Position numbers and translations under genes: made by a program
Notes under the pieces: generated by a model
What the model was told of the DNA's origin: nothing
What the model saw: only the letters and a program-made list of their open reading frames with translations
Databases searched by the model: none
Part shown: positions 1 to 64,000 of the stretch, piece after piece
How the letters are laid out: the number at the start of each line of letters is the position of its first letter
Numbering within the stretch: position 1 is the first letter of the stretch
Assembly: GCF_018613325.1 (NCBI RefSeq)
Contig: NZ_JAGGQJ010000023.1
Span: forward strand, 186,001-250,000
DNA length: 64,000 nucleotides
Direction of reading: 5' to 3'
DNA from: Bacillus sp. ISL-34
GTDB lineage: Bacteria; Bacillota; Bacilli; Bacillales; DSM-1321

Positions 1-537
1 CGCTTCGGCCTTGATCATTTTTTTTGCCAGACCGTATAAACCAAAGGTCATGGCCAAAACAAGAGAGATCCACGGGATCGTGCCGAAATGAATGCCCAGG
101 ATCAAGACTCCTATTCCTGCAAGCAGGAACGAAATGATTTGGGCCCCGCTCAATTTTTCTTTTAAGACTATCACTCCCAATAGTACACTGACTAGCGGAT
201 TGATATAATATCCAAGGCTCGTGTCGAGGATCCGTCCTGAGTTAACGGCCCAGATGAACACTCCCCAATTAGCTGTAACAAGCAGTGACGCCGTTAGTAA
301 TGCCGCAAAGAGTTTGGGATTTCCCAATATGTTTTTGACATAAACAAGAAACGCCTGCCATTTTTTCATGAACATCAATAAAACCAGCATGAACACGAAA
401 GACCATATTACCCTCTGGGCTAAAATTTCTGTTGCACCGACTCCCTGAAGAAACTTCCAGTAAATCGGCACGACTCCCCACATCATGTAAGAAAGGGCTG
501 CATAGATCGCCCCTTCTTTTTGTTCATCCACTTTCAT
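1..537 (-). CDS. rarD: RarD-type EamA/DMT permease, C-terminal part cut by window edge
   Basis: Inner-membrane permease of the drug/metabolite transporter superfamily; its substrate is not known with certainty. The reading frame is open to base 1, so the C-terminal part is missing. The visible protein is strongly hydrophobic, with successive membrane segments. It carries the RarD-like stretches AALSYMMWGVVPIYWK near the N-terminus, ILAQRVIWSFVF and LDTSLGYYINPLVSVLLG. The start at 537 (MKVDEQ) follows an AAGAAGG ribosome binding site. An in-frame ATG at 555 behind AAAGGA is the alternative and adds six residues. It runs in the same direction as the amidohydrolase downstream on the map, but a separate transcript is likely. 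The family call is firm; the transport role is inferred. Confidence 0.8.
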   Translation of the reverse strand, partial: MKVDEQKEGAIYAALSYMMWGVVPIYWKFLQGVGATEILAQRVIWSFVFMLVLLMFMKKWQAFLVYVKNILGNPKLFAALLTASLLVTANWGVFIWAVNSGRILDTSLGYYINPLVSVLLGVIVLKEKLSGAQIISFLLAGIGVLILGIHFGTIPWISLVLAMTFGLYGLAKKMIKAEA

Positions 538-617
538 AACCTGCCTTCTTTCCATTTACATTCCTTTATCTAATTCCATCTAACAATTTTGTATTTCCAT
601 TTCTTTTTTTGCAACTG

Positions 618-2219
618 TTATTTTTTATCAAACATGATTTTGTCATCGATGACCGTCATGACAGCCTCAGCTTTTAGGAGGTCATCCGGCGCCACAGTAA
701 AGACATCCAGATTAAACACGGTAAAATCGGCATCGGACCCTTTAATGATCACACCGCGTCGTTTTTCCTGGCCGATGGCTGCAGCACTCCCTTTTGTATA
801 CAGTGCGAAAGCCTCGAAAACGGAAAGCCTTTCACCCAAGCCATATACGGTATGGTCCTCACTATTGATTTTCGTCCTTGTGACAGCTGCATGAATGCCC
901 AAAATTGGATTTAATGGCTCAATGGGTGCATCCGACCCTCCCGCACAAATGATGCCCAAATTCAAATAGGTTTTCCAGGCATAGGAGGATTCCAGTAGAT
1001 TGGCTGGAACCTTTTCTTCCACCCACGGAAAATCGGACGGGACGAAGCCCGGTTGGATATCAAAGATTAGCGGCAGCTTTGCGGCCCGCTGCAACAGCTC
1101 CGGCCGGACGATCTGCGCATGTATGAGCCGGTCCCTCTGTCCCTCTTTCGGGGGAAGGGCCTCAATTGCATTCAAGACGTATTCAAAAGCGAGATCGCCA
1201 ATCGCATGGACAGCGATCGGCATTCCGGCATCCCTTGCTTTTTTCACCAATTCCTGAAGCTCGCTTTCAGTGAATATCGCGACTCCATTCGTATTCTTTT
1301 GATCTACATAAGGCTCGCTTAACAGGGCTGTACGTCCGCCTAAGGAGCCATCCGTAAATATCTTCATGCTGTCGAATTTGATATATCGCGTACCTTTCTG
1401 ATAACCGCCGCCTGCTGCCAGCATTTCTTCAAACGCTTCATGATGGACGAGTAAATTGGCGCGAAAGGCCATTTCCCGGTCCTCGATTACCGATTTAAAC
1501 GCCTGATATGTCGGAATGAAGCCATTGTAATAATGGAGGTCCTCCGTATGTCCGCCAGTCAACCCTAGCTTATATGCGTCTTCTATGGCCTCTGTGAGCG
1601 CGTTTTCGATATACTCTTGATCAATGCCGGGAAGGCTGTCTAAAATAAGGTTCTGCGCCTGACTTTCTTTAAATAAACCATTTAAACGTCCATCAGGATA
1701 ACGGCAGATCACCCCGCCCGAAGGTTCTTTAATATCATCTTTAATATCCGCTTCCAAAAGGGCGCGGGAATTGACCACCAAGGCATGACGGCAGATCCTT
1801 TTCAATACGATGGGATGTTCTTTCGATATCGCATCAAGCTCATCCCGTAATATCAATTCAGGACTCGGCCATTCATTTTCATTCCACCCTTCGGCAACAA
1901 TCCACTTTCCAGCCGGGGTCTTTGAGCACTTTTCCTTCAAGGATTTCATGACGGACTCCCTGCTATCCATCAAAGAGAGGTCTAAACGAAGCAGCCTTTC
2001 ACCATGCCCGACCAAATGAAGGTGACTATCCACTAACCCAGGCAGCATCGTTTGTCCTTTTAAGTCGATTTCCCTGGAAATATTGCTGGCATATTCATTT
2101 TTCAAGTAGTCCAGGCTACCGGTATCAACAATTACCCCCTTTTCAGTGAAGACTGCCTCCACTTGATCGTTTTCTTTAACCATCGTATAAATCGACCCAT
2201 TGAACCATAACGTTCCCAT
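618..2219 (-). CDS. ytcJ: YtcJ-type metal-dependent amidohydrolase
   Basis: A 533-residue cytoplasmic amidohydrolase of the YtcJ-like branch, predicted to hydrolyse an amide or related bond with bound metal; the natural substrate is unknown. Motifs seen: the N-terminal metal site VDSHLHLVGHG (about residue 63), GWNENEWP, a central HAIGDLAFEYV histidine motif, and the late GSDAPIEPLNP motif that supplies the catalytic aspartate. Length is normal for the family. The ATG follows AAGGAG at a somewhat long spacing of about 11 bases. It lies downstream of the acyl-CoA ligase ytcI on the same strand, but a terminator separates them. No sign of decay. Confidence 0.85.
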   Translation of the reverse strand: MGTLWFNGSIYTMVKENDQVEAVFTEKGVIVDTGSLDYLKNEYASNISREIDLKGQTMLPGLVDSHLHLVGHGERLLRLDLSLMDSRESVMKSLKEKCSKTPAGKWIVAEGWNENEWPSPELILRDELDAISKEHPIVLKRICRHALVVNSRALLEADIKDDIKEPSGGVICRYPDGRLNGLFKESQAQNLILDSLPGIDQEYIENALTEAIEDAYKLGLTGGHTEDLHYYNGFIPTYQAFKSVIEDREMAFRANLLVHHEAFEEMLAAGGGYQKGTRYIKFDSMKIFTDGSLGGRTALLSEPYVDQKNTNGVAIFTESELQELVKKARDAGMPIAVHAIGDLAFEYVLNAIEALPPKEGQRDRLIHAQIVRPELLQRAAKLPLIFDIQPGFVPSDFPWVEEKVPANLLESSYAWKTYLNLGIICAGGSDAPIEPLNPILGIHAAVTRTKINSEDHTVYGLGERLSVFEAFALYTKGSAAAIGQEKRRGVIIKGSDADFTVFNLDVFTVAPDDLLKAEAVMTVIDDKIMFDKK

Positions 2220-2331
2220 CCGGCTTTACACTCCTTATTAAATGATTGTTACTGTGCAGATATGCAGTAAGTGTACCATCTCATATCATGAATTCCCATA
2301 TTTATGCTTTTGTCAAAGCCCCTGTTAATAA

Positions 2332-2367
2332 AAAAAACGCCAGCCTTTGAGGCTGACGGTAATGCTT
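2332..2367 (-). terminator. Terminator of ytcI
   Basis: On the minus strand, CGTCAGCC-TCAA-AGGCTGGCG forms a GC-rich hairpin followed by a run of eight T residues, just after the ytcI stop codon. Confidence 0.85.
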
Positions 2368-2371
2368 TCGA

Positions 2372-3955
2372 TCAATTGTTAAGCAGTGCTTCTTCCCTTT
2401 TCCGTAAATCCACCCGTTTGATTTTACCTGAAGTGGTTTTGGGCAGCTCTTCTAAAAATTCGATTTTCCTAGGATATTTATATGGGGCAGTCAATTCTTT
2501 CACGTGCGATTGGAGCGCCTTGATCAAGTCTTGGCTGTTCGGATCGATATCATCCATCAAGACGACATACGCCTTGACCACATTTCCCCTTATTTCATCA
2601 GGACTTGCTATAACGGCACACTCTTTAACATATGGATGCTTAACGAGTGCATCTTCCACTTCAAACGGTCCAATCGTATATCCTGAGCTGATGATGATAT
2701 CATCAGAACGACCCTCAAACCAGAAGTAACCATCCTCATCCTTTTTCGCCTGATCGCCAGTGATATAATAATCCCCACGGAATTGCTGCGATGTCCGCTC
2801 GGGATCTTTAAAATATTCTTTAAAGAGAGCAGGTGTATCGACATGTACGGCAATATCCCCAACTACCCCAGGAGAACAGGGTTTACCGGAATCATCAATG
2901 ATTTCCACATGGTTGCCCGGTGTCGGTTTGCCCATGGAGCCCAATTTAATTTCCATTCCTTTTGTTACACCTACCAACAGGGTATTTTCAGTCTGTCCAT
3001 ATCCATCACGCACTTCAATATGGAAATGGTTTTTAAAGACCTCGAACACTTTTTGATTTAAAGGCTCTCCTGCTGATACAGCACTATGAAGATGGGATAA
3101 ATCATAGTCATCCAGGTTATCCACCTTTGCAATCAATCGATACTCAGTTGGTGTGCAGCATAATGCATTCACTTTGTAGTCCTGAAGCAGCTGAAGATAT
3201 TTTTCCGCCTCGAACTTCCCATGATAAGCAAGGCCGGTCGCTCCCGTTCCTAAAACCGCCAGGAAAGGACTCCAGATCCACTTTTGCCAACCTGGGCCCG
3301 CAGTTGCCCAAACCACATCCGTTTCGCTGATGCCGAGCCAGTTTGCAGCAGAAGTTTTCAAATGTGCATAAGCCCAGCCATGTGTATGGACGACCCCTTT
3401 TGGATTTCCTGTCGTACCGGAAGTATACGATAAGAAAGCCATATCCTCACTCTTCGTGTCAGCCATAGTAAGCTGATCGGATTCCACATCGGCAAGCTCA
3501 TTCAAATCCAGCCAATTTTCGATTCGTTTTCCGATTGAAAATTTCAGGAGGCTTTCCGCTCCTTCTATTTCATTCACTTCATGAGTATTTTCATGATAAC
3601 TGATGATTCCTTTGACATCACCATGGTTGACTCTATACTGCAAGTCCTTCGCACGAAGCATTTCCGAACAAGGTATGACAATCATGCCAATTTTCAATGC
3701 GGCTAAATACACTTGATAAGCTTCTACCAAACGAGGGATTATGATAAGGACCGTGTCGCCTTTACCCAGTCCTTTTTTCTTTAAGGCATTTCCAATTTTA
3801 TTTGCACTCTTTAGTAAATTCTCATATGTAAGTTGTTTTTTATCTCCGGTTTCGTTCTCCCAGAGTATGGCAACTTTTTCTGGATCTTTTGCATAACGTT
3901 CCATTTCACTCACTAAGTTGTAATGTTCCGGAGCCAATAAGTCTTCACGCTTCAT
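2372..3955 (-). CDS. ytcI: AMP-forming acyl-CoA synthetase (YtcI-like)
   Basis: A 527-residue member of the ANL superfamily, which activates a carboxylic acid with ATP and transfers it to CoA; the acid is not known but medium-chain acids are plausible. Seen: the AMP-binding loop SYTSGTTGNPKGVVHTH, the YGQTE motif, the YFWFEGRSDDII hinge region with YTGD-like YITGD before it, and the C-terminal catalytic lysine in PKTTSGKIKR. The start is placed at ATG 3955 (MKREDLLAP) because GGAGGGG sits directly upstream; a TTG five codons earlier overlaps that ribosome binding site. It is transcribed away from sspA, with a hairpin between them. Confidence 0.85.
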   Translation of the reverse strand: MKREDLLAPEHYNLVSEMERYAKDPEKVAILWENETGDKKQLTYENLLKSANKIGNALKKKGLGKGDTVLIIIPRLVEAYQVYLAALKIGMIVIPCSEMLRAKDLQYRVNHGDVKGIISYHENTHEVNEIEGAESLLKFSIGKRIENWLDLNELADVESDQLTMADTKSEDMAFLSYTSGTTGNPKGVVHTHGWAYAHLKTSAANWLGISETDVVWATAGPGWQKWIWSPFLAVLGTGATGLAYHGKFEAEKYLQLLQDYKVNALCCTPTEYRLIAKVDNLDDYDLSHLHSAVSAGEPLNQKVFEVFKNHFHIEVRDGYGQTENTLLVGVTKGMEIKLGSMGKPTPGNHVEIIDDSGKPCSPGVVGDIAVHVDTPALFKEYFKDPERTSQQFRGDYYITGDQAKKDEDGYFWFEGRSDDIIISSGYTIGPFEVEDALVKHPYVKECAVIASPDEIRGNVVKAYVVLMDDIDPNSQDLIKALQSHVKELTAPYKYPRKIEFLEELPKTTSGKIKRVDLRKREEALLNN

Positions 3956-4040
3956 ATTCTTCCCCTCCAATTATGAACTCTTAGTACCTACTCATTATAC
4001 AAGATACTTCTCTAATATTTCTATTTATTTTTACAAATAA

Positions 4041-4078
4041 ATAAAGAGAGCGGGTGTCAGATCCCGCTCTCTTTAGAC
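4041..4078 (-). terminator. Rho-independent terminator
   Basis: AAAGAGAGCGGG pairs with CCCGCTCTCTTT around a short loop and is followed by an AT-rich tract on the minus strand. It would end a minus-strand transcript from the stretch upstream of ytcI. Confidence 0.7.
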
Positions 4079-4225
4079 TGTAGTCAAATTCGATGAATGC
4101 CTGGAGTTGCAGTTGATTTCAGCAATCCGCTCCCTGTCCGCCAAGCCTCATCAAAGCAAGCGTCCGTGAGGTCCGGCTAGCCAGTTCTGCGCCAAACTTC
4201 TTAAATCCAGTGAGTTTTCATATTA
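4076..4225 (-). ncRNA. Candidate structured RNA between sspA and ytcI
   Basis: About 150 bases of GC-rich sequence contain several local inverted repeats (for example CTGGC-TA-GCCGG, and CCTCA pairing with TGAGG). On the minus strand a TATAAT-containing AT-rich block (4225-4240) precedes it and a hairpin terminator follows it at 4041-4078. That layout is what a stand-alone small RNA would look like. It could equally be a degraded dispersed repeat, which is common in this group. No known RNA family was recognised. Confidence 0.3.
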
Positions 4226-4271
4226 TATAATACAGTAAAAAAACCATGTAGTATAACCAAGTCGACAAACA

Positions 4272-4304
4272 GAAGAGAGCGGGTGTTAAAACCCGCTCTC
4301 TGTA
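4272..4304 (-). terminator. Terminator of the spore-protein gene
   Basis: GAGAGCGGGT pairs with ACCCGCTCTC just downstream of the sspA-type stop codon. The T-tract is modest. Its sequence nearly duplicates the hairpin at 4041-4078. Confidence 0.7.
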
Positions 4305-4319
4305 GCCATATTTATTAAA

Positions 4320-4526
4320 TTATCTGTTGAATCCTCCGCCTAATTGTTGTTCAGCCATTTGAACAAGGCGTTTTGTGATTTCTCCACCAACTGAACCGTT
4401 AGCGCGAGATGTTGTGTCGGCACCAAGTTGTACGCCGAATTCGGAAGCGATTTCATATTTCATTTGTTCTAGAGCTTGTTCAACTCCAGGTACCAATAAT
4501 TCGTTTGAGCTGTTGTTGTTTGCCAT
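4320..4526 (-). CDS. sspA: Alpha/beta-type small acid-soluble spore protein
   Basis: A 68-residue DNA-binding protein of dormant spores that coats DNA and protects it from UV and chemical damage. The two family signatures are visible: [19 protein letters not shown], which holds the GPR protease site (E-FGV), and [19 protein letters not shown] near the C-terminus. Length is typical. The ATG follows a perfect AAGGAGGTG site. A sigma-G type promoter lies at 4551-4581, so expression should be in the forespore. Placement next to ytcI and thiI matches sspA of B. subtilis. It could be another paralogue of the same family. Confidence 0.95.
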
Positions 4527-4550
4527 GTGTTTTTCACCTCCTTGTGATTA

Positions 4551-4581
4551 TAGAGTGTGTTAAAACACATGGCTTCATTCA
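4551..4581 (-). promoter_or_regulatory. Sigma-G type promoter of sspA
   Basis: Minus-strand TGAATG, an 18-base spacer and CACTCTA resemble the sigma-G consensus (TGAATA, then CATACTA); five of seven -10 positions match. It lies 25-55 bases upstream of the spore-protein start. Confidence 0.6.
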
Positions 4582-4608
4582 CACATTTTTATTGGTAATT
4601 ACAGGATA

Positions 4609-5820
4609 TTAAAATAAGTCTTCCATCGCTTCTTCCTTATCGAAAGTCTGACCAGGTTTAACCGTCAATATTTCTGTTTCGGAGACCGCTTTTTCAATCA
4701 AGGATTCAAAGTCGACGAAGCTTTCATAGTAATTGACCTTTTCACGTTTCGGTTTCGTTTTTGGGCTTGCCGGCGTAAAGACCGTACAGCAATCTTCATA
4801 CGGCAGATTGGATATTTCAAAAGTATCAAGCTCTCTTGCAATTTTGATGATTTCCGTTTTATCCATGGTAATCAGCGGGCGCAGGATCGGTGTATTCGTC
4901 ACTTCATTGATGGCAAACATGCTGCTCATCGTCTGGCTCGCAACCTGTCCAAGGCTTTCACCGGTAATCAGTGCCATTGCTTCCTCCTTTTCACGAATTC
5001 GATCGGCGACCCGCATCATTAAACGACGGGTTGTAGTCATTGAGTAGTTTTCCGGGATTTGTTTTTGAATCAATAATTGGATTTCCGTAAATGGAACGAT
5101 ATGCACTTTCATGCTTCCACTTATTTCCGCAAGCTTGCCCGCCAAATCAATGACCTTTTGACGTGAACGTTCGCTCGTGAACGGTGGGCTGTAAAAATGG
5201 ATCGCTTCCACGTCCAATCCCCGTTTCATCGAAAGGAATCCCGCAACAGGGCTATCAATCCCGCCTGAAAGCATCAGCATCGCCTTTCCGCTTGACCCGA
5301 ATGGAAGGCCGCCTGCCCCCTGGATGATTTCACCTGTCAAATACACGGCTTCGCGTCTCACTTCCACTAGCAGGTTCAAATCAGGGTTCTTTACATCCAC
5401 TTTTAATTCTTCTGTATTTCGAAGCAAATGCCCGCCTATTGCCCTGTTAATTTCATCAGTATTATATGGAAAATCCTTATCCGCGCGTTTTGTCGTGATC
5501 TTGAACGTTTTTACCTCTTCAAGAGTATGATTAAGGTAATATAATGCTGCCGTTTTCATCACTTCCAGATCACGCTCTATTTTTATCGCAGGGCTTAATG
5601 ACTGAATTCCAAAAATGCCTTTCAATCGGTCAATGACAGGCTTATGGTCCGCACCGTTCAGGAGAACGTACATCCGTTCCCGGTTGGCTGTAAGCACTAC
5701 GTCTTCTATATCTTTCAAACTCCAGCGGATATGTGCCTTCATTTTGTCTACAAAGCCTTTACGGTTTCTTTTTTTCGTGGAGATTTCTCCATAACGGATA
5801 ATTATATGATCAAATTTCAT
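4609..5820 (-). CDS. thiI: tRNA 4-thiouridine synthetase ThiI
   Basis: A 403-residue enzyme that adenylates U8 of tRNA and transfers sulfur to form 4-thiouridine; in many bacteria it also feeds thiazole synthesis. Domains in order: an N-terminal ferredoxin-like part, a THUMP domain (about residues 60-165), and a PP-loop ATPase with SGGIDSP at 185-191. The C-terminal rhodanese domain of the E. coli protein is absent, as usual in bacilli, so sulfur is expected to come directly from the partner desulfurase. Its ATG overlaps the iscS stop by four bases (ATGA), which argues for translational coupling in a two-gene operon. Confidence 0.95.
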   Translation of the reverse strand: MKFDHIIIRYGEISTKKRNRKGFVDKMKAHIRWSLKDIEDVVLTANRERMYVLLNGADHKPVIDRLKGIFGIQSLSPAIKIERDLEVMKTAALYYLNHTLEEVKTFKITTKRADKDFPYNTDEINRAIGGHLLRNTEELKVDVKNPDLNLLVEVRREAVYLTGEIIQGAGGLPFGSSGKAMLMLSGGIDSPVAGFLSMKRGLDVEAIHFYSPPFTSERSRQKVIDLAGKLAEISGSMKVHIVPFTEIQLLIQKQIPENYSMTTTRRLMMRVADRIREKEEAMALITGESLGQVASQTMSSMFAINEVTNTPILRPLITMDKTEIIKIARELDTFEISNLPYEDCCTVFTPASPKTKPKREKVNYYESFVDFESLIEKAVSETEILTVKPGQTFDKEEAMEDLF

Positions 5821-6965
5821 TTTGCAACCCTCATTATTTTTTCTAAATTAGCGACTATTTTCTGTATCGCCACCAGAACTTGCTTTGCTTCTTCCATTTC
5901 ATTGCCATAGGTAGTACTGATTCGGATGACGCTTTCGGAACGAGCAGAATTATGGAACATCTCATCCACCGTTTTGCTTACGGTCCTTTTTTTCGAAGAA
6001 CAGGCACTAGTTGTCGAAACATATATTCCTTCCGATTCAAGTGCATGAAGCAATACCTCTGATTTAAGTCCCGGAACGGAAAAATTCACAATATGGGGTG
6101 CCCCTTCTTCAGGACTGTTAACCAACACCCCGTCCATTTCCTTCAAACCTTTATATAAATAAGTTTTGATTTGCTGCAGCTTATCATGATACAGCAATTG
6201 ATTGTTCATACTAATACGCAAAGCCTTCGATAGGGCGACGATTCCCGCAACATTTTCGGTGCCGCTCCTGATCTTCGTTTCTTGATTGCCGCCATGGAAA
6301 AGCGGATCGACCCGAACGCCTTCACGAACATAAAGGATGCCCGTCCCCTTCAAGCCGTGGACCTTGTGGCCGGAGATTGTACATAAATCCACATTGGCAT
6401 CACGCAATGATAACGAAACTTTGCCTGCTCCTTGCACATTATCGACATGAAAAAGCACGTTTGGGTATTGTTTTAACAATTTGCCGATTTCAGCAATCGG
6501 CTGTATTGAGCCAACTTCATTATTAACATGCATGACGGAAACCAAAATGGTATCTTCCCTCAATGCATCCTTAAGATTTTTTACATCGATTTGCCCAAAT
6601 TCGTTAACGGGAAGATATGTGATCTCATAACCTATTTTCGTCAATGATTGGCAAGCATCTTCTACAGAAGGATGTTCAATCGCTGTCGTGATTATGTGTT
6701 TGCCTCGTTTTCCCTGAGAGTGTGCGGCCCCTTTGATGGCAAGATTATTTCCTTCCGTCCCCCCGGAAGTGAAATATATTTCCGAACTCTTCACCTTTAA
6801 TAAATCAGCGATCTGCTTTCTTGCAGCGGAAAGCAGTTTTTCTGATTGCACCCCAAGTCCATGAAGCGAAGAAGGGTTCCCGAAATAGTCCGAAGTAACC
6901 TTCATGAATGAATCGATTACTTCGGGATATGGTTTTGTTGTTGCACTATTATCAAAATAAATCAT
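5817..6965 (-). CDS. nifZ: Cysteine desulfurase (IscS/NifZ type)
   Basis: A PLP-dependent enzyme that takes sulfur from cysteine and hands it on as persulfide, here most likely to ThiI, whose gene it overlaps. Seen: YFDNSATTKP at the N-terminus, the PLP lysine in SGHKVHG (K201 from the chosen start), and the active-site cysteine loop TTSACSSK (C322). The start at 6965 (MIYFDNS) is preferred because GGAAGGTGA lies just upstream; an ATG at 6980 lacks a good site. 382 residues is normal. B. subtilis has, as I recall, braB between this gene and ezrA; that gene is absent here. Confidence 0.93.
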   Translation of the reverse strand: MIYFDNSATTKPYPEVIDSFMKVTSDYFGNPSSLHGLGVQSEKLLSAARKQIADLLKVKSSEIYFTSGGTEGNNLAIKGAAHSQGKRGKHIITTAIEHPSVEDACQSLTKIGYEITYLPVNEFGQIDVKNLKDALREDTILVSVMHVNNEVGSIQPIAEIGKLLKQYPNVLFHVDNVQGAGKVSLSLRDANVDLCTISGHKVHGLKGTGILYVREGVRVDPLFHGGNQETKIRSGTENVAGIVALSKALRISMNNQLLYHDKLQQIKTYLYKGLKEMDGVLVNSPEEGAPHIVNFSVPGLKSEVLLHALESEGIYVSTTSACSSKKRTVSKTVDEMFHNSARSESVIRISTTYGNEMEEAKQVLVAIQKIVANLEKIMRVAK

Positions 6966-7170
6966 GGGCTCACCTTCCATGTTTTTGTATCTATATGGTC
7001 ACTCTACTAAATATAAGTTTCAATGTTGCTGTTGCAACTTCTAATATTAACATAATTGAATTTGAAAGAGAATGTAAAACACTGGTCCATGAATGATAGG
7101 GGACCTGCTTCTTTTTATTCCCGCAGAATGATTTGAACTTCCCACCTATCCATTGGGGGTCCGGTAAAAG

Positions 7171-7196
7171 AAAAAACCCGCCATGGCGGGTTTTTT
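7171..7196 (-). terminator. Terminator of ezrA
   Basis: AAAAAACCCGCCATGGCGGG followed by six T residues is a perfect hairpin. The ezrA stop codon (TAA) lies in its A-tract, so the gene ends inside the terminator. Confidence 0.88.
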
Positions 7197-8889
7197 AGGA
7201 AAGGACTTCTTCTATGTTCGCCCCGATTTTTCGTAAACTGCCTGGGTCGACCTTTTCTATGGCCGTTGCTGCCGTTTCCAATGCTGCTTGATATTCATAG
7301 CTTCGGAATTTAGCTTCGGCTTCCCTAAGGCTCTCGGCAACCATATCGTGACTGCTTCGATAGCGATTTCCGAATTGGATCACCTTTTCGGCCAAATACA
7401 TATGTTCGATCAATTCATGGGCTTTTTCGTGGACCCTATTCACCTGTTGAACCGCTTTTTCCAAATAAATATAAACAGCGGCCATGTCAAGCGGCTTTTC
7501 TTCAAGTTTCCCCTGAACGTCATCCATGCTTTCTTTGGCATCCTGAAGCACCAATTTATACTCTTCTGGAAGTCCTGGAATATTGCTTTTTGCAATTAAA
7601 CGTCCAGTATCGACCATTTTGCGTTTCAATTCAGCCAATGAATCCCTGGCATCCATTTCATCTTTCCGCAAAGCCTGTAATTTAACGGTAAAGTCTTTCT
7701 GATTTTCCTGCAATTCCTTCAACTGTACTGTCAGCCCCTGCATCTCTTCGCTGATAAGGGAGCTTGCCATCACATTATCCTCCATTTTCAAGACAAGCAA
7801 TTGATGGCGTTTCGAAATCTGGGCAATCTGCTTTTCCATTTTCCGTTGTGCATCGAGCTCATTTTCCGTCAGATGATACGTGTGTTGAACATGTATGGTT
7901 TCAACTTTAAGTTTATCGTTTTCATATTCAAGGTCACTAATCGTTTTCCTGAGAACTTCATCATTTTTCAAGATATACTGTTTTGAAAGTACCTCTTTTT
8001 CCAAAAGGTCATAAAGCACCTCAATGCTTTCGCGCATATCTTTAATGCCTTTATCCACGGCTTCCGTTTCGGCATTTTCCAATTGTGTTTTATATAGTTC
8101 CAGTTCTTCCTCAAGCCGGGATATTTCCTGCTCGAATTGGATATGGCTCAACAGATACCCCTGTCCTGACATCTCCTCATAACCATCCTTCAATTCTTGG
8201 AGCTGGGAATGCAGCTCGGATTGGCTATCAACCAATAATTTCGGGAGCATTTCCATTTTAACTGACAGAACCGCCAATTTTTCCTTAATGGATAGAACAA
8301 GCTCCCTCGCATTCAAATAATTGCCGTTCACGGTCTCTTCTTCATACTTCTGAAGGATCTGCAACACTTCATCCAAGGTATTTTCCAGCTTATCAGCCGC
8401 TTTCCCGTAATTATGCCTGTGTGCAAGCAGGGATTTCTTCAATTGACGGTAGGATTCCTTGATATCCTCAATTTCCAATCGATTTTTTTCCTCACTGCCT
8501 ACGAGTTCATTCAGTTCGTATAAGATCTTTTTGATCATTTCCTCGATTTCATTCAGCTTGACTGTAATTTTGCGCTGTACTTCTTTTGATCGGCTGAAAC
8601 GGTATTTATCGACGAATTCCTCGGCATCGAATAAAAGCTCTTCGACTTCGGGCATATGATCGGTAATGATGGCATCCCATTCAATGCGCCAGTTTTCGAA
8701 CATTTCCTCTGTTTCACCTGTCATGTTCAATTGTTTGACTTTAGAAAGCTCTTCCAGCACGGGGCGGTGCATGATGCTTATTTTCCAGGATTCCAGTCGA
8801 TCTATTTCTTTAAAATATCTCTTTTTGAAAAAATAACCCCAAATGATGAAAATCAAAATTAATACAATTACCCCAATTATGTAATCCAT
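7195..8889 (-). CDS. ezrA: Septation ring formation regulator EzrA
   Basis: A 564-residue membrane-anchored negative regulator of FtsZ ring assembly that also links Z-rings to peptidoglycan synthesis. A single N-terminal membrane segment (residues 4-22, IIGVIVLILIFIIWGYFF) is followed at once by charged residues and then by about 540 residues of heptad-rich, glutamate- and lysine-rich helix, the spectrin-like repeats of EzrA. Length is close to the B. subtilis protein. It is a single gene between iscS and the divergent hisJ, with its own terminator overlapping the stop codon. Confidence 0.95.
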   Translation of the reverse strand: MDYIIGVIVLILIFIIWGYFFKKRYFKEIDRLESWKISIMHRPVLEELSKVKQLNMTGETEEMFENWRIEWDAIITDHMPEVEELLFDAEEFVDKYRFSRSKEVQRKITVKLNEIEEMIKKILYELNELVGSEEKNRLEIEDIKESYRQLKKSLLAHRHNYGKAADKLENTLDEVLQILQKYEEETVNGNYLNARELVLSIKEKLAVLSVKMEMLPKLLVDSQSELHSQLQELKDGYEEMSGQGYLLSHIQFEQEISRLEEELELYKTQLENAETEAVDKGIKDMRESIEVLYDLLEKEVLSKQYILKNDEVLRKTISDLEYENDKLKVETIHVQHTYHLTENELDAQRKMEKQIAQISKRHQLLVLKMEDNVMASSLISEEMQGLTVQLKELQENQKDFTVKLQALRKDEMDARDSLAELKRKMVDTGRLIAKSNIPGLPEEYKLVLQDAKESMDDVQGKLEEKPLDMAAVYIYLEKAVQQVNRVHEKAHELIEHMYLAEKVIQFGNRYRSSHDMVAESLREAEAKFRSYEYQAALETAATAIEKVDPGSLRKIGANIEEVLS

Positions 8890-9057
8890 GGTAAGCCCCC
8901 TGTTCTAGTCCTTACAGTCTTGCTCATTTATATATCAATTTTAAAAATGTTAAATTTAATGCTTTTATGATACCATGTTAGCAATAATTTTTGACGAGAA
9001 AAATGATTTTTTTGTAGAAAATTGCTACAAATACCTGTTTTTTGGGAGGGAAGGACC

Positions 9058-9861
9058 ATGAAAGCTGACGGTCATGTGCACACTCCGTTTTGCCCTCACG
9101 GCTCTACGGATAAATTCGATGAATATATTACGCGGGGAATCAAGCTAGGATTAAAGGAAATCACATTTACGGAACATGCTCCACTGCCACAAAATTTTCA
9201 AGATCCTACGCCTGAAAAAGACAGCGGCATGGACGCTGCCCTGCTCCTGGATTACTTTCAAGAGCTCCGCGTACTGAAAGAACGCTATAAAGACAAAATC
9301 CTGATCAAAACAGGTCTGGAGGTTGACTTTATAGAGGGTTATGAAAAAGAAACAAAAGAATTCCTCGACGAAATCGGAGAATTCCTTGATGATAGTATAC
9401 TTTCCGTCCACTTTATCAAGCATCAAAGCAGTTGGCACTGCATCGATTTCAGCGAAAATGGGTTTGGTGAGATTGCCAATGAACTAGGTTCAGTGGAATC
9501 GGTGTATGCCAAATATTACGATACACTGGAAAAATCAATAACAACTGATTTAGGCATTTATAAACCAAAACGGATCGGGCATATAACGCTTGTCCATAAA
9601 TTCCAGCATCGATATCCGCCGGCAGCTAGTTTTGACGAGCGGGTTTACAAGGTGCTCGACATGATCAAAGAACACAGGTATGAACTTGATTATAATGGAG
9701 CCGGGCAAGTAAAGCCGCTATGCGGTGAACCCTACCCTCCTGAACGGTTTGCAAAGTATGCTTTCGATCTCGGCATTCCGCTTATTTACGGTTCCGATGC
9801 CCATCAGGCAAAAGATTTGGGTCAGGGCCATCAGGCACTGATTGAAGGGTTCAATGGGTAA
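9058..9861 (+). CDS. hisJ: Histidinol-phosphatase HisJ (PHP family)
   Basis: A 267-residue PHP-type phosphatase for the penultimate step of histidine synthesis, histidinol phosphate to histidinol. Metal-binding motifs seen in order: DGHVHTPFCPHG, FTEHAP, GLEVDF, SVHFIKH, HITLVHK and GSDAHQAKDLG, the full PHP set. The start at 9058 follows GGGAGGGAAGG; an upstream ATG at 9022 would add 12 residues before the conserved beginning and has no ribosome binding site. It is divergent from ezrA and convergent with refZ, one base apart. The other his genes are not nearby, as in B. subtilis. Confidence 0.93.
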   Translation: MKADGHVHTPFCPHGSTDKFDEYITRGIKLGLKEITFTEHAPLPQNFQDPTPEKDSGMDAALLLDYFQELRVLKERYKDKILIKTGLEVDFIEGYEKETKEFLDEIGEFLDDSILSVHFIKHQSSWHCIDFSENGFGEIANELGSVESVYAKYYDTLEKSITTDLGIYKPKRIGHITLVHKFQHRYPPAASFDERVYKVLDMIKEHRYELDYNGAGQVKPLCGEPYPPERFAKYAFDLGIPLIYGSDAHQAKDLGQGHQALIEGFNG

Positions 9862-9862
9862 C

Positions 9863-10513
9863 TCATGTATACACTTCAGGCCGGCAGGCTAACAGTGGCT
9901 GTAGGTCTATGAAAAGGGTATCTTGCAGAAACCGTCCGACTTCATTTGCATAAATATTCGTGTAATAGGCTTCCTGCGGGAACACATGAAGCACATCCAT
10001 CGCATAATGGGTATGCAGGACAGGGGCCGTCAATAAGCCCTTCAACTGCAGCATATACATGGGAACGGAGACCTGCTGGAAACTCCTGCTCTTGATCCCT
10101 TGCTCCAAAATATATTGAAAATAAGACTTTTCCTTTGTAAAATAAGTCGAATGAATTTCGCGATTCAAATTGGAATCGAGTGAAGATTCCCCATATATGA
10201 ACCGTGCAGCAAGGAAGTTTTCCCTCTGGAAAGCGAGAATATCCTTTACAAGATTCATCAAGCAATGCTGCGGGCCTTTAAGTTCCAGCTGTGTCATGTT
10301 CGTCTCGAGGACCAGGATATACTCTTCTAAATAGGAAGTGAAACAGAATTCCAGCAACCCCTGCTTATTCTTGAAATAGTAGGCAATATTTGCAGCGTTC
10401 ACTTTCGCTTTATTCGCAATATCCCGTATGGATGTAGCATGATAGCCTTTTAAATGAAATAAATGCAATGCAGCTTCCACAATGGCTTGTTTCGTTGGCG
10501 TCTGGCGATTCAT
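9863..10513 (-). CDS. refZ: TetR-family regulator RefZ (FtsZ regulator)
   Basis: A 216-residue TetR-like DNA-binding protein. In B. subtilis RefZ binds sites near the origin and affects Z-ring position during sporulation. The N-terminal helix-turn-helix is clear: SIRDIANKAKVNAANIAYYF, then KNKQGLLEFCF. The rest is the helical dimerisation domain. Identity rests on the TetR fold plus its place between hisJ and ytsP, where refZ (yttP) lies in B. subtilis. A palindrome, ACAAG-T-CTTGT, at 10540-10550 upstream of the start could be an operator. Without that context it would be called only a TetR regulator. Confidence 0.85.
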   Translation of the reverse strand: MNRQTPTKQAIVEAALHLFHLKGYHATSIRDIANKAKVNAANIAYYFKNKQGLLEFCFTSYLEEYILVLETNMTQLELKGPQHCLMNLVKDILAFQRENFLAARFIYGESSLDSNLNREIHSTYFTKEKSYFQYILEQGIKSRSFQQVSVPMYMLQLKGLLTAPVLHTHYAMDVLHVFPQEAYYTNIYANEVGRFLQDTLFIDLQPLLACRPEVYT

Positions 10514-10539
10514 TCAGGCAATCCCTCGCTTTCTTTGAG

Positions 10540-10550
10540 ACAAGTCTTGT
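10540..10550. promoter_or_regulatory. Palindrome upstream of refZ, candidate operator
   Basis: ACAAG-T-CTTGT is a perfect 5-1-5 inverted repeat 27 bases upstream of the refZ start. TetR proteins often regulate their own genes through such sites. I cannot confirm that it matches the RefZ binding motif. Confidence 0.3.
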
Positions 10551-10667
10551 GGACTACTTCTTCACGGAAGAGCCTGAATCCTTTAGTAAGTTCTCGACAA
10601 TTTCCCAACAATAAAGCATCATGATCAGAAAGTGCTGTAAAAATATGCGGAAGACAGGTGAACGCTT

Positions 10668-11147
10668 TTGTTTAATGTCGAAATGTATCAAGGAAAAAAA
10701 GAAAATAACTATGAACTGGTCCAAAAACAACTGCTTGCCTTAATCGAAGATGAAACGAACCGAATTGCCAATTTAAGCAATGCGGCAGCTTTACTTAATC
10801 AGTTTCTTGATGAGATTAACTGGGTCGGCTTCTATTTATACGAAGAAGGCCAATTAATTCTAGGACCCTTCCAGGGTCTTCCAGCCTGTGTCCGCATTCC
10901 AATGGGCAAGGGCGTTTGCGGGACTTCAGCGGCAACTGAAAAAACCCTGCGCATAGAGGATGTCCACCAATTCCCTGGACATATCGCCTGTGATGCGGCA
11001 TCGCGATCTGAAATTGTCATACCGCTCATGAAGGATGGCAAATTGATCGGTGTCCTAGATATCGACAGCCCGGTCACGGACCGTTTTGACGAACTGGATC
11101 AGCAAGGACTGGAGGAGTTCGCTGAAATCCTTTCCAGGCATCTATAA
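10668..11147 (+). CDS. ytsP: Free methionine-(R)-sulfoxide reductase (GAF domain, YtsP)
   Basis: A 159-residue single GAF-domain enzyme that reduces free methionine-R-sulfoxide. The three catalytic-type cysteines are present as C74 (GLPACVRIP), C84 (GKGVCGTS) and C108 (HIACDAAS), with the spacing known for fRMsr enzymes. The C-terminal LIGVLDIDSP stretch is also typical. The start is a TTG, supported by AGGTGA six bases upstream and by agreement of the MFNVE N-terminus with homologues. It is convergent with a GGDEF remnant; a shared hairpin lies between them. Confidence 0.9.
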   Translation: MFNVEMYQGKKENNYELVQKQLLALIEDETNRIANLSNAAALLNQFLDEINWVGFYLYEEGQLILGPFQGLPACVRIPMGKGVCGTSAATEKTLRIEDVHQFPGHIACDAASRSEIVIPLMKDGKLIGVLDIDSPVTDRFDELDQQGLEEFAEILSRHL

Positions 11148-11148
11148 G

Positions 11149-11367
11149 TTAAAGGGAGCGGCAATCATTGCCTGCTCCCTTTTCCATTACAGGACCCATG
11201 TACATGTACCCGGCCCTTCCTGAATTCTTCGCAATATATAACGCCTCATCGGCCCTTTTGACACTTTTAGGGAACCTTCCACATTCCACTTTGAAATGAT
11301 GCAAAAGGAATAAGATTGAACCATACCAAATGGCAATGGCTCCCAAGAAAGGTCGGAAACCATCCAT
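11149..11367 (-). pseudogene. Vestige of a GGDEF diguanylate cyclase gene (dgcP position)
   Basis: The last third of this 72-codon frame reads RFPKSVKRADEALYIAKNSG, followed by RAGYMYMG. That is the typical C-terminal end of a GGDEF domain (ADEALYxAKxxGRN). The first two thirds resemble nothing, and no GGDEF motif or upstream domain is found on the 330 bases before rpsD. In B. subtilis the GAF-GGDEF gene dgcP (ytrP) lies between ytsP and rpsD. I infer that most of dgcP was deleted and only about 25 codons of its end survive. The frame is unlikely to make a functional protein. Confidence 0.65.
11151..11182. terminator. Bidirectional terminator between ytsP and the dgcP vestige
   Basis: AAAGGGAGC pairs with GCTCCCTTT, with an inner GGCAA/TTGCC stem, directly after the ytsP stop codon. 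Confidence 0.8.
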
Positions 11368-11481
11368 GATTATTATCTCATCATAACGCTTACAATGAAA
11401 AAGCCTCCCTAAAAATTGCTTTTTTTTAAAATTTCCTGCTGCGATTCTCTTTATCTATTCCTTAATTAATCACAACTGTCC

Positions 11482-11510
11482 TTGACTCATTGAGCAGAAT
11501 ATTATACAAT
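11482..11510 (+). promoter_or_regulatory. Sigma-A promoter of rpsD
   Basis: TTGACT, a 17-base spacer and TACAAT match the vegetative consensus well. It starts a leader of about 180 bases before rpsD. Confidence 0.75.
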
Positions 11511-11514
11511 ACTC

Positions 11515-11699
11515 TTTGTGTAAAATATTGCAGCCTATGTGACAGCCTTTATGTTCTCATTTTGTTCCTCAATACAGAGGTGTATCTCGTAACTCTCTGC
11601 TGCTAGGGCGAAGGTACATGAAAACAAAATGGTCATGATCGTACATTCACACGGTTTTTATTTTACCCAAATAAAAACATTTAAAGGAGGAGTCATCCT
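11515..11699 (+). promoter_or_regulatory. rpsD leader, likely S4 autoregulatory RNA
   Basis: The leader contains a long-range stem: CATTTTGTT near 11557 pairs with AACAAAATG near 11623. Between them is a GC-rich internal part with short pairings. In B. subtilis, S4 represses its own mRNA by binding a folded leader at this place. The start codon is preceded by AAAGGAGGAG. The assignment is by position and fold; the exact S4 site was not modelled. Confidence 0.6.
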
Positions 11700-12302
11700 A
11701 TGGCTCGTTATACTGGCCCAAGCTGGAAACTATCCCGTCGTTTAGGAATTTCCCTAACAGGTACTGGTAAAGAATTAGAAAAACGCCCTTATGCTCCAGG
11801 ACAACATGGTCCTAACCAACGTAGAAAAATTTCTGAATACGGAATGCAACTACAAGAGAAACAAAAACTTCGTCACATGTACGGAATCACTGAACGTCAA
11901 TTCCGTTCAATGTTCGACCGCGCTGGCAAACTTAAAGGTGTACATGGTGAAAACTTCATGATTCTTCTTGAATCACGTCTTGACAACCTAGTTTACCGTC
12001 TTGGTTTAGCTCGTACACGTCGTCAAGCACGTCAACTTGTTAACCACGGTCACATCACTGTAGACGGAAGCCGCGTAGACATTCCATCTTACAAAGTGTC
12101 TCTTGGACAAACAATCGCAGTTCGTGAAAAATCACGCAACTTCTCAATCATCAAAGAATCAGTTGAAGCAACTAACTTCGTTCCTGATTTCCTTACTTTC
12201 GATGCTGAGAAATTAGAAGGTACTTTCACTCGTTTACCAGAACGTTCTGAATTGCCTGCTGAAATTAACGAAGCTCTTATCGTTGAGTTCTACTCTCGTT
12301 AA
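11700..12302 (+). CDS. rpsD: 30S ribosomal protein S4
   Basis: A 200-residue primary 16S rRNA-binding protein that nucleates assembly of the small-subunit body. The N-terminus [16 protein letters not shown] and the S4 RNA-binding domain ([20 protein letters not shown], then [11 protein letters not shown], about residues 93-125) are unmistakable. The N-terminal Zn-type cysteines are absent, so this is the C-minus form of S4, common in bacilli. It is a single gene with its own promoter, leader and terminator. Codon use is strongly biased, as expected for high expression. Confidence 0.98.
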
Positions 12303-12309
12303 TAACTTC

Positions 12310-12340
12310 AAAAACCCCATCCTTGGATGGGGTTTTTTTT
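12310..12340 (+). terminator. Terminator of rpsD
   Basis: AAAAACCCCAT-CCTTGG-ATGGGG followed by eight T residues. Confidence 0.9.
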
Positions 12341-12363
12341 GCACCTAAACACCCTTGCATGAC

Positions 12364-12393
12364 AAAGCCCGGCTGGGATTCAGCCGGGCCTTT
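12364..12393 (-). terminator. Terminator of tyrS
   Basis: Minus-strand GGCCCGGCTG-AATCC-CAGCCGGGC followed by TTTG, directly after the tyrS stop codon. Confidence 0.8.
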
Positions 12394-12398
12394 AACAA

Positions 12399-13950
<1,552 letters not shown>

Positions 13951-13964
13951 TTATTGTTAATAAA

Positions 13965-13993
13965 CTTTTATCATACATAAGAATCATTGTCAA
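13965..13993 (-). promoter_or_regulatory. Promoter of the tyrS leader
   Basis: Minus-strand TTGACA, a 17-base spacer, then TAAAAG, a weak -10. It is placed correctly just upstream of the T-box leader. Confidence 0.5.
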
Positions 13994-14087
13994 CATCACC
14001 CTTACAGATTCTAGAAAAATAAGAAAGATGCCCTTTCCCCTACCTGTTATATGCTATAATATATGTGATTTCAGGGGGTATGATACG

Positions 14088-17000
14088 ATGAATAATAATC
14101 AAAAAGATAGATTTCTAACAGTCTGGAAGCAGCTGACCCGTTTTTTTCAAAATGAAAAAACACAAAAGAACGCACGGGTTACATACCAAGTCATTTGGAA
14201 TTTAACGCTGATCCTCATTATTGTCGGGATTCTAGGATTCTCATTCGCCGGCGGCGTCGGGGCCGGCTATTTCGCTGCCCTCGTCAATGATGAGCCGGTA
14301 CGCTCAAAAGAAGATTTGAAAAAAGACATTTACAATTATGAAGAGACCTCTGAAGTATACTTTGCTGATAACGTATACTTGGGCAAGCTTAAGAGTGACC
14401 TTGAGCGTGAAGAAGTGTCCATCGATAAAGTTTCCGAGCATCTAAAAAATGCAGTCATCGCTACAGAGGATGAGTATTTTTATGAGCATGACGGGGTTGT
14501 TCCGAAAGCCATCCTGCGTGCCATTTACCAGGAATTTTCGAATGCAACCGTCCAATCGGGGGGAAGTACATTAACACAGCAGCTCATTAAAAACCAGGTC
14601 CTGACCAACGAAGTATCGTTTGAACGGAAAGCAAAAGAAATTCTTCTTGCGCTCCGGGTCGAAAAGTTCTTTGAAAAAGAAGAGATTTTGGAAACCTACT
14701 TAAACGTCTCCACTTTGGGACGAAACTCTTCAGGCCGTAACATCGCTGGTGTCGAGTCCGCCGCTGAAGGTATTTTTGGCGTGGAGGCCAAAGATCTGAC
14801 ACTGCCCCAATCTGCGTTTATCGCTGGATTGCCGCAAAGCCCTTTCGGTTATACACCATATACCCAGAAAGGAAAACTGAAAGAAAATCAAGAGCCCGGC
14901 ATCAATCGGATGAAAACCGTTTTAAAGCGGATGTATAGTAACGGATACATAACAAAAGAAGAATATGATAAAGCAAACGCATACGACATAACAAAAGACT
15001 TTATCGGTAAAACGGAGATGCCATCCGAGAAATATCCATGGCTCACCTATGAAATCGAAAAACGCTCCATCGAAATCCTCTCTGTCAGTCTGGCAAAAGA
15101 CGATGGATATGAAGAGAAAGATTTAAAGAATGATGATTTAAAAGATCAATATCTAGCACTTGCTGATCGTAAGCTGCGTCAAAATGGCTATCAGATTTAT
15201 ACGACAATCGATAAAAAGATTTATGACAAGATGCAGGAAGTAACGAAAAACTATCCGAATTACGGATACGATAAAACGGCACAAGTTGTCGACCCTGATA
15301 CAAAAGAAATGAAAACGGTGAGTGAGCCCGTTGAAGCCGGGGCCATTCTAATCGAAAATAAAACAGGAAAAATCATCAGTTTCGTAGGTGGCCGTGATTT
15401 CAAGCGGGAACAGACAAACCATGCAACCGCATCACTGCGATCAAACGGATCCACGATGAAGCCGCTGCTCGTATATGGCCCAGGGATCGAGTTAGGAAAG
15501 ATCTCACCTGGAAGCGTATCGGCCAACGTCCCCATTTCCATTCCAGCAGGAAAAATGTGGAGTCCAGGAAACTATGGCGGCGGTAGCTATACGGGGGTAA
15601 CGACTGCCCGTGAGGCACTGAAGAATTCCTATAATATCCCGGCAGCGCTCTTTTACATGAAAATAATCAACCAAGGTCCAGCTTCCTATTTGGAAAAAAT
15701 GGGCTTTACAACAGTGACTAAAGAAGATTACTCTAATCCATCCATGTCACTGGGAGCTATGTCAAAAGGTGTAACCGTTGAAGAAAACGTCAATGCATTT
15801 GGCACATTTGCCAATTCAGGGGAATTCGTCGATGCTTATATGATCGATAAAATCGTATCAAAAGATGGCGAGGTCATCTATGAACATAAAGCGAAACCAG
15901 TGGAAGTATTTTCTCCGCAAGCCGCTTACCTGACGCTTGATATGATGCGTGATGTCGTAAACAGCGGGACGGCAGCTTCGGTCAGGAACCGACTCGCTTT
16001 CTCAAGTGATTGGGCAGGTAAAACCGGAACTTCACAAAACTATTGGGACGCTTGGTTCGTCGCTACCAACCCTAATGTATCATTCGGTACATGGCTGGGA
16101 TATGACACACCGAAATCCTTGCAAGGGACCTATAATGGTCTTGAATATAATAAACGTAATATGTATTATTGGGCAGATCTGATCAATGCCGCATATAAAG
16201 TCGATCCTAAACTCATCGACCCCGATAAGCGCTTTGAAATGCCGGGCGGAATTGTCAGCCGTTCCTTCTGTGGCGTTTCAGGACTGCTGCCTTCAAGTGC
16301 ATGCCAAAAGGCCGGGCTTGTCAAATCGGATTTATTCATCGCCAAATATGCTCCATCCAAGGCGGATGATAGTTTCATAGATGGACAATATGTATCAGTC
16401 GGCAGCAAACGCTACGCAGCCCTTCCGCAAACGCCTGGCGAATTCACAAGCGGCGGGTTCATGTTGAACCCCGATTCCTTTGCAGATATCGGATTGAAAT
16501 ATGTCGATGACCCGGGATCTGTGATTCCTGGAGGCGAAAAGTCAGGAAATGTCGTCGGGGCGAAAGCGAAATTGAATGATAATGGCAAATCACCCGATCC
16601 CCTATCCATAACGATCAGTAACGGTAAGATTACATGGGGCTTGCATCATGAAGGAGATGTCGTCGGTTATCGTGTCTATAAAGACGGCAAAAAAGTGGCG
16701 AGCATCAACGCTGGGGAGAGTCTTGTTTACAAAGTCGGCTCAGGCGGTTCCTATTACGTAACGGCCGTAGACATAGTCGGTAAAGAATCCGCACCTTCTC
16801 AACGTGTTGAAAGCGGCGCTAAAAAGACAGGTTCAAAAGAAGACTCCACAAAAAATAAAGATGATCGTGGAAAAGATAAAATAGCTAACGAAGATAAAAA
16901 ACCAGACTCAAAAGAAGAGAAAGGTTCAGATAAAGATCAAGAAAAAGAACCAGAAAAAGAACCAGAAAAAGAAACGGAAACCGATAAAGATAAAGAGCCA

Positions 17001-17135
17001 GCTCAAGACAAAGATCAAGACAAAGATCAAGACAAAGAGAATACAGACAAAGATAATCAAGAGACCGACAAAGATCAAGACACAGTCAATGATAAAGAGC
17101 AAGATACGGATAAAGCTGAAGAAGAGGAAGAATGA
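14088..17135 (+). CDS. Class A penicillin-binding protein (bifunctional, PBP1A-like)
   Basis: A 1015-residue membrane-anchored peptidoglycan synthase. Order: short cytoplasmic part, one membrane segment (about residues 40-62), GT51 glycosyltransferase with catalytic glutamate E127 (ATEDEYFYEHDG) and QSGGSTLTQQLIKN, then the transpeptidase with nucleophile S455 in STMK, S514 in SYN and K645 in KTGTS. A fibronectin-like domain (about 850-920) follows. The last 100 or so residues are a Lys/Asp/Glu tail with DKDQ-type repeats. The start at 14088 follows AGGGGG; a longer frame from 14028 has no site. It is longer than B. subtilis PonA (914 residues). Confidence 0.93.
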   Translation: MNNNQKDRFLTVWKQLTRFFQNEKTQKNARVTYQVIWNLTLILIIVGILGFSFAGGVGAGYFAALVNDEPVRSKEDLKKDIYNYEETSEVYFADNVYLGKLKSDLEREEVSIDKVSEHLKNAVIATEDEYFYEHDGVVPKAILRAIYQEFSNATVQSGGSTLTQQLIKNQVLTNEVSFERKAKEILLALRVEKFFEKEEILETYLNVSTLGRNSSGRNIAGVESAAEGIFGVEAKDLTLPQSAFIAGLPQSPFGYTPYTQKGKLKENQEPGINRMKTVLKRMYSNGYITKEEYDKANAYDITKDFIGKTEMPSEKYPWLTYEIEKRSIEILSVSLAKDDGYEEKDLKNDDLKDQYLALADRKLRQNGYQIYTTIDKKIYDKMQEVTKNYPNYGYDKTAQVVDPDTKEMKTVSEPVEAGAILIENKTGKIISFVGGRDFKREQTNHATASLRSNGSTMKPLLVYGPGIELGKISPGSVSANVPISIPAGKMWSPGNYGGGSYTGVTTAREALKNSYNIPAALFYMKIINQGPASYLEKMGFTTVTKEDYSNPSMSLGAMSKGVTVEENVNAFGTFANSGEFVDAYMIDKIVSKDGEVIYEHKAKPVEVFSPQAAYLTLDMMRDVVNSGTAASVRNRLAFSSDWAGKTGTSQNYWDAWFVATNPNVSFGTWLGYDTPKSLQGTYNGLEYNKRNMYYWADLINAAYKVDPKLIDPDKRFEMPGGIVSRSFCGVSGLLPSSACQKAGLVKSDLFIAKYAPSKADDSFIDGQYVSVGSKRYAALPQTPGEFTSGGFMLNPDSFADIGLKYVDDPGSVIPGGEKSGNVVGAKAKLNDNGKSPDPLSITISNGKITWGLHHEGDVVGYRVYKDGKKVASINAGESLVYKVGSGGSYYVTAVDIVGKESAPSQRVESGAKKTGSKEDSTKNKDDRGKDKIANEDKKPDSKEEKGSDKDQEKEPEKEPEKETETDKDKEPAQDKDQDKDQDKENTDKDNQETDKDQDTVNDKEQDTDKAEEEEE
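16840..17132 (+). repeat. Low-complexity repeat encoding the charged PBP tail
   Basis: Short imperfect tandem units of the type AAAGATCAAGAC and GAACCAGAAAAA encode runs of DKDQ and EPEK. Such units change copy number by slippage, so tail length probably varies between strains. Confidence 0.8.
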
Positions 17136-17146
17136 CGCTCTTATTA

Positions 17147-17180
17147 AAACAGGCTGTCGGGTTAGCCCAACAGCCTGTTT
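17147..17180 (+). terminator. Terminator of the PBP gene
   Basis: AAACAGGCTGT pairs with ACAGCCTGTTT around a 12-base loop, 11 bases after the stop codon. Confidence 0.8.
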
Positions 17181-17195
17181 CCTTATAATCTCCCC

Positions 17196-17237
17196 AAAAA
17201 GGCATCCATGAAAGTGACCTTCATGGATGCCTTTTTT
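17196..17237. terminator. Bidirectional terminator between PBP and acsA
   Basis: AAAAAGGCATCCATGA pairs with TCATGGATGCCTTTTT; A- and T-tracts on both sides let it serve both convergent genes. Confidence 0.85.
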
Positions 17238-17267
17238 CCTTTTCAATAATCAGTATGACTCAGTTTC

Positions 17268-18986
17268 TCAATCCTCCATCGATGATAAATCACCAGTTGG
17301 AAGATCCAATTCCCAAGCTTTCAAGACACGGCGCATGATTTTACCGCTTCTTGTTTTAGGAAGTTTATCCCTGAATTCAATTTCTCGAGGTGCCGCATGT
17401 GCTGCTAGGCCATGCTTTACAAATGTACGAATTTCCTCAATCAACTCATCGTTTGCATCATATCCGTCACGAAGGGCGATAAACGCTTTAATAATTTCCC
17501 CCCGAACCGGATCCGGCTTACCGATGACCCCCGCTTCGGCTACGGCTGGATGCTCGACCAACTTGCTTTCCACTTCGAAAGGTCCGACTCTCTCCCCTGC
17601 CGTCATGATGACATCATCAACACGGCCTTGGAACCAGAAATATCCATCTTCATCCATATATGCGGAATCTCCGGAAACATACCATTCACCTGGCATAAAG
17701 TAAGATTCATATTTCGCTTCATTCTTCCAGACGGTCTTCATCATCGAAGGCCAGCCTTTCTTGATGGCAAGGTTCCCCATTCTATGCGGTGGAAGCTCGT
17801 TGCCTTGATCATCCACTATTGCCGCTTTCACACCTGGAATCGGTTTACCCATCGAACCCGGTTTGATTTCCATGCAAGGATAATTGCAGATGACCTGAGC
17901 CCCGGTCTCCGTCATCCACCATGTATCATGGATACGGTGATTGAATACCTTCATTCCCCAGCGCACCACTTCCGGGTTCAACGGTTCACCGACACTTAAA
18001 ATATGGCGGAGGGTGCTCAAATCGAACCGCTTAACGATTTCGTCACCTGCGCCCATCAGCATCCTGAAGGCAGTCGGGGCACTATACCATACCGTGACAC
18101 CAAAGTCCTCCAACGTCTTGTACCAGGATTCAGGCTTGAACCGCCCGCCTACAATGACATTCGAGGTCCCTGTCAGCCAAGGTCCAAAGATCCCGTAAGA
18201 CGTCCCTGTCACCCATCCAGGGTCCGCTGTGCACCAATACACGTCCTCATCCTGCAAATCAAGGACCCATCTTGCCGTTTGATAATGCTGGATCATCGCA
18301 TTATGAACGTGTAGCACTCCTTTTGGTTTGCCTGTGGAACCTGAGGTGTAGTGAAGAATCAGACCGTCATTCCGATCCACCCATTCAATTTCGAATTTTT
18401 TGTCGGCTTCTTTTAATTTTTTATTGAAGTTATGGTAATTTCCTTCTTCTTTTATATTTTCCCCCACCAAGAAAATATGCTTTAAATGGGGTAATTCATC
18501 CACTGGGACACGCGGCAAAAGTTCAGGTGTCGTCACGATCACACTTGCCTCACTATCTTCAAGGCGATCTCTTATTGCGCCTTCCATGAAGGCTTCGAAC
18601 AACGGCCCTACGACCGCTCCCGTTTTAATCGCACCCAACAATGCAAAATATAGCTCCGGGGAGCGAGGCATGAAGATGAATACACGATCACCTTTTTCCA
18701 CATTGGCAATGTTCTTGAACACATTGGCCGCTTGATTCGTATAATCTTTCATTTCCTTGAATGTATACTTTTCATTTCTTTTATCGTCTTTGTAATAAAG
18801 GGCCACTTTATTCTTTTTGTATGTTTCGACATGGCGGTCAATGGCTTCATACGCAAGATTCACTTTACCGGTTTCAGACCAGGAGAATTCCTTTTCCGTC
18901 TCAGACCAGTCAAACTTCTTGTATTTTTCATCATAATTCTTTAAATTAAAATTACCTTCCACTACTGGCAACGCTTTCACATTCAT
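17268..18986 (-). CDS. acsA: Acetyl-CoA synthetase AcsA
   Basis: A 572-residue AMP-forming ligase that turns acetate into acetyl-CoA through acetyl-AMP. Seen: the AMP loop LHYTSGSTGKPKGVLH, WWMTETGAQ, the YFWFQGRVDDVI hinge, and PKTRSGKIMRR with catalytic K549. That residue is the lysine acetylated by AcuA in B. subtilis. The start at 18986 (MNVKALPV) follows GGGGGAG; the frame is open upstream but lacks support. It is divergent from acuABC, whose products control it. A cre site overlaps codons 3-7, and a TTGAGA-17-TATAAT promoter lies at 19023-19051. Confidence 0.96.
   Translation of the reverse strand: MNVKALPVVEGNFNLKNYDEKYKKFDWSETEKEFSWSETGKVNLAYEAIDRHVETYKKNKVALYYKDDKRNEKYTFKEMKDYTNQAANVFKNIANVEKGDRVFIFMPRSPELYFALLGAIKTGAVVGPLFEAFMEGAIRDRLEDSEASVIVTTPELLPRVPVDELPHLKHIFLVGENIKEEGNYHNFNKKLKEADKKFEIEWVDRNDGLILHYTSGSTGKPKGVLHVHNAMIQHYQTARWVLDLQDEDVYWCTADPGWVTGTSYGIFGPWLTGTSNVIVGGRFKPESWYKTLEDFGVTVWYSAPTAFRMLMGAGDEIVKRFDLSTLRHILSVGEPLNPEVVRWGMKVFNHRIHDTWWMTETGAQVICNYPCMEIKPGSMGKPIPGVKAAIVDDQGNELPPHRMGNLAIKKGWPSMMKTVWKNEAKYESYFMPGEWYVSGDSAYMDEDGYFWFQGRVDDVIMTAGERVGPFEVESKLVEHPAVAEAGVIGKPDPVRGEIIKAFIALRDGYDANDELIEEIRTFVKHGLAAHAAPREIEFRDKLPKTRSGKIMRRVLKAWELDLPTGDLSSMED
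18966..18979 (-). promoter_or_regulatory. Catabolite-responsive element (cre) inside acsA
   Basis: Minus-strand TGAAAGCGTTGCCA fits the consensus TGWAANCGNTNWCA at all but one position. It lies in codons 3-7 of acsA, where CcpA would act as a roadblock. CcpA repression of acsA is known in B. subtilis. Confidence 0.7.
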
Positions 18987-19022
18987 ACGACAAACTCCCC
19001 CTTCATTCGGCTCTATATTCTC

Positions 19023-19051
19023 ATTATAGTATAAGAGGCGAATTATCTCAA
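19023..19051 (-). promoter_or_regulatory. Sigma-A promoter of acsA
   Basis: Minus-strand TTGAGA, a 17-base spacer, then a perfect TATAAT, 37 bases upstream of the acsA start. Confidence 0.8.
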
Positions 19052-19324
19052 TTTTTAAAATATTGTAAACTTCCATATTAGGGAAAATGGATTTTGCTGA
19101 ATTTTGAAAAACCCTAGTATATTGTTATAGTTAAGGTGAATCCATATGATGGCAGGGAAGGAAGAAGCACTGTAACAAAAGCGCCTTGAACTTTCTGAAT
19201 TACGCCCCTTGTTTTAATGTATAATTTATGTAAGCTTTCCATTCGGTCAGTTTTTAAAAGCAACGCTTCATATACTCCGGAATGCGAGAGTATAAGATTA
19301 CTATATAACAAGGGTGGTGAAAGA

Positions 19325-19957
19325 ATGGAATATAGTAAGACCTTTTATACTAAGGAACTGCAGACATTAAGCGGAACGCTCATCATCGAGGGGCCGTTAA
19401 ACGGCGAAAAAATGTCCGCTTATGAGTTTCACGAAGACTTGGTCGCCTTTCGCCCGCCTGCTTTGCAGCATAAAGCGTTAATAGAAATTGCAGACTTGCC
19501 CGAGGGCAGGATCTTTATCGCCCGTGAAAATGAAACAATCGTGGGTTATGTAACTTACTTATATCCCGATCCCTTGGAGCGCTGGTCGGAAATCAAGATG
19601 GAGGATCTGATTGAGCTTGGTGCAATCGAGGTCATCCCTAAATACCGGGGTGCCTCCGTCGGGAAGAACCTAATCCGCCTTTCCATGGAAGACGATTCGG
19701 TTGAGGACTTTATCATCATCACCACTGAATACTATTGGCATTGGGATTTGAAAGGGACAGGGCTAAATATTTGGGACTATCGCAAGGTCATGGAAAAAAT
19801 GATGAGTGCCGGTGGTTTGGTCTACTTTGCAACAGATGATCCTGAAATCAGTTCCCACCCGGCCAACTGCCTGATGGCCCGTATCGGCAAAAGGGTCCCG
19901 CAGGAATCGATCCAGAAATTCGACCAATTGCGTTTTATGAATCGGTTTATGTATTAA
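19325..19957 (+). CDS. acuA: Acetoin utilization protein AcuA (protein acetyltransferase)
   Basis: A 210-residue GNAT-family acetyltransferase that inactivates AcsA by acetylating its catalytic lysine. The GNAT acetyl-CoA binding region is visible as LGAIEVIPKYRGASVGKNLIRLSM (given here as its stretch around residues 100-123), with RGxxxGxxL. Length equals the B. subtilis protein. The start at 19325 (MEYSKTFYTKE) follows GGGTGGTGA; an upstream frame from 19217 has no ribosome binding site. It is the first gene of acuABC, divergent from its target acsA. Confidence 0.93.
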   Translation: MEYSKTFYTKELQTLSGTLIIEGPLNGEKMSAYEFHEDLVAFRPPALQHKALIEIADLPEGRIFIARENETIVGYVTYLYPDPLERWSEIKMEDLIELGAIEVIPKYRGASVGKNLIRLSMEDDSVEDFIIITTEYYWHWDLKGTGLNIWDYRKVMEKMMSAGGLVYFATDDPEISSHPANCLMARIGKRVPQESIQKFDQLRFMNRFMY

Positions 19958-19983
19958 AGAGGCGAGTAAGAGGAGGAAGGAAA

Positions 19984-20634
19984 ATGATTGTTGAAACAAT
20001 AATGAATGAGGATATTATCACCCTCACTCCAACGGATACAATCCATAGCGCTGTCTTGATCATCAAGGAGAAGCGAATTCGCCATATCCCCATTGTCGAT
20101 GACAGCTTTCAACTTGTGGGATTAGTCAGCGACCGTGATATTCGGGATGCTGCCCCTTCTATATTTCGTACCGAAGAATACAAAAATGATTTACAAAAAC
20201 CACTATCAAGCATCATGAAAACTGAAATAATCACGGGGCACCCGCTGGATTTCGTGGAAGAAATCGGGGCTGTTTTTTGTGATAACAATATCAGCTGCCT
20301 TCCAATCGTAAAGGGAAGGAAGTTAGTGGGCATCATAACCGGTTCTGATTTACTTCATTCATACGTTGAGTTGACTGGAGTCAATCAGCCCGGTTCCCAA
20401 ATCGAAATCAGAATCCCGGATAAGGCAGGTTCCCTTCATGATATTGCCCATATTTTCAAAAGGCGCAATACGAATATCCTGAGCACCCTTGTTTATCCTG
20501 AAAAAAATGGAACCGACTATAAAATTCTTGTAATTCGTGTACAGACGATGAATCCATTTATGGTGGTGGAGGATTTGAAGAAAGAAGGCTATACCGTTTT
20601 ATGGCCTAGTCTACCGGGGATTTCACATGAATGA
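19984..20634 (+). CDS. acuB: AcuB, CBS-pair and ACT domain protein
   Basis: A 216-residue protein with two N-terminal CBS motifs (about residues 7-60 and 75-130, including RIRHIPIVDD and ISCLPIVKGRKLVGIITGSD) and a C-terminal ACT-like domain from about 140. CBS pairs usually bind adenine nucleotides, so a sensing role is plausible. Its exact part in acetoin/acetate control is not settled. The start follows AGGAGGAAGGAAA. Its last codons overlap acuC by eight bases, so translation of the two is likely coupled. Confidence 0.92.
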   Translation: MIVETIMNEDIITLTPTDTIHSAVLIIKEKRIRHIPIVDDSFQLVGLVSDRDIRDAAPSIFRTEEYKNDLQKPLSSIMKTEIITGHPLDFVEEIGAVFCDNNISCLPIVKGRKLVGIITGSDLLHSYVELTGVNQPGSQIEIRIPDKAGSLHDIAHIFKRRNTNILSTLVYPEKNGTDYKILVIRVQTMNPFMVVEDLKKEGYTVLWPSLPGISHE

Positions 20635-21808
20635 TACATCCCTTTTCGTCTATTCGGATGAACTACTTACCTACAAATTCAACGATGAGCATCCATTCAA
20701 TCAAAAACGGCTTAAACTCACGCTTGATTTATTAAAAAAACACCATGCCATCAATGATGATCAAATTATCAAGCCCAGAATGGCAGCCGATGCAGAATTG
20801 GAACTGATTCATGATCACCATTATGTAAACGCTGTCAGATTGGCCGGCCAGGGAAAGCTTCCCCCTGAAAAGGCTGTAAATTATGGGCTAGGAACGGAGG
20901 ATACCCCTATCTTCCCCAAAATGCACGAAGCAAGTGCCTTGCTTGTAGGCGGTACCTTGACGGCTGTGGATGCCGTCATGACCGGTCAGTCCCTGCACGC
21001 ACTTAATCTTGGCGGCGGCCTGCATCACGGTTTCCGCGGGAAAGCCTCGGGCTTTTGCATATACAACGATAGTTCGGTCGCGATTAAATACCTGCAAAAA
21101 AAATATGGGGCGCGTGTCTTGTATGTCGATACCGATGCACATCATGGTGACGGAGTACAATGGTCATTTTATGATGATCCGGATGTATGCACACTATCCA
21201 TCCATGAAACGGGTCGCTATCTATTTCCCGGCACCGGCAATATTAACGAGCGGGGCCAGGGAAAAGGCTACGGCTACTCATTCAACATCCCGGTCGATGC
21301 ATTCACTGAAGATGAATCCTTTCTCGAATGCTATAGGGCCTCCTTTAAAGAGGTCATTGAATTCTTCAAACCGGATGTGATATTAACGCAAAACGGAGCC
21401 GACTCCCATTATTACGATCCGCTCACCCATTTATCAGCCACCATGAAGATTTTTAGGGAAATACCAAAGTTGGCCCACGAAATGGCCCATAAGTATTGCG
21501 AAGGCCGGTGGATTGCAGTGGGCGGCGGCGGATATGATATATGGCGCGTCGTCCCGAGGGCTTGGGCGAGGGTCTGGCTTGAAATGACGAATAATGATAT
21601 ATCAGGTCCCCTATCAAAGGAATGGCTCGATCGCTGGCAGCCTGAGTCCCCTGTTCCCCTACCGAATGAATGGGATGACATGGTGGATATATACGAACCC
21701 ATTCCGAGGAAGCCTGAAATCACCGAGAAGAATGCCCTGACGCTTGAAAAGGTTCTTTATCCCATCAGGTCTTCCAGGCAAACGACGAAAAGCAATGAAC
21801 AAAGTTAA
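20627..21808 (+). CDS. acuC: AcuC, class I histone-deacetylase-like protein deacetylase
   Basis: A 393-residue Zn-dependent deacetylase that reactivates acetylated AcsA. The active-site motifs are intact: NLGGGLHHGF, VDTDAHHGDGVQ (tandem histidines and metal-binding aspartates), QNGADSHYYDPLTHL and GGGGYDIWRV. The start overlaps the end of acuB. Together with AcuA it forms a reversible acetylation switch. In B. subtilis motPS (ytxDE) lies between acuC and ccpA; here acuC is followed directly by convergent ccpA. Confidence 0.95.
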   Translation: MNDTSLFVYSDELLTYKFNDEHPFNQKRLKLTLDLLKKHHAINDDQIIKPRMAADAELELIHDHHYVNAVRLAGQGKLPPEKAVNYGLGTEDTPIFPKMHEASALLVGGTLTAVDAVMTGQSLHALNLGGGLHHGFRGKASGFCIYNDSSVAIKYLQKKYGARVLYVDTDAHHGDGVQWSFYDDPDVCTLSIHETGRYLFPGTGNINERGQGKGYGYSFNIPVDAFTEDESFLECYRASFKEVIEFFKPDVILTQNGADSHYYDPLTHLSATMKIFREIPKLAHEMAHKYCEGRWIAVGGGGYDIWRVVPRAWARVWLEMTNNDISGPLSKEWLDRWQPESPVPLPNEWDDMVDIYEPIPRKPEITEKNALTLEKVLYPIRSSRQTTKSNEQS

Positions 21809-21810
21809 CC

Positions 21811-21838
21811 AAAAGATCGTTGAAAAACGATCTTTTTT
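21811..21838 (+). terminator. Terminator of acuABC
   Basis: AAAAGATCGT-TGAAAA-ACGATC followed by TTTTTT, three bases after the acuC stop codon. Confidence 0.88.
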
Positions 21839-21866
21839 GTTCGGGCATACATTTGAGAAACAAAAA

Positions 21867-21889
21867 GAGAGTGCCCTCGGGACACTCTC
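21867..21889 (-). terminator. Terminator of ccpA
   Basis: GAGAGTG pairs with CACTCTC around a CCC/GGG-containing loop; on the minus strand it is followed by CTTTTTG. Confidence 0.8.
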
Positions 21890-21898
21890 CAAACCAGT

Positions 21899-22903
21899 TT
21901 ATTTCGTTGATTGACGGTTTTCAATCCGATGTGGCAGGATCACTTTTTCAAGACCTTCCTCCACTTGTTCTTTATTCATCAACTTTGTAAGAAGCCTCAT
22001 CGCAACCGCACCAATATCATATAAAGGTTGGACGATCGTCGTGATTTGCGGACGCACCATCAATGTCAATCTCGTGTTATCGAAGCTGATCACTTCAAAG
22101 TCTTCCGGTACATTATACCCTTTGTCCTGAGCTGCATGGACAATTCCAAGCGCCATTTCATCAGCACCGGCGATGAATGCTGTCGGTCTGTTTTCAGCTT
22201 CCAGGTACTTTTCAAAAGATTCAATTCCTGAATCATATGTATAATCACCTTCAATGATATAACTTTCATCAAATGAAAGCCCAGCTTCTTTCAATCCTCG
22301 TTTATAACCAGTCAATTTCATTTCATTAATCAGCGCGGATGGGTTTCCGCTTACAAAAGCGATATGCTTGTGGCCTTTATTAGCGAAGAAGGTCACTGCG
22401 TCGAATGCCGCCGCCTCATAATCAATATTGACCGATGGAACTTGTCCGCTTTCATCCACCGAACCTGCCAGAACGATTGGAACAGGTGAATTCTTAAACT
22501 CTTTGACATGCTCATCAGAAATGTTGCCGCCCATGAATACGATACCATCCACTTGTTTTCCAAGCATCGTATTCAACAAATGGAATTCCTTATCTATATT
22601 CTCATCAGAACTGCTTAGAATGATATTGTATTTATACATGGTGGCTATATCTTCTATGCCCCGTGCCAATTCGGCAAAAAAGATACTTGAGATATCCGGG
22701 ATGATGACCCCGACTGTAGTCGTTTTCTTTGAGGCAAGTCCCCTTGCCACTGCATTGGGACGGTACCCTAACTTCTCAATCACATCGGAAACTTTCTTCC
22801 TTGTTGCAGGCTTTACATTTGGATTCCCGTTAACTACGCGGGAAACGGTGGCCATGGAAACATTCGCCTCACGCGCCACATCATAAATGGTTATATTATT
22901 CAT
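21899..22903 (-). CDS. ccpA: Catabolite control protein A
   Basis: A 334-residue LacI/GalR regulator, the master carbon-catabolite regulator of Firmicutes, acting with HPr-Ser46-P at cre sites. The N-terminal helix-turn-helix is [20 protein letters not shown], with the hinge helix [14 protein letters not shown]. The rest is a periplasmic-binding-protein-like core ([20 protein letters not shown] onward). A direct target may be the cre inside acsA, 3 kb away. The start follows GGAGGAATGG. A promoter TTGCAG-17-TATGAT lies about 240 bases upstream, implying a long leader. Confidence 0.97.
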
Positions 22904-23223
22904 TCATCCATTCCTCCATTTCTTTCATTTTCCCCATAAAAGACCCGAATTATTTCGAAAAAAAATCTTTTATGCGTTTTTCTCTATAAGGAAGATTATT
23001 TTAGGAACGATCTGCCTAACAAAAAATGCAGTCCTACTCTCTTCTCAGTCAATATTCAATACCCTATTCAAGTATAAAATTCACATAGATATCACTTTAT
23101 GTATGACTCAATCTTCCGAACAGTTCTCATTCTTGTTATTTATCATACGATAGTCGAATCTTTCCTGCAATCCAATAGTGCTCATTTCGAAGCTTTTTCT
23201 GCAAAAACTAGTATTTTACCATT
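22904..23223 (-). other. Intergenic region upstream of ccpA
   Basis: About 320 AT-rich bases without a coding frame I would support. It holds the likely ccpA promoter (23142-23170). No other signal was recognised. Confidence 0.5.
23142..23170 (-). promoter_or_regulatory. Candidate promoter of ccpA
   Basis: Minus-strand TTGCAG, a 17-base spacer and TATGAT, lying downstream of the aroA terminator and 240 bases before ccpA. Confidence 0.55.
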
Positions 23224-23253
23224 AAAAAAAGCCCTTGCCAAGTTGGTAAGGGC
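23224..23253 (-). terminator. Terminator of aroA
   Basis: Minus-strand GCCCTTACCAA-CT-TGGCAAGGGC followed by seven T residues. Confidence 0.88.
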
Positions 23254-23284
23254 CGTAAGTAGATCATTTAAAGACTTTCTTAGC

Positions 23285-24361
23285 TTATACAGTTACCCAG
23301 TTCAAACGTTTAATTTCGTCGTAGAATTCATCAAATTGTTTGAAGTCCATTTGCTGTGCAGAATCCGATAAAGCAACGGAAGGATCTGGATGCACTTCAG
23401 CCATAACACCGTCAGCGCCGATTGCAAGAGCCGCCTTAGCCGTAGGAAGCAGAAGATCGCGACGTCCAGTTGAATGCGTTACATCAACCATGACCGGTAA
23501 ATGAGTTTCTTGTTTTAAAATCGGTACAGCAGAGATATCAAGTGTATTCCTTGTTGCTTTTTCGTAAGTACGGATACCGCGCTCACAAAGGATGATGTTG
23601 CCATTGCCCTGCGACATGATGTATTCCGCTGCATGAATGAACTCTTCAATCGTTGCAGCCAGTCCACGTTTTAAAAGAACCGGTTTATTTACGGCACCTG
23701 CCGCTTTTAGCAAGTCGAAGTTTTGCATGTTGCGCGCCCCGATTTGGATGACATCGATATGATCGATCGCCGCTTCGATATCGTTGGCACTCACGATTTC
23801 ACTGATTACAGCCAAGCCGTATTCATCGGCAACACGTTTAAGTATTTGTAAACCTTCCAAACCAAGCCCTTGGAAGTCATATGGAGATGTACGTGGCTTA
23901 AATGCACCGCCGCGCATCAATTTCAAACCTTTAGCTTTAATGACTTCCGCCACCGCAGCTGTCTGTTCATAAGATTCAACGGCACATGGTCCGAAAACGA
24001 AGCTAGGGATCCCGTTACCGACCAATTCACCCTTAATGTCGATGATAGTGTCTTCAGCCTTTTGTTTTCTCGATACAAGAAGCGTTTTCTTCTGATCGTC
24101 TTTTTGTAGCTCCAAGCCCAATTTAAAGATTTCTTTGAAAATATGTTTAATCGAACCAAGATCAAGCGGTCCTTGATTATTGGCTTCGATAAGATCCAGC
24201 ATTGTTCTTTCACGGACCGGATCGTAACGGTTTACACCTTGTTTTTCTTTAACGCGACCAATTTCCTGTACAAGTTCAGCACGTTGATTAATAAGATGTA
24301 ATAACTGAAGGTTCACATCATCCAGTTGATTACGAAGTCCATCAAGCTCTTTGTTGCTCAT
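23285..24361 (-). CDS. aroA: Bifunctional DAHP synthase / chorismate mutase
   Basis: A 358-residue fusion: an AroQ-type chorismate mutase (about residues 1-85, [20 protein letters not shown] onward, with catalytic-type [12 protein letters not shown]) followed by a type I-beta DAHP synthase (about 95-358; [53 protein letters not shown]). It starts the shikimate pathway, and the mutase domain senses chorismate or prephenate for feedback control. The name follows B. subtilis usage (AroA, also AroG); it is not EPSP synthase. It lies directly upstream of ccpA on the same strand, separated by a terminator. Confidence 0.95.
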
Positions 24362-24840
24362 TACAAATCCATCCCTTCGTTTTTTAAAATAGAAATCGGT
24401 TCAGCGGCCTCAAACTAAAAAAATTCCATTTGGATCCACCCCGATTGTTTTATCAATGAAAAATTTAGAATATTTCATGTATGATTAAATCAATTATAAA
24501 TGAAGTGCCCATAAATGTCACTATATTTTTCTTTAATAATTAAACGCTTTTAAGCATTAAAGTTATAAATGCATAAAATCAGGTGTTACACATGCAAGAA
24601 AAACGATTTAGACTGAATATTGGAACAATCCGTTGTAGGAATTATATTGGAAATAGAACAAGAAAGCTATAATTTAATTATATTTTATCTTAAAGAACAT
24701 TTGGACCATGATCAAATCGTCTGCCACTTGCCTGGAGCCATCCAGAACGCCTGAAGATAAATGAACAGAAAGGGCCTTTAAAGAAAACGTTTCCCCTGGA
24801 GACCGTTTAAAAACCCCTATTGCTTCCAGATGGATAATAA
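24362..24840. other. 480-base intergenic region between aroA and ytxJ
   Basis: AT-rich upstream part, then a more GC-rich part near 24720-24800. Only very short frames without ribosome binding sites are present. It should contain the aroA promoter, but I could not single out a convincing one. Confidence 0.5.
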
Positions 24841-24874
24841 AAGGCCGGACCCCTTACCAAAGGGATCCGGCCTT
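24841..24874 (-). terminator. Terminator of ytxGHJ
   Basis: GGCCGGA pairs with TCCGGCC with an inner CCCTT/AAGGG stem, followed on the minus strand by TTTTAT, just after the ytxJ stop codon. Confidence 0.85.
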
Positions 24875-24880
24875 CATGGT

Positions 24881-25207
24881 TCATTCAGTGATGGCCTTGC
24901 TCAATGAATCATATGTAATACGCCAATGAGATTCATTCCAGGCCGGTTTTCCACTTTTAAAAAGGATAGCCTGAGGTGATTGATGTTTGATATCAAATGT
25001 TTCTGCCACATAATTGGATAGTGGACGAGCTTCCTGAACGGCTAAATAGGCCGTTTTAAGTTGTTCGTTCTCTAAGATGTACCTCTCATATTGTTCAAAT
25101 GCTTCAGCACTGACCGGGCATGTTACGCTATGCTTGAAAAGCAGGAATGTATCCTCTTTTAGAAGCTCATTGAATTGTTCTTCTGTTTCGATTTTGCTCA
25201 TGACCAT
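24881..25207 (-). CDS. ytxJ: Monothiol bacilliredoxin-like protein YtxJ (BrxC)
   Basis: A 108-residue thioredoxin-fold protein of the bacillithiol system, thought to act on bacillithiolated proteins. The active site is a single cysteine, C30, in HSVTCPVS, where thioredoxins have CxxC. QEARPLSNYVAE and SPQAILFKSGK are typical of the family. The start at 25207 follows AAAGGAGA; a longer upstream frame is unsupported. It is the last gene of ytxG-ytxH-ytxJ, so it shares their stress-linked promoter. Confidence 0.92.
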   Translation of the reverse strand: MVMSKIETEEQFNELLKEDTFLLFKHSVTCPVSAEAFEQYERYILENEQLKTAYLAVQEARPLSNYVAETFDIKHQSPQAILFKSGKPAWNESHWRITYDSLSKAITE

Positions 25208-25337
25208 AATACAGTCTCCTTTCCTTGTCCATATAAATTTTACCATCAAAAAGGCGATGAAGCCATTGAAGCACTTCACCGCCTTATTCTTCGTCCCTTT
25301 ATGCCTCTTCATCCCCATTAAAGGAATTCAAGGAATA

Positions 25338-25910
25338 TTATTTCTTTAGGCTATTCTCTGTTTCATCAAACGCCTTTTTCGCTTCATCTAGTTTTAATTT
25401 TGCCGCATTCTTATTTCCGCTTGTAGGATCTGCAGGATTATTTTCCGAATCATTGCCGTTAGCAAAGTTCGTTTCGACGGATACGATAGGAGAATCGGAA
25501 GTTCCGGTTACATCTATATCCTTATTGCTCGAATTCGTCGTATCATCAGCCGCGTCGCCGTTTTCTTTACCCGGTTTTAGGCTTTTCACTTTATTGACGA
25601 TATTTGAAGATTTATTGGAAACGATTTCCGTGACAGAGCTCGTTTTCTCTTTTGCAGTATCAGCAATCACTGTACCTTTTTCCATCGCCGTTTGTCTTAA
25701 TCTTTCTGTTTTCTCTGAAATGTTTCTAGCTTGTTCATTGAAGTCATTCCTTAATTCCTTGCCTGTTTTCGGAGCCATGAACAAAGCTGTAGCCGCTCCG
25801 ATCATCCCGCCGATCAAGGCGCCAATCATAAAGTCCTTTGAATTGATCGAGTCGCGTTCGTCCTCATATGATTTCTGATAGTCCTTTGTCGGAAATTCTT
25901 TTTGAGTCAT
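25338..25910 (-). CDS. ytxH: YtxH-family general stress protein
   Basis: A 190-residue protein. A YtxH domain lies at about residues 18-60: a glycine/alanine-rich hydrophobic segment, FMIGALIGGMIGAATALFMA, then PKTGKELRND. The rest is a long hydrophilic, helix-prone and then disordered tail rich in Asn, Ser and Lys. Probably membrane-associated; molecular role unknown. The start at 25910 (MTQKEFP) follows AAAGGGGA; the in-frame TTG at 25928 overlaps that site. It lies between ytxG and ytxJ. Confidence 0.88.
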   Translation of the reverse strand: MTQKEFPTKDYQKSYEDERDSINSKDFMIGALIGGMIGAATALFMAPKTGKELRNDFNEQARNISEKTERLRQTAMEKGTVIADTAKEKTSSVTEIVSNKSSNIVNKVKSLKPGKENGDAADDTTNSSNKDIDVTGTSDSPIVSVETNFANGNDSENNPADPTSGNKNAAKLKLDEAKKAFDETENSLKK

Positions 25911-25955
25911 AATACATTCCCCTTTCAATTTTCATTTCATTTTTTTAACTAGATT

Positions 25956-26465
25956 TTAAGATCTGGAACGTAAAAACCTTTTTTTAGGCAGGTTATCTGT
26001 TTCCAACGCTTCCCTTTCTAACTCCGCCCTTTCGGTTGGGGTCGGGGCAGCCTGTTTGCTTCTGGACTTCCATTTGTCCCTTATCTCCATGGCTACATTA
26101 CTCCATTGTACAATTTGTGAGATTCGGTCTTGATTATTATCAATCTCAGCCTGCACTTTATGGGAAACCTTTTGGATGGAAGAATTGAAGCTAGAGATGG
26201 ATGTACCTACATCCTTCACGGCATCCACCACCGTATTCAGGTTTTCTGACTTATGCTGCAAATCTTCAGCCAACGTATTCGTTTTATGTAATAACTGGGT
26301 AGTTTCGAGCGTTATGCCCTGCATTTGGCTCTCTAGACCTGTCAGCGTCCGGGCCACACTGTCCAGGGTAGTTTGAAGTGATGTCAGTACCTTTGTTAGG
26401 AAAATAACAAGTACCAAAAAAGCTATCGCTGCAACAGCAGCACTTACGTATAAAATAATCTCCAT
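25956..26465 (-). CDS. ytxG: YtxG, DUF948-type stress protein
   Basis: A 169-residue protein with one N-terminal membrane segment (about residues 4-25, ILYVSAAVAAIAFLVLVIFL), then a coiled-coil-like helical region (DUF948) and a basic C-terminus ending in RFLRSRS. First gene of ytxGHJ, which belongs to the sigma-B general stress regulon in B. subtilis. A sigma-B type promoter lies at 26516-26540. The start follows CGGAGGTG. Exact function unknown. Confidence 0.9.
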   Translation of the reverse strand: MEIILYVSAAVAAIAFLVLVIFLTKVLTSLQTTLDSVARTLTGLESQMQGITLETTQLLHKTNTLAEDLQHKSENLNTVVDAVKDVGTSISSFNSSIQKVSHKVQAEIDNNQDRISQIVQWSNVAMEIRDKWKSRSKQAAPTPTERAELEREALETDNLPKKRFLRSRS

Positions 26466-26515
26466 TGGAACACCTCCGAAAAAATTCGACTTAATTAATA
26501 GCTGTTAGATATTAA

Positions 26516-26540
26516 TTACCCCTTCCCTATTATTATAAAC
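26516..26540 (-). promoter_or_regulatory. Sigma-B type promoter of ytxGHJ
   Basis: Minus-strand GTTTAT, a 13-base spacer and GGGTAA match the sigma-B consensus (GTTTAA, then GGGTAT) at all but two positions. It lies 51 bases upstream of ytxG. Confidence 0.7.
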
Positions 26541-26694
26541 GTATTTATTTTTTCAATATACCCTATCATACCCTAATCTGGAAATATTATTGTCTGCACC
26601 CAGTTCTTCGGTGAAATTCATGGGTGACACTTATGGCAGGAAATCGGGTATGATAGAAAAGATAAGTCGAATTTAAACAATGGAGGTATTTTTT

Positions 26695-27807
26695 ATGAAA
26701 GATCCCAGAATTGATACATTGGCCAAAAACTTAATCAATTATTCCGTGAAGCTTCAAAATGGTGAAAAAATCTTGATCGAAAACTTTGGATTGCAGCGTG
26801 AACTTGTTAACGCACTTGTGAATGAAGCCTATGCAGCTGGTGGTTACCCATTCGTCCTTTTAAAGGATCACCAAGTGGATCGTGCCTTGCTGATGGGTGC
26901 CAAAGAAGAACAGTACAAGATGATGGGTGAGTTTGAAGCAAACGTAATGAACCAGATGGATGCTTATATCGGACTTCGTGCCGGGGATAATATAAATGAA
27001 CAATCCGATGTCCCTTCAGAGAAGATGGCGATTCATGGACAGACAGTCGGTAAAGTACATAGAAATATCCGCGTGCCAAAAACAAAATGGGTCGTGCTTC
27101 GCTACCCGACAAATTCCATGGCCCAATTAGCCAAAATGAGCACAGAAGCATTCGAAGACTTTTATTTCGAAGTCTGCAACCTCGACTATGGCAAAATGAG
27201 CGCAGCAATGGACAACCTTGTTGAATTGATGGATAAAACGGATAAGGTCCGCTTAACTGGGCCCGGTACGGACCTAACCTTCTCCATCAAAGACATTAAA
27301 GCCATCAAATGTGCGGGTGAGCTGAACATCCCTGACGGTGAAGTATATACGGCTCCGGTTAAAGATTCCATCAATGGCGTGATTTCGTATAATACTCCGT
27401 CCCCTTATCAGGGTTTTACTTTTGAAAACGTGAAGTTAACATTCAAGGATGGAAAAATCGTTGAAGCGGTTGCGAATGATACGGAACGCATCAACAAAAT
27501 TTTTGATACTGATGAAGGCGCACGATATGTCGGTGAATTTGCAATTGGTGTAAATCCTTATATTCTACACCCGATGCAAGATATCCTCTTTGATGAAAAA
27601 ATTGATGGAAGTTTTCATTTCACTCCCGGACAATGCTATGATGATGCCTTTAACGGAAACCATTCAGACATTCACTGGGACCTGGTCAATATTCAGCGTC
27701 CTGAATATGGCGGCGGGGAAATCCATTTTGATGACGTCTTGATACGTAAGGACGGACGCTTCGTATTACCTGAACTGGAAAATTTGAATCCAGAAAATTT
27801 AAAATAA
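26695..27807 (+). CDS. ampS: Aminopeptidase of family M29 (AmpS/PepS type)
   Basis: A 370-residue metal-dependent aminopeptidase (thermophilic aminopeptidase family). Seen: the N-terminal LAKNLINYSVKLQNGEKILIE, then GPGTDLTFSIK, PDGEVYTAPVKDSINGVI with the metal-binding glutamate, NDTERINKIFDTDEGARYVGE shortened here around its EGAR..GE core, and the late HSDIHWDLV metal site. The start at 26695 follows TGGAGG; the ATG 15 bases upstream overlaps that site. Cytoplasmic, likely in peptide turnover. It stands alone between ytxG (divergent) and murC (convergent). Confidence 0.92.
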   Translation: MKDPRIDTLAKNLINYSVKLQNGEKILIENFGLQRELVNALVNEAYAAGGYPFVLLKDHQVDRALLMGAKEEQYKMMGEFEANVMNQMDAYIGLRAGDNINEQSDVPSEKMAIHGQTVGKVHRNIRVPKTKWVVLRYPTNSMAQLAKMSTEAFEDFYFEVCNLDYGKMSAAMDNLVELMDKTDKVRLTGPGTDLTFSIKDIKAIKCAGELNIPDGEVYTAPVKDSINGVISYNTPSPYQGFTFENVKLTFKDGKIVEAVANDTERINKIFDTDEGARYVGEFAIGVNPYILHPMQDILFDEKIDGSFHFTPGQCYDDAFNGNHSDIHWDLVNIQRPEYGGGEIHFDDVLIRKDGRFVLPELENLNPENLK

Positions 27808-27820
27808 CATAAAAACCAAT

Positions 27821-27862
27821 AAAAAAACGACCGACCCGCTCTAACGGATCGATCGTTTTTTT
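27821..27862. terminator. Bidirectional terminator between ampS and murC
   Basis: AAAAACGA..CGA..CG pairs with CG..TCG.TCGTTTTT; A- and T-tracts on both sides. Confidence 0.8.
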
Positions 27863-29165
27863 ATTTTACCTGCAGTGAATGCTCATAGGCTGCTTGGAAC
27901 TTTTGAATGTCCCCCGCACCCATGAATAACACGACACTGTTTTCATGATTTTGCAATATTGATGTTGTGTTCTCCGTAATCAGCTCGGCACCGGGAATCT
28001 TATCTTGAAGGTCTTCAATCGATAACTTCCCTTGATGTTCACGAGCAGATCCAAAAATTTCACATAAGTATACTTTGTCGGCCAAATTCAAGCTGTCGGC
28101 GAATTCATCAAGGAATGCCTGAGTTCTCGAGAAAGTATGCGGCTGGAATACCGCAACAACTTCACGCTCTGGGTATTTCTGACGGGCCGAGTCAACAGTT
28201 GCAGAGATTTCTGTCGGATGATGTGCATAATCATCAATGATGATCTGACTTCCGATTTCCTTCTCTGAGAACCGGCGTTTAACTCCGCCAAAAGTCCGCA
28301 ATTGGGCTTTCACAGCTTCCGTATCCAAGTTTTCATATTTACAAAGTGCAATGACACCAAGTGCATTCAACACATTATGCTTTCCAAAAGTAGGAATGGT
28401 GAATGTATCATAGTAATTGTTCCTTACATGCACATCAAAAGTCGTGCCATCCGGAGTGACGGAAACATTTTTCGCTTGAAAATCATTTCCTTCTCCAAAT
28501 CCGTAAAAAATAACCGGTACTTTCGCCTGAATATGTGGTAAATGTTCATCATCCCCGCACGCAATGATGCCTTTGTTGACTTGAAGGGCCATCGTTTGGA
28601 AAGCCTCGAACACGTCTTCGACATTGGCGTAATAATCAGGATGGTCAAAATCGATATTCGTCATGATCGCATAATCCGGATAATAGGAAAGGAAATGACG
28701 GCGATATTCACATGCTTCGAATACGAAGTAATCAGAATTCACGATTCCTTTACCCGTTCCATCCCCAATCAAGAAGGATGTCGGTTTAGCGCCCCCCATT
28801 ACATGGGCAAGTAAGCCGGTCGTCGATGTTTTACCATGCGCTCCCGTAACGGCCACGCTGATGAAGTTTTTCATGAAATCACCTAGGAAACGGTGATAAC
28901 GGATGATCGGCAAATCAAGTTCTTTTGCCTTCACGATTTCCGGATGACTATCCGGAAACGCATTTCCTGCAATGATGGTCATTCCAGGTTGAATATTTTC
29001 CTCGTTGAAAGGAAGGATTTTAATCCCGGCTTTTTCTAATGCCAATTGTGTAAAAAATTCTTTTTCGTAATCGGAACCCTGCACCTCAATATTCATATCA
29101 TGCAGTATTTGTGCTAGAGCACTCATACCCGACCCTTTAATTCCCACAAAATGGTAAGCAGTCAT
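27861..29165 (-). CDS. murC: UDP-N-acetylmuramate--L-alanine ligase
   Basis: A 434-residue Mur ligase that adds the first amino acid, L-alanine, to UDP-MurNAc with ATP. Seen: the N-terminal nucleotide-sugar domain [19 protein letters not shown], the ATP loop [17 protein letters not shown], the central [10 protein letters not shown], and [12 protein letters not shown] in the C-terminal domain. The start at 29165 (MTAYHFVG) follows GGTGGAGG; the in-frame extension to 29234 has no ribosome binding site. Located next to sftA as in B. subtilis. Confidence 0.96.
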
Positions 29166-29394
29166 AAAGCGAACCTCCACCAATCGTCTACCTGTATGAC
29201 AGTATATGACGTCATCTTTTATTTGTTTTTTCATTACGAGACTTGTTAGTAACGCAATTTCTTCATAGGTTTTTCAAGCTTATAATTTCAATCATTCATC
29301 AACAAAAAACTATTATATCACTTTTTTATTCATTCATCCATGTCAGGCAGATGCCAATTTATCAAATCATTGGCTTTTCCCTCAATTAAGGTGA

Positions 29395-29416
29395 TAAAAA
29401 AGGGTTTTCACCCTTT
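29395..29416 (-). terminator. Terminator of sftA
   Basis: Minus-strand AAAGGG-TGAAAA-CCC followed by six T residues; a short but plausible hairpin. Confidence 0.65.
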
Positions 29417-29450
29417 CACATTATATACAATTTCCTTTTATTAGGTTCTC

Positions 29451-32300
29451 TTAATTAACCTGTAAAAATTCCAGTTCTTCTTCCGTAATCAATACATCCC
29501 TGGGCCTTGAGCCCCTGGATTCGGAAACGACTCCATGTTGCTCCATCATTTCTATCAGGCGCGCTGCACGGTTATAACCGACACGGAAGCGCCTTTGGAC
29601 ACTAGATGCAGATGCAGCCTGCTGGCTCACGACAAATTCACAGGCCTCGAAAAACAGTTCATCCGCTTCTTCCGTGACCTGGGCCCTGTTCAGCAAGTCT
29701 TCCTGTTCAAACAGGTATTTCGGCTGCTGCTCCAGCTTAACATGGTTGACGACCTGGTCGATTTCTTCATCACTCACAAAAGTCCCTTGCAGGCGCACCG
29801 TTTTTGAAGAGCCGTTTTCAGCGAATAACATATCTCCTCTTCCCAATAATTTTTCTGCACCGCCGCTATCGATGATCGTACGGGAGTCGACTTGTGAAGA
29901 AACCGAAAAAGCGATCCTTGTCGGGATATTTGCCTTGATCAATCCAGTTATGACATCGACAGAAGGTCTTTGAGTGGCTACGATCAAATGGATGCCGCAG
30001 GCACGGGCCTTTTGAGCAATCCGGCAAATCGCTTCCTCTACATCAGCCGGGGACATCATCATTAAATCCGCAAGCTCATCGATGATCACCAGGATATAAG
30101 GCAGCTTGCTTGAATATTGACCGGCTTTTTCCGCTTGGTCATTAAAGCGGGTGATATCACGTACACCGGCATGTACAAACAATTCATAACGCCGTTCCAT
30201 CTCCTCTACAGCCCATTTCAACGCAGCCGTAGCGGCTTTTACATCGGTTATGACTGGACTGACTAAATGCGGAATCCGGTTATATGGGGCGAGCTCGACC
30301 ATTTTCGGATCGATCAACAGTAATTTCAACTCCTGCGGGGTCGCTTTATACAGCAAGCTGACCAGCATGGTGTTGATACAGACACTTTTCCCCGATCCCG
30401 TTTGCCCGGCTATCAATCCATGCGGCATCTTTCTCAAATCCGTAATAATCGGCTGACCGGAAATATCGAGTCCTAAAGCCACAGCAAGCGGTGATTCATG
30501 CTCTTGAAACTCAGTACTTTCCAAAACCTCCCGCAAAAATACCGGTTTGCTTTTTCTATTCGGAATCTCGATGCCAATTGTATGTTTACCCGGAATGGGC
30601 GCTTCCATCCGCATATCCTGAGCAGCAAGGCTTAATTTGATGTCATCCATCAGGTTCGTCACTTTATTCACCTTCACTCCCGGTTCCGGATGCACCTCGA
30701 AACGAGTTACTGCCGGTCCTTGAGTGACATTGACGACCTTTGCACGGACATTGAAATTTTTCAATGTCTCATCAAGTAATAAAGTCTGTTCCTCGAGCCA
30801 CTCATCATCATGCACAGCATAAGTGGGAGGTGTCAGCAATTCGATATTCGGAAACACATAGTATGGATTATCATCCGCTTCCACGGAGCCAAAAACTGCC
30901 GGGGTATCGCCCTCGCTGCTTTCTGCTGCCGCCTCTGAAGAAACTGCTTCTTGATACTCATTTCCAGATATGGGGGATTCCTGTTCAAAAGGCGGCTTAG
31001 TGACCGGGTTGGAACCGATATTGGATTCAACTGTATTTTCAGGCACAGCGGCGGTTTCGGAACCAACCTTAGTGTCCGAAAAGGTTGGTGTAATGGCCGG
31101 AGTCTCCTCTTTCGGCACAGCTCTGCCTTCCTCCGGTTCCCATTCAGGAATGGTGGATGGTTTCTCTTTTCCTGTCTCCGTTTGGGCGGCATCAGTCATT
31201 GGCCGCTTATCAGGTGAAACTACAGCCCTTTCCGAATTAGGGCTTTTTTTTTCCGTCATCATTTTATTCATGAAGCCATTTTTTTCGCGATCTTGCTTAA
31301 GCATCATCACATTAAACGGGATATGTTTTTTCGGACGTTTGTGCTGCACTTCCGGTATTGCCTCAGAAGGATCACTTTCAGGCAGTGTCCCTTGACTAAC
31401 GGATGGTTGAGTTGATTGTACAACCTCCCCAGGAACCGATATAGCTTCAGGCGTTGTGTCGTCCGCCTGTTCCATGATCGATACAGCGACTTCGCGTCCA
31501 AAATCGACTTCGTCTTGTTCAATAGCCTCTTTTTCTACCGGAGGCTCAATTATGTTAGGCTCGCTTACTGCTTGTTCTGGCAGTGACTCAATGGAATTCC
31601 TACGAAAGAAAGCGGGTATCTCTGAATCTTCCCGTTTTTCTTCCTCTTGTTCCGGTATAAGAACGGATGGTTCTGTCGTCAATTCCTCATGTGACACTTC
31701 TTTTGAGATTTCAGGAATCGATACTGGAATCTCGATATCGGGTTCTTCTTTTATAAGGACGGGCTTTTTGCTTTCCAATTCATATTCGACAATTTCTTCA
31801 GAAGCGACTATTTTTTTTTCCGGACGACGGAACCCATAAATGGGTGAAGGGATTTCCGTCGGACGGAATGGAGTATTTGAAGGGACTATTTTTGAGACTT
31901 CCTCCCTTTCGAAGCTTCTCCGTTTTGGTTCAGGATCCCTTACAGGCCTTCTCGTCGTTTCTTTGGTCACATTCTTCCCCTGTTTTGGTTCGAGTTCTTC
32001 CCTGTTTCTTTCCCTAGGTTTTCTTTTCTGTTCACGGTCTGGAATGAGCGGAAACTTGAACTGTCCTTTTGGATATTGAAACAGGATTTTCGTATCCGGG
32101 TCTGGCGTCAGCAACATTTTTTCCACTTTTTGATGGTAAACCTTTATTTCTTCTTCCTTTGACTTCGAAAGCTTCGAAAAATCCATTTTCCTTAATGTCT
32201 CTTCATCAAGCGGTTCATCTATAATAATTTCTTCAATTTCAATAATTTCCTCTGCTTGGAACCATTTTTTCATCTTATTTAGCCATTTCAAAACTATCAC
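29451..32300 (-). CDS. sftA: DNA translocase SftA (FtsK/SpoIIIE family)
   Basis: A septum-associated ATPase that moves DNA out of the closing septum. About 950 residues. The N-terminal 480 are hydrophilic, rich in Pro/Glu/Ser and low in complexity, with no membrane segments, which separates SftA from SpoIIIE. Then come the motor with Walker A GQTGSGKSVCIN and Walker B LLLIDPKMVE, and a C-terminal gamma winged helix (SSVQRRFRVGYNRAARLIE) that reads orientation sequences. Start uncertain: GTG at 32300, or the in-frame TTG at 32291, which has a better-spaced AAAGAG. Confidence 0.94.
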   Translation of the reverse strand: MIVLKWLNKMKKWFQAEEIIEIEEIIIDEPLDEETLRKMDFSKLSKSKEEEIKVYHQKVEKMLLTPDPDTKILFQYPKGQFKFPLIPDREQKRKPRERNREELEPKQGKNVTKETTRRPVRDPEPKRRSFEREEVSKIVPSNTPFRPTEIPSPIYGFRRPEKKIVASEEIVEYELESKKPVLIKEEPDIEIPVSIPEISKEVSHEELTTEPSVLIPEQEEEKREDSEIPAFFRRNSIESLPEQAVSEPNIIEPPVEKEAIEQDEVDFGREVAVSIMEQADDTTPEAISVPGEVVQSTQPSVSQGTLPESDPSEAIPEVQHKRPKKHIPFNVMMLKQDREKNGFMNKMMTEKKSPNSERAVVSPDKRPMTDAAQTETGKEKPSTIPEWEPEEGRAVPKEETPAITPTFSDTKVGSETAAVPENTVESNIGSNPVTKPPFEQESPISGNEYQEAVSSEAAAESSEGDTPAVFGSVEADDNPYYVFPNIELLTPPTYAVHDDEWLEEQTLLLDETLKNFNVRAKVVNVTQGPAVTRFEVHPEPGVKVNKVTNLMDDIKLSLAAQDMRMEAPIPGKHTIGIEIPNRKSKPVFLREVLESTEFQEHESPLAVALGLDISGQPIITDLRKMPHGLIAGQTGSGKSVCINTMLVSLLYKATPQELKLLLIDPKMVELAPYNRIPHLVSPVITDVKAATAALKWAVEEMERRYELFVHAGVRDITRFNDQAEKAGQYSSKLPYILVIIDELADLMMMSPADVEEAICRIAQKARACGIHLIVATQRPSVDVITGLIKANIPTRIAFSVSSQVDSRTIIDSGGAEKLLGRGDMLFAENGSSKTVRLQGTFVSDEEIDQVVNHVKLEQQPKYLFEQEDLLNRAQVTEEADELFFEACEFVVSQQAASASSVQRRFRVGYNRAARLIEMMEQHGVVSESRGSRPRDVLITEEELEFLQVN

Positions 32301-32630
32301 TCTTTCTACATCTGTAGTTATGTAACTAATTCTACCAGTTATTTTAAAAATATCGAGAAAATTTAAGCTAAATTGGGATTAGTATCTATTTTTTTATCGC
32401 ACTCTTACTAACTTAACGTATTTCGCAGAACTCCTACCCTATTAAACCCATTCTGGAATGAGCTTAAACCTACCCATCCGAAATAACATTAGCCCCTAGT
32501 CTACTATTTAAATAAAACACCGCTGTTAAATCGCGTTTACAAAGAGATTAAGTTTTCATGCAGCCCAGGAAGCAGACTGGTCAATTCATTGAAGCATCCT
32601 TCACGAAACCTCCGGTGGCATCCAAATACC
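32301..32630. other. Intergenic region upstream of sftA
   Basis: About 330 bases, AT-rich, with no coding frame I would support. It must hold the sftA promoter (minus strand). A plus-strand ATG frame from 32558 runs into the hairpin at 32631 and the antisense of the amidohydrolase and looks accidental. Confidence 0.45.
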
Positions 32631-32698
32631 TGCAGAAACCCATAAAACACCGTTCGTTAATACCGAACGGTGTTTTGTGGGTTTCTGCATTTTTTTTG
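32631..32698 (+). terminator. Long hairpin with plus-strand T-tract, no plus-strand gene upstream
   Basis: A 26-base arm (TGCAGAAACCCA..CACCGTTCG) pairs with its partner with only one G-T wobble, around a 7-base loop, and is followed on the plus strand by nine T residues. This is a textbook terminator for plus-strand transcription. The nearest genes are both on the minus strand. In the minus direction an A-tract precedes the hairpin and no T-tract follows. Confidence 0.7.
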
Positions 32699-32717
32699 CA
32701 AACAAATACCAATGGGA

Positions 32718-33917
32718 CTATTCCCATTCATAAAAACTGCATACAACCTGGGCCACTGATTTGGATGCGATCAAAAGGGCATCTTCATCAATGTCGAATT
32801 TAGGATGGTGATTGAAATATGCCTTCTCCACCCCTTTCGGTTTACAGCCAATGTAAAAGAAGCAGCCAGGAATCTTTTCTGCATAATACGAAAAATCTTC
32901 TGAACCTGAGAAAACCGGAAATTCCAAGACCTTCTTAATATCTTTGTCATTGATGCTTTCCAGGCTATTTTTTACGAATCCAGTCAGTTCAGGGTCATTA
33001 TATAACGGAGGATAATCAGGCACATATGTTAGTTCACACTGAACATCAAATTCCGTTTCTATCCCTTTGACGATCCGGTGGATTTCCTTATCGATCAGCT
33101 GTTGGGTCTCTGCTGTCATATAACGGACATCCCCTTCAATTTCTATACGATCTTTTATGACATTAAAGCTTCCTTTTCCATCGAAGGAGCCGATTGTGAC
33201 CACGCCCATATCAAAAGGGTTCAAGCGACGGCTGATTACGGTTTGTACGGCTGTCACGAAATGGGCGCCTGCCACAATGGCATCATTAGCCATATGCGGG
33301 GACGAACCATGGCCGCCCACACCCTTTATCGCCAACTTGAAATAGGTCCGTCCTGCCATCGAATAGCCGCCGTGATACCCGACAACCCCTGCTGGATGCG
33401 ACGGAAATAAGTGGATTCCAAAAACGGCATCCAGTTCATCCAATAACCCTGATTCCATAATGCTTTTTGCTCCTCCTGGGGGTGTTTCTTCTGCATGTTG
33501 ATGGATTATTTTGATCGTACCAGATAGGGAATCTTTAAGCTCATTGATGCAGTCTGCCAGAACCAATAAATAAGCGGTATGCCCATCGTGTCCGCAGGCA
33601 TGCATGACACCTTCATTTTTTGACCGGAACGGGACATCCGCTTCTTCTGTAATCGGCAATGCATCGAAATCCGCACGGAGACCTATAGTTTTTCCAGGTT
33701 TTCCGCATTCGATCGTTACGATGATCCCTAATCCATTTCCTACATTCGTTTGAATCGACACATTCTTCCCCTTATAATAATCAATGATATATTGTGCCGT
33801 TTTCTCTTCTTTGAAGGATAGTTCCGGATTCTCGTGTAAATGACGGCGGATTTGAACCATTTCCCCTTTACGGGCTTCCAGCATGTTCATTAATTTGCTT
33901 TTCACGTTCACGATCAT
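32718..33917 (-). CDS. M20D-family amidohydrolase (hippurate hydrolase-like)
   Basis: A 399-residue dinuclear-metal amidohydrolase of subfamily M20D, which includes hippurate hydrolase, N-acyl amino acid deacylases and IAA-amino acid hydrolases. Seen: LRADFDALPI, the metal motif HACGHDGH (106-113), HAEETPPGGAKSIMESG with catalytic E143/E144, and the late FSGSEDFSYYAE metal site. It starts eight bases after the MFS gene stop; that gap carries GGGGGAG, so GTG 33911 (seven bases downstream of it) may be the true start instead of ATG 33917. Second gene of the operon led by the glycine riboswitch. The substrate is unproven; N-acylglycines are an attractive guess. Confidence 0.85.
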   Translation of the reverse strand: MIVNVKSKLMNMLEARKGEMVQIRRHLHENPELSFKEEKTAQYIIDYYKGKNVSIQTNVGNGLGIIVTIECGKPGKTIGLRADFDALPITEEADVPFRSKNEGVMHACGHDGHTAYLLVLADCINELKDSLSGTIKIIHQHAEETPPGGAKSIMESGLLDELDAVFGIHLFPSHPAGVVGYHGGYSMAGRTYFKLAIKGVGGHGSSPHMANDAIVAGAHFVTAVQTVISRRLNPFDMGVVTIGSFDGKGSFNVIKDRIEIEGDVRYMTAETQQLIDKEIHRIVKGIETEFDVQCELTYVPDYPPLYNDPELTGFVKNSLESINDKDIKKVLEFPVFSGSEDFSYYAEKIPGCFFYIGCKPKGVEKAYFNHHPKFDIDEDALLIASKSVAQVVCSFYEWE

Positions 33918-33925
33918 TCTCCCCC

Positions 33926-35314
33926 TTATTTCAATATAAATTGTTTTTCAGGAATGCCTTTCGTAATGGCAGGCTTGGATTCATTCATTTTTTTCTTTGG
34001 AATGATGAACAATATGGAAAGCATTGCAAGTACAGCAAAAATGACATTTGTCGTTAATCCCGCAGCGGCAGCCACTTCCAAATTTTCAATCGTACCGTAC
34101 ACTGTGGCAGAGATGGCCACTCCAAACGATCCACCGAGTGAGCTTGCCATTTTATATATTCCTGATGCCTCACCAATCTTCTCAACAGGCGCATTGGAAA
34201 CCGCCGTGTCAATGGATGGGGTGGCGTACATTCCTAGTCCGATTCCCAACAAAGTGAACCCGACAAACACAACGACAGTGTAAATCGTTCCGGGTATAAA
34301 TGTTAAGGCCATCATCCCAACGCCAATCGCCGCTAATGTACAACCGATGATCATTGGTTTTCTTGCCCCGACCCGCTGTAATATTTTCTCACCAACACGA
34401 ATCATCGCTAATACACAAACCAAGTACCCCAGTGATAACAATCCGGATTGAAAGGCGTTGAACCCCCTTCCAACCTGTACATATGTATTGGCAACAACCA
34501 ACGTTCCCGCTACAGCATTCAGCAAAAAGTTAGAAAGGGTGGCCCCTGTATAGTATTTATTCTTAAATAAAGCCAGCTCAATGAACCCATTGGACTTGTT
34601 GCTTACGATTTTGAAGAATACTATAAATCCGATGATCATAATGGCGATTAAACTTAACGTAATTGGACTTGTCCAGCCAAAATCATCCCCACGTGTAATG
34701 ACCAGGTTCAATGCAAGCATAACGAAGACAAATATGGATAAACCAGCAATATCGAATTTAGACGAGCTCGTTTTTTCCGCTCTGCTTTCTGGTGTATCCT
34801 TAAGCAGGAACATCGCTAGTAAAGCAAAAAGAATGGAGAATATGAAAATCCATCTCCAATCCATATATGTTGCAATCGCTCCCCCTGCAAAAGAACAGAT
34901 ACCTGAACCTCCCCAAGAACCAAAAGACCAATAGCTTAAGGCACGCTGCCTATTTTCCCCTTCATAATACGATTTGATCAAGGCGATGGTTGACGGCATG
35001 ATACAGGCGGCGGATAAACCTTGGATGACTCGCCCGATGATCAGCATTCCGGCACCTTGCGCTAAGATAAGGCAAAGAGAGCCTATAATACTCAATGTTA
35101 AACCGATATATGTCATTCTCTTTCTTCCAACCTTATCAGCCAATCCTCCGGCTGCAACGACAAAAATCCCTGAGAATAAAGCAGTTAAACTGATGGCGAC
35201 ATTTAAAACGCCTAATGAAATACCGAGATCTGACTGAACTGCCGGAACTACATTTACCATCGTCTGGGCAAAAAGCCAAAATGTGAGAACACCAAACACA
35301 ATTCCCGTTATCAT
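33926..35314 (-). CDS. MFS transporter, DHA2-like, under a glycine riboswitch
   Basis: A major facilitator protein of 462 residues from the ATG used here, with about 14 hydrophobic segments. The loop motif GGLADKVGRKRMTYIG follows the second segment, and GRVIQGLSAACIMPSTIALI matches the drug:H+ antiporter DHA2 pattern. Substrate unknown; uptake or export of an amino acid or conjugate is inferred from context. ATG 35314 has only a weak AAGGT site. The frame stays open upstream to an ATA at 35344 behind GGGGGGAG, which may be the genuine, non-canonical start (ten more residues, IETNYQGTNK). It forms an operon with the M20D gene. Confidence 0.85.
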   Translation of the reverse strand: MITGIVFGVLTFWLFAQTMVNVVPAVQSDLGISLGVLNVAISLTALFSGIFVVAAGGLADKVGRKRMTYIGLTLSIIGSLCLILAQGAGMLIIGRVIQGLSAACIMPSTIALIKSYYEGENRQRALSYWSFGSWGGSGICSFAGGAIATYMDWRWIFIFSILFALLAMFLLKDTPESRAEKTSSSKFDIAGLSIFVFVMLALNLVITRGDDFGWTSPITLSLIAIMIIGFIVFFKIVSNKSNGFIELALFKNKYYTGATLSNFLLNAVAGTLVVANTYVQVGRGFNAFQSGLLSLGYLVCVLAMIRVGEKILQRVGARKPMIIGCTLAAIGVGMMALTFIPGTIYTVVVFVGFTLLGIGLGMYATPSIDTAVSNAPVEKIGEASGIYKMASSLGGSFGVAISATVYGTIENLEVAAAAGLTTNVIFAVLAMLSILFIIPKKKMNESKPAITKGIPEKQFILK

Positions 35315-35378
35315 CTTATTGGTACCTTGATAGTTCGTTTCTATCTTACTCCCCCCTTATTATCAATCCTCACATTAC

Positions 35379-35396
35379 CTACCTACTGCTACTCAT
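35379..35396 (-). CDS. Five-codon leader peptide ahead of the MFS gene
   Basis: AAGGAGG sits eight bases before an ATG that reads MSSSR and then TAG. This is the best ribosome binding site in the region, yet it opens only a five-codon frame, out of phase with the transporter 35-65 bases downstream. It may be a translated leader that feeds ribosomes to the weak MFS start. It could also be the remains of an older start. Confidence 0.35.
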   Translation of the reverse strand: MSSSR

Positions 35397-35499
35397 TGTC
35401 TAAACCTCCTTAAATAGTAAGTTTCCTGTTTACTTCACGCCTCCCGTGTGCAAAGTCAATTAAATAAATAACAATTGACCCATTCTTTTTTTTCACGCT

Positions 35500-35555
35500 A
35501 AAAAAGGACAGAGAAGGGTTGCGTAAACTTACTGCTCCCCTTCTCTGTCCTTTTT
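35500..35555 (-). terminator. Terminator of the glycine riboswitch (expression platform)
   Basis: Minus-strand AAAAAGGACAGAGAAGGG pairs perfectly with CCCTTCTCTGTCCTTTTT around a 19-base loop and ends in a T-run. Its 5' arm contains CAGAG, which can instead pair with CTCTG (35629-35633) in the second aptamer. Glycine binding should therefore prevent termination. Confidence 0.88.
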
Positions 35556-35735
35556 ACCTGAGAGTTTAACTCCATTTTTGGTCATGGAGGTTTCCCCTTT
35601 GGTGGCACACTGCTTCATGCGCGCTCTCCAGAGTTGCGTCCAGCTGTGGTTCCATTTACCTGAGAGATTTGCTCCAAGGGTGATTTTTTGGAACTTGCTC
35701 CTTCGGTGGCTCAATGATTTGCACTCTCCCACAAC
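35535..35735 (-). promoter_or_regulatory. Tandem glycine riboswitch (gcvT type)
   Basis: Two consecutive aptamers are readable on the minus strand. The first (about 35735-35648) runs from GGGAGAGTGCA through GCCACCGAAGGAGCAA to ATCTCTCAGGTAA. The second (about 35640-35535) runs from CTCTGGAGAGCGC through GTGCCACCAAAGGGGAAACC to ACTCTCAGGTA and AAAGGACAGAG. These are the conserved glycine-aptamer cores. A terminator follows at once. The downstream genes are an MFS transporter and an M20D hydrolase, not gcvT or an alanine/glycine symporter. Confidence 0.95.
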
Positions 35736-35797
35736 GTTCATCCGCTTATATAGTTTATATTCAAATATTTTTTATATTTTCTAAATATTCCAACTAT

Positions 35798-35826
35798 ATT
35801 ATCTCCCATTAAAAAATAAATATCAA
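35798..35826 (-). promoter_or_regulatory. Promoter of the glycine-riboswitch operon
   Basis: Minus-strand TTGATA, a 17-base spacer and GATAAT, about 60 bases upstream of the first aptamer. Confidence 0.65.
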
Positions 35827-35878
35827 CTCATTTCCCTGAGATTTCCTTGTTGAAATCAAGGCGACTCTATTAAACTTT

Positions 35879-35912
35879 AAAAGGACCGCTGCCAGATGCT
35901 GACACGGTCCTT
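35879..35912 (-). terminator. Terminator of ytpP-ytpQ
   Basis: Minus-strand AAGGACCG pairs with CGGTCCTT and ends in TTTTAAAG, just after the ytpQ stop codon. Confidence 0.8.
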
Positions 35913-35927
35913 ATGTGTTTCAATATA

Positions 35928-36734
35928 TTATTGTTCACGCTTTTTGTTTTTACCCATAATGAAGATGGGCTCCAACTCATTTTCTTCGTAAAGGAATGAT
36001 AGAGCCGTTATTGGAACATGACCGCTGGCAAAGAAGCTCATGGCCATTTGCGCAAGAATATCATAGCCCGTATCATTCTTCACATCGGCAATGATGATGA
36101 CATCCTGATGGGGAATGGCCACAGCCATTGTTCCCTCAATCTTGTCCCTCATTTCCCGAAGCCATGATTCATTTAGAATCCTGCTGGCATCATATCCATC
36201 ATTCGTGTTCAAAAAATAAAATGCATTACCGGCAACGATATCCGACTTCATTTCAGTGGAGAGGGAACGGGCATTGAAAAGGGCAATTTCACGAATCCTG
36301 TCACCCTGCCAATTTTCCCGTTGAATCATCTTTTCATCTATAAGACGGTAGGTTTTCCCTAAATCCAGGGCATAAAAAATCCGGGTTTCAGCCGTATGCT
36401 CATCGAATAAAAATGGATTTCCTTCTTCCGATTCCATTGGAAAGGAGGTCGAGCGGATGACTGGGAAAATAAATTTCTCCTTGCCTTCCATGCTGTGTTC
36501 TTCCCCCATCACATTCAGGGCCTCTTCCACGTAATAGGTAATTTCATCGATGGCCTTTTCCTGTACGTTTTCATAGTTAGCAAGTACAGGAGGCAACTCG
36601 ATGGTGATCCCCTTTCCGGTCTTCACATTCTCCACCCGTAACGTATCTTGCTTGCTATCGAATTTGAATGTGCGATTCTCATCTTTTAAACGTTCCTTCA
36701 AGATATTTTTCAGCTTCGTGCTGTCCATTTTCAT
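35928..36734 (-). CDS. ytpQ: YtpQ, DUF1444 protein
   Basis: A 268-residue cytoplasmic protein of the DUF1444 family; molecular function unknown. Hydrophilic overall, with a C-terminal alpha/beta part ([20 protein letters not shown]) and no membrane segment or signal peptide. The ATG follows GAGGAGGG. Its neighbour is the thioredoxin-like ytpP 50 bases upstream, so the two form an operon as in B. subtilis. The call rests on length, synteny and the general DUF1444 look. Confidence 0.85.
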
Positions 36735-36784
36735 GACTGACCCTCCTCTTCATTGAAAAATCCCCAGCGAGAAGGGGAAATTGA

Positions 36785-37096
36785 TTATAGTGATTGAATG
36801 AATTCCTCAATTTGTTCTTGCGTTTTGCGATCCTTGCTCACGAATCTGCCTAGCTCTTTGCCATTATCATACGCGATGAAACTTGGTATACCGAATACAT
36901 CATTAGCCGCGCACACATCGATGAATTCATCACGGTCCACATGAATGAATGTAAAGTCAGGAAATTTCGTTTCAATCTCCGGCATTATCGGTTCGATTAC
37001 ACGGCAATCTCCACACCATGTTGCTGAAAAAAGAAAGATATGTTTGCCTTCATTTTTCAATGCATCATATTGCTCAACGGTTTGTAAATTTTCCAT
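36785..37096 (-). CDS. ytpP: Thioredoxin-like protein YtpP
   Basis: A 103-residue thioredoxin-fold protein. The active site is SATWCGDCRVIEPI, with C28 and C31, that is CGDC in place of the CGPC of classical thioredoxin. The cis-proline loop FGIPSFIAY is present. Cytoplasmic thiol-disulfide exchange is expected; specific partners are unknown. The ATG follows GGAGGAATATT. First gene of ytpP-ytpQ. Confidence 0.92.
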   Translation of the reverse strand: MENLQTVEQYDALKNEGKHIFLFSATWCGDCRVIEPIMPEIETKFPDFTFIHVDRDEFIDVCAANDVFGIPSFIAYDNGKELGRFVSKDRKTQEQIEEFIQSL

Positions 37097-37205
37097 TTGA
37101 ATATTCCTCCTGCTCTAAATGACACCTTAGTTTTTATAATCCCATCATACCAGACTCTTCACGAATCAACCATTAATACGGATCGATTGAAAGGCAGGGG
37201 GCATC

Positions 37206-37712
37206 TTATTTCTGGGGCACGGATGAAACGATTTCCATCATTTGTTTCGCATCGGTTTTTAATTGGTCTTTATCCGTTTCGGTTGTCAGCTTGACCCCGC
37301 CGATCCCCACTGCAAGCTCATACTTTTCTTTCGGTATCTCTTTGATCGAGATAAAGCCGAATTTATCATCAGTTTGAAAAGAATGCAGCAATACAAATTG
37401 ATCCTCTTGTTCCTTTATCGCCAAATATAAAACGGAGCTGTCTTCTTTTTCATTTGGATTGACAAATAATATATAAATCTTTTCATCTTTTTGTAAAATC
37501 AAATTATTATCATGTTCTTCCACTACTTTATAATCCTTTGGCAGATAGACCTGAATTAGCCCTGCCTCTTGATTGGGCTGTTTTTCATCGTCACGAAATG
37601 CCACTTCAGCAGCCTTCATTGCCTTTTCGGTTTGTCTCTCGATACCTGAGCAGCCCACGATCAAACTGCTTATCAACAGGAAAACAAGAAAATTCTTATT
37701 CGATAAAGCCAT
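37206..37712 (-). CDS. Putative lipoprotein of unknown function
   Basis: A 168-residue secreted lipoprotein. The N-terminus has a short basic start, a hydrophobic stretch FLVFLLISSLI and the lipobox LIVGC with the lipidated cysteine at about residue 20. The mature part is hydrophilic and has no motif I recognise. The start at 37712 (MALSNKNF) is seven bases after GGAGGA; the upstream ATG at 37718 is too close to that site. Divergent from ytoQ. It likely sits on the outer face of the membrane; no function can be assigned. Confidence 0.8.
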   Translation of the reverse strand: MALSNKNFLVFLLISSLIVGCSGIERQTEKAMKAAEVAFRDDEKQPNQEAGLIQVYLPKDYKVVEEHDNNLILQKDEKIYILFVNPNEKEDSSVLYLAIKEQEDQFVLLHSFQTDDKFGFISIKEIPKEKYELAVGIGGVKLTTETDKDQLKTDAKQMMEIVSSVPQK

Positions 37713-37838
37713 CGTCATTCCTCCAGCCGTCTCTTTAACTACCTTAAGGATAATATTATCCTTATTTATGGAATTCATCCATTTACTAAAAAACATGATA
37801 CAATGAAAGCAATTTCAATAACGAGGAGGAAAACAACA

Positions 37839-38288
37839 ATGAAGTTAACCGTGTATCTTGCTGGGGAAATCCATTCAAATTGGAGAAGCGAGTTGAGAGA
37901 TAAGGCCGCTGCACTGAAGCTACCTTTAGAATTCGTCGGCCCGATGGAAAATCATGAACGCTCCGATAATATCGGTGAAGATATCCTCGGGGAACAGCCG
38001 AATCCCATCCTGAAGGATGCTGCCGCCTCCCAAATCAATAATTTGCGGACAGGTCTTTTGATGAAAAAAGCTGATCTTGTCGTCGCTCTGTTTGGCGAGA
38101 AATATAAACAGTGGAATACTGCCATGGATGCAAGCACCGCCGTTTCCCTGGGAAAACCGCTTATTTTGATTCGCCCGGAATCCCATCACCATGCTTTAAA
38201 GGAATTATCCGAAAAGGCGAGTGTCACGGTAGAATCCGTGAACCAAGCCATGAAGGTGCTTTCTTATATTTTTGAAGAAGGGCTGTAA
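37839..38288 (+). CDS. ytoQ: YtoQ-family protein
   Basis: A 149-residue protein of the YtoQ family, related to the nucleoside 2-deoxyribosyltransferase fold. The N-terminal MKLTVYLAGEIHSNWR, central MKKADLVVALFGEKYKQWN and late SLGKPLILIRPE stretches fit that fold, in which an AxE/D pair lines a nucleotide pocket. Substrate unknown. The start at 37839 follows CGAGGAGGAAA. It is divergent from the lipoprotein gene and convergent with the AraC-type regulator. Confidence 0.88.
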   Translation: MKLTVYLAGEIHSNWRSELRDKAAALKLPLEFVGPMENHERSDNIGEDILGEQPNPILKDAAASQINNLRTGLLMKKADLVVALFGEKYKQWNTAMDASTAVSLGKPLILIRPESHHHALKELSEKASVTVESVNQAMKVLSYIFEEGL

Positions 38289-38345
38289 ATCTCCCTGCTC
38301 CTTAACTGTCGAGCTCAAGAATGAAGGATTCATATTTTTCCAAAT

Positions 38346-38391
38346 AAAAAGCTTGCAGGTGAAAATTAGATGCCTAACCTCCCCTGCAAGC
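38346..38391 (-). terminator. Terminator of the AraC-type regulator
   Basis: GCTTGCAGG pairs with CCTGCAAGC; on the minus strand five T residues follow. Confidence 0.75.
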
Positions 38392-38420
38392 GAAAAACGA
38401 ATAAATTTTATGGTTGAACA

Positions 38421-39290
38421 CTATTCCTTTTTAATGGGAATCCAAATTTCGGAGTAATAATCAGGGTTCGAAGCGTCGTCGTTCGCGTATACTTCCAATT
38501 CGGGAGTGCCGGCATGTTCATAACCGCTGGTAGGGAACCATTCTGAAAAAATTCGCTTCCAAGCTTGTTGGATGGCATCAGGCATAGGTCCATGAACTTC
38601 GAATACAACCCACTTGGAAGCCGGTATCGTAAGGGTTGAAAACTCTTCAGGCACTTTCCCGGCATACTCTGCACCTATCCAATAATCCATCGTTTCATTT
38701 TTTTCCACAGCCCGCTTATCGACACATACACCAATCAAGCCATCTATTCGGCCATTGTTCAACTTCGCTAACCTATTTCCTGTCCCATCCGAATTGACTT
38801 TCTCCCACAACTTCGGAATCCCGATCAAATTCTCTTCATTAACCAAGGAAAACTCTTGCTTGATTCCAATCAATTGAAAGGAATCCCTTTCAAGGATATT
38901 GTATTTCATCGGTTTTGCCCCTTTCAGAATCACCTGTATCACCAGGCGTTCATAAAATTCCAGCTTCCCCATACACTTTCGGGCTTCGCTTGGAGATACC
39001 CCATGCTGCCTTCGAAAAGCTTTTGAGAATGATTCGGGGGTGTCATAGCCATACTTGTAGGCTAAATCAATGACCTTGCCATTTGTGGATGAAATCTCCT
39101 GGGCCGCTAAGGTCAGTCTTCGACGCCGGATATATTCACCAATGGTAATATCCGTTAAAATGGTGAATGTCCGCTGAAAATGAAATGCTGAGGCATTCGC
39201 CTCCCTGGAAATGCTCTCGATCGTCAAGTCCTCCAATAAGTTCTCCTCGATATAATCGATGGCCTTTTGGATTGATTCAACCCACCCCAT
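38421..39290 (-). CDS. AraC-family regulator with GyrI-like effector domain
   Basis: A 289-residue transcription regulator. The first 105 residues hold the two AraC helix-turn-helix motifs (LTIESISREANASAFHFQRTF and YDTPESFSKAFRRQHGVSPS, about residues 17-100). From about 120 on, a GyrI/SOUL-type ligand domain follows (MKYNILERDSFQLIGIK onward, with LTIPASKWVVFEVHG). This is the Rob/BmrR-like layout, which usually senses small hydrophobic or drug-like molecules. The start at 39290 follows AAGGGGTGA. No target gene is evident next to it. Confidence 0.88.
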   Translation of the reverse strand: MGWVESIQKAIDYIEENLLEDLTIESISREANASAFHFQRTFTILTDITIGEYIRRRRLTLAAQEISSTNGKVIDLAYKYGYDTPESFSKAFRRQHGVSPSEARKCMGKLEFYERLVIQVILKGAKPMKYNILERDSFQLIGIKQEFSLVNEENLIGIPKLWEKVNSDGTGNRLAKLNNGRIDGLIGVCVDKRAVEKNETMDYWIGAEYAGKVPEEFSTLTIPASKWVVFEVHGPMPDAIQQAWKRIFSEWFPTSGYEHAGTPELEVYANDDASNPDYYSEIWIPIKKE

Positions 39291-39408
39291 TTCACTCACC
39301 CCTTGTCACTATACTAGCAAGACCGATCAATGAAATCCTGTCTGATTCTGCTCTGTTTTGGCAGTGTTCGTTTCACTCATTCGAAACCCGCTTTTCCATG
39401 ACAGTGAT

Positions 39409-39930
39409 TCAATAATCCTGCTTTTTCATTTTCAGCTTATACTCGTATTGACCGGCTAGCATCCTCATGATATGGAGGAACATTTCCCCCCTGGTGATTC
39501 GCTCATTTGTAAATACGCCGATCGCTCCTTCCTTTTTGCTAATATTCTCTTGCCTTGTGAAGGCGTCCATCACCGGGCCCAGCTCTTCACCTTCCAGCAG
39601 CTTCTCAGCAACAATTCCCGGCACTGGGATTCTCGCTCCGGCAGCTACAAAGACCTCACCGTCCCTCGTGGCCATTGCACCCCAATTACACAGAAACAGT
39701 GCTTGTCCCATTTTCACGACACCGCCTTCAAGTCCGATACCCATTTCGGCATCACTGTGAATCAAGCAATTCCGGGCCCTTGTCATTGCCCCCTCCATCG
39801 TTTCCTCATCTGAAAAAGGCTGTTCCGGGACCCCGCTCTCCACTTGAAGCGAAATGATTTCTGCACCTTCATATACGCCAAGCACGGCACTTACTTTCGC
39901 CGGATTCTTACTGCCAACTGCTATTTTCAA
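39409..39930 (-). CDS. DUF84-family inosine/xanthosine triphosphatase
   Basis: A 173-residue house-cleaning NTPase that hydrolyses ITP and XTP to their monophosphates-type products, keeping deaminated purines out of nucleic acids. The N-terminal MKIAVGSKNPAKVSAV, central SGVPEQPFSDEETMEGAMTR (truncated view) and EMGIGLEGGV are the family signatures. Translation starts at a TTG behind GAAGGAAGGT. It lies between the AraC regulator and ytoP; a terminator precedes it on the ytoP side. Confidence 0.85.
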   Translation of the reverse strand: MKIAVGSKNPAKVSAVLGVYEGAEIISLQVESGVPEQPFSDEETMEGAMTRARNCLIHSDAEMGIGLEGGVVKMGQALFLCNWGAMATRDGEVFVAAGARIPVPGIVAEKLLEGEELGPVMDAFTRQENISKKEGAIGVFTNERITRGEMFLHIMRMLAGQYEYKLKMKKQDY

Positions 39931-39952
39931 TATAATTACCTTCCTTCTATGT

Positions 39953-40005
39953 AAAAAAAGCTGATGGAAGAGGATTCATGACAGCATCCCTTTCCATTTC
40001 AGCTT
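39953..40005 (-). terminator. Terminator of ytoP
   Basis: Minus-strand AAGCTGAAATGGAAA pairs with TTCCATCAGCTT, followed by seven T residues. Confidence 0.8.
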
Positions 40006-40011
40006 CCTCCG

Positions 40012-41085
40012 TCAACCGTTTTTTATCAAGGTCTCGAACGTCGTTTTATCACAGGAACGAACCAATTTCCCAATCAGTTCACGTGCAGCGGCATAATCAT
40101 CAATATGAATCATGGATGCATGTGTATGAATATAGCGGGAACAAATGCCAATCACACCGCTTGGAATGCCTTCATTAGCAATATGAACCTGTCCTGCATC
40201 CGTGCCGCCTTGGGAAACGAAATATTGATACGGAATCTCATTCGACTCGGCCGTATCAAGGATGAATTCCCTCATGCCGCGATGCGTAACCATCGAACGA
40301 TCAAAAATGCGGAGCAGTGCCCCTTTCCCTAGCTGGCCAAATTCACTTTTACTGCCGGACATATCGTTCGCCGGACTTGCATCCAAAGCGAAGAAAAGAT
40401 CCGGTTTGATCATATGAGCTGCAGTTTGAGCGCCCCGTAATCCCACTTCCTCCTGGACGGTTGCCCCGGAATATAAGATATTCGGTAACGTTTCGCCTTT
40501 TAAATCTTTTAACAATTCAATCGCAAGGCCGCAACCGTAACGATTATCCCACGCTTTTGCGAGGATTTTTTTCTCATTGGCCATCGGCGTGAATGGACAA
40601 ATCGGTACGATCTGCTGACCTGGCTTAATACCGATTCTCTTCACATCTTCCTTATCATCCGCCCCGATATCAATCAGCATATTTTTGATATCCATTGGTT
40701 TTGAGCGTTGCGATTCATCAAGCAAATGGGGAGGAATCGAACCGATGACACCAATGACCGGACCGTTATCGGTTATGATTTCGACTCTTTGGGCCAAAAG
40801 CACTTGACTCCACCAGCCTCCTAGGGTCTGAAAGCGAATCATTCCATTTTCCGTTACGGAGGTGACCATGAATCCCACTTCATCCATGTGCCCGGCAACT
40901 AGTACAGTCGGCCCATCTTCATTGCCTCTTTTTACGCCAAATATTCCGCCAAGGCGATCTTGGACGATTTCATCCGAATACTTTTCCAGCTCACTTTTCA
41001 TGAAACTCCGAACTGCATGTTCATTTCCCGAGGCTCCCGGTAATTCCGTCAATGTTTTAAAAAGCTCCAAAGTCTCATGATTCAT
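40012..41085 (-). CDS. ytoP: M42-family glutamyl aminopeptidase-like YtoP
   Basis: A 357-residue dinuclear-metal aminopeptidase of family M42 (PepA/FrvX type), usually forming large tetrahedral complexes that degrade peptides. Seen: [12 protein letters not shown] (first metal ligands), [28 protein letters not shown] (catalytic base and metal glutamates), [10 protein letters not shown], and the final [12 protein letters not shown]. Length normal. The ATG follows TTAGGGGT. Cytoplasmic, single gene. Confidence 0.92.
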
Positions 41086-41262
41086 TTTTCTACCCCTAAC
41101 CTATGTATTGTTTCTTACTATTTTACAGAACTTAGCATCGTGTTACACTAGAAAGTTCTAATTTATCAGTTAATGGGTAAAATTTCAAATTATTAGTCAA
41201 ATAAAGCGTACTTCTGTATACTAGAAGAAGTGATTTTAAAAAAAGCAATGGAGGAGAAATCA

Positions 41263-41580
41263 ATGAATTGGAAAACGTTTTTACTAGGTACTGCAGCCGG
41301 GTTTGCTGCTGGCTATGCGACAAAACAACTATTGGATCAATCAAGTAAACCTTCTCCCGATAAAGTCTTGGCCCAAGTTAAGGAAACAGTCAAAAAGGAT
41401 GGAAATATATATGGCTCATGGATCTTGATGAAGCCGGAGAACTATACAAAAAATGATTTGGACTATGAAGTGTACAAAGGCGGGATCACCAGAAACACAG
41501 AGGGTAAACGGGAGCAATTCGAATTTGTTGCAGATGCCTCAACAGGAACGATATTGGAGCTTAATGCGCAAAATGATTGA
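41263..41580 (+). CDS. ytzB: YtzB-like PepSY-type small protein
   Basis: A 105-residue protein. The first 25 residues (MNWKTFLLGTAAGFAAGYAT) form an N-terminal hydrophobic anchor or signal. The rest looks like one PepSY-like domain with VLAQVKETVKKDG, the KGGITRNTEGKREQFEFVAD strand pair and a final TGTILELNA. PepSY domains often modulate proteases or bind the cell envelope; the role here is unknown. The start at 41263 follows GGAGGAGAAA. Convergent with ytnP. Confidence 0.82.
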   Translation: MNWKTFLLGTAAGFAAGYATKQLLDQSSKPSPDKVLAQVKETVKKDGNIYGSWILMKPENYTKNDLDYEVYKGGITRNTEGKREQFEFVADASTGTILELNAQND

Positions 41581-41583
41581 AAC

Positions 41584-41621
41584 AAAAAAAGGAGGGCCGT
41601 CAAAAAGACGTCCTCCTTTTG
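41584..41621. terminator. Bidirectional terminator between ytzB and ytnP
   Basis: AAAAAAGGAGG pairs with CCTCCTTTT, with an inner CGTC/GACG stem. Confidence 0.85.
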
Positions 41622-41630
41622 CTTTCCCGC

Positions 41631-42476
41631 TTACCGCTTCCGTTTCAATTCGTCCATTATCTCCTTACCCGTTACATCCCATTTGATTGCACAGTATTGG
41701 GCATCATGGTAAAAGCTATACCAGGACCCATTTTCCAGACCGGATTTCATCCACTTTTCCTTCGCCTCGATGGAAGTCATGGGATAATCGTCATAAGCGA
41801 GGACCCAGAGGACATTCGCATGGGCGTGCGTCGGCATGATATCTGCCATGTGAATCAATCTATCCCCACCATCCTCAATGATGATGATCGCATGTCCATC
41901 ACTATGTCCCCCAGTATGGATCATTTTAATGCCGGCTGTAATTTCCTGCTCTCCTTCAAAAGGACGTACAAGAGAAGCGACAGCCTCCCAGTTTTCTGCC
42001 CAATATGTACTTTTTGAACGAATATTCGGGTTTTTCATTTCATCCCATTCAGTTTGGGTCGTAATGATTTCTGCACGCTCGAAAACAGGCACCCAAGTTT
42101 CACCTTCACGTTTCGTCAAACCGCAGGCATGGTCGAAATGTAGATGGGTCATTAAAATGTAATCGATATCATTTGGCTGAATCCCAAGTTTGTTAAGGTC
42201 TTCGACAAGATTTGATTCCTCAGTCACCCCAAAATTCCGTTTCTGCTTGTCATTCATCTTTCCATTGCCAATACCGGAATCTATAAGCATGTTCAATCCA
42301 TTTGCCTGCACTAAAATCGGATCCGTTCGTAACTCGATTTGGTTATTTTCGTTAACAGGATACTTCTTGGACCAAAGCGGTTTCGGTACAACACCGAACA
42401 TCGCACCGCCATCCAAGTGAGTCACACCTCCATTCAACCATGTTAATTTAATTTCCCCTATTTGCATCGTTTCCAT
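41631..42476 (-). CDS. ytnP: MBL-fold hydrolase YtnP
   Basis: A 281-residue metallo-beta-lactamase-fold enzyme. The zinc motif [11 protein letters not shown] (HxHxDH) is intact, with further ligands in [11 protein letters not shown] and [11 protein letters not shown]. subtilis YtnP is reported to act as a lactonase that interferes with Streptomyces signalling; this protein keeps the overall layout and length, so the same type of activity is possible but not shown by sequence. The ATG follows GAGGGGT. Convergent with ytzB. Confidence 0.9.
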
Positions 42477-42576
42477 TTTTACCCCTCCTCTCCCTTTAGT
42501 TTAACACCCGCTTCCATATATTGAAATTGATAACAATCAAGTCATCCTCGTGAATGAAATACACCGCCTTAAACAG

Positions 42577-42605
42577 TAAAAAACCAGATGCTGTGCACCT
42601 GGTTT
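42577..42605 (-). terminator. Terminator of trmB
   Basis: Minus-strand AAACCAGG-TGCACAGCAT-CTGGTTT followed by TTTTAC, after the trmB stop codon. Confidence 0.75.
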
Positions 42606-42616
42606 CTAATCGATGA

Positions 42617-43255
42617 TTATTGGAACATTGCTTCCAAACGGTATATCCGGTTGCCTTTACTCGAGAACTTTTCTTCATATTCAGTCATGATATTGCCTTC
42701 AAAACTGCTGTTATGCAGATCAAGGCTTACATATTTCAAGAGCATGCCGTATTCGGAAATACTTTTCAAGGAAGATTCGAATAACCCTTGGTTATCAGTC
42801 TTGAAGTGAATCTCACCTTTGTCTGGCAGGATGCCTTCATATACTTCGAGGAAGGTCTTATACGTTAACCGACGTTTTGCATGACGTGATTTCGGCCATG
42901 GATCTGAGAAATTCAAGTAGACGCGATCCACGTCACCTTTTGCAAAATAGTCCCCTAAGTTCGCTGCGTCAACATTCAACAGCTTTAAATTTGGAACATC
43001 CGCTTCAATCAGCAAGTCCAATGCAGCTACAATGACGCTTCCATATACTTCAATTCCAATAAAATTCACATCAGGATGGGCTTTTGCCATTTCTGTGATG
43101 AAACGGCCTTTGCCCGTACCCACTTCAATATATAACGGATTATCGTTACCGAAAACTTCATTCCATTTACCTTTATGGCTCACTGGCTGATGAATTACAT
43201 ATTGTGGAAAATCATTCAAACGGTCTTCAGCCCAAGGTTTATTTCTTAAACGCAT
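42617..43255 (-). CDS. trmB: tRNA (guanine-N7)-methyltransferase
   Basis: A 212-residue SAM-dependent enzyme that makes m7G46 in tRNA variable loops. Seen: the N-terminal [11 protein letters not shown], the SAM motif [28 protein letters not shown], and the catalytic-region [19 protein letters not shown] (DPWPK-HxKRR signature). The start at 43255 follows TAGGGGTGT; the frame is open 21 codons upstream but that stretch is not conserved-looking. Order with ytmP and ytzH as in B. subtilis. Confidence 0.95.
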
Positions 43256-43363
43256 GATGACACCCCTATTTATAATATAATCGTTCAAACCATAACACGA
43301 GTGGATGGATTCCTGCAAGTTGATTTTTTCAGGAAAAAGCCTGCATGCACCGACTTAACAAAT

Positions 43364-43392
43364 AAAAAAACTGCCGGCCATCCAGGCGACAG
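43364..43392 (-). terminator. Minus-strand terminator upstream of trmB
   Basis: Minus-strand ACTGTCGCC pairs imperfectly with GGCCGGCAGT and is followed by seven T residues. It would end transcription arriving from ytmP, or antisense transcription through ytzH. Confidence 0.6.
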
Positions 43393-43508
43393 TCTCTGTA
43401 GTTTTCATGTATAAAACTTTCCGCAAAACACACCATAAATAAGTGAAGGGCAGGCGGGAACCACCTGGGAATCCCTTGAATCCATATTTAAGAAAGGAGA
43501 GGTATTAT

Positions 43509-43784
43509 ATGCCGCTTTCCAATGAACATCAAATTTCATTATTGAAAGATATATTGACCAATCATCAATCAGACTGCTGCGGATCCGTTTCTGAATGTGA
43601 ACAGGTTGAAAGGCTCGTCAAATCCTTAATGATCAATATGGACATTGACAGCAATGTGAAAACGATACTGACAGAGATTTACGAATACAGCCAGACTGGC
43701 ATCGGTACCGCCGATTTAGATGCACATATTTCAACCCACCAGAACGAGTTGTCCCAGTGGGTGGATGATATAGATCAATTCTGA
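43509..43784 (+). CDS. ytzH: YtzH-like protein
   Basis: A 91-residue hydrophilic helical protein, MPLSNEHQISLLKDILTNHQ at the start, with a CC pair at residues 22-23 followed by another cysteine at 28, and a C-terminus QWVDDIDQF. It matches the YtzH-like family in size and location; function unknown. The start follows AAAGGAGAGG. Its stop codon TGA directly abuts the ytmP stop on the other strand; the two share the palindrome TGATCA. Confidence 0.82.
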   Translation: MPLSNEHQISLLKDILTNHQSDCCGSVSECEQVERLVKSLMINMDIDSNVKTILTEIYEYSQTGIGTADLDAHISTHQNELSQWVDDIDQF

Positions 43785-44576
43785 TCAGCCAACCATCAAT
43801 AATGCTTCAAGTTTTTTCAGTAATTCATTTCTTTCCTCGTACCGCTTTCTGCGATGATGCCATTGGATGGAAAGCACAAGTTGTGAAACCGTGTGCCATT
43901 TCATCCTCATCTCCAGGCCTGCGTCTAGCTTTTTGCCGTAGCGGGCAAGCCATTGATTCCATTCTTCCCTTGGGACATATGAATACAGGAGTATGCCGAG
44001 GTCAATGGCCGGATCGCCAATGACCGCTCCGTCCCAATCAATCAGGAACAATCCATCGGTTTCGGTCATGAGCCAATTATTATGGTTCACATCACAATGA
44101 CAGACGACTTTTTCGTCGCACTCAATCAACAGGAGATTATTCTGTAAAAAATGGATGGCCTGCTTGATAATCGGAATATCCGTAACATCCGAAGATAACC
44201 CGGTTTCTATGTCTGTAAGTATACTTTCAGGTCGTAAAGGGGATTTCCCAAGCCTTTTGAGCATGCTTAACAAAGGATCGGATTGATGAATTTTTTGAAG
44301 CAGCTTTGCGACTCTTATATTGTTCATTTCCTGCTGAGATAGCTCCCTGCCTTCCATCCAATGCTGGGCCGTAATTACATCCCCATTTTCCAGGCGCTTT
44401 GTCCACATTAACTTCGGAACAATGCCCTCAGCTGAAAGAACAGCTAAAAATGGCGATGAATTTCGTTTAAGGAAGAGCTTCTGCCCCTCTTTCTCGGCAA
44501 TAAAGGCTTCTCCCGTAGCTCCTCCAGCAGGGGATATATCCCACTCCTGACCTAATAAATGTTCCAACTGGTTCAC
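43785..44576 (-). CDS. ytmP: YtmP, aminoglycoside phosphotransferase-like kinase
   Basis: A 263-residue protein kinase-like-fold phosphotransferase (APH/choline kinase family). Catalytic and metal motifs are intact: VVCHCDVNHNNWLM (Brenner-type HxDxxxxN) and LFLIDWDGAVIGDPAIDLG (DxD). The N-lobe has KLFLKRNSSPF with a candidate ATP-binding lysine. A small-molecule substrate is likely, but its identity is unknown; antibiotic resistance should not be assumed. Convergent with ytzH. Confidence 0.88.
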   Translation of the reverse strand: MNQLEHLLGQEWDISPAGGATGEAFIAEKEGQKLFLKRNSSPFLAVLSAEGIVPKLMWTKRLENGDVITAQHWMEGRELSQQEMNNIRVAKLLQKIHQSDPLLSMLKRLGKSPLRPESILTDIETGLSSDVTDIPIIKQAIHFLQNNLLLIECDEKVVCHCDVNHNNWLMTETDGLFLIDWDGAVIGDPAIDLGILLYSYVPREEWNQWLARYGKKLDAGLEMRMKWHTVSQLVLSIQWHHRRKRYEERNELLKKLEALLMVG

Positions 44577-44884
44577 CTTCGATTTCCTCGCTTAATCATA
44601 CAAATGTGGGTACGTTCACCTAGTGTATGTATTACCACTACTTTGAGTCCATGTTTTATAAAAAATCCGCCTGCTGGCGAAGCTGCATATATACTTGCAT
44701 CGGGATGATACCCGCAATTAAAAACATCCTCATTTTAGAGAAATAAAAAAATAGCTATTGAGCAATTAAACAATAGCCATAAATTAAATTTTAGTTGAAA
44801 AACGGTTTCTTCGTCAAGTACTATAAAACGATTATACGCATAAAACAAAAACAAATAAATCATTTCATATTTTTGTGTGGGATA
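44577..44884. other. Intergenic region between ytmP and ytlR
   Basis: About 310 bases with no gene. It holds a minus-strand terminator for ytlR (44743-44780), and the ytmP promoter is expected in the left part. In B. subtilis amyX and others lie here as I recall; nothing of them is visible. Confidence 0.55.
44743..44780 (-). terminator. Terminator of the ytlPQR operon
   Basis: Minus-strand GGCTATTG-TTTAATTGCT-CAATAGCT followed by a run of T residues, about 105 bases after the ytlR stop. Confidence 0.7.
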
Positions 44885-45775
44885 TCACCCTTGAACATGA
44901 CGCGCATTTTCTCTTTCAGAACGACTGCAGCTACTTAAATCCATTCCAACAATTTCTCCATCAGACTGGATTCTTACTGACCCTTGATTCTTCATTTTTA
45001 TCATTTTACCAGAAAAAGAATCAACATTTTTAATGTTTAGGTGACCGCCCCATAAAACGGTGATGAAGACGGTCAATAATTTCAACAAAGTAATATCATG
45101 GACCGCAATCACGTTTAACCTGCCATCATCCACCTTCGACATCGGTGAAATTTTCATTCCACCGCCAAAGTAGGGCTGGTTCGCAATGACGATGAACCAA
45201 ACCTTTTTCAAAAGATGCCGATTTCCATCAAAGATCAATTCCATGCAGCTGGGCTTGTAAGAAAATAACTTTTTTATAAAAATGAACAGATAAATTAAAT
45301 TACCCGCTCTGACAAAATTAAACCATTTTTTCAGAGGGGAACGGTCTGCTTCATCGGAAATTTCAGCATCAATGCCCATTACCAGGCTGTTCACGAAATA
45401 ACCAACCTTGCCATTCGTCTCAAACTGTCCAATATCAATGGCATTAAAGGCATTATCCTGGAATAAAGAAAGGGCTTCTTCCACACTATCAGTTTTTTGA
45501 ATGCCCCTTACATAATCATTGCCGGATCCAGCCGCAAGGGAGACGATGATAGCGTGAGGGAAACCAATGGCGCCATTTATGATTTCATTAATCGTGCCAT
45601 CTCCCCCGACAGCGATCACCCGGGTATCCTGATTCGTCCCTGAAAGAATTTCCTTCGTCAATCCTAGCGCATGCCCCTTTTCCCGTGTAAAAAACACCTC
45701 ATGGGGAACAGCTTTTGATTTCAGTATTTCCTCGGCCTTTTTCCAAATCTTCAAACTCTCTTCATTTCCAGCCAT
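44885..45775 (-). CDS. ytlR: YtlR, diacylglycerol/sphingosine kinase-like protein with damaged 5' end
   Basis: A lipid-kinase family protein (DAGK catalytic fold). Seen: VIAVGGDGTINEIINGA (nucleotide site GGDGT), AAGSGNDYVRG (catalytic GSGND), and the C-terminal DDGRLNVIAV and QSDGE-type IQSDGEIVG. The usual first strand with NPxxGxG is not in this frame from a proper start: the ATG at 45775 has no ribosome binding site. The upstream codons in frame read VFPVNSMAGNEES, as expected for the family, but hit TGA. An ATG at 45803 overlaps the ytlQ stop (TAATG), one frame off. A one-base frameshift between is likely. Confidence 0.75.
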   Translation of the reverse strand: MAGNEESLKIWKKAEEILKSKAVPHEVFFTREKGHALGLTKEILSGTNQDTRVIAVGGDGTINEIINGAIGFPHAIIVSLAAGSGNDYVRGIQKTDSVEEALSLFQDNAFNAIDIGQFETNGKVGYFVNSLVMGIDAEISDEADRSPLKKWFNFVRAGNLIYLFIFIKKLFSYKPSCMELIFDGNRHLLKKVWFIVIANQPYFGGGMKISPMSKVDDGRLNVIAVHDITLLKLLTVFITVLWGGHLNIKNVDSFSGKMIKMKNQGSVRIQSDGEIVGMDLSSCSRSERENARHVQG

Positions 45776-45802
45776 TGAATTGACAGGAAATACACCGTTT
45801 CA

Positions 45803-46810
45803 TTAAGGTGCGGCATGCTCATTTCCTTCTGTTTGGTTATATTCGGCTTCCCATTCAGGTCTCAGGCTGGATGTAGTTTGGCAATATTCAAGCAATGCCT
45901 GCGCCCCTTTTAACTGCTGTGCCTTAAGAGGAGACGATATTGCCCGCATCCTTTCAAACCATTCCGGGAAGGTCCGTTTATCCAATATCGTAATATCATA
46001 AGGTGCTTCGGGATAATCGACATATCCATTCCGGGATAAAATCACCTTTTTAATCGGCATGTTCACTTCATATAGCTCAAATAACTGGGAGACGATGTTC
46101 GTCATCCGATTTGCACCCAACAAAGGGTTGAGCACTTTTTTATCAGGATGCTTATGATGCCTGCGGACCCAGAACCGATCACTGGAACCGATGAATGCAG
46201 CGTCTTCTTCCGCTTCCAGAAAAGTGATGCACCAAGCATCAACAGGAGTCAATAAAATGACTTCGACTTCAACAGGCGCATTTTTCAATAGAAAGATAGG
46301 TTTATATAATACGAGAAACGTATCAGGAAAACGCTGCAGAAAAAAGCGGAGCCTCTCATCCAAAAAGAATGATTGGTCCACAAATGACTTTTCACGAAGC
46401 GTCGAACTCCCCCATTTCATCTGAAAGCGGAGCAATTGATTTAAATAATTTTGCTTTAATTCATCCTGACTGGCCGGACGGTACGGAAACCTTAATGAAA
46501 AAACATTAGTATCTTCAATCTGGTTCGGTATTAGCAGTTCTTCTTCCTCTGCCTCCTGTTTGCCTGTCCGGTGGAATATGCCTTTCACCATTTTAAACAG
46601 GCCCTTTGACTCTTCCTGGGACGGATCAAATTTGACCTGTGTTTCACTTTCAGTATGTTCGCTGTACAACCGATCTAGCTCGCCCGCATGATAAGCAGCC
46701 TTCAATTTATCCCATTGCTGTTTTTTCAACCGTGCAAATTGTGTTGGATAACGATAAATATCCTGCTCATACCGGGAAATATAATCCTGCATCTTTATGA
46801 GCTGTGCCAT
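45803..46810 (-). CDS. ytlQ: YtlQ, conserved protein of unknown function
   Basis: A 335-residue cytoplasmic protein. The N-terminus is basic and helical, YISRYEQDIYRYPTQFARLK. The C-terminal half (VEVEVILLTPVDAWCITFLE, NPLLGANRMTNIVSQLF, KKVILSRNGYVDYPEA) resembles the strand-helix pattern of NERD/nuclease-like domains, but I do not see a convincing catalytic set. The start at 46810 is preferred because GGTGGTGG lies upstream of it. It follows thpR by 21 bases and overlaps the ytlR reading region: one operon. Confidence 0.72.
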   Translation of the reverse strand: MAQLIKMQDYISRYEQDIYRYPTQFARLKKQQWDKLKAAYHAGELDRLYSEHTESETQVKFDPSQEESKGLFKMVKGIFHRTGKQEAEEEELLIPNQIEDTNVFSLRFPYRPASQDELKQNYLNQLLRFQMKWGSSTLREKSFVDQSFFLDERLRFFLQRFPDTFLVLYKPIFLLKNAPVEVEVILLTPVDAWCITFLEAEEDAAFIGSSDRFWVRRHHKHPDKKVLNPLLGANRMTNIVSQLFELYEVNMPIKKVILSRNGYVDYPEAPYDITILDKRTFPEWFERMRAISSPLKAQQLKGAQALLEYCQTTSSLRPEWEAEYNQTEGNEHAAP

Positions 46811-46831
46811 TCGACCACCACCCATCTTTCT

Positions 46832-47395
46832 CTATTTTTGAAGGTTTATCGTGAAAATCTTCTCGTATGAAGGGGAGGCTCCAAGATGTGTTTGATATAA
46901 CGCAACCTGATCTGCTTCAAAATGCTTATCCTCCAAATTCGCTATCTGGCGGACGCTCTCCAACGAAAAGGGACGATCCCCCTCGAATTTTCTTGCCAGC
47001 GTAATATGAGGCTTGAACGGCTTTTTATCAAGTTCAAAACCCGCTTCGATACAAGAATTATAGACTTTCCTTTGGATGGCAAAAAGCCTATCTTGCCGCT
47101 TGACGCCTGCCCATAGAATCCTTGGGCTCTCACTCTTGCCAAAACCGCCGATATCGCCGAGTTCCAAGCCGAATGAAGCCTCATTGGCAAGCTCGCTTTC
47201 CACACGGCCCATGGCATCCTCTTTCAATGTATCGGGAGCATTGCCCAAAAATGCCATCGTAATATGATAATCGGCTGGATGCAGCCATTTCTTAAATGGA
47301 AATTCTGGCTTCAGTTGTTCCGTAACAGTATTTAAATAAGCCTTAATATCATCAGGCAATACTAAAGCAAAGAAAAAATGAGTATTCATGGTCAC
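46832..47395 (-). CDS. thpR: RNA 2',3'-cyclic phosphodiesterase ThpR (YtlP)
   Basis: A 187-residue 2H-phosphoesterase family protein that opens 2',3'-cyclic phosphates on RNA. The two HxT motifs are present: DYHITMAFLG (about residue 44) and KPHITLARKF (about residue 129), with MNTHFFFALVLPDD at the start. A GTG at 47395 is six bases after AGGAAGGA and is the likely start; the ATG two codons later is possible. First gene of the ytlP-ytlQ-ytlR operon. Confidence 0.9.
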   Translation of the reverse strand: MTMNTHFFFALVLPDDIKAYLNTVTEQLKPEFPFKKWLHPADYHITMAFLGNAPDTLKEDAMGRVESELANEASFGLELGDIGGFGKSESPRILWAGVKRQDRLFAIQRKVYNSCIEAGFELDKKPFKPHITLARKFEGDRPFSLESVRQIANLEDKHFEADQVALYQTHLGASPSYEKIFTINLQK

Positions 47396-47534
47396 TTACA
47401 TTCCTTCCTGTTTTCCCTTTAATTTTACCATAATTCCCATTGCATATACCTTTTCTTGGGCTTCCTAATAAATATTCCCTCCATCAGGAATATTCCTACC
47501 TTCCATACTCTGAACGAAGTCCATGACGTATTTT

Positions 47535-47597
47535 TTCCGCGCTAGGTCGAATTATCCCCTCACTGGGTCGGATTATTCCGCGCAAGGGTCGGATACA
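47535..47597. repeat. Three imperfect tandem units of about 21 bases
   Basis: Units TTCCGCGCTAGGTCGAATTA, then TCCCCTCACTGGGTCGGATT plus A, then TTCCGCGCAAGGGTCGGATA share GGTCGGATTA and CCGCGC cores. They lie in the noncoding gap between thpR and mntH. Confidence 0.7.
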
Positions 47598-47622
47598 CGA
47601 AACACACAGCAAAAAATCTAAC

Positions 47623-47647
47623 AAAAAAGGACCAAAGATTGGTCCTT
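47623..47647 (-). terminator. Terminator of mntH
   Basis: Minus-strand AAGGACCAA-TCT-TTGGTCC followed by six T residues. Confidence 0.85.
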
Positions 47648-47658
47648 CCCTGCTTCTT

Positions 47659-48897
47659 TTAACTGAACAGTGTTTCGTAAAGCAGGAACAAGTTCAGTCC
47701 AATGATAAGTACAGCTATAAGCCAAGCGACGCTCGAGGTGATTTTATGGTTGACCAGGTTGCCCATGATTTTTTTATTGCTTGTAAACATGATCAAGGGC
47801 ACTAGGGCAAACGCGATGCCAAATGAGAGTATAACTTGGCTCATCACAAGTGCTTTGGAGGGATTCACTCCCCATAATATTATGAGCAGGGGCGGAACGG
47901 TGGTAATGACCCTTCTTAAATAAATTGTTATATGTCTTTTAATGAATCCCTGCATGACTACATCACCGGTCATTACACCAACGGATGAGCTGGATAAGCC
48001 GGCAAATAAAAGTCCAATTCCAAAGAACATCGCGACTGATGGTCCAAGCATGGCCCCGAATTGTTGATAGGCAACATCCAAATCCTCAACTAGTGCTCCA
48101 TTCTTATGAAATAGAGCAGCTGATACAATGACCATGGCGGCATTGATCGCGCCTGCAATCAACATGGCGATGACAATGTCAATGAGCTCAAAACGATAAA
48201 TCCTTTTTCTTTCAAAATCATTTACTCCGACTATTCTTCTTTGAATCAAAGAAGAATGAAGGTAAATCGCATGTGGCATAACGGTGGCTCCAAGCATACC
48301 GGCCGATAGTAAAATACTGTCCACTCCCTCGAATTTTGGAGTGAAGAGTCCTAAAACTACGGCTGAAGTGTCAGGTTTTGCATAAAAAACTTGAGCACCA
48401 AATGCTATTACAACTACAAATATCATGACCGTGATCAAAGCTTCGAATGTTCGATAACCCCTGCGCTGGATTTCCAAAATGGCAAAGGAACCAATCGCGG
48501 CAATTATTGCCGATGTGATAAGCGGTAAGTCAAATAGTAAATAAATCCCTAGTGCCGCTCCTATGAATTCAGCCAGGTCGGTTGCCATTATGACGGCTTC
48601 GGCCTGAATCCATAAGAAGAAGGATGTTTTTTTCGAAAATTTTTCCCTGCATAACTCTGGAAGGTTCTTTCCAGTGGCTATCCCCAATTTAGCTGATAGT
48701 GATTGGATTAGCACAGCCATTAAATTGGATGCGAAGATAACCCATAATAACGTATAGCCATATTTAGATCCGGCTGTAATATTGGTCGCATAATTCCCTG
48801 GATCAATATAGGCCACAGCTGCTATAAAGGCAGGCCCTAGATAGGGTAGAAGTTTTTTTATTCCTCTCGAAGAAGCTTGATGCAACACATCGGACAT
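47659..48897 (-). CDS. mntH: Nramp-family divalent metal transporter
   Basis: A 412-residue proton-coupled Mn2+/Fe2+ importer with 11 hydrophobic segments. The TM1 metal site AYIDPGNYATNI (DPGN) and the TM6 site AGMLGATVMPHAIYLHSS (MPH) are intact. The start follows AAGGAGTAGG. A strong promoter TTGACA-17-TATACT lies at 48967-48995 and a perfect palindrome TGTTGCAACA sits between promoter and gene, a plausible repressor site. Single gene with its own terminator. Confidence 0.94.
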   Translation of the reverse strand: MSDVLHQASSRGIKKLLPYLGPAFIAAVAYIDPGNYATNITAGSKYGYTLLWVIFASNLMAVLIQSLSAKLGIATGKNLPELCREKFSKKTSFFLWIQAEAVIMATDLAEFIGAALGIYLLFDLPLITSAIIAAIGSFAILEIQRRGYRTFEALITVMIFVVVIAFGAQVFYAKPDTSAVVLGLFTPKFEGVDSILLSAGMLGATVMPHAIYLHSSLIQRRIVGVNDFERKRIYRFELIDIVIAMLIAGAINAAMVIVSAALFHKNGALVEDLDVAYQQFGAMLGPSVAMFFGIGLLFAGLSSSSVGVMTGDVVMQGFIKRHITIYLRRVITTVPPLLIILWGVNPSKALVMSQVILSFGIAFALVPLIMFTSNKKIMGNLVNHKITSSVAWLIAVLIIGLNLFLLYETLFS

Positions 48898-48932
48898 ATC
48901 TATTCCTACTCCTTTTTACACGCAACTCAAAT

Positions 48933-48942
48933 TGTTGCAACA
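48933..48942. promoter_or_regulatory. Palindrome between mntH promoter and gene, candidate operator
   Basis: TGTTGCAACA is a perfect 10-base palindrome 25-34 bases downstream of the -10 box. Metal repressors such as MntR usually act at this location. It does not clearly match the MntR motif I remember from B. subtilis mntH. Confidence 0.3.
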
Positions 48943-48966
48943 GGTAAACTTTTTAGGTTATTAGCA

Positions 48967-48995
48967 AGTATATTCCTGGTTTTTCAAAATGTCAA
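48967..48995 (-). promoter_or_regulatory. Sigma-A promoter of mntH
   Basis: Minus-strand TTGACA, a 17-base spacer and TATACT, close to consensus, about 70 bases upstream of mntH. Confidence 0.8.
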
Positions 48996-49073
48996 AAAAG
49001 GAGGACTGCATAAGGATGTAATTAATGTGAACGGGGATTTGGAGATGGCCATCTCGGCTCCGACTACACATAT

Positions 49074-49110
49074 AAAAAACCCCCTTGCCAATAGTGCAAA
49101 GGGGCTTTTA
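49074..49110 (-). terminator. Terminator of dat
   Basis: Minus-strand GCCCCTTTGC pairs with GCAAGGGGG and ends in six T residues. Confidence 0.82.
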
Positions 49111-49111
49111 T

Positions 49112-49966
49112 CTATTTAACGGAACCGCATTGCTTCTCGATTTCCTCGGAAAACAGTTTCTGCAGTCTTTGGGTTATCGGACCGGGTTCCCCAGCTGCAA
49201 TCGATTGGCCATCGATATTAATAATTGGTGTCACTTCAACGCTTGTGCTGGTGTAAAGGACTTCGTCGGCTGCCATCATGTCCTCGACGGTGAAGGCTTC
49301 TTCGACATAGGGAATCCCATGATCAGCGCAAAGTTTCAGCATCACCTGGCGGGTAATTCCATTCAGGATCAAGTTTGTGGCCGGATGCGTTTTAAGTGTT
49401 CCATCCACCACGATAGAGACATTGGACGAACTTCCCTCCGTCACCGTACCATCACGATGCTGGATCGCTTCATCACAGCCGGCTTCGGCCGCTTGCTGTT
49501 TAGCCATTATATTACCAAGTAGATTTAAACTCTTGATATTACAGCGCAGCCAGCGTATATCCTCGGTGGTAACAGCCTTGACCCCTGGCTTCATTTTTCC
49601 TGTATAAGGCATTTCCTTGGTATAGGCAACAAAGACCGGTTCCACCTCAGCAGTTGGAAAAGAGTGTGTACGCGGAGATACTCCCCTTGTCAGCTGCATA
49701 TAGACGATTCCGTCCTTCAGTTGATCTTCAGCGATCAGCTCTTTCATGCGGGTTTTGATTTCCGCTACAGTAAAGGGAACTTTCATCTGAATCAACTTCG
49801 CACTGTCCATCAGCCGGTTCAGATGCATATCCCCCGCAAATAATTCGCCATTATAAACCCGGACGACTTCATAGACGCCATCACCGAATTGATATCCCCG
49901 GTCTTCAATATCTACCTTTACTTCGGACCTGCTTTTAAGGTCACCGTTAAAAATGATTTTTCCCAT
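49112..49966 (-). CDS. dat: D-alanine aminotransferase
   Basis: A 284-residue fold-type IV PLP enzyme that interconverts D-alanine with D-glutamate, supplying D-amino acids for cell wall. The catalytic lysine is K145 in RWLRCNIKSLNLLGN; EDRGYQFGDGVYEV and the PLP-phosphate region SNVSIVVDGTL are typical. The ATG follows AGAGGGAGA. It lies 22 bases downstream of pepV, probably in one transcript with it, a pairing seen in other bacilli. Confidence 0.94.
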   Translation of the reverse strand: MGKIIFNGDLKSRSEVKVDIEDRGYQFGDGVYEVVRVYNGELFAGDMHLNRLMDSAKLIQMKVPFTVAEIKTRMKELIAEDQLKDGIVYMQLTRGVSPRTHSFPTAEVEPVFVAYTKEMPYTGKMKPGVKAVTTEDIRWLRCNIKSLNLLGNIMAKQQAAEAGCDEAIQHRDGTVTEGSSSNVSIVVDGTLKTHPATNLILNGITRQVMLKLCADHGIPYVEEAFTVEDMMAADEVLYTSTSVEVTPIINIDGQSIAAGEPGPITQRLQKLFSEEIEKQCGSVK

Positions 49967-49988
49967 GTCTTTTCTCCCTCTTTGCCTC

Positions 49989-51401
49989 TTATTTAGCTAA
50001 TTCATGAATGGCACGTGCATAAATGGACGTAGCCTTAAGCATATCTTCAATATCAATATATTCATCTTTCTGATGCGCAATGTCTTCGCTTCCAGGGAAA
50101 AGCGGGCCGAATGCTACGCCTTCTTTCAATGAACGGGCATAGGTGCCGCCGCCAATCGAAAGGAGTTCAGCTTTGTCACCTGTCTCCGCTTCATAAACTT
50201 CCTGCAACGTCTTAATCAAGAAGCTTTCACTGTCCACAAAATGTGGAGTCGAATGCGAATTGGACTTCACTTTCAAATTATATGCCGCAAGCCTTTCTTC
50301 CAATGCCGCCTTTTGCTGTTCCCACTCAAACGTCACCGGATATCGCATACTGAAACCGATCGAGCTGTCCCCTTGTTTCGAATAATTGAAAACGCCGGCA
50401 TTGAGCGTCAGTTCACCTGTTTGCTCATCCGAATAAGCCACACTTAAATTATTTCCGCGGGAATCTTCAAACAAACGATCCTTAATGAAAGTGAAGTAGG
50501 CTTTCGCATGCGGATCAAGAGTAAGATCAGCTAAAAATGCTGCTAAATATAGACCTGCATTTTTTCCATTTTTCGGTTCCATCGCGTGTGCCGAGACACC
50601 ATTCATTTCAAGCAGAACTTGATTTTTTTGCGGAACGGCTTGGCCCCTCAATGAGTATTTTTGCAAATAATCCTGATAGTTTGCCGCCACTTCAGCAGGG
50701 TTGGCCGCTTCCACGATGGCCGTAGCAAAATCCGGTACCATATTCGTCCTTCGACCTGAAGAAAATTCCATAACATTCACGTTTGAATTCGTGCCATTTC
50801 CTGCATCGGCAGGGTGTATAATCGAGAAGTCCCAGATTCCTTTTTCCGCACTGATGATCGGGAAGTCAGCATCTGGTGCAAAGCCGATCGAGGGCATTTC
50901 CTCCACTTCAAAGTACCGGTCAACGCAGCGCCAGTTCGATTCTTCATCGGTTCCAATGATCATCCTCACACGTTTGTTCAAAGGTTCCCCTAGCTCCCGG
51001 ACCAGCTTCATCGCATGATAGGCAGCCATCGTCGGCCCTTTATCATCGATTGCCCCGCGAGCATATATGCGGCCATTGCGGATTTCCGCGCCAAACGGAT
51101 CCGAACTCCAGCCATCTCCCTCAGGTACCACGTCGACATGGCATAATATCCCGATTAACTCCTCGCCTTCACCCATTTCAATATGACCAGCGACATTATC
51201 GACATTTTTCACAGTAAAACCGTCTTTTTCGCCTAATTGAAGCATGAAATCAAGCGCTTCCTTCACCCCTTTACCGAATGGGGCTTCCTCTGTCGGTTGT
51301 TCTTCATCCAGTACACTTTTTATTTTCAATAAGTTTTGTGTATCCAGTAATAAGTCCATTTTCCGTTTTTCCACTTCTTCTCGCCAATTCAATTCACTCA
51401 A
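49989..51401 (-). CDS. pepV: Dipeptidase PepV (M20 family, YtjP)
   Basis: A 470-residue Zn-dependent dipeptidase of the PepV/Xaa-His dipeptidase branch. Seen: GILCHVDVVPEGDGW (metal ligand and catalytic aspartate), YARGAIDDKGPT, IGTDEESNWR (catalytic glutamates), and the late GGGTYARSL, GVAFGPLFPG sites. The start is a TTG (MSELNWREE) behind GAGGAG. Cytoplasmic dipeptide hydrolysis. Followed closely by dat. Confidence 0.93.
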   Translation of the reverse strand: MSELNWREEVEKRKMDLLLDTQNLLKIKSVLDEEQPTEEAPFGKGVKEALDFMLQLGEKDGFTVKNVDNVAGHIEMGEGEELIGILCHVDVVPEGDGWSSDPFGAEIRNGRIYARGAIDDKGPTMAAYHAMKLVRELGEPLNKRVRMIIGTDEESNWRCVDRYFEVEEMPSIGFAPDADFPIISAEKGIWDFSIIHPADAGNGTNSNVNVMEFSSGRRTNMVPDFATAIVEAANPAEVAANYQDYLQKYSLRGQAVPQKNQVLLEMNGVSAHAMEPKNGKNAGLYLAAFLADLTLDPHAKAYFTFIKDRLFEDSRGNNLSVAYSDEQTGELTLNAGVFNYSKQGDSSIGFSMRYPVTFEWEQQKAALEERLAAYNLKVKSNSHSTPHFVDSESFLIKTLQEVYEAETGDKAELLSIGGGTYARSLKEGVAFGPLFPGSEDIAHQKDEYIDIEDMLKATSIYARAIHELAK

Positions 51402-51556
51402 AATATGACAACTCCTCTTTTATATATATTTTTCATTTTATCACTTTTACTACCTGATTCGCCAAACGTTGCTACCTTTTCTCCATATTCCCGTATTATC
51501 GCTACCGTCAAACTACCGATAAAATCCCTTACATAAATAAAAAACACCCTCTTTTT

Positions 51557-52894
51557 TTAAAAAGAAGATGATTTCATTAAACTATCGGCATCCATAAGCT
51601 TTGTTACTTTTCGGTTTAGCCTTGGGATGTATAATGCTAAAAACACGGAACGTCCTAAACTGAAAGCCAGGAATGCAAGCCATAATCCATGATTGCCATG
51701 ATGCGGGACTGCAAAGAATTGGACAATTAGAAAAGCCAATAGTGCCAGAAGCATTGAGTTCCTGACAGGAACGGCTTCAGTCGCACCCGTGAACACTCCA
51801 TAAAAAATGAGTCCGATAAAGGCACTGAATGGGAATAGGACTATCCAAAGTCCATATTCATGGGCCAGTTCGATAACACCTGGAATATCCGTGAAAAGGA
51901 GAATGACCTCATCGCTGAATAGATAGTAAGATGCGGCAAGTGTGAACGAAGCATACAAGCCCCATCGCGCCGATAGTGAGAGCGTTTTTTTATAAAGATT
52001 TATATCTCTCGAACCAATCGCCTTCCCGACCAGAAGACTCGACGCGTTCGCGAAGCCATCAAAGCAATAGGCCATCAGGTAATGGATTTGAATGAGTACG
52101 GCATTGGCTGCCAGTGTCTCTGTCCCGAAAGTGGCTCCCTTGGCCGTAAAAAGATTGAAAACCGTGATCAGGCAAATGGTCCTGATGAATAAATCCCTGT
52201 TGACCACCATCATTTTTTTCAGGGAAGAACGATCGAACCCCTCCCGGAATGAAAATGAATCCGGTACATTGACCGCTTTCCGGATCACCCACAAGCCCAG
52301 TAAAAAAGCGGCAATCTCTGATATCAATGAAGCGGCAGCAACCCCTGATACAGACCATGAAAAGCCATTTACAAAAACGAGGCATAAGACAATATTGACC
52401 ACGTTCATGAAAACTTGTATGAACAAAGATGTTTTTATCCTGGATTTCCCGATTAACCAGCCTAAGATGACATAGTTCAATAATGCAAAAGGTGCACCCC
52501 ATATCCGGATGCCAAAATAATCTGCGGCAAAGGCGGAAACGTCCGCTTCCGGACCGATTGCGCCTAACGAGACATTTAAAATGGGCTTTTGGATCATGAT
52601 AAAAAGAAGACCGATGATCGCTGCTATGAAAAAAGGCCGAATCAAGGCCATCAGGCTTTGCTTTTCATCCCTTGCCCCCTCCGCTTGTGCAGCAAAGGCA
52701 GATGTACTGACCCGAAGAAAACCAAAAAGCCAATACATCGTATTAAAAATAATGGTTCCGACAGCTACCCCGCCAATATAAGCGGGATCGCTCAACTTTC
52801 CAACCACAGCCGTATCGACCGCACCGAGCAAGGGCGTACTCATCGTCGAAATCGTAAGCGGGATCGCCAAGGAAAGATACATTCTGTTATTCAT
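51557..52894 (-). CDS. MATE-family efflux transporter
   Basis: A 445-residue membrane protein with 12 hydrophobic segments of the multidrug and toxin extrusion family (DinF-like branch). The N-terminus LAIPLTISTMSTPLLGAVDTAVV with the conserved PLLG..DTA pattern, and the mirrored second half (about residue 235 on), are typical. Na+- or H+-driven export; substrate not predictable. The ATG follows TAGGAGGTCA. Monocistronic as far as visible. Confidence 0.9.
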   Translation of the reverse strand: MNNRMYLSLAIPLTISTMSTPLLGAVDTAVVGKLSDPAYIGGVAVGTIIFNTMYWLFGFLRVSTSAFAAQAEGARDEKQSLMALIRPFFIAAIIGLLFIMIQKPILNVSLGAIGPEADVSAFAADYFGIRIWGAPFALLNYVILGWLIGKSRIKTSLFIQVFMNVVNIVLCLVFVNGFSWSVSGVAAASLISEIAAFLLGLWVIRKAVNVPDSFSFREGFDRSSLKKMMVVNRDLFIRTICLITVFNLFTAKGATFGTETLAANAVLIQIHYLMAYCFDGFANASSLLVGKAIGSRDINLYKKTLSLSARWGLYASFTLAASYYLFSDEVILLFTDIPGVIELAHEYGLWIVLFPFSAFIGLIFYGVFTGATEAVPVRNSMLLALLAFLIVQFFAVPHHGNHGLWLAFLAFSLGRSVFLALYIPRLNRKVTKLMDADSLMKSSSF

Positions 52895-53356
52895 AAAATG
52901 ATGACCTCCTATGTACAGAAAAGTTCTGAAAAATTAGATTTGGAATGATGTTATAAAACTTTGTATTCAAAGTACAAAAATTTGCAGTATACCCTTTTGA
53001 TCACTAGAATTGAACATATGGTGCTCTCCAACATGCATACGATGCCTCTACAAGATTACTTGTGAATCGTTTCAAATAGAACGGATTAAGCTATTTTAGA
53101 TATTCATAATCTACGGTATCAATTTTGAAGATTAAAAGATTGATAACGCTCTCAACCTGCAGCGGTTATGGGAAGTCCAATTTTTACAGACATGCATGCA
53201 TATTTTTTATCCAGCAAGAAAAAGGAAATTCGCAAGCAGGAAAATAAAATGCTTGATGGATTCTTGAAGGAGTTATAGTATTGCTCGTTGATAATATAAC
53301 CTTTGAACTATACTTGAACATATATTCATCGTTATAACCAATTAGGAGTGATCATG
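52895..53356. other. Intergenic region between the MATE and SDR genes
   Basis: About 460 bases. Contains the divergent promoters and one 36-codon frame with protein-like composition (53168-53278). Nothing else recognised. Confidence 0.5.
53168..53278 (+). CDS. Possible 36-residue protein or gene remnant
   Basis: Reads MGSPIFTDMHAYFLSSKKKE, then a basic helical end KQENKMLDGFLKEL. Composition is protein-like and unlike random noncoding sequence. There is no ribosome binding site before the ATG and the frame is open seven codons further upstream, so it may be the surviving C-terminus of a lost gene. Not recognised; no function assigned. Confidence 0.3.
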   Translation: MGSPIFTDMHAYFLSSKKKEIRKQENKMLDGFLKEL

Positions 53357-54091
53357 ATGGGAAGATTGACTAATAAAGTAGCCATTATCACTGGCGGAGC
53401 ATCCGGTATGGGCAGGGAAATGGTCGACCTATTCACAAAAGAAGGAGCACAAGTCATTGCTGCTGATATCAATGAAAAAGCTCTGGCTGTTGTGAATGAA
53501 TTGGATAACGTCCATGGAACTGTACTTGATGTATCTTCAGACGAAAGCTGGAAAAAGATGACGGATGAAGTTATCGCTAAATATGGCAAAATCGACATTT
53601 TGGTTAACAATGCCGGTATCTCAACGGAAAAAGGCATTAACGATACGTCATTGGCCGATTGGCAGCTAATGTTAAGCATCAATGGATTTGGACCATTCCT
53701 TGGAATGAAACACGTTGTTCCTTACATGGCTAAAGAAGGTAAAGGGGCAGTCGTGAACATTTCTTCCTTTACTGCTCAAATCGGAATGGGCTTAAACTCT
53801 TATTCTGCTTCAAAAGGTGCCGTTCGTGCTATTTCCAAGGCTGTAGCAACGCAATATGGCCGCATGGGCGTCCGAGTCAATGCCGTATTCCCTGGTATCA
53901 TCGAAACACCAATGACGCAAAAATTAGAAGAGTCAAAAGAGTTAGTGAACCAAATGATCAAGGCAACTCCATTACAACGTTTGGGTCAGCCGGCGGATAT
54001 TGCAAATGCCGTGCTTTATCTAGCATCCGATGAGGCATCATACGTAACTGGTGCCGAGCTTGTCATCGACGGTGGATACTCAGTTCAATAA
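53357..54091 (+). CDS. Short-chain dehydrogenase/reductase
   Basis: A 244-residue NAD(P)-dependent oxidoreductase of the classical SDR family. Seen: the cofactor motif TGGASGMG, NNAG, and the catalytic S137, Y149 and K153 (YSASKGAV). An acidic D at the end of strand 2 (IAADINEK) favours NAD over NADP. AGGAGTG precedes two ATGs at 53354 and 53357; the second has the better spacing. Substrate unknown; similar to 3-oxoacyl-ACP reductase or polyol dehydrogenases. Monocistronic, terminator after the stop. Confidence 0.9.
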   Translation: MGRLTNKVAIITGGASGMGREMVDLFTKEGAQVIAADINEKALAVVNELDNVHGTVLDVSSDESWKKMTDEVIAKYGKIDILVNNAGISTEKGINDTSLADWQLMLSINGFGPFLGMKHVVPYMAKEGKGAVVNISSFTAQIGMGLNSYSASKGAVRAISKAVATQYGRMGVRVNAVFPGIIETPMTQKLEESKELVNQMIKATPLQRLGQPADIANAVLYLASDEASYVTGAELVIDGGYSVQ

Positions 54092-54108
54092 TTATAAGGC
54101 AGAAATGG

Positions 54109-54144
54109 AAAATCCCGTTTCTAAAAATACAGAAACGGGATTTT
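54109..54144. terminator. Terminator after the SDR gene
   Basis: AAAATCCCGTTTCT pairs with AGAAACGGGATTTT; symmetric enough to serve the convergent DedA gene too. Confidence 0.85.
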
Positions 54145-54180
54145 CTGAATCAATAAAAATATTTTTTAAATTGTAATGAG

Positions 54181-54666
54181 TTACGTTAACACACCAATGA
54201 AATAGCCAAAAGTCGTAAATACCAAACACCAGCTGAAAGCCCCTGCACCTGCAAATATAAAGTACTTTCGTTTCCCCATTCCATTCATACCGGAAATGTA
54301 ACTGGCGAAATGACGGACTCCTGGGATGAAATAGGCTATGATAATGGTCCAAGGGCCGTATTTATTGAACCATTTCTCCAATTTTTCCAACCTCGCGGGG
54401 GTCATTTTGATCCACTTGCCATGCTTCCTCAAAAAAGGCTTCCCTACCTTTTTCCCGATGAAATAACTGAAAAGCATCCCGGATATCGATCCAAGGAAAC
54501 TGACAAGGAATGCTCCCTGGACATTCAAAACGGAGATGGATGACAAATAGCCGACAAAAGTCATCATGAACTCATCAGGTACCGGCAAGCCAATAATCCC
54601 AATGGCCAACAGCCCATATATCGCAAAATAACCATAGTTTGATATTAAATCTTTTACTATATCCAT
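54181..54666 (-). CDS. DedA-family membrane protein
   Basis: A 161-residue membrane protein of the DedA/SNARE-associated family, linked in recent work to lipid carrier flipping. Seen: LLAIGIIGLPVPDEFMMTF (re-entrant loop with E and D), GSISGMLFSYFIGKKVGKPF, and the conserved FIPGVRHFASYISGM (GxRxxxxxxAG type). At 161 residues it belongs to the short subgroup like YbfM of B. subtilis; it ends just after the last hydrophobic segment. Single gene. Confidence 0.88.
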   Translation of the reverse strand: MDIVKDLISNYGYFAIYGLLAIGIIGLPVPDEFMMTFVGYLSSISVLNVQGAFLVSFLGSISGMLFSYFIGKKVGKPFLRKHGKWIKMTPARLEKLEKWFNKYGPWTIIIAYFIPGVRHFASYISGMNGMGKRKYFIFAGAGAFSWCLVFTTFGYFIGVLT

Positions 54667-54869
54667 CTATAGTACTCCATCTCAGCACCCTTTTTTAAAG
54701 TAATCCAATTTCTTATGCGGGCCTGGTTAACGTGATTACTTCTTTTTAATAGGATAACCTAATTTAACCCAAATGAGTTGATTTTCATAAAAAAAAGAAA
54801 AAAAAGAAGAATGGACACGTTTTTTGTTGAAAGGTCTGTATGACAATGGAATGAACAGAGGCAACAATA

Positions 54870-54896
54870 AAGCGGACTCTATACCTGAGTCCGCTC
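54870..54896 (-). terminator. Terminator of the signal peptidase gene
   Basis: GCGGACTC pairs with GAGTCCGC, with TTTATTG following on the minus strand. Confidence 0.8.
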
Positions 54897-54900
54897 CTTC

Positions 54901-55449
54901 TTATTTCACAATCTTTATTTCATTGATCGGCCAATACACTAGATTCGCCTTGCCTACAATTTCATCGACGGAAATCGTGCCGATTTCACGGCTATCCAAA
55001 CTATTTTGGCGATTGTCCCCCATAAGGAACAGCTGATCTTCCGGCACAGTCATGCTGCCTGTAATGTCTTCGAGCTTGAAGGATTCAGTCAGCGGCACTC
55101 CTGCCATCTGATTCTTATATTTGTCCAAGTATGGTTCTTCATAAGCTTTCCCATTGATATAAAGCGTATCGTCTTTATATTCAATATGGTCACCTGGAAG
55201 ACCGATAACCCTTTTTATATAATCTTTATCTGCCGTTGCATGAAAAACGACAATATCAAACCGGTCGATACTATCGATATTCGTTCCAAACTTGGTAAGA
55301 ACAATCCGTTCGTGGTCTTGCAGGGTCGGCATCATTGACTCACCGTCCACGACAATCGGTGCAAAAATATACGTTCGAATTAAAAAAGCTAGAATGACTG
55401 CAATCACGATCGCTTTTATCCATGAAAAAACTTCTTTTCTATTTTCCAA
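54901..55449 (-). CDS. sipS: Type I signal peptidase
   Basis: A 182-residue membrane protease that cleaves secretory signal peptides. One N-terminal membrane segment (AIVIAVILAFLIRTYIFA) is followed by the serine nucleophile S38 in GESMMPTL and the general base K79 in DYIKRVIGLPGD; the GDNRQNSLDSREIG box is intact. Translation most likely starts at TTG 55449 behind AGAGAGAGGGA; an ATG 30 bases upstream lies almost on top of the -10-like TATAAT and has no site. Which B. subtilis paralogue (SipS, SipT) it equals cannot be told. Confidence 0.92.
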   Translation of the reverse strand: MENRKEVFSWIKAIVIAVILAFLIRTYIFAPIVVDGESMMPTLQDHERIVLTKFGTNIDSIDRFDIVVFHATADKDYIKRVIGLPGDHIEYKDDTLYINGKAYEEPYLDKYKNQMAGVPLTESFKLEDITGSMTVPEDQLFLMGDNRQNSLDSREIGTISVDEIVGKANLVYWPINEIKIVK

Positions 55450-55543
55450 TCGAAGTCCCTCTCTCTGTTTTTTATTCATGCCATTATATCATAATCCTTT
55501 AATTATCACGTCATACAAATACCCACATTTTACACATTATCAA

Positions 55544-55927
55544 TTACTTCCATTTTTCATACTGGATTTCGATGCTTTCCAACTCTATTTCCCGGCGCTG
55601 CATTTGGGCTGGACAAATCGTATTATATGTACGGATTTTCTCATTTACTTCATCAATTCGTTTCATTATTTCAGATTCAGGTCCATTCATTTTTTTCAAT
55701 CGAACCAATCCGGATAGCTCTTCCCGAATTTCTTTTTGCCATTTTATCCAAAGCGGAAGGTAGCCGGCATCCTTGGCCTTCGTCAAGAAGTTGTCATATA
55801 TATTTCCCGATAACGCCGACTCCGGAAGCGGTTTTCCAAAGCCAGGATTATTCTTCAACCCGCCGTCTCTTTCATATTCCTTAAAAATCTGATCCATCCA
55901 GTTTACATGCCCGTGTTCTTTGCCCAT
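55544..55927 (-). CDS. DUF1992 / DnaJC28-type protein
   Basis: A 127-residue hydrophilic helical protein. The signature DGGLKNNPGFGKPLPES (GxxxNLPGxGKPL type) followed by a long charged helix (KWQKEIREELSGLVRLKK) is the DnaJ homologue subfamily C member 28 conserved domain, DUF1992. It carries no J-domain. Function unknown. The start at 55927 follows GAAGGGAGA. Confidence 0.85.
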   Translation of the reverse strand: MGKEHGHVNWMDQIFKEYERDGGLKNNPGFGKPLPESALSGNIYDNFLTKAKDAGYLPLWIKWQKEIREELSGLVRLKKMNGPESEIMKRIDEVNEKIRTYNTICPAQMQRREIELESIEIQYEKWK

Positions 55928-56073
55928 AAACAATCTCCCTTCAGATCACTTTCTGTTACATCTATTTACAATTATAGCATTTTTATCAATATCCACTCCA
56001 CCCTGGAGGATTAATCGATGAACACTTTCTACTATTATATAAGCATATCTTTCAGCCAAAAACATTCAGACAT

Positions 56074-56108
56074 CAAAAAAAGGATTCCACTATTGCCGGG
56101 AATCCTTC
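56074..56108 (-). terminator. Terminator of the secreted repeat protein
   Basis: Minus-strand AAGGATTCC pairs with GGAATCCTT and is followed by TTTTT. Confidence 0.8.
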
Positions 56109-56116
56109 TTTGCCTT

Positions 56117-58006
56117 CTATTTAACTGTGATTTTCCTTTTTACTTCAGCTTTATTCTTCGATTTATCCGTAACAGTGTAAGTCAATGTATAGGTGCCTTT
56201 TTTCTTCGTATTCACAGTCCCAGTTATTTTGATCTTACTTGTTAAACTTCCATCAAGATTATCTTTCGCGGATACACCTGATTTAGGATTGAATGTCGAG
56301 TTATAGGCAATGGTTTTGCTTTTGGCACCGGAAATGACCGGCTTGGTGCTGTCTACCGTAATCTTTATTGTGACTGTCGCAGTATTTTTCGATGAATCAG
56401 TGATTGTATACTTTAATGTATACGTTCCCTTTTTCTTCGTATTCACCGTACCTGTCACTTTGATTTTACTTGTCAAGTTGCCATCCAGGTTATCTTTCGC
56501 GGATACGCCTGATTTAGGATTGAATGTCGAATAATAGCCAACGGTTTTACTATTGGCTCCCGAGATGACTGGCTTCGTGCCATCTATCGTGATCTTCCTT
56601 GTGACAGTTGCTGCATTTTTCGATGAATCGGTGACCGTATACTTCAATGTATAGGTCCCCTTTTTCTTCGTATTGACTGTACCCGTCACTTTGATTTTAC
56701 TGCTCAAGTTGCCATCGGCATTATCCTTGGCACTCACGTTTGTTTTTGGATTGAATGAAGAATTAAGTTTGATGGTTTTATTCCCGGCACCTGAAATCAC
56801 TGGCTTGACTTGATCATATACAATTATTTCCCTTGTGACCTTGGCAACATTCCCAGCCTTGTCAGCTACCGTATAAGTCAAATTATAGGTGCCCACTTTC
56901 TTGGTATCCACCTTACCTTCCACACGTATGGCACTCGTTACGTCACCATCTTTATCATCCTTCGCCTTTACGCCGGTTTTAGGATTGAACGTTGAGTTGA
57001 ATGGAATCGATTTACCGGCAGCCCCTGAAATCAAAGGCTTAGCCGTATCCTTGATGGGCGCGACAATCGATGGCCTATTGGAGATGTAAGCTGATGAAAC
57101 ATACCCCTTAATACTCTTGTCTTCCGTTTGTACGGGGTAAAAAACAAATTTATTCCCCTTAGATTCGTGATAGTCAAAATTTCCTGTGATGATCAGCCTT
57201 GTATTTGGTGGCACAAGCACTGCACCTGTCGTAGTGCTTATTTCTTTCCTGATATTTGCGCTGGATGATGTCACCACTTTATCTCCTGCCTTGAACCAAT
57301 AAACAGAGTCATGTGTTTGATCTGTCAGTGTGTATTCCAGCATATTGAAGATGATATTTTCACCGCTATCCCGATCATATTGAAAGTCCGTTGTTTTGAA
57401 TGGATATTTGGCCAGTTTTGTGCCATCCAAATAACTTTGGTTTTCTATCTCAGCAAAAACTTCCTCTTGGTAGGCATTCGCATTTCTTTGCCCGTTTTCC
57501 TGGTAAAGAGGACTGTTAACCGGTTTTGTCCCATTGTATGCCATGACAGGGAAATACCAATTTTCGATGACCCTTCGTCCTGCATCTTTGATCTTGGGCA
57601 AATCCCTTCTTGAATACATGCCACTCAGGACTTCGACGCCTGCCTCGATATTGTAGACTATATCATTTTCCAGCTTTTTCTGGTCATAGCCACTTTTATT
57701 GGTAAGCTGCATTAGACCGATACCTCCATCGCCGGATTTAATCGGTGTACCGTCCTCATTAAATTGCCTCCAATCCCCGTTTTCCTGCGTGGCCACCGCT
57801 TTTACCACTTCAGGGGGGATTTCAGCCTCTATTGCCGCATTTGTCAGTAAGCAGTTGATCTGCTTATGGGAAGGATTTTCATTGGGTTGCATCTCACCGA
57901 ATGATGAACACGCATTGGTTATTCCGGACTCCGCAAAAGCCTGTCCATTGAACAAACCGAGTGTTAAACAGGTCATTATACCAACCTTCATTAAAGGTAT
58001 CTTCAT
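56117..58006 (-). CDS. Secreted lytic transglycosylase-like protein with SH3-type and four Ig-like repeats
   Basis: A 629-residue exported protein. Order: signal peptide (MKIPLMKVGIMTCLTLGLFN..AFA, cleavage near 26), a lysozyme-fold domain (about 45-165) with a candidate catalytic E75 in AVATQENGDW and GGIGLMQLT, an SH3-like domain (about 245-315), then four tandem repeats of 75-78 residues starting at 323, 401, 478 and 555, each opening KPVISGA and ending in a TYTLxYTVTD strand (DUF5011-like Ig fold). The protein probably binds and trims peptidoglycan or another glycan. It has no anchor, so it is released or held by the repeats. Confidence 0.82.
   Translation of the reverse strand: MKIPLMKVGIMTCLTLGLFNGQAFAESGITNACSSFGEMQPNENPSHKQINCLLTNAAIEAEIPPEVVKAVATQENGDWRQFNEDGTPIKSGDGGIGLMQLTNKSGYDQKKLENDIVYNIEAGVEVLSGMYSRRDLPKIKDAGRRVIENWYFPVMAYNGTKPVNSPLYQENGQRNANAYQEEVFAEIENQSYLDGTKLAKYPFKTTDFQYDRDSGENIIFNMLEYTLTDQTHDSVYWFKAGDKVVTSSSANIRKEISTTTGAVLVPPNTRLIITGNFDYHESKGNKFVFYPVQTEDKSIKGYVSSAYISNRPSIVAPIKDTAKPLISGAAGKSIPFNSTFNPKTGVKAKDDKDGDVTSAIRVEGKVDTKKVGTYNLTYTVADKAGNVAKVTREIIVYDQVKPVISGAGNKTIKLNSSFNPKTNVSAKDNADGNLSSKIKVTGTVNTKKKGTYTLKYTVTDSSKNAATVTRKITIDGTKPVISGANSKTVGYYSTFNPKSGVSAKDNLDGNLTSKIKVTGTVNTKKKGTYTLKYTITDSSKNTATVTIKITVDSTKPVISGAKSKTIAYNSTFNPKSGVSAKDNLDGSLTSKIKITGTVNTKKKGTYTLTYTVTDKSKNKAEVKRKITVK
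56120..57040 (-). repeat. Four tandem 225-234 base repeats encoding Ig-like domains
   Basis: The last three units are nearly identical in protein (GVSAKDNLDG, TGTVNTKKKGTYTL) and close in DNA; the first is clearly diverged. This suggests recent duplication or gene conversion within the 3' part. Confidence 0.88.
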
Positions 58007-58113
58007 TGATCGAACTCCAGTCTATTTATATTTAAATCTATAACAATAGTAACATGATAGACTGGTGATTGCAGGTATAAAAAGGTATATTCCCCTAAAA
58101 TAACCTCACAGCA

Positions 58114-58153
58114 CAAAAGGAGCTTTCCCGCATTTTCGGGACAGCTCCTTTGT
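58114..58153. terminator. Hairpin between the DUF4064 gene and the repeat-protein gene
   Basis: AAAAGGAGCT pairs with AGCTCCTTT with an inner CCCG/CGGG stem. On the minus strand it ends in TTTTGTG and would terminate the DUF4064 gene. Confidence 0.75.
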
Positions 58154-58184
58154 TTTCAAATCACACTATGTATTTTGTGTCGGA

Positions 58185-58595
58185 TCATACGATCACTTCC
58201 ACCGTTTCCCTCGGCTTCCTTACAAGGCACATGATTCCCGGTACGATGAAGAAGATAAGCGGCCAAACATGAAAGATCGTCAGAATGCCCGTTATGATCA
58301 ATAAGATTCCGGCTCCCTTCGCTTTGCCGCCTTTTAATAGAAAGATAGCGATTAAGCCGCCTGCCAAGGCAATGACCAGCGATATGATCCCTGCCCATAA
58401 TAAGCCCATGAAAAACTTGATTGACATATCTACCTCAGACGAGGAAAACTCAGAATCTGTCATTAATGAGTAGTCCATCATTTCTTTCAGATCAATACTG
58501 TTGAGATAAATGGCCGTTATGATCGTCACGATTAAAAAAATTGCAGCGATAACCACGCCTGTAATACTTAATACGTATTCCCATGTCCGTTTCAT
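58185..58595 (-). CDS. DUF4064 membrane protein
   Basis: A 136-residue protein with four hydrophobic segments: GVVIAAIFLIVTIITAIYL, MGLLWAGIISLVIALAGGLI, GAGILLIITGILTIF and PLIFFIVPGIMCLV. The RTWEYVLSITG start and the overall four-helix pattern fit DUF4064. Function unknown. A 29-base perfect palindrome lies about 50 bases upstream of its start. Confidence 0.8.
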   Translation of the reverse strand: MKRTWEYVLSITGVVIAAIFLIVTIITAIYLNSIDLKEMMDYSLMTDSEFSSSEVDMSIKFFMGLLWAGIISLVIALAGGLIAIFLLKGGKAKGAGILLIITGILTIFHVWPLIFFIVPGIMCLVRKPRETVEVIV

Positions 58596-58642
58596 TTGCT
58601 TCGCCTCCCTGGAAAAGTCACTTGTATATAATACCCAATCTG

Positions 58643-58671
58643 GGAAGGAATAAAAGACTTTTATTCCTTCC
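58643..58671. promoter_or_regulatory. Perfect 29-base palindrome upstream of the DUF4064 gene
   Basis: GGAAGGAATAAAAG pairs with CTTTTATTCCTTCC around a single A. No T-tract follows on either strand, so it is not a typical terminator. Its place before a start codon suggests an operator or an RNA hairpin. Confidence 0.5.
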
Positions 58672-58765
58672 TTCTCAAAATCTTATGAGCGTCGATTTGG
58701 CAGGGCTAACCAAATATATCCCTGCCATAAGTCGTAAACAGGAAAACACCCCAGAGGTGGGACCG

Positions 58766-58939
58766 TCAGTCATCCTTCTTTTTCAATCGTTCATTTAATT
58801 CATCTCTTTTATTTTCCAGGTTATTCATTTTTGTCATATGTTTTATAAAGAAACGGATCGCCTTCACAACCATTACGAATAGCAGAACTAGTAGGGCAAG
58901 GTAGAATAATTGCCATAAAATATCAACAATATCAAACAT
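58766..58939 (-). CDS. Small membrane protein (DUF4083-like), 57 residues
   Basis: Reads MFDIVDILWQLFYLALLVLL, continuing FVMVVKAIRFFIKH, then a charged helical end KMNNLENKRDELNERLKKKD. One membrane segment followed by a coiled-coil-like tail, the look of DUF4083 proteins of bacilli. A very strong site, AGGGGGTGA, precedes the ATG by six bases, so translation is likely. Below the length many gene finders accept. Function unknown. Confidence 0.8.
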   Translation of the reverse strand: MFDIVDILWQLFYLALLVLLFVMVVKAIRFFIKHMTKMNNLENKRDELNERLKKKDD

Positions 58940-59150
58940 GAAGTCACCCCCTATCTTTGAATGTTAACCATCCTTCCATTCCGGAAATCCTCAATAAAAG
59001 CAGTAAGTGAGGCCTTTTCGGATCTTTCCGCATTTTCCCGAGATGTCCCGTAATTAAATGATAACATGATAGTCCATAACACTGAATGCAAACAACATTT
59101 CAATTACATGGATAACCTCCAAAGGAAAAAGACCCTGTTTTTATCAGAGC

Positions 59151-60599
59151 CTAAAAAACATTCCTATTCACGATCAACTCCACCAATTGTTCTACAGACG
59201 GTTCCTTTGGCATCATATCCAATGTAAATCCATATTCTTTAAGTCTATTGCCGGTACTTTCCCCGATTACCCCGATGGAGGCTTGATTTAACAGCCCTTC
59301 AATATCCACGTCGGCCTTGTTCCCATATTGCATCAGCATATCAACTGAATGCCGGTTCGAAAATAGTACCGTTCCGACAGCTATCCCGCCAAGCATTCTC
59401 GGGAGGATTTCAAGGAATCTTTCATCGACAAATTTATCGATTGATTGAAAATAGTCTCCGTCCCCATGAGCAGGATCTCTTTGATCTCTGTTTCGATCTC
59501 CAACAACCAGCAGGGTTCCGGCTTCCGACATCTCGGATTTGAGCTCGGCCATCAGACCCCGTTGCTGTAAAGCCTTTTTCGATTTCCTTGATAACACATA
59601 AAGTTTAGAAGAAATCCGGCGGAAATCAATAGCATGTTCAGTGAGTGAATCCAAGAATCCATGGACACTTTCGGGCGAAGTGAAGAGTATTCGATCATAC
59701 GAAAGAAAAGAGAGCAGCTGACTTTCTTCAATTTTCATTTTTGCCGCATTCCATTTAGGAAACTCAATGACTTCGCCGCCAAGTTCATGCAGGGCTTCTG
59801 CCAAGGAACTCTTTGCCGTTCCGGTTCGGGCCACTAAAAACCGTTGTCCACATAGTGGCTTCTTTTCGAACCATTGCAGTTTTCCCCTTAGTGAAATGAT
59901 ATCCCCGACCAAGGTGATCGCAGGGTTGCCAAGCGACCTTTCACTTACCCGTTCTACGATATCATCCAAGGTCCCCTCAACACTTTCCTGCCTTCCATAA
60001 GTGCCCCATTGAATGACGAGTGCCGGCGTGTTCCCTGGCTTTCCATGATTGATCAAATTTTCGCGGATATACGGAAGGTTGGCCACACCCATATAAAAGG
60101 CGACCGTATCAATACTTTTCACAAGTCCATTCCAATCTATATCCTTTTTCGTTTGATCATGGCCCGTCACCATCGCAAAGGAGCTTCCGTAATCCCGATG
60201 CGTGACGGGGACTCCTGCATACATGGATGCGGCAATGCTGGATGTAACCCCAGGAATGACCTCGAATGGGATTCCCTCATTTTTCAACAATTCCGCTTCC
60301 TCCCCAACTCTTCCAAAAACGGAAGGATCACCGCCTTTCAAACGGACGACCCGATGCCCTGCCTGAGCTTTGGAAACAAGCAGCTCATTGATTTCCCCTT
60401 GACTGATGCCATTCTTATAAGGTGTCTTGCCGCAATATATCAATTCACAATCGAGGGTGGCAGCCTCCAACAGTTTGGGATTTAGCAATCTGTCATATAA
60501 AATGACGTCCGCTTCTTCAATCGCCGTTTGACCTTTTACGGTGATCAGGCCCATATCACCCGGACCTGCACCCACAAAATAGACCTTGCCCTTGGTCAT
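59151..60599 (-). CDS. cobA: Uroporphyrinogen-III methyltransferase fused to a HemD-like domain
   Basis: A 482-residue fusion. Residues 1-240 are the SAM-dependent SUMT (GAGPGDMGLITVKG, YDRLLNP, RLKGGDPSVFGRVGEE, PGVTSSIAA, PVTHRDYG), which makes precorrin-2 for siroheme. Residues 250-482 are a uroporphyrinogen-III synthase-like domain (GQRFLVARTGTAKSSLAEAL). The same layout occurs in NasF of B. subtilis, 483 residues. It lies 13 bases after a second HemD-type gene; nitrite or sulfite reductase genes are not in the window. Siroheme synthesis is the inferred purpose. Confidence 0.9.
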   Translation of the reverse strand: MTKGKVYFVGAGPGDMGLITVKGQTAIEEADVILYDRLLNPKLLEAATLDCELIYCGKTPYKNGISQGEINELLVSKAQAGHRVVRLKGGDPSVFGRVGEEAELLKNEGIPFEVIPGVTSSIAASMYAGVPVTHRDYGSSFAMVTGHDQTKKDIDWNGLVKSIDTVAFYMGVANLPYIRENLINHGKPGNTPALVIQWGTYGRQESVEGTLDDIVERVSERSLGNPAITLVGDIISLRGKLQWFEKKPLCGQRFLVARTGTAKSSLAEALHELGGEVIEFPKWNAAKMKIEESQLLSFLSYDRILFTSPESVHGFLDSLTEHAIDFRRISSKLYVLSRKSKKALQQRGLMAELKSEMSEAGTLLVVGDRNRDQRDPAHGDGDYFQSIDKFVDERFLEILPRMLGGIAVGTVLFSNRHSVDMLMQYGNKADVDIEGLLNQASIGVIGESTGNRLKEYGFTLDMMPKEPSVEQLVELIVNRNVF

Positions 60600-60612
60600 G
60601 CCGCACTCACCC

Positions 60613-61428
60613 CTATCTGCTTGCTATTCCCTGATAATATTTCACCAGCTCCACCATTGCACTGCCCATCCGTTGATCTTCAGGATAAATGACCCGCTCG
60701 ATCCCTTCATCGATCACTACCTGCGCCGTTACCTTTCCGACCGCAAGAGCAATTACATCTGATGCAAACAGTTCGGCTATCTTATCCTCCACACCTTGTT
60801 CACGGACAAATCTCATTAAATTTCGCGGCTGAGGTGCACTCGTGAAAACAACCGAATCGATTTTGCCTTCAAGGAGTTCTTGGATCAGCTGCTGCATCGT
60901 TTCTTTTTCGGGCGGTATATGTTCATATGGCAGGATTTCTTTATGCTCCACTTTTTGTTCATCCAACCAGTTCATCAAAAGAGGCGCCGGATCGCCGTGA
61001 AGCTGCAAGGCGACCTTTACACCTCCTGGCAGATGGCCTTCCAGATTGCGAACAAGCCCTGCCGTACTGCCATCATCATCACGGATTAGTGGCTGCAGGC
61101 CAAGCTTTTTCAGCATATTCACCGTTTTATAGCCCCTAGCTGCAATTTTCATAGACTGCAAGGCTTCTATGAAACGATCTCCCGCTTCCATCTTCACAGC
61201 CGTTTTATATAATAATTCCGTCCCCACTCCCGTCGTGAGGATGATCCAATCGAACTCCCCTGCCATCAACCGGCTGACATCCTCTTCCAAATGGGAATCA
61301 TCAAGGAATACCGTCCCCTGTGCCGGGCGAACGAGCGGGACTCCCCCAAGATTTTGAACGATTTTACTAAGTTCTTCCGTCTTCCGCGCTCCCAATAAAG
61401 CAACGGTCCTGCCATTAAGCTTACTCAT
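60613..61428 (-). CDS. hemD: Uroporphyrinogen-III synthase-type protein (HemD)
   Basis: A 271-residue protein with the two-lobed HemD fold. Seen: LNGRTVALLGARKTEELSKI at the start, FDWIILTTGVGTEL, VVFTSAPQPRNLMRFVRE (conserved SxxxxxxF region) and VIALAVGKVTAQVV. It would ring-close hydroxymethylbilane. The start at 61428 (MSKLNGRTV) follows GGAGGGGC; the frame extends nine codons upstream without support. A main hemD should be in the hemAXCDBL cluster elsewhere, so this may be a pathway-dedicated second copy, coupled to the CobA-HemD fusion. Confidence 0.85.
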   Translation of the reverse strand: MSKLNGRTVALLGARKTEELSKIVQNLGGVPLVRPAQGTVFLDDSHLEEDVSRLMAGEFDWIILTTGVGTELLYKTAVKMEAGDRFIEALQSMKIAARGYKTVNMLKKLGLQPLIRDDDGSTAGLVRNLEGHLPGGVKVALQLHGDPAPLLMNWLDEQKVEHKEILPYEHIPPEKETMQQLIQELLEGKIDSVVFTSAPQPRNLMRFVREQGVEDKIAELFASDVIALAVGKVTAQVVIDEGIERVIYPEDQRMGSAMVELVKYYQGIASR

Positions 61429-61672
61429 CCATGCCCCTCCTATATGTACATTCAATTAAATCCATCTCACTCATTATACAAATTTTCAGTCTTTGAAACT
61501 ATAAAAAACGAATTCCATATCAAAATCAACGCTTTTTCTTTCATTTATCCTATATGAAATCAATGGAAAAATGGATTAGCAGCACTTTTCTTTTTATAAG
61601 TCCCACCCTCGTGGAGGTTCGAGCTTTTACTCGTAAGTTTGGAGCAAATACTCGTGAGTTTCCAAGAAAAAC

Positions 61673-61703
61673 TTGACCTGGAGTTCACTCCAGGTTGTAT
61701 ACT
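61673..61703 (+). promoter_or_regulatory. MerR-type promoter with operator dyad
   Basis: TTGACC and TATACT are separated by 19 bases, the over-long spacer typical of MerR-activated promoters. Centred in it is a perfect 9-2-9 inverted repeat, ACCTGGAGT-TC-ACTCCAGGT. It controls the decayed merR/aldo-keto reductase locus downstream. Confidence 0.88.
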
Positions 61704-61743
61704 GTCCTCATCATTTAAAAATAATTATAAAAGGGGATGGAGT

Positions 61744-61899
61744 ATATCTGAACACTATACATTGAAGGAACTTATTAAGATATGCGAAGTGAGTGAGGAT
61801 ACAGTACGGTATTATGAAAAAATTAAACTTTTGCCTCCTATATCTCGAAAAGGCAACGGTCATAGAGTCTATGATGAGGTACACAAAGGAACCCTTTAA
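61744..61899 (+). pseudogene. Truncated MerR-family regulator
   Basis: The frame reads SEHYTLKELIKICEVSEDTV, then RYYEKIKLLPPISRKGNGHR and a tail ending VHKGTL. This is the winged-helix DNA-binding start of a MerR regulator, cut off after about 50 residues; the dimerisation helix and sensor part are gone. Where an ATG is expected the sequence has ATA, after GGGGATGGAG. The gene is therefore broken at both ends. Similar MerR genes sit next to aldo-keto reductases in other bacilli and respond to aldehydes. Confidence 0.85.
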
Positions 61900-61935
61900 G
61901 TGCCTTAAAAAGACAGGCACGTCTCTTAATCCGAA

Positions 61936-62704
61936 GAATTGATTGGTGAAGCAATCCGCGAAAAAGGTAGTCGGAACAGCTTGATTATTTCCACAAAGGC
62001 TTCACTAAATCCACAGTTTTTAGAAGGTAACCTAAAAGTAGACAATAGTCCGGCTGCTTTACGCCAGTCAGTAGAGGATAGTTTAAAAGACTTCAGACTG
62101 ATTATATTGACATTCTTTATCTACACTTTCCCAACAGCACAACTCCGTTAGCTGAATCTGCAGCTATACTTGCACAATTAAAAAAGGAAGGAAAAATTAA
62201 AGCCGTAGGAGCGTCTAATTTAAACTTTGAACAGCTTAAAGCTTTTAATGAACATGGACAATTGGATGTTCTTCAAACGGAGTATTCATTATTGGCTCGC
62301 CCTGCAGAAGAAGAATTAATTCCTTATTGTTTAGAAAATAATATCTCTATTATTCCATTTTTCCCCCTAGCATCCGGATTACTTGCTGGCGCCTATAAGA
62401 AAAAGGACATTTTTACAGATACATCCCGACTAAACAATCCTTTATTTCAAGGAGAGGCATTTCTTGCAAACCTTAACGTATTGACCATTTTAAAGTATTC
62501 GCAAAAAAGAAAGGAGCACAACCTGCACAAATTGCGCTTGCTTGGTTATTGACTCGGCCAGCTGTTGACCTGATAATCCCTGGGGCGACAAGACCTGATC
62601 AAATAACTGCAAATCTCCAAACATTAGATATCCAATTTACCAAGGCTGAACTTAGTGAACTTGATACTATTTTTAAGATAAAATTTACAACAATAATAAC
62701 ATAG
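61936..62704 (+). pseudogene. Decayed aldo/keto reductase gene
   Basis: Three consecutive frames encode one aldo-keto reductase: ELIGEAIREKGSRNSLIIST in the first, then DYIDILYLHFPNSTTPLAES and VGASNLNFEQLKAFNEHGQL in the second, and GAQPAQIALAWLLTRPAVDL in the third. The frames change at A-runs near 62085-62088 and 62492-62494, each explained by loss of one A. The first 60 or so residues, with the catalytic tyrosine and aspartate, are missing, and the upstream DNA joins directly to the truncated merR. No functional enzyme can be made. Confidence 0.9.
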
Positions 62705-62740
62705 CGTGTTTTGAAAGAATGTTTATCAAAACACGCTCTT
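62703..62740 (+). terminator. Hairpin after the decayed reductase gene
   Basis: AGCGTGTTTTGA pairs with TCAAAACACGCT around an 11-base loop, directly at the stop codon. The T-tract is weak (CTTCTTATC). Confidence 0.6.
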
Positions 62741-62839
62741 CTTATCTTAGAGATGTCCTTTAGTTCAATAAGAAATATACCTTTTTCAGTCAGTAAAAAA
62801 GCTGCCAGCAGGACATCAGTTTAATCAATTTACCCTTTG

Positions 62840-63121
62840 TTAATTCTTGTTTAGTGCCCTTTGGGCAATATGCTTCTGTTCTTTTTTCACAAAAACATCA
62901 TATTGAGTGGTTTCATGGCGATTTTGAAAGCTTTCGGAACCTGAATTCATAGGCGTTTTCGTTTTGAATTGTATCCCTTCCCTTTCCAATTTCGCAACCA
63001 CCTTAAAATAATTATCAGTCCCGAATGCCGTATATATACATGTCCAATATTTATAGGAAATTAGTTTGGCAGTTACTACACATGCCATCACGAAGACTAG
63101 TATTCCAATCATTATATACAC
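62840..63121 (-). CDS. Small membrane-anchored protein, DUF2007-like
   Basis: About 93 residues. One N-terminal membrane segment (MIGILVFVMACVVTAKLI), then a soluble part YFKVVAKLEREGIQFKTKTP and TQYDVFVKKEQKHIAQRALN, which follows the strand-helix pattern of the DUF2007 putative signal-transducing fold. Start GTG 63121 (GGGAG seven bases upstream) or ATG 63112 (AAGGTG six bases upstream) are both possible. Function unknown. Confidence 0.65.
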   Translation of the reverse strand: MYIMIGILVFVMACVVTAKLISYKYWTCIYTAFGTDNYFKVVAKLEREGIQFKTKTPMNSGSESFQNRHETTQYDVFVKKEQKHIAQRALNKN

Positions 63122-63208
63122 CTTTTAGCTCCCTTTCATTTCGGACTTTTTCGAAAAACTATCCAGTACACTATATTCTTTGCCATACATAACATTTCCT
63201 TTTTAAGT

Positions 63209-63239
63209 AAAAAAAGGAGACCCAGTTTCGGGTCTCCTT
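63209..63239 (-). terminator. Terminator of the FrnE-like gene
   Basis: Minus-strand GGAGACCC-GAAACT-GGGTCTCC followed by seven T residues. Confidence 0.9.
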
Positions 63240-63252
63240 CTTCATATCTTCA

Positions 63253-63963
63253 TTATTTTTCCGGCACGTTACAGGAACCATCCGTACAAGCGTCGCCTGT
63301 TGCTGGATCATTCACGATTGTAAGGGGGTTTTCCTCTGCCCATACTTTTTTAAGCGTATCCAGGAACGCTTCTGTTGGCTGGGCGCCGGAGATTCCATAC
63401 TTGCGGTTAATGACGAAGAATGGCACACCTGTAATACCAAGCAGGCTTCCTTCTTGCTCATTTCCCCTAACCTCTGCCGTAAATGCCGTTCCTGCCAACA
63501 TGGCTTCCGCCTCGGACTTTTCAAGGCCAACCTCTTCAGCCAAACTAGCCAATGTAGCGTGATCTCCAATATGTTTACCTTCCGTAAAGTAAGCTTTAAA
63601 TAGACGTTCATTCATTACTTTCTCTTTACCTTTTGATTCAGCAAAATGCATCAAGCGGTGAGCATCGAACGAATTCGTTAAGACCACTTTGTCCAAATGA
63701 TAATCGAGTCCCAATTCTTTGGCCTGTTGAGTCAGGTTTTGGCTGTTCGCTTCCACCTGCGCTTGGGACATGCCGTATTTCTTGGCCAGCATTTCATTTT
63801 GAGTCATATTGATATCCCGCTCAGCCTCTGGGTTCAACTCAAAACTGCGAAATGAAACCTCTACCTGATCTTTATTTTCAAACTGCTTCAAAGCCTCTTC
63901 GAATCGACGCTTTCCTATATAACAGAACGGGCATTGATAATCCGACCAAATTTCCACCTTCAT
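63253..63963 (-). CDS. FrnE/DsbA-family oxidoreductase
   Basis: A 236-residue thioredoxin-fold protein of the DsbA/2-hydroxychromene isomerase superfamily, FrnE type. The active site is DYQCPFCYIG (C11 and C14), with the cis-proline loop GITGVPFFVINRKYGISGAQ. A second cysteine pair lies at the C-terminus in DACTDGSCNVPEK, as in FrnE proteins where both pairs take part in disulfide exchange. No signal peptide, so it acts in the cytoplasm, likely under oxidative stress. The ATG follows GAGGAGG. A small palindrome (AATGC-GATT-GCATT) lies upstream near 63983-63996. Confidence 0.9.
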   Translation of the reverse strand: MKVEIWSDYQCPFCYIGKRRFEEALKQFENKDQVEVSFRSFELNPEAERDINMTQNEMLAKKYGMSQAQVEANSQNLTQQAKELGLDYHLDKVVLTNSFDAHRLMHFAESKGKEKVMNERLFKAYFTEGKHIGDHATLASLAEEVGLEKSEAEAMLAGTAFTAEVRGNEQEGSLLGITGVPFFVINRKYGISGAQPTEAFLDTLKKVWAEENPLTIVNDPATGDACTDGSCNVPEK

Positions 63964-64000
63964 GTAAATACCTCCTCATTTTAAATGCAATCGCATTAAG

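Follow-up and report, generated by a model that had tools for sequence, protein, structure and literature searches.

Judged from sequence, the unit conserved within the genus at the locus described here is a tandem glycine riboswitch together with an M20D amidohydrolase gene, with an MFS transporter gene between them in one genome only, that of Bacillus sp. ISL-34, from which the window (the whole stretch of 64,000 nucleotides that was analysed) derives. The explanation preferred, with a probability of about 0.55, is that a glycine ON switch acts on a conserved M20D target, that the hydrolase frees amino acids with its product serving as inducer, and that the transporter gene was inserted later and so came under the switch. 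An amide-cutting hydrolase would thereby be a new target for a known riboswitch. Since the RNA names the amino acid of importance to the lineage, the association also offers a handle on the substrate of the hydrolase-transporter pair, a combination widespread in Bacillales. A transporter gene set cleanly behind a riboswitch and ahead of that riboswitch's earlier target is also pertinent.

The riboswitch occupies 35541..35745 on the minus strand, as matched by RF03166, RF00504 and our own model, R1. The sequence-only reading had reported a complete tandem glycine aptamer with a terminator, ending its feature at 35735, and had suggested a covariance-model search; apart from that end, which falls short of 35745, the description holds. 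Aptamer I (35637..35741, minus strand) is matched by RF00504, the Rfam glycine aptamer, at 53.9 bits (gathering score 32), with its fold alone (z -0.23) no better than those of shuffles, and aptamer II (35541..35636, minus strand) folds at -28.5 kcal/mol (z -3.0). RF03166, the glycine-GGAnGA tandem family, matches 35541-35745 with 85.8 bits (E 1.9e-18) and so stays under the 110 bits of its gathering score, as does the gcvT tandem switch of the same genome at 96.4 bits. The window riboswitch scores 188.4 bits (E 8.7e-51) with R1, being itself one of the five training rows of that model. The helices are conserved, with covariation among relatives: in an alignment of 38 matches from 33 hand-chosen sources, whose rows are related and fitted to the structure, 94.4% of cells are paired and 28 of 44 pairs are changed on both sides, a level that none of 500 shuffles attained. 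The closing helix of aptamer II, in which CUCUG (35633-35629) pairs with CAGAG (35547-35543), is paired in all 38 switches of that structure-fitted alignment and four of its five pairs are invariant, as is to be expected if the 3′ strand of aptamer II also serves the terminator.

That terminator, intrinsic and with a T run (35504..35552, minus strand), overlaps the aptamer II 3′ strand, has a fold of -31.9 kcal/mol (z -7.1, equalled by none of 200 shuffles) with T6 at its end, and is also found in the leaders of relatives. (Matches of miRNA families to it were all below their gathering scores and were discarded.) CAGAG being common to the aptamer II closing helix and the terminator 5′ arm, the pairing and ON design proposed by the sequence-only reading are upheld: since aptamer II ends in a strand that the first terminator arm shares, glycine should turn the genes on. 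Without glycine the CAGAG strand would join the terminator and transcription would stop, and with glycine present it would close aptamer II, leaving the terminator blocked and the downstream genes read. The free fold of the leader is computed at -88.2 kcal/mol versus -69.0 with the aptamer helix forced. In its design the leader appears to be an ordinary tandem glycine riboswitch, a transcriptional ON switch. Like the Bacillus-type gcvT switch it has two aptamers, one terminator and the aptamer II 3′ strand within a terminator arm, and many core letters are invariant between it and the gcvT leader of its own genome. In that genome the other glycine switches are this tandem one, ahead of gcvT and gcvP, and a single switch ahead of an amino acid permease gene. 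What differs is the conserved target, an amidohydrolase (with a transporter between) instead of glycine cleavage, glyA, serine dehydratase or amino acid permease genes; the operon is, as first claimed, neither gcv nor a glycine symporter. (The gcvT, gcvP, permease, SHMT and serine dehydratase names were Pfam-checked in L269, L272 and L273, and were read by eye, as was purU, in other loci.) Upstream of the riboswitch is a promoter-like site, TTGATA-17-GATAAT (35798..35826, minus strand), with 10 of 12 consensus letters; the region has 7 such sites against 8.5 expected in shuffles, so that this one is not significant alone. The same hexamers precede the cut switches of L260 and L263, and are also at the corresponding site of the switchless L257.

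The hydrolase gene (32718..33917, minus strand) encodes a protein that scores 352.1 bits with TIGR01891, for which the cut-off is 153.75, and that aligns with PDB 4ewt (E 1.5e-142) and Bacillus subtilis YxeP, 1ysj (E 4.6e-73), through the metal-site motifs HACGHD, EE and HHP, placing it among M20D enzymes as these two are. The sequence-only reading had named hippurate hydrolase, which cleaves N-benzoylglycine, as one of the M20D enzymes; none of the equivalog models reached its cut-off on the protein, for which hippurate or another glycine conjugate may be a substrate. YxeP and the 4ewt peptidase are not known to have a riboswitch link. Past the gene is a strong hairpin (32637..32683, 20 pairs counted, reported on the plus strand) flanked by T and A runs, which is likely the end of the operon.

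The site of the cluster is between ytpQ and sftA, and the claim of an insertion there stands. At this site eight further species of the genus have the same riboswitch followed directly, at a distance of 121-171 bases, by the orthologous hydrolase (91-98% identical), with MFS absent, so the pairing of MFS and M20D as the unit of the riboswitch, as originally put forward, is not sustained. Switch, terminator and hydrolase frame are together in nine genomes, one of which is 85% identical in DNA from hydrolase to sftA. On the M20D tree the glycine-switch hydrolases are together, 11 of 112 rows being on one side of a branch with SH-aLRT 83 and with L200 on a long branch, and the window hydrolase falls inside the group of eight relatives that have switch and hydrolase; this tree and that of MFS were quick ones with no bootstrap, from which M20D rows of <375 aa, MFS rows of <440 aa, near-duplicates and L005 (the window itself) were excluded. 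A three-part operon as the ancestral unit was rejected given this nesting and the eight relatives without MFS at the site.

Conservation of the unit has its exceptions. The ytpQ-sftA site was examined in 23 of 36 genomes of the genus, the best hydrolase match being 81% or less in the other 13, and the 40 regions compared were hand-picked from the matches listed. An intact M20D gene is at the site in 16 genomes, with a full switch in nine (the window included) and without one in seven. Among the latter, G031 has a 96% identical hydrolase and a 160 bp gap without a switch, G025 has a 238-aa gene without a Pfam match in place of aptamer II, and in G004, G014, G018, G019 and G030 no switch was found by the intact gene. 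Elsewhere the gene is reduced to fragments (G006, G017, G029) or is absent from the site (G012, G013), and in G008 both the switch, which is cut, and the M20D gene are damaged, with other frames of that genome broken too. A weak switch match of 11.9 bits in L253 was set aside, since its coordinates put it within sftA instead of the gap that precedes M20D. A second M20D copy (72-73%) is immediately upstream of a glycine-switch cluster in G001, G017 and G022; as these are three close relatives, the copies probably reflect one event and are not strong support.

The MFS gene (33926..35344, minus strand; PF07690, E 6.5e-50) is within a segment, 33983..35465, that has no counterpart in L183, where 25 bp separate the two blastn matches to the window. 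Against L182, blastn finds the window collinear over 29000-33934 (94.6%) and 35499-37196 (93.3%), with 58 bp between in L182, leaving 33935-35498 as the inserted segment. The gene is thus an insertion of approximately 1.5 kb between terminator and hydrolase, seen in the window genome only. The closest MFS homologues elsewhere (the best 120 of 1009 found, 8000 candidates having been scored) are all ≤79% identical; the MFS tree, on which the tool gave a long-branch warning, lends the gene no firm position from which to name a donor. The protein is related to the DHA2 (EmrB) group and is not assigned as a drug pump, its best NCBIfam model, TIGR00711, giving 141.5 bits (E 3.4e-41) where membership takes 230.2. 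Its frame has ATA at 35344, and Met lies within two residues of that place in 109 of 118 homologous frames. ATG first occurs at 35314, as codon 11; a transporter started at the ATA is presumably made. The inserted segment also holds a five-codon open frame behind AAGGAGG (35379..35396, minus strand).

The gene pair itself is common in Bacillales. Among the best 80 of at least 422 relatives, 68 loci have MFS and M20D together, no glycine riboswitch was found in 77, and the three MFS loci that have one lack M20D beside MFS. The sequence-only reading had held that wide conservation of the pair under unrelated leaders with a non-glycine substrate would count against it; the first half of this is the case in these 80, and of the unusual operon it described the leader is unusual and the MFS-M20D pair is not. 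In the Bacillales pairs the transporter is 65-76% identical to that of the window and the hydrolase mostly 68-80%, sometimes 54-58%, and they are often behind an AryK-like AraC regulator, a name that comes from a single protein, L095, on the strength of 507.8 bits (cut-off 850) and of Pfam. A glycine switch directly before a window-type MFS gene, with no M20D, is present in four other loci, L013 (= L086), L014 (= L087), L016 and L088. In L200, from another family, a glycine switch is followed by genes for a DUF5058 protein, a 243-aa protein matched by neither Pfam nor NCBIfam and an M20D protein 75% identical to that of the window. No MFS remnant was detected at E <0.05 near the orphan switches of L208-L211.

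In the preferred explanation the hydrolase, as the conserved target of the switch in the genus, would be induced by glycine alongside the glycine cleavage genes that have a like switch. Most likely it frees amino acids, probably including glycine, from N-acyl or dipeptide/peptide conjugates, and the freed product would be the inducer, a common scheme in catabolism. The MFS gene, whose family is found beside this hydrolase elsewhere in Bacillales, was inserted between terminator and hydrolase, so coming under the switch, and the encoded protein probably moves the conjugate or a product. Against this, induction by the product would feed back on itself, M20D enzymes as a family accept many N-acyl amino acids, the usual place for an ATG lacks one in the MFS gene, seven of the 16 genus genomes with an intact hydrolase at the site are without a full switch, and, the pair being mostly without a glycine switch, glycine control seems not to be needed for its function. 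A broader version, to be entertained tentatively, is that Bacillales glycine riboswitches run glycine-conjugate catabolism, in which MFS or DUF5058 proteins import and M20D enzymes cleave N-acyl or peptidyl glycine, the freed glycine switching on both the hydrolysis that yields it and glycine cleavage, with the transporter a secondary addition here.

Rather doubtful is the notion of a broad aminoacylase or dipeptidase in general salvage, with glycine only signalling that amino acids or peptides are in surplus and not being a special product. Several aminoacylases, M20D members included, have broad or other specificities in the account of PMC11511702, and M20D-type genes are behind other regulators, e.g. 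amhX behind SAM or T-box tandems (PMC12452182) and, in Clostridioides difficile, a hydrolase in an apparent operon with a lysine riboswitch and a yfcC transporter gene (PMC11477304). As in the window, the C. difficile transporter gene and M20D follow an amino acid riboswitch, with lysine and a YfcC-type transporter there and glycine and MFS here. Against the notion are the clustering of the glycine-switch hydrolases in the M20D tree and their second association, in L200, with a different membrane protein.

Relief from glycine, with the MFS protein exporting excess glycine or a glycine product and the hydrolase merely co-transcribed, is unlikely: eight relatives have switch and hydrolase at the same site without MFS, and MFS adjoins hydrolases elsewhere, not only M20D but, in L015, L017 and L018, a ureohydrolase. 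Export would nevertheless be compatible with an ON switch, the four loci with a switch directly before MFS fit it, and the five switch-bearing MFS rows, the window included, need one label change on the tree (support 60, with the long-branch warning). Kinship to the DHA2 efflux group points the same way, yet leaves the direction of transport unfixed. It is improbable too that a riboswitch copy landed by chance before a moving gene at a changeable site, tolerated and not selected. The strong variation at ytpQ-sftA, from switches cut or missing to hydrolase genes fragmented or absent, and the ATA start of the MFS gene are what this would lead one to expect, but switch, terminator and hydrolase frame are together in nine genomes, one of them at 85% DNA identity.

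In published accounts the genes behind glycine riboswitches have been classed as those of glycine metabolism, glycine transporters and serine metabolism in PMC3766115, in the main text of which the word 'amidohydrolase' does not occur, and PMC4342826 reports an uncharacterized gene of B. methanolicus to be preceded by a putative glycine riboswitch. No glycine riboswitch before an amidohydrolase operon was found in the open-licence PMC papers searched, in agreement with the original statement that no described operon of such make-up was known. The accompanying remark that B. subtilis has ytpR/ytpS at this site was inexact. No separate short ytpR is seen in the genome, whose only two tRNA_bind domains are in open frames of 657 and 809 aa, and ytpS is sftA itself.

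The minus strand of the window carries, in order, a promoter-like site, a tandem glycine riboswitch (35541-35745), a terminator, an MFS gene (33926-35344), an M20D amidohydrolase gene (32718-33917) and a hairpin. The proposal, made from the sequence alone, that the leader is a glycine aptamer is borne out by covariance models: aptamer I passes the Rfam gathering score (53.9 against 32 bits), and the tandem model, whose gathering score is 110, spans 35541-35745 at 85.8 bits. Falling short of that score is no mark against the switch, since the genome's own tandem upstream of gcvT and gcvP, at 96.4 bits, is likewise below 110. With a model trained on five tandem switches, the window being one of them, the score is 188.4 bits. 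Among 38 matches from 33 hand-chosen sources, 94.4% of paired cells hold standard pairs and both sides have changed in 28 of 44 pairs, figures favored by the relatedness of the rows and by an alignment fitted to the structure; none of 500 shuffles was as high as the observed pairing, and slid controls drop to 32-49%. (Other regulatory RNAs were noticed: a T-box leader at 13722-13938 on the minus strand, 153 bits, and, in a compared region, L269, at 2586-7714, two serial glycine riboswitches, the first type of target being an amino acid permease and the other a set with SHMT, serine dehydratase and more glycine genes.)

The sequence-only reading also had CTCTG of aptamer II pairing with CAGAG of the terminator, and the latter strand (35547-35543) is indeed common to both structures, lying within the terminator 5′ arm (fold -31.9 kcal/mol, z -7.1) and, in the aptamer fold, pairing with CUCUG (35633-35629) to close aptamer II. 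When the leader folds freely, the terminator is favored: -88.2 kcal/mol, as compared with -69.0 kcal/mol when the aptamer helix is forced. That helix must therefore be held in place by ligand bound while transcription proceeds. In relatives' leaders the 5′ arm is almost invariant and the 3′ arm more variable, as expected from double use of the 5′ arm. From this architecture the leader is, like gcvT leaders, of the ON type, with a predicted response in which glycine prevents termination.

The robust conclusion is that the M20D amidohydrolase is a conserved glycine riboswitch target in one lineage. The site between ytpQ and sftA was surveyed in 23 of 36 genus genomes, window included. An intact hydrolase is present there in 16 of the 23, and a full tandem switch is upstream of it in nine of these (the window, G001, G007, G016, G020, G021, G022, G024 and G034). 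The eight besides the window have no MFS gene at the site, and their switch-to-hydrolase-start spacing is 121-171 bases. G024 is collinear with the window (94.6% and 93.3% in the flanks of 33935-35498), with 58 bp in place of that segment. As the window's hydrolase is nested among those of the eight on the hydrolase tree, it is simpler to assume one acquisition of the MFS gene than several losses.

Several genomes count against a fixed switch-hydrolase link. The full switch is missing in seven of the 16 intact-hydrolase genomes: G031 (hydrolase 96%) has 160 bp upstream of the gene, in G025 a 238-aa gene that matches no Pfam family comes after aptamer I, and in G004, G014, G018, G019 and G030, with hydrolases at 86-88%, no switch was found. 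G008, several of whose frames are broken genome-wide, has the same insert as G025 together with a broken hydrolase; the gene is reduced to fragments in G006, G017 and G029, absent from the site in G012 and G013, and none was seen there in G003. In regions L260 and L263 a 238-aa gene cuts the glycine riboswitch after aptamer I, the L260 copy (analyzed as L212) being without Pfam match. As a side observation, regions L264, L265 and L266 have a second M20D gene (72-73%) immediately 5′ of a cluster that contains two glycine riboswitches.

Of 397 genomes of the order, 41 have a hydrolase match at E 1e-140, and, among the switch matches listed for comparison with those hydrolase places, only G408, of another family, has switch and hydrolase side by side outside the genus. 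There (L200, 1648-4665) the order is tandem glycine switch, DUF5058 membrane protein, a 243-aa protein that matched nothing in Pfam or NCBIfam, and an M20D hydrolase with 75% identity to that of the window. On the tree this hydrolase adjoins the genus group, at a branch that sets apart 11 of 112 rows with SH-aLRT 83; its own branch is long, and its link to the switch may share one origin with that of the genus or be a second. At L205 (6484-9761) a second glycine riboswitch is followed by genes for three proteins: one related to the DUF5058 protein of L200, one of 236 aa and one of 475 aa.

The window's hydrolase is a TIGR01891 member whose nearest solved structures are 4ewt and then YxeP. A predicted glycine-releasing role fits the glycine-sensing regulator and the glycine catabolism genes that stand behind the same type of switch. 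A predicted general aminoacylase activity, for which glycine would serve as a signal, is almost as good a fit. In the open-licence PMC papers searched, no M20D hydrolase or MFS gene was found to be described behind a glycine riboswitch. Two papers give related cases: a lysine riboswitch upstream of yfcC and M20D (PMC11477304), where M20D is likewise behind a riboswitch but the ligand is lysine rather than glycine, and SAM or T-box tandems, instead of a glycine switch, upstream of amhX (PMC12452182). The case thus adds a new target to a known switch and is not a new kind of system.

The window's MFS protein is kin to the DHA2 group, scoring below its cut-off, and no protein more than 79% identical is present outside this genome among the best 120 listed. 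Its frame has ATA at 35344 (minus strand), a place within two residues of which 109 of 118 homologous frames carry Met, and its first ATG is codon 11; the ATA start makes activity uncertain. The protein database entry (462 aa) is from one contig. Between terminator and MFS gene is a five-codon open frame (35379-35396, minus strand) with AAGGAGG in front.

Elsewhere, relatives of this MFS gene were compared at 80 named loci. In 68 of them an M20D gene lies on the same strand at a distance of no more than 700 bp, and an AryK-like AraC-GH39 regulator is upstream in 38 of the 80. In this genome the MFS gene was gained beside the hydrolase family that it neighbors elsewhere, and this suggests a partnership of the two. 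Three of the 80 loci have a glycine switch (L086, L087 and L088), and in these the MFS gene has no M20D neighbor; a further switch-bearing copy, L016, is in G023, the genome that also holds L014 (= L087). Five switch-bearing rows can form one group on the MFS tree, with support of only 60. In L015, L017 and L018 the MFS gene is behind a ureohydrolase gene, a relative of which, in L269, scores as agmatinase. With M20D and ureohydrolase neighbors, the MFS family thus travels with amide- or guanidine-cutting hydrolases, the glycine switch being present in five rows. At four other loci (L208, L209, L210 and L211) a glycine riboswitch is immediately 3′ of an arginase-family (agmatinase-like) ureohydrolase gene, a 79-80% relative of which is the one preceding the MFS gene in L015, L017 and L018, and behind the switch is unrelated or decayed sequence.
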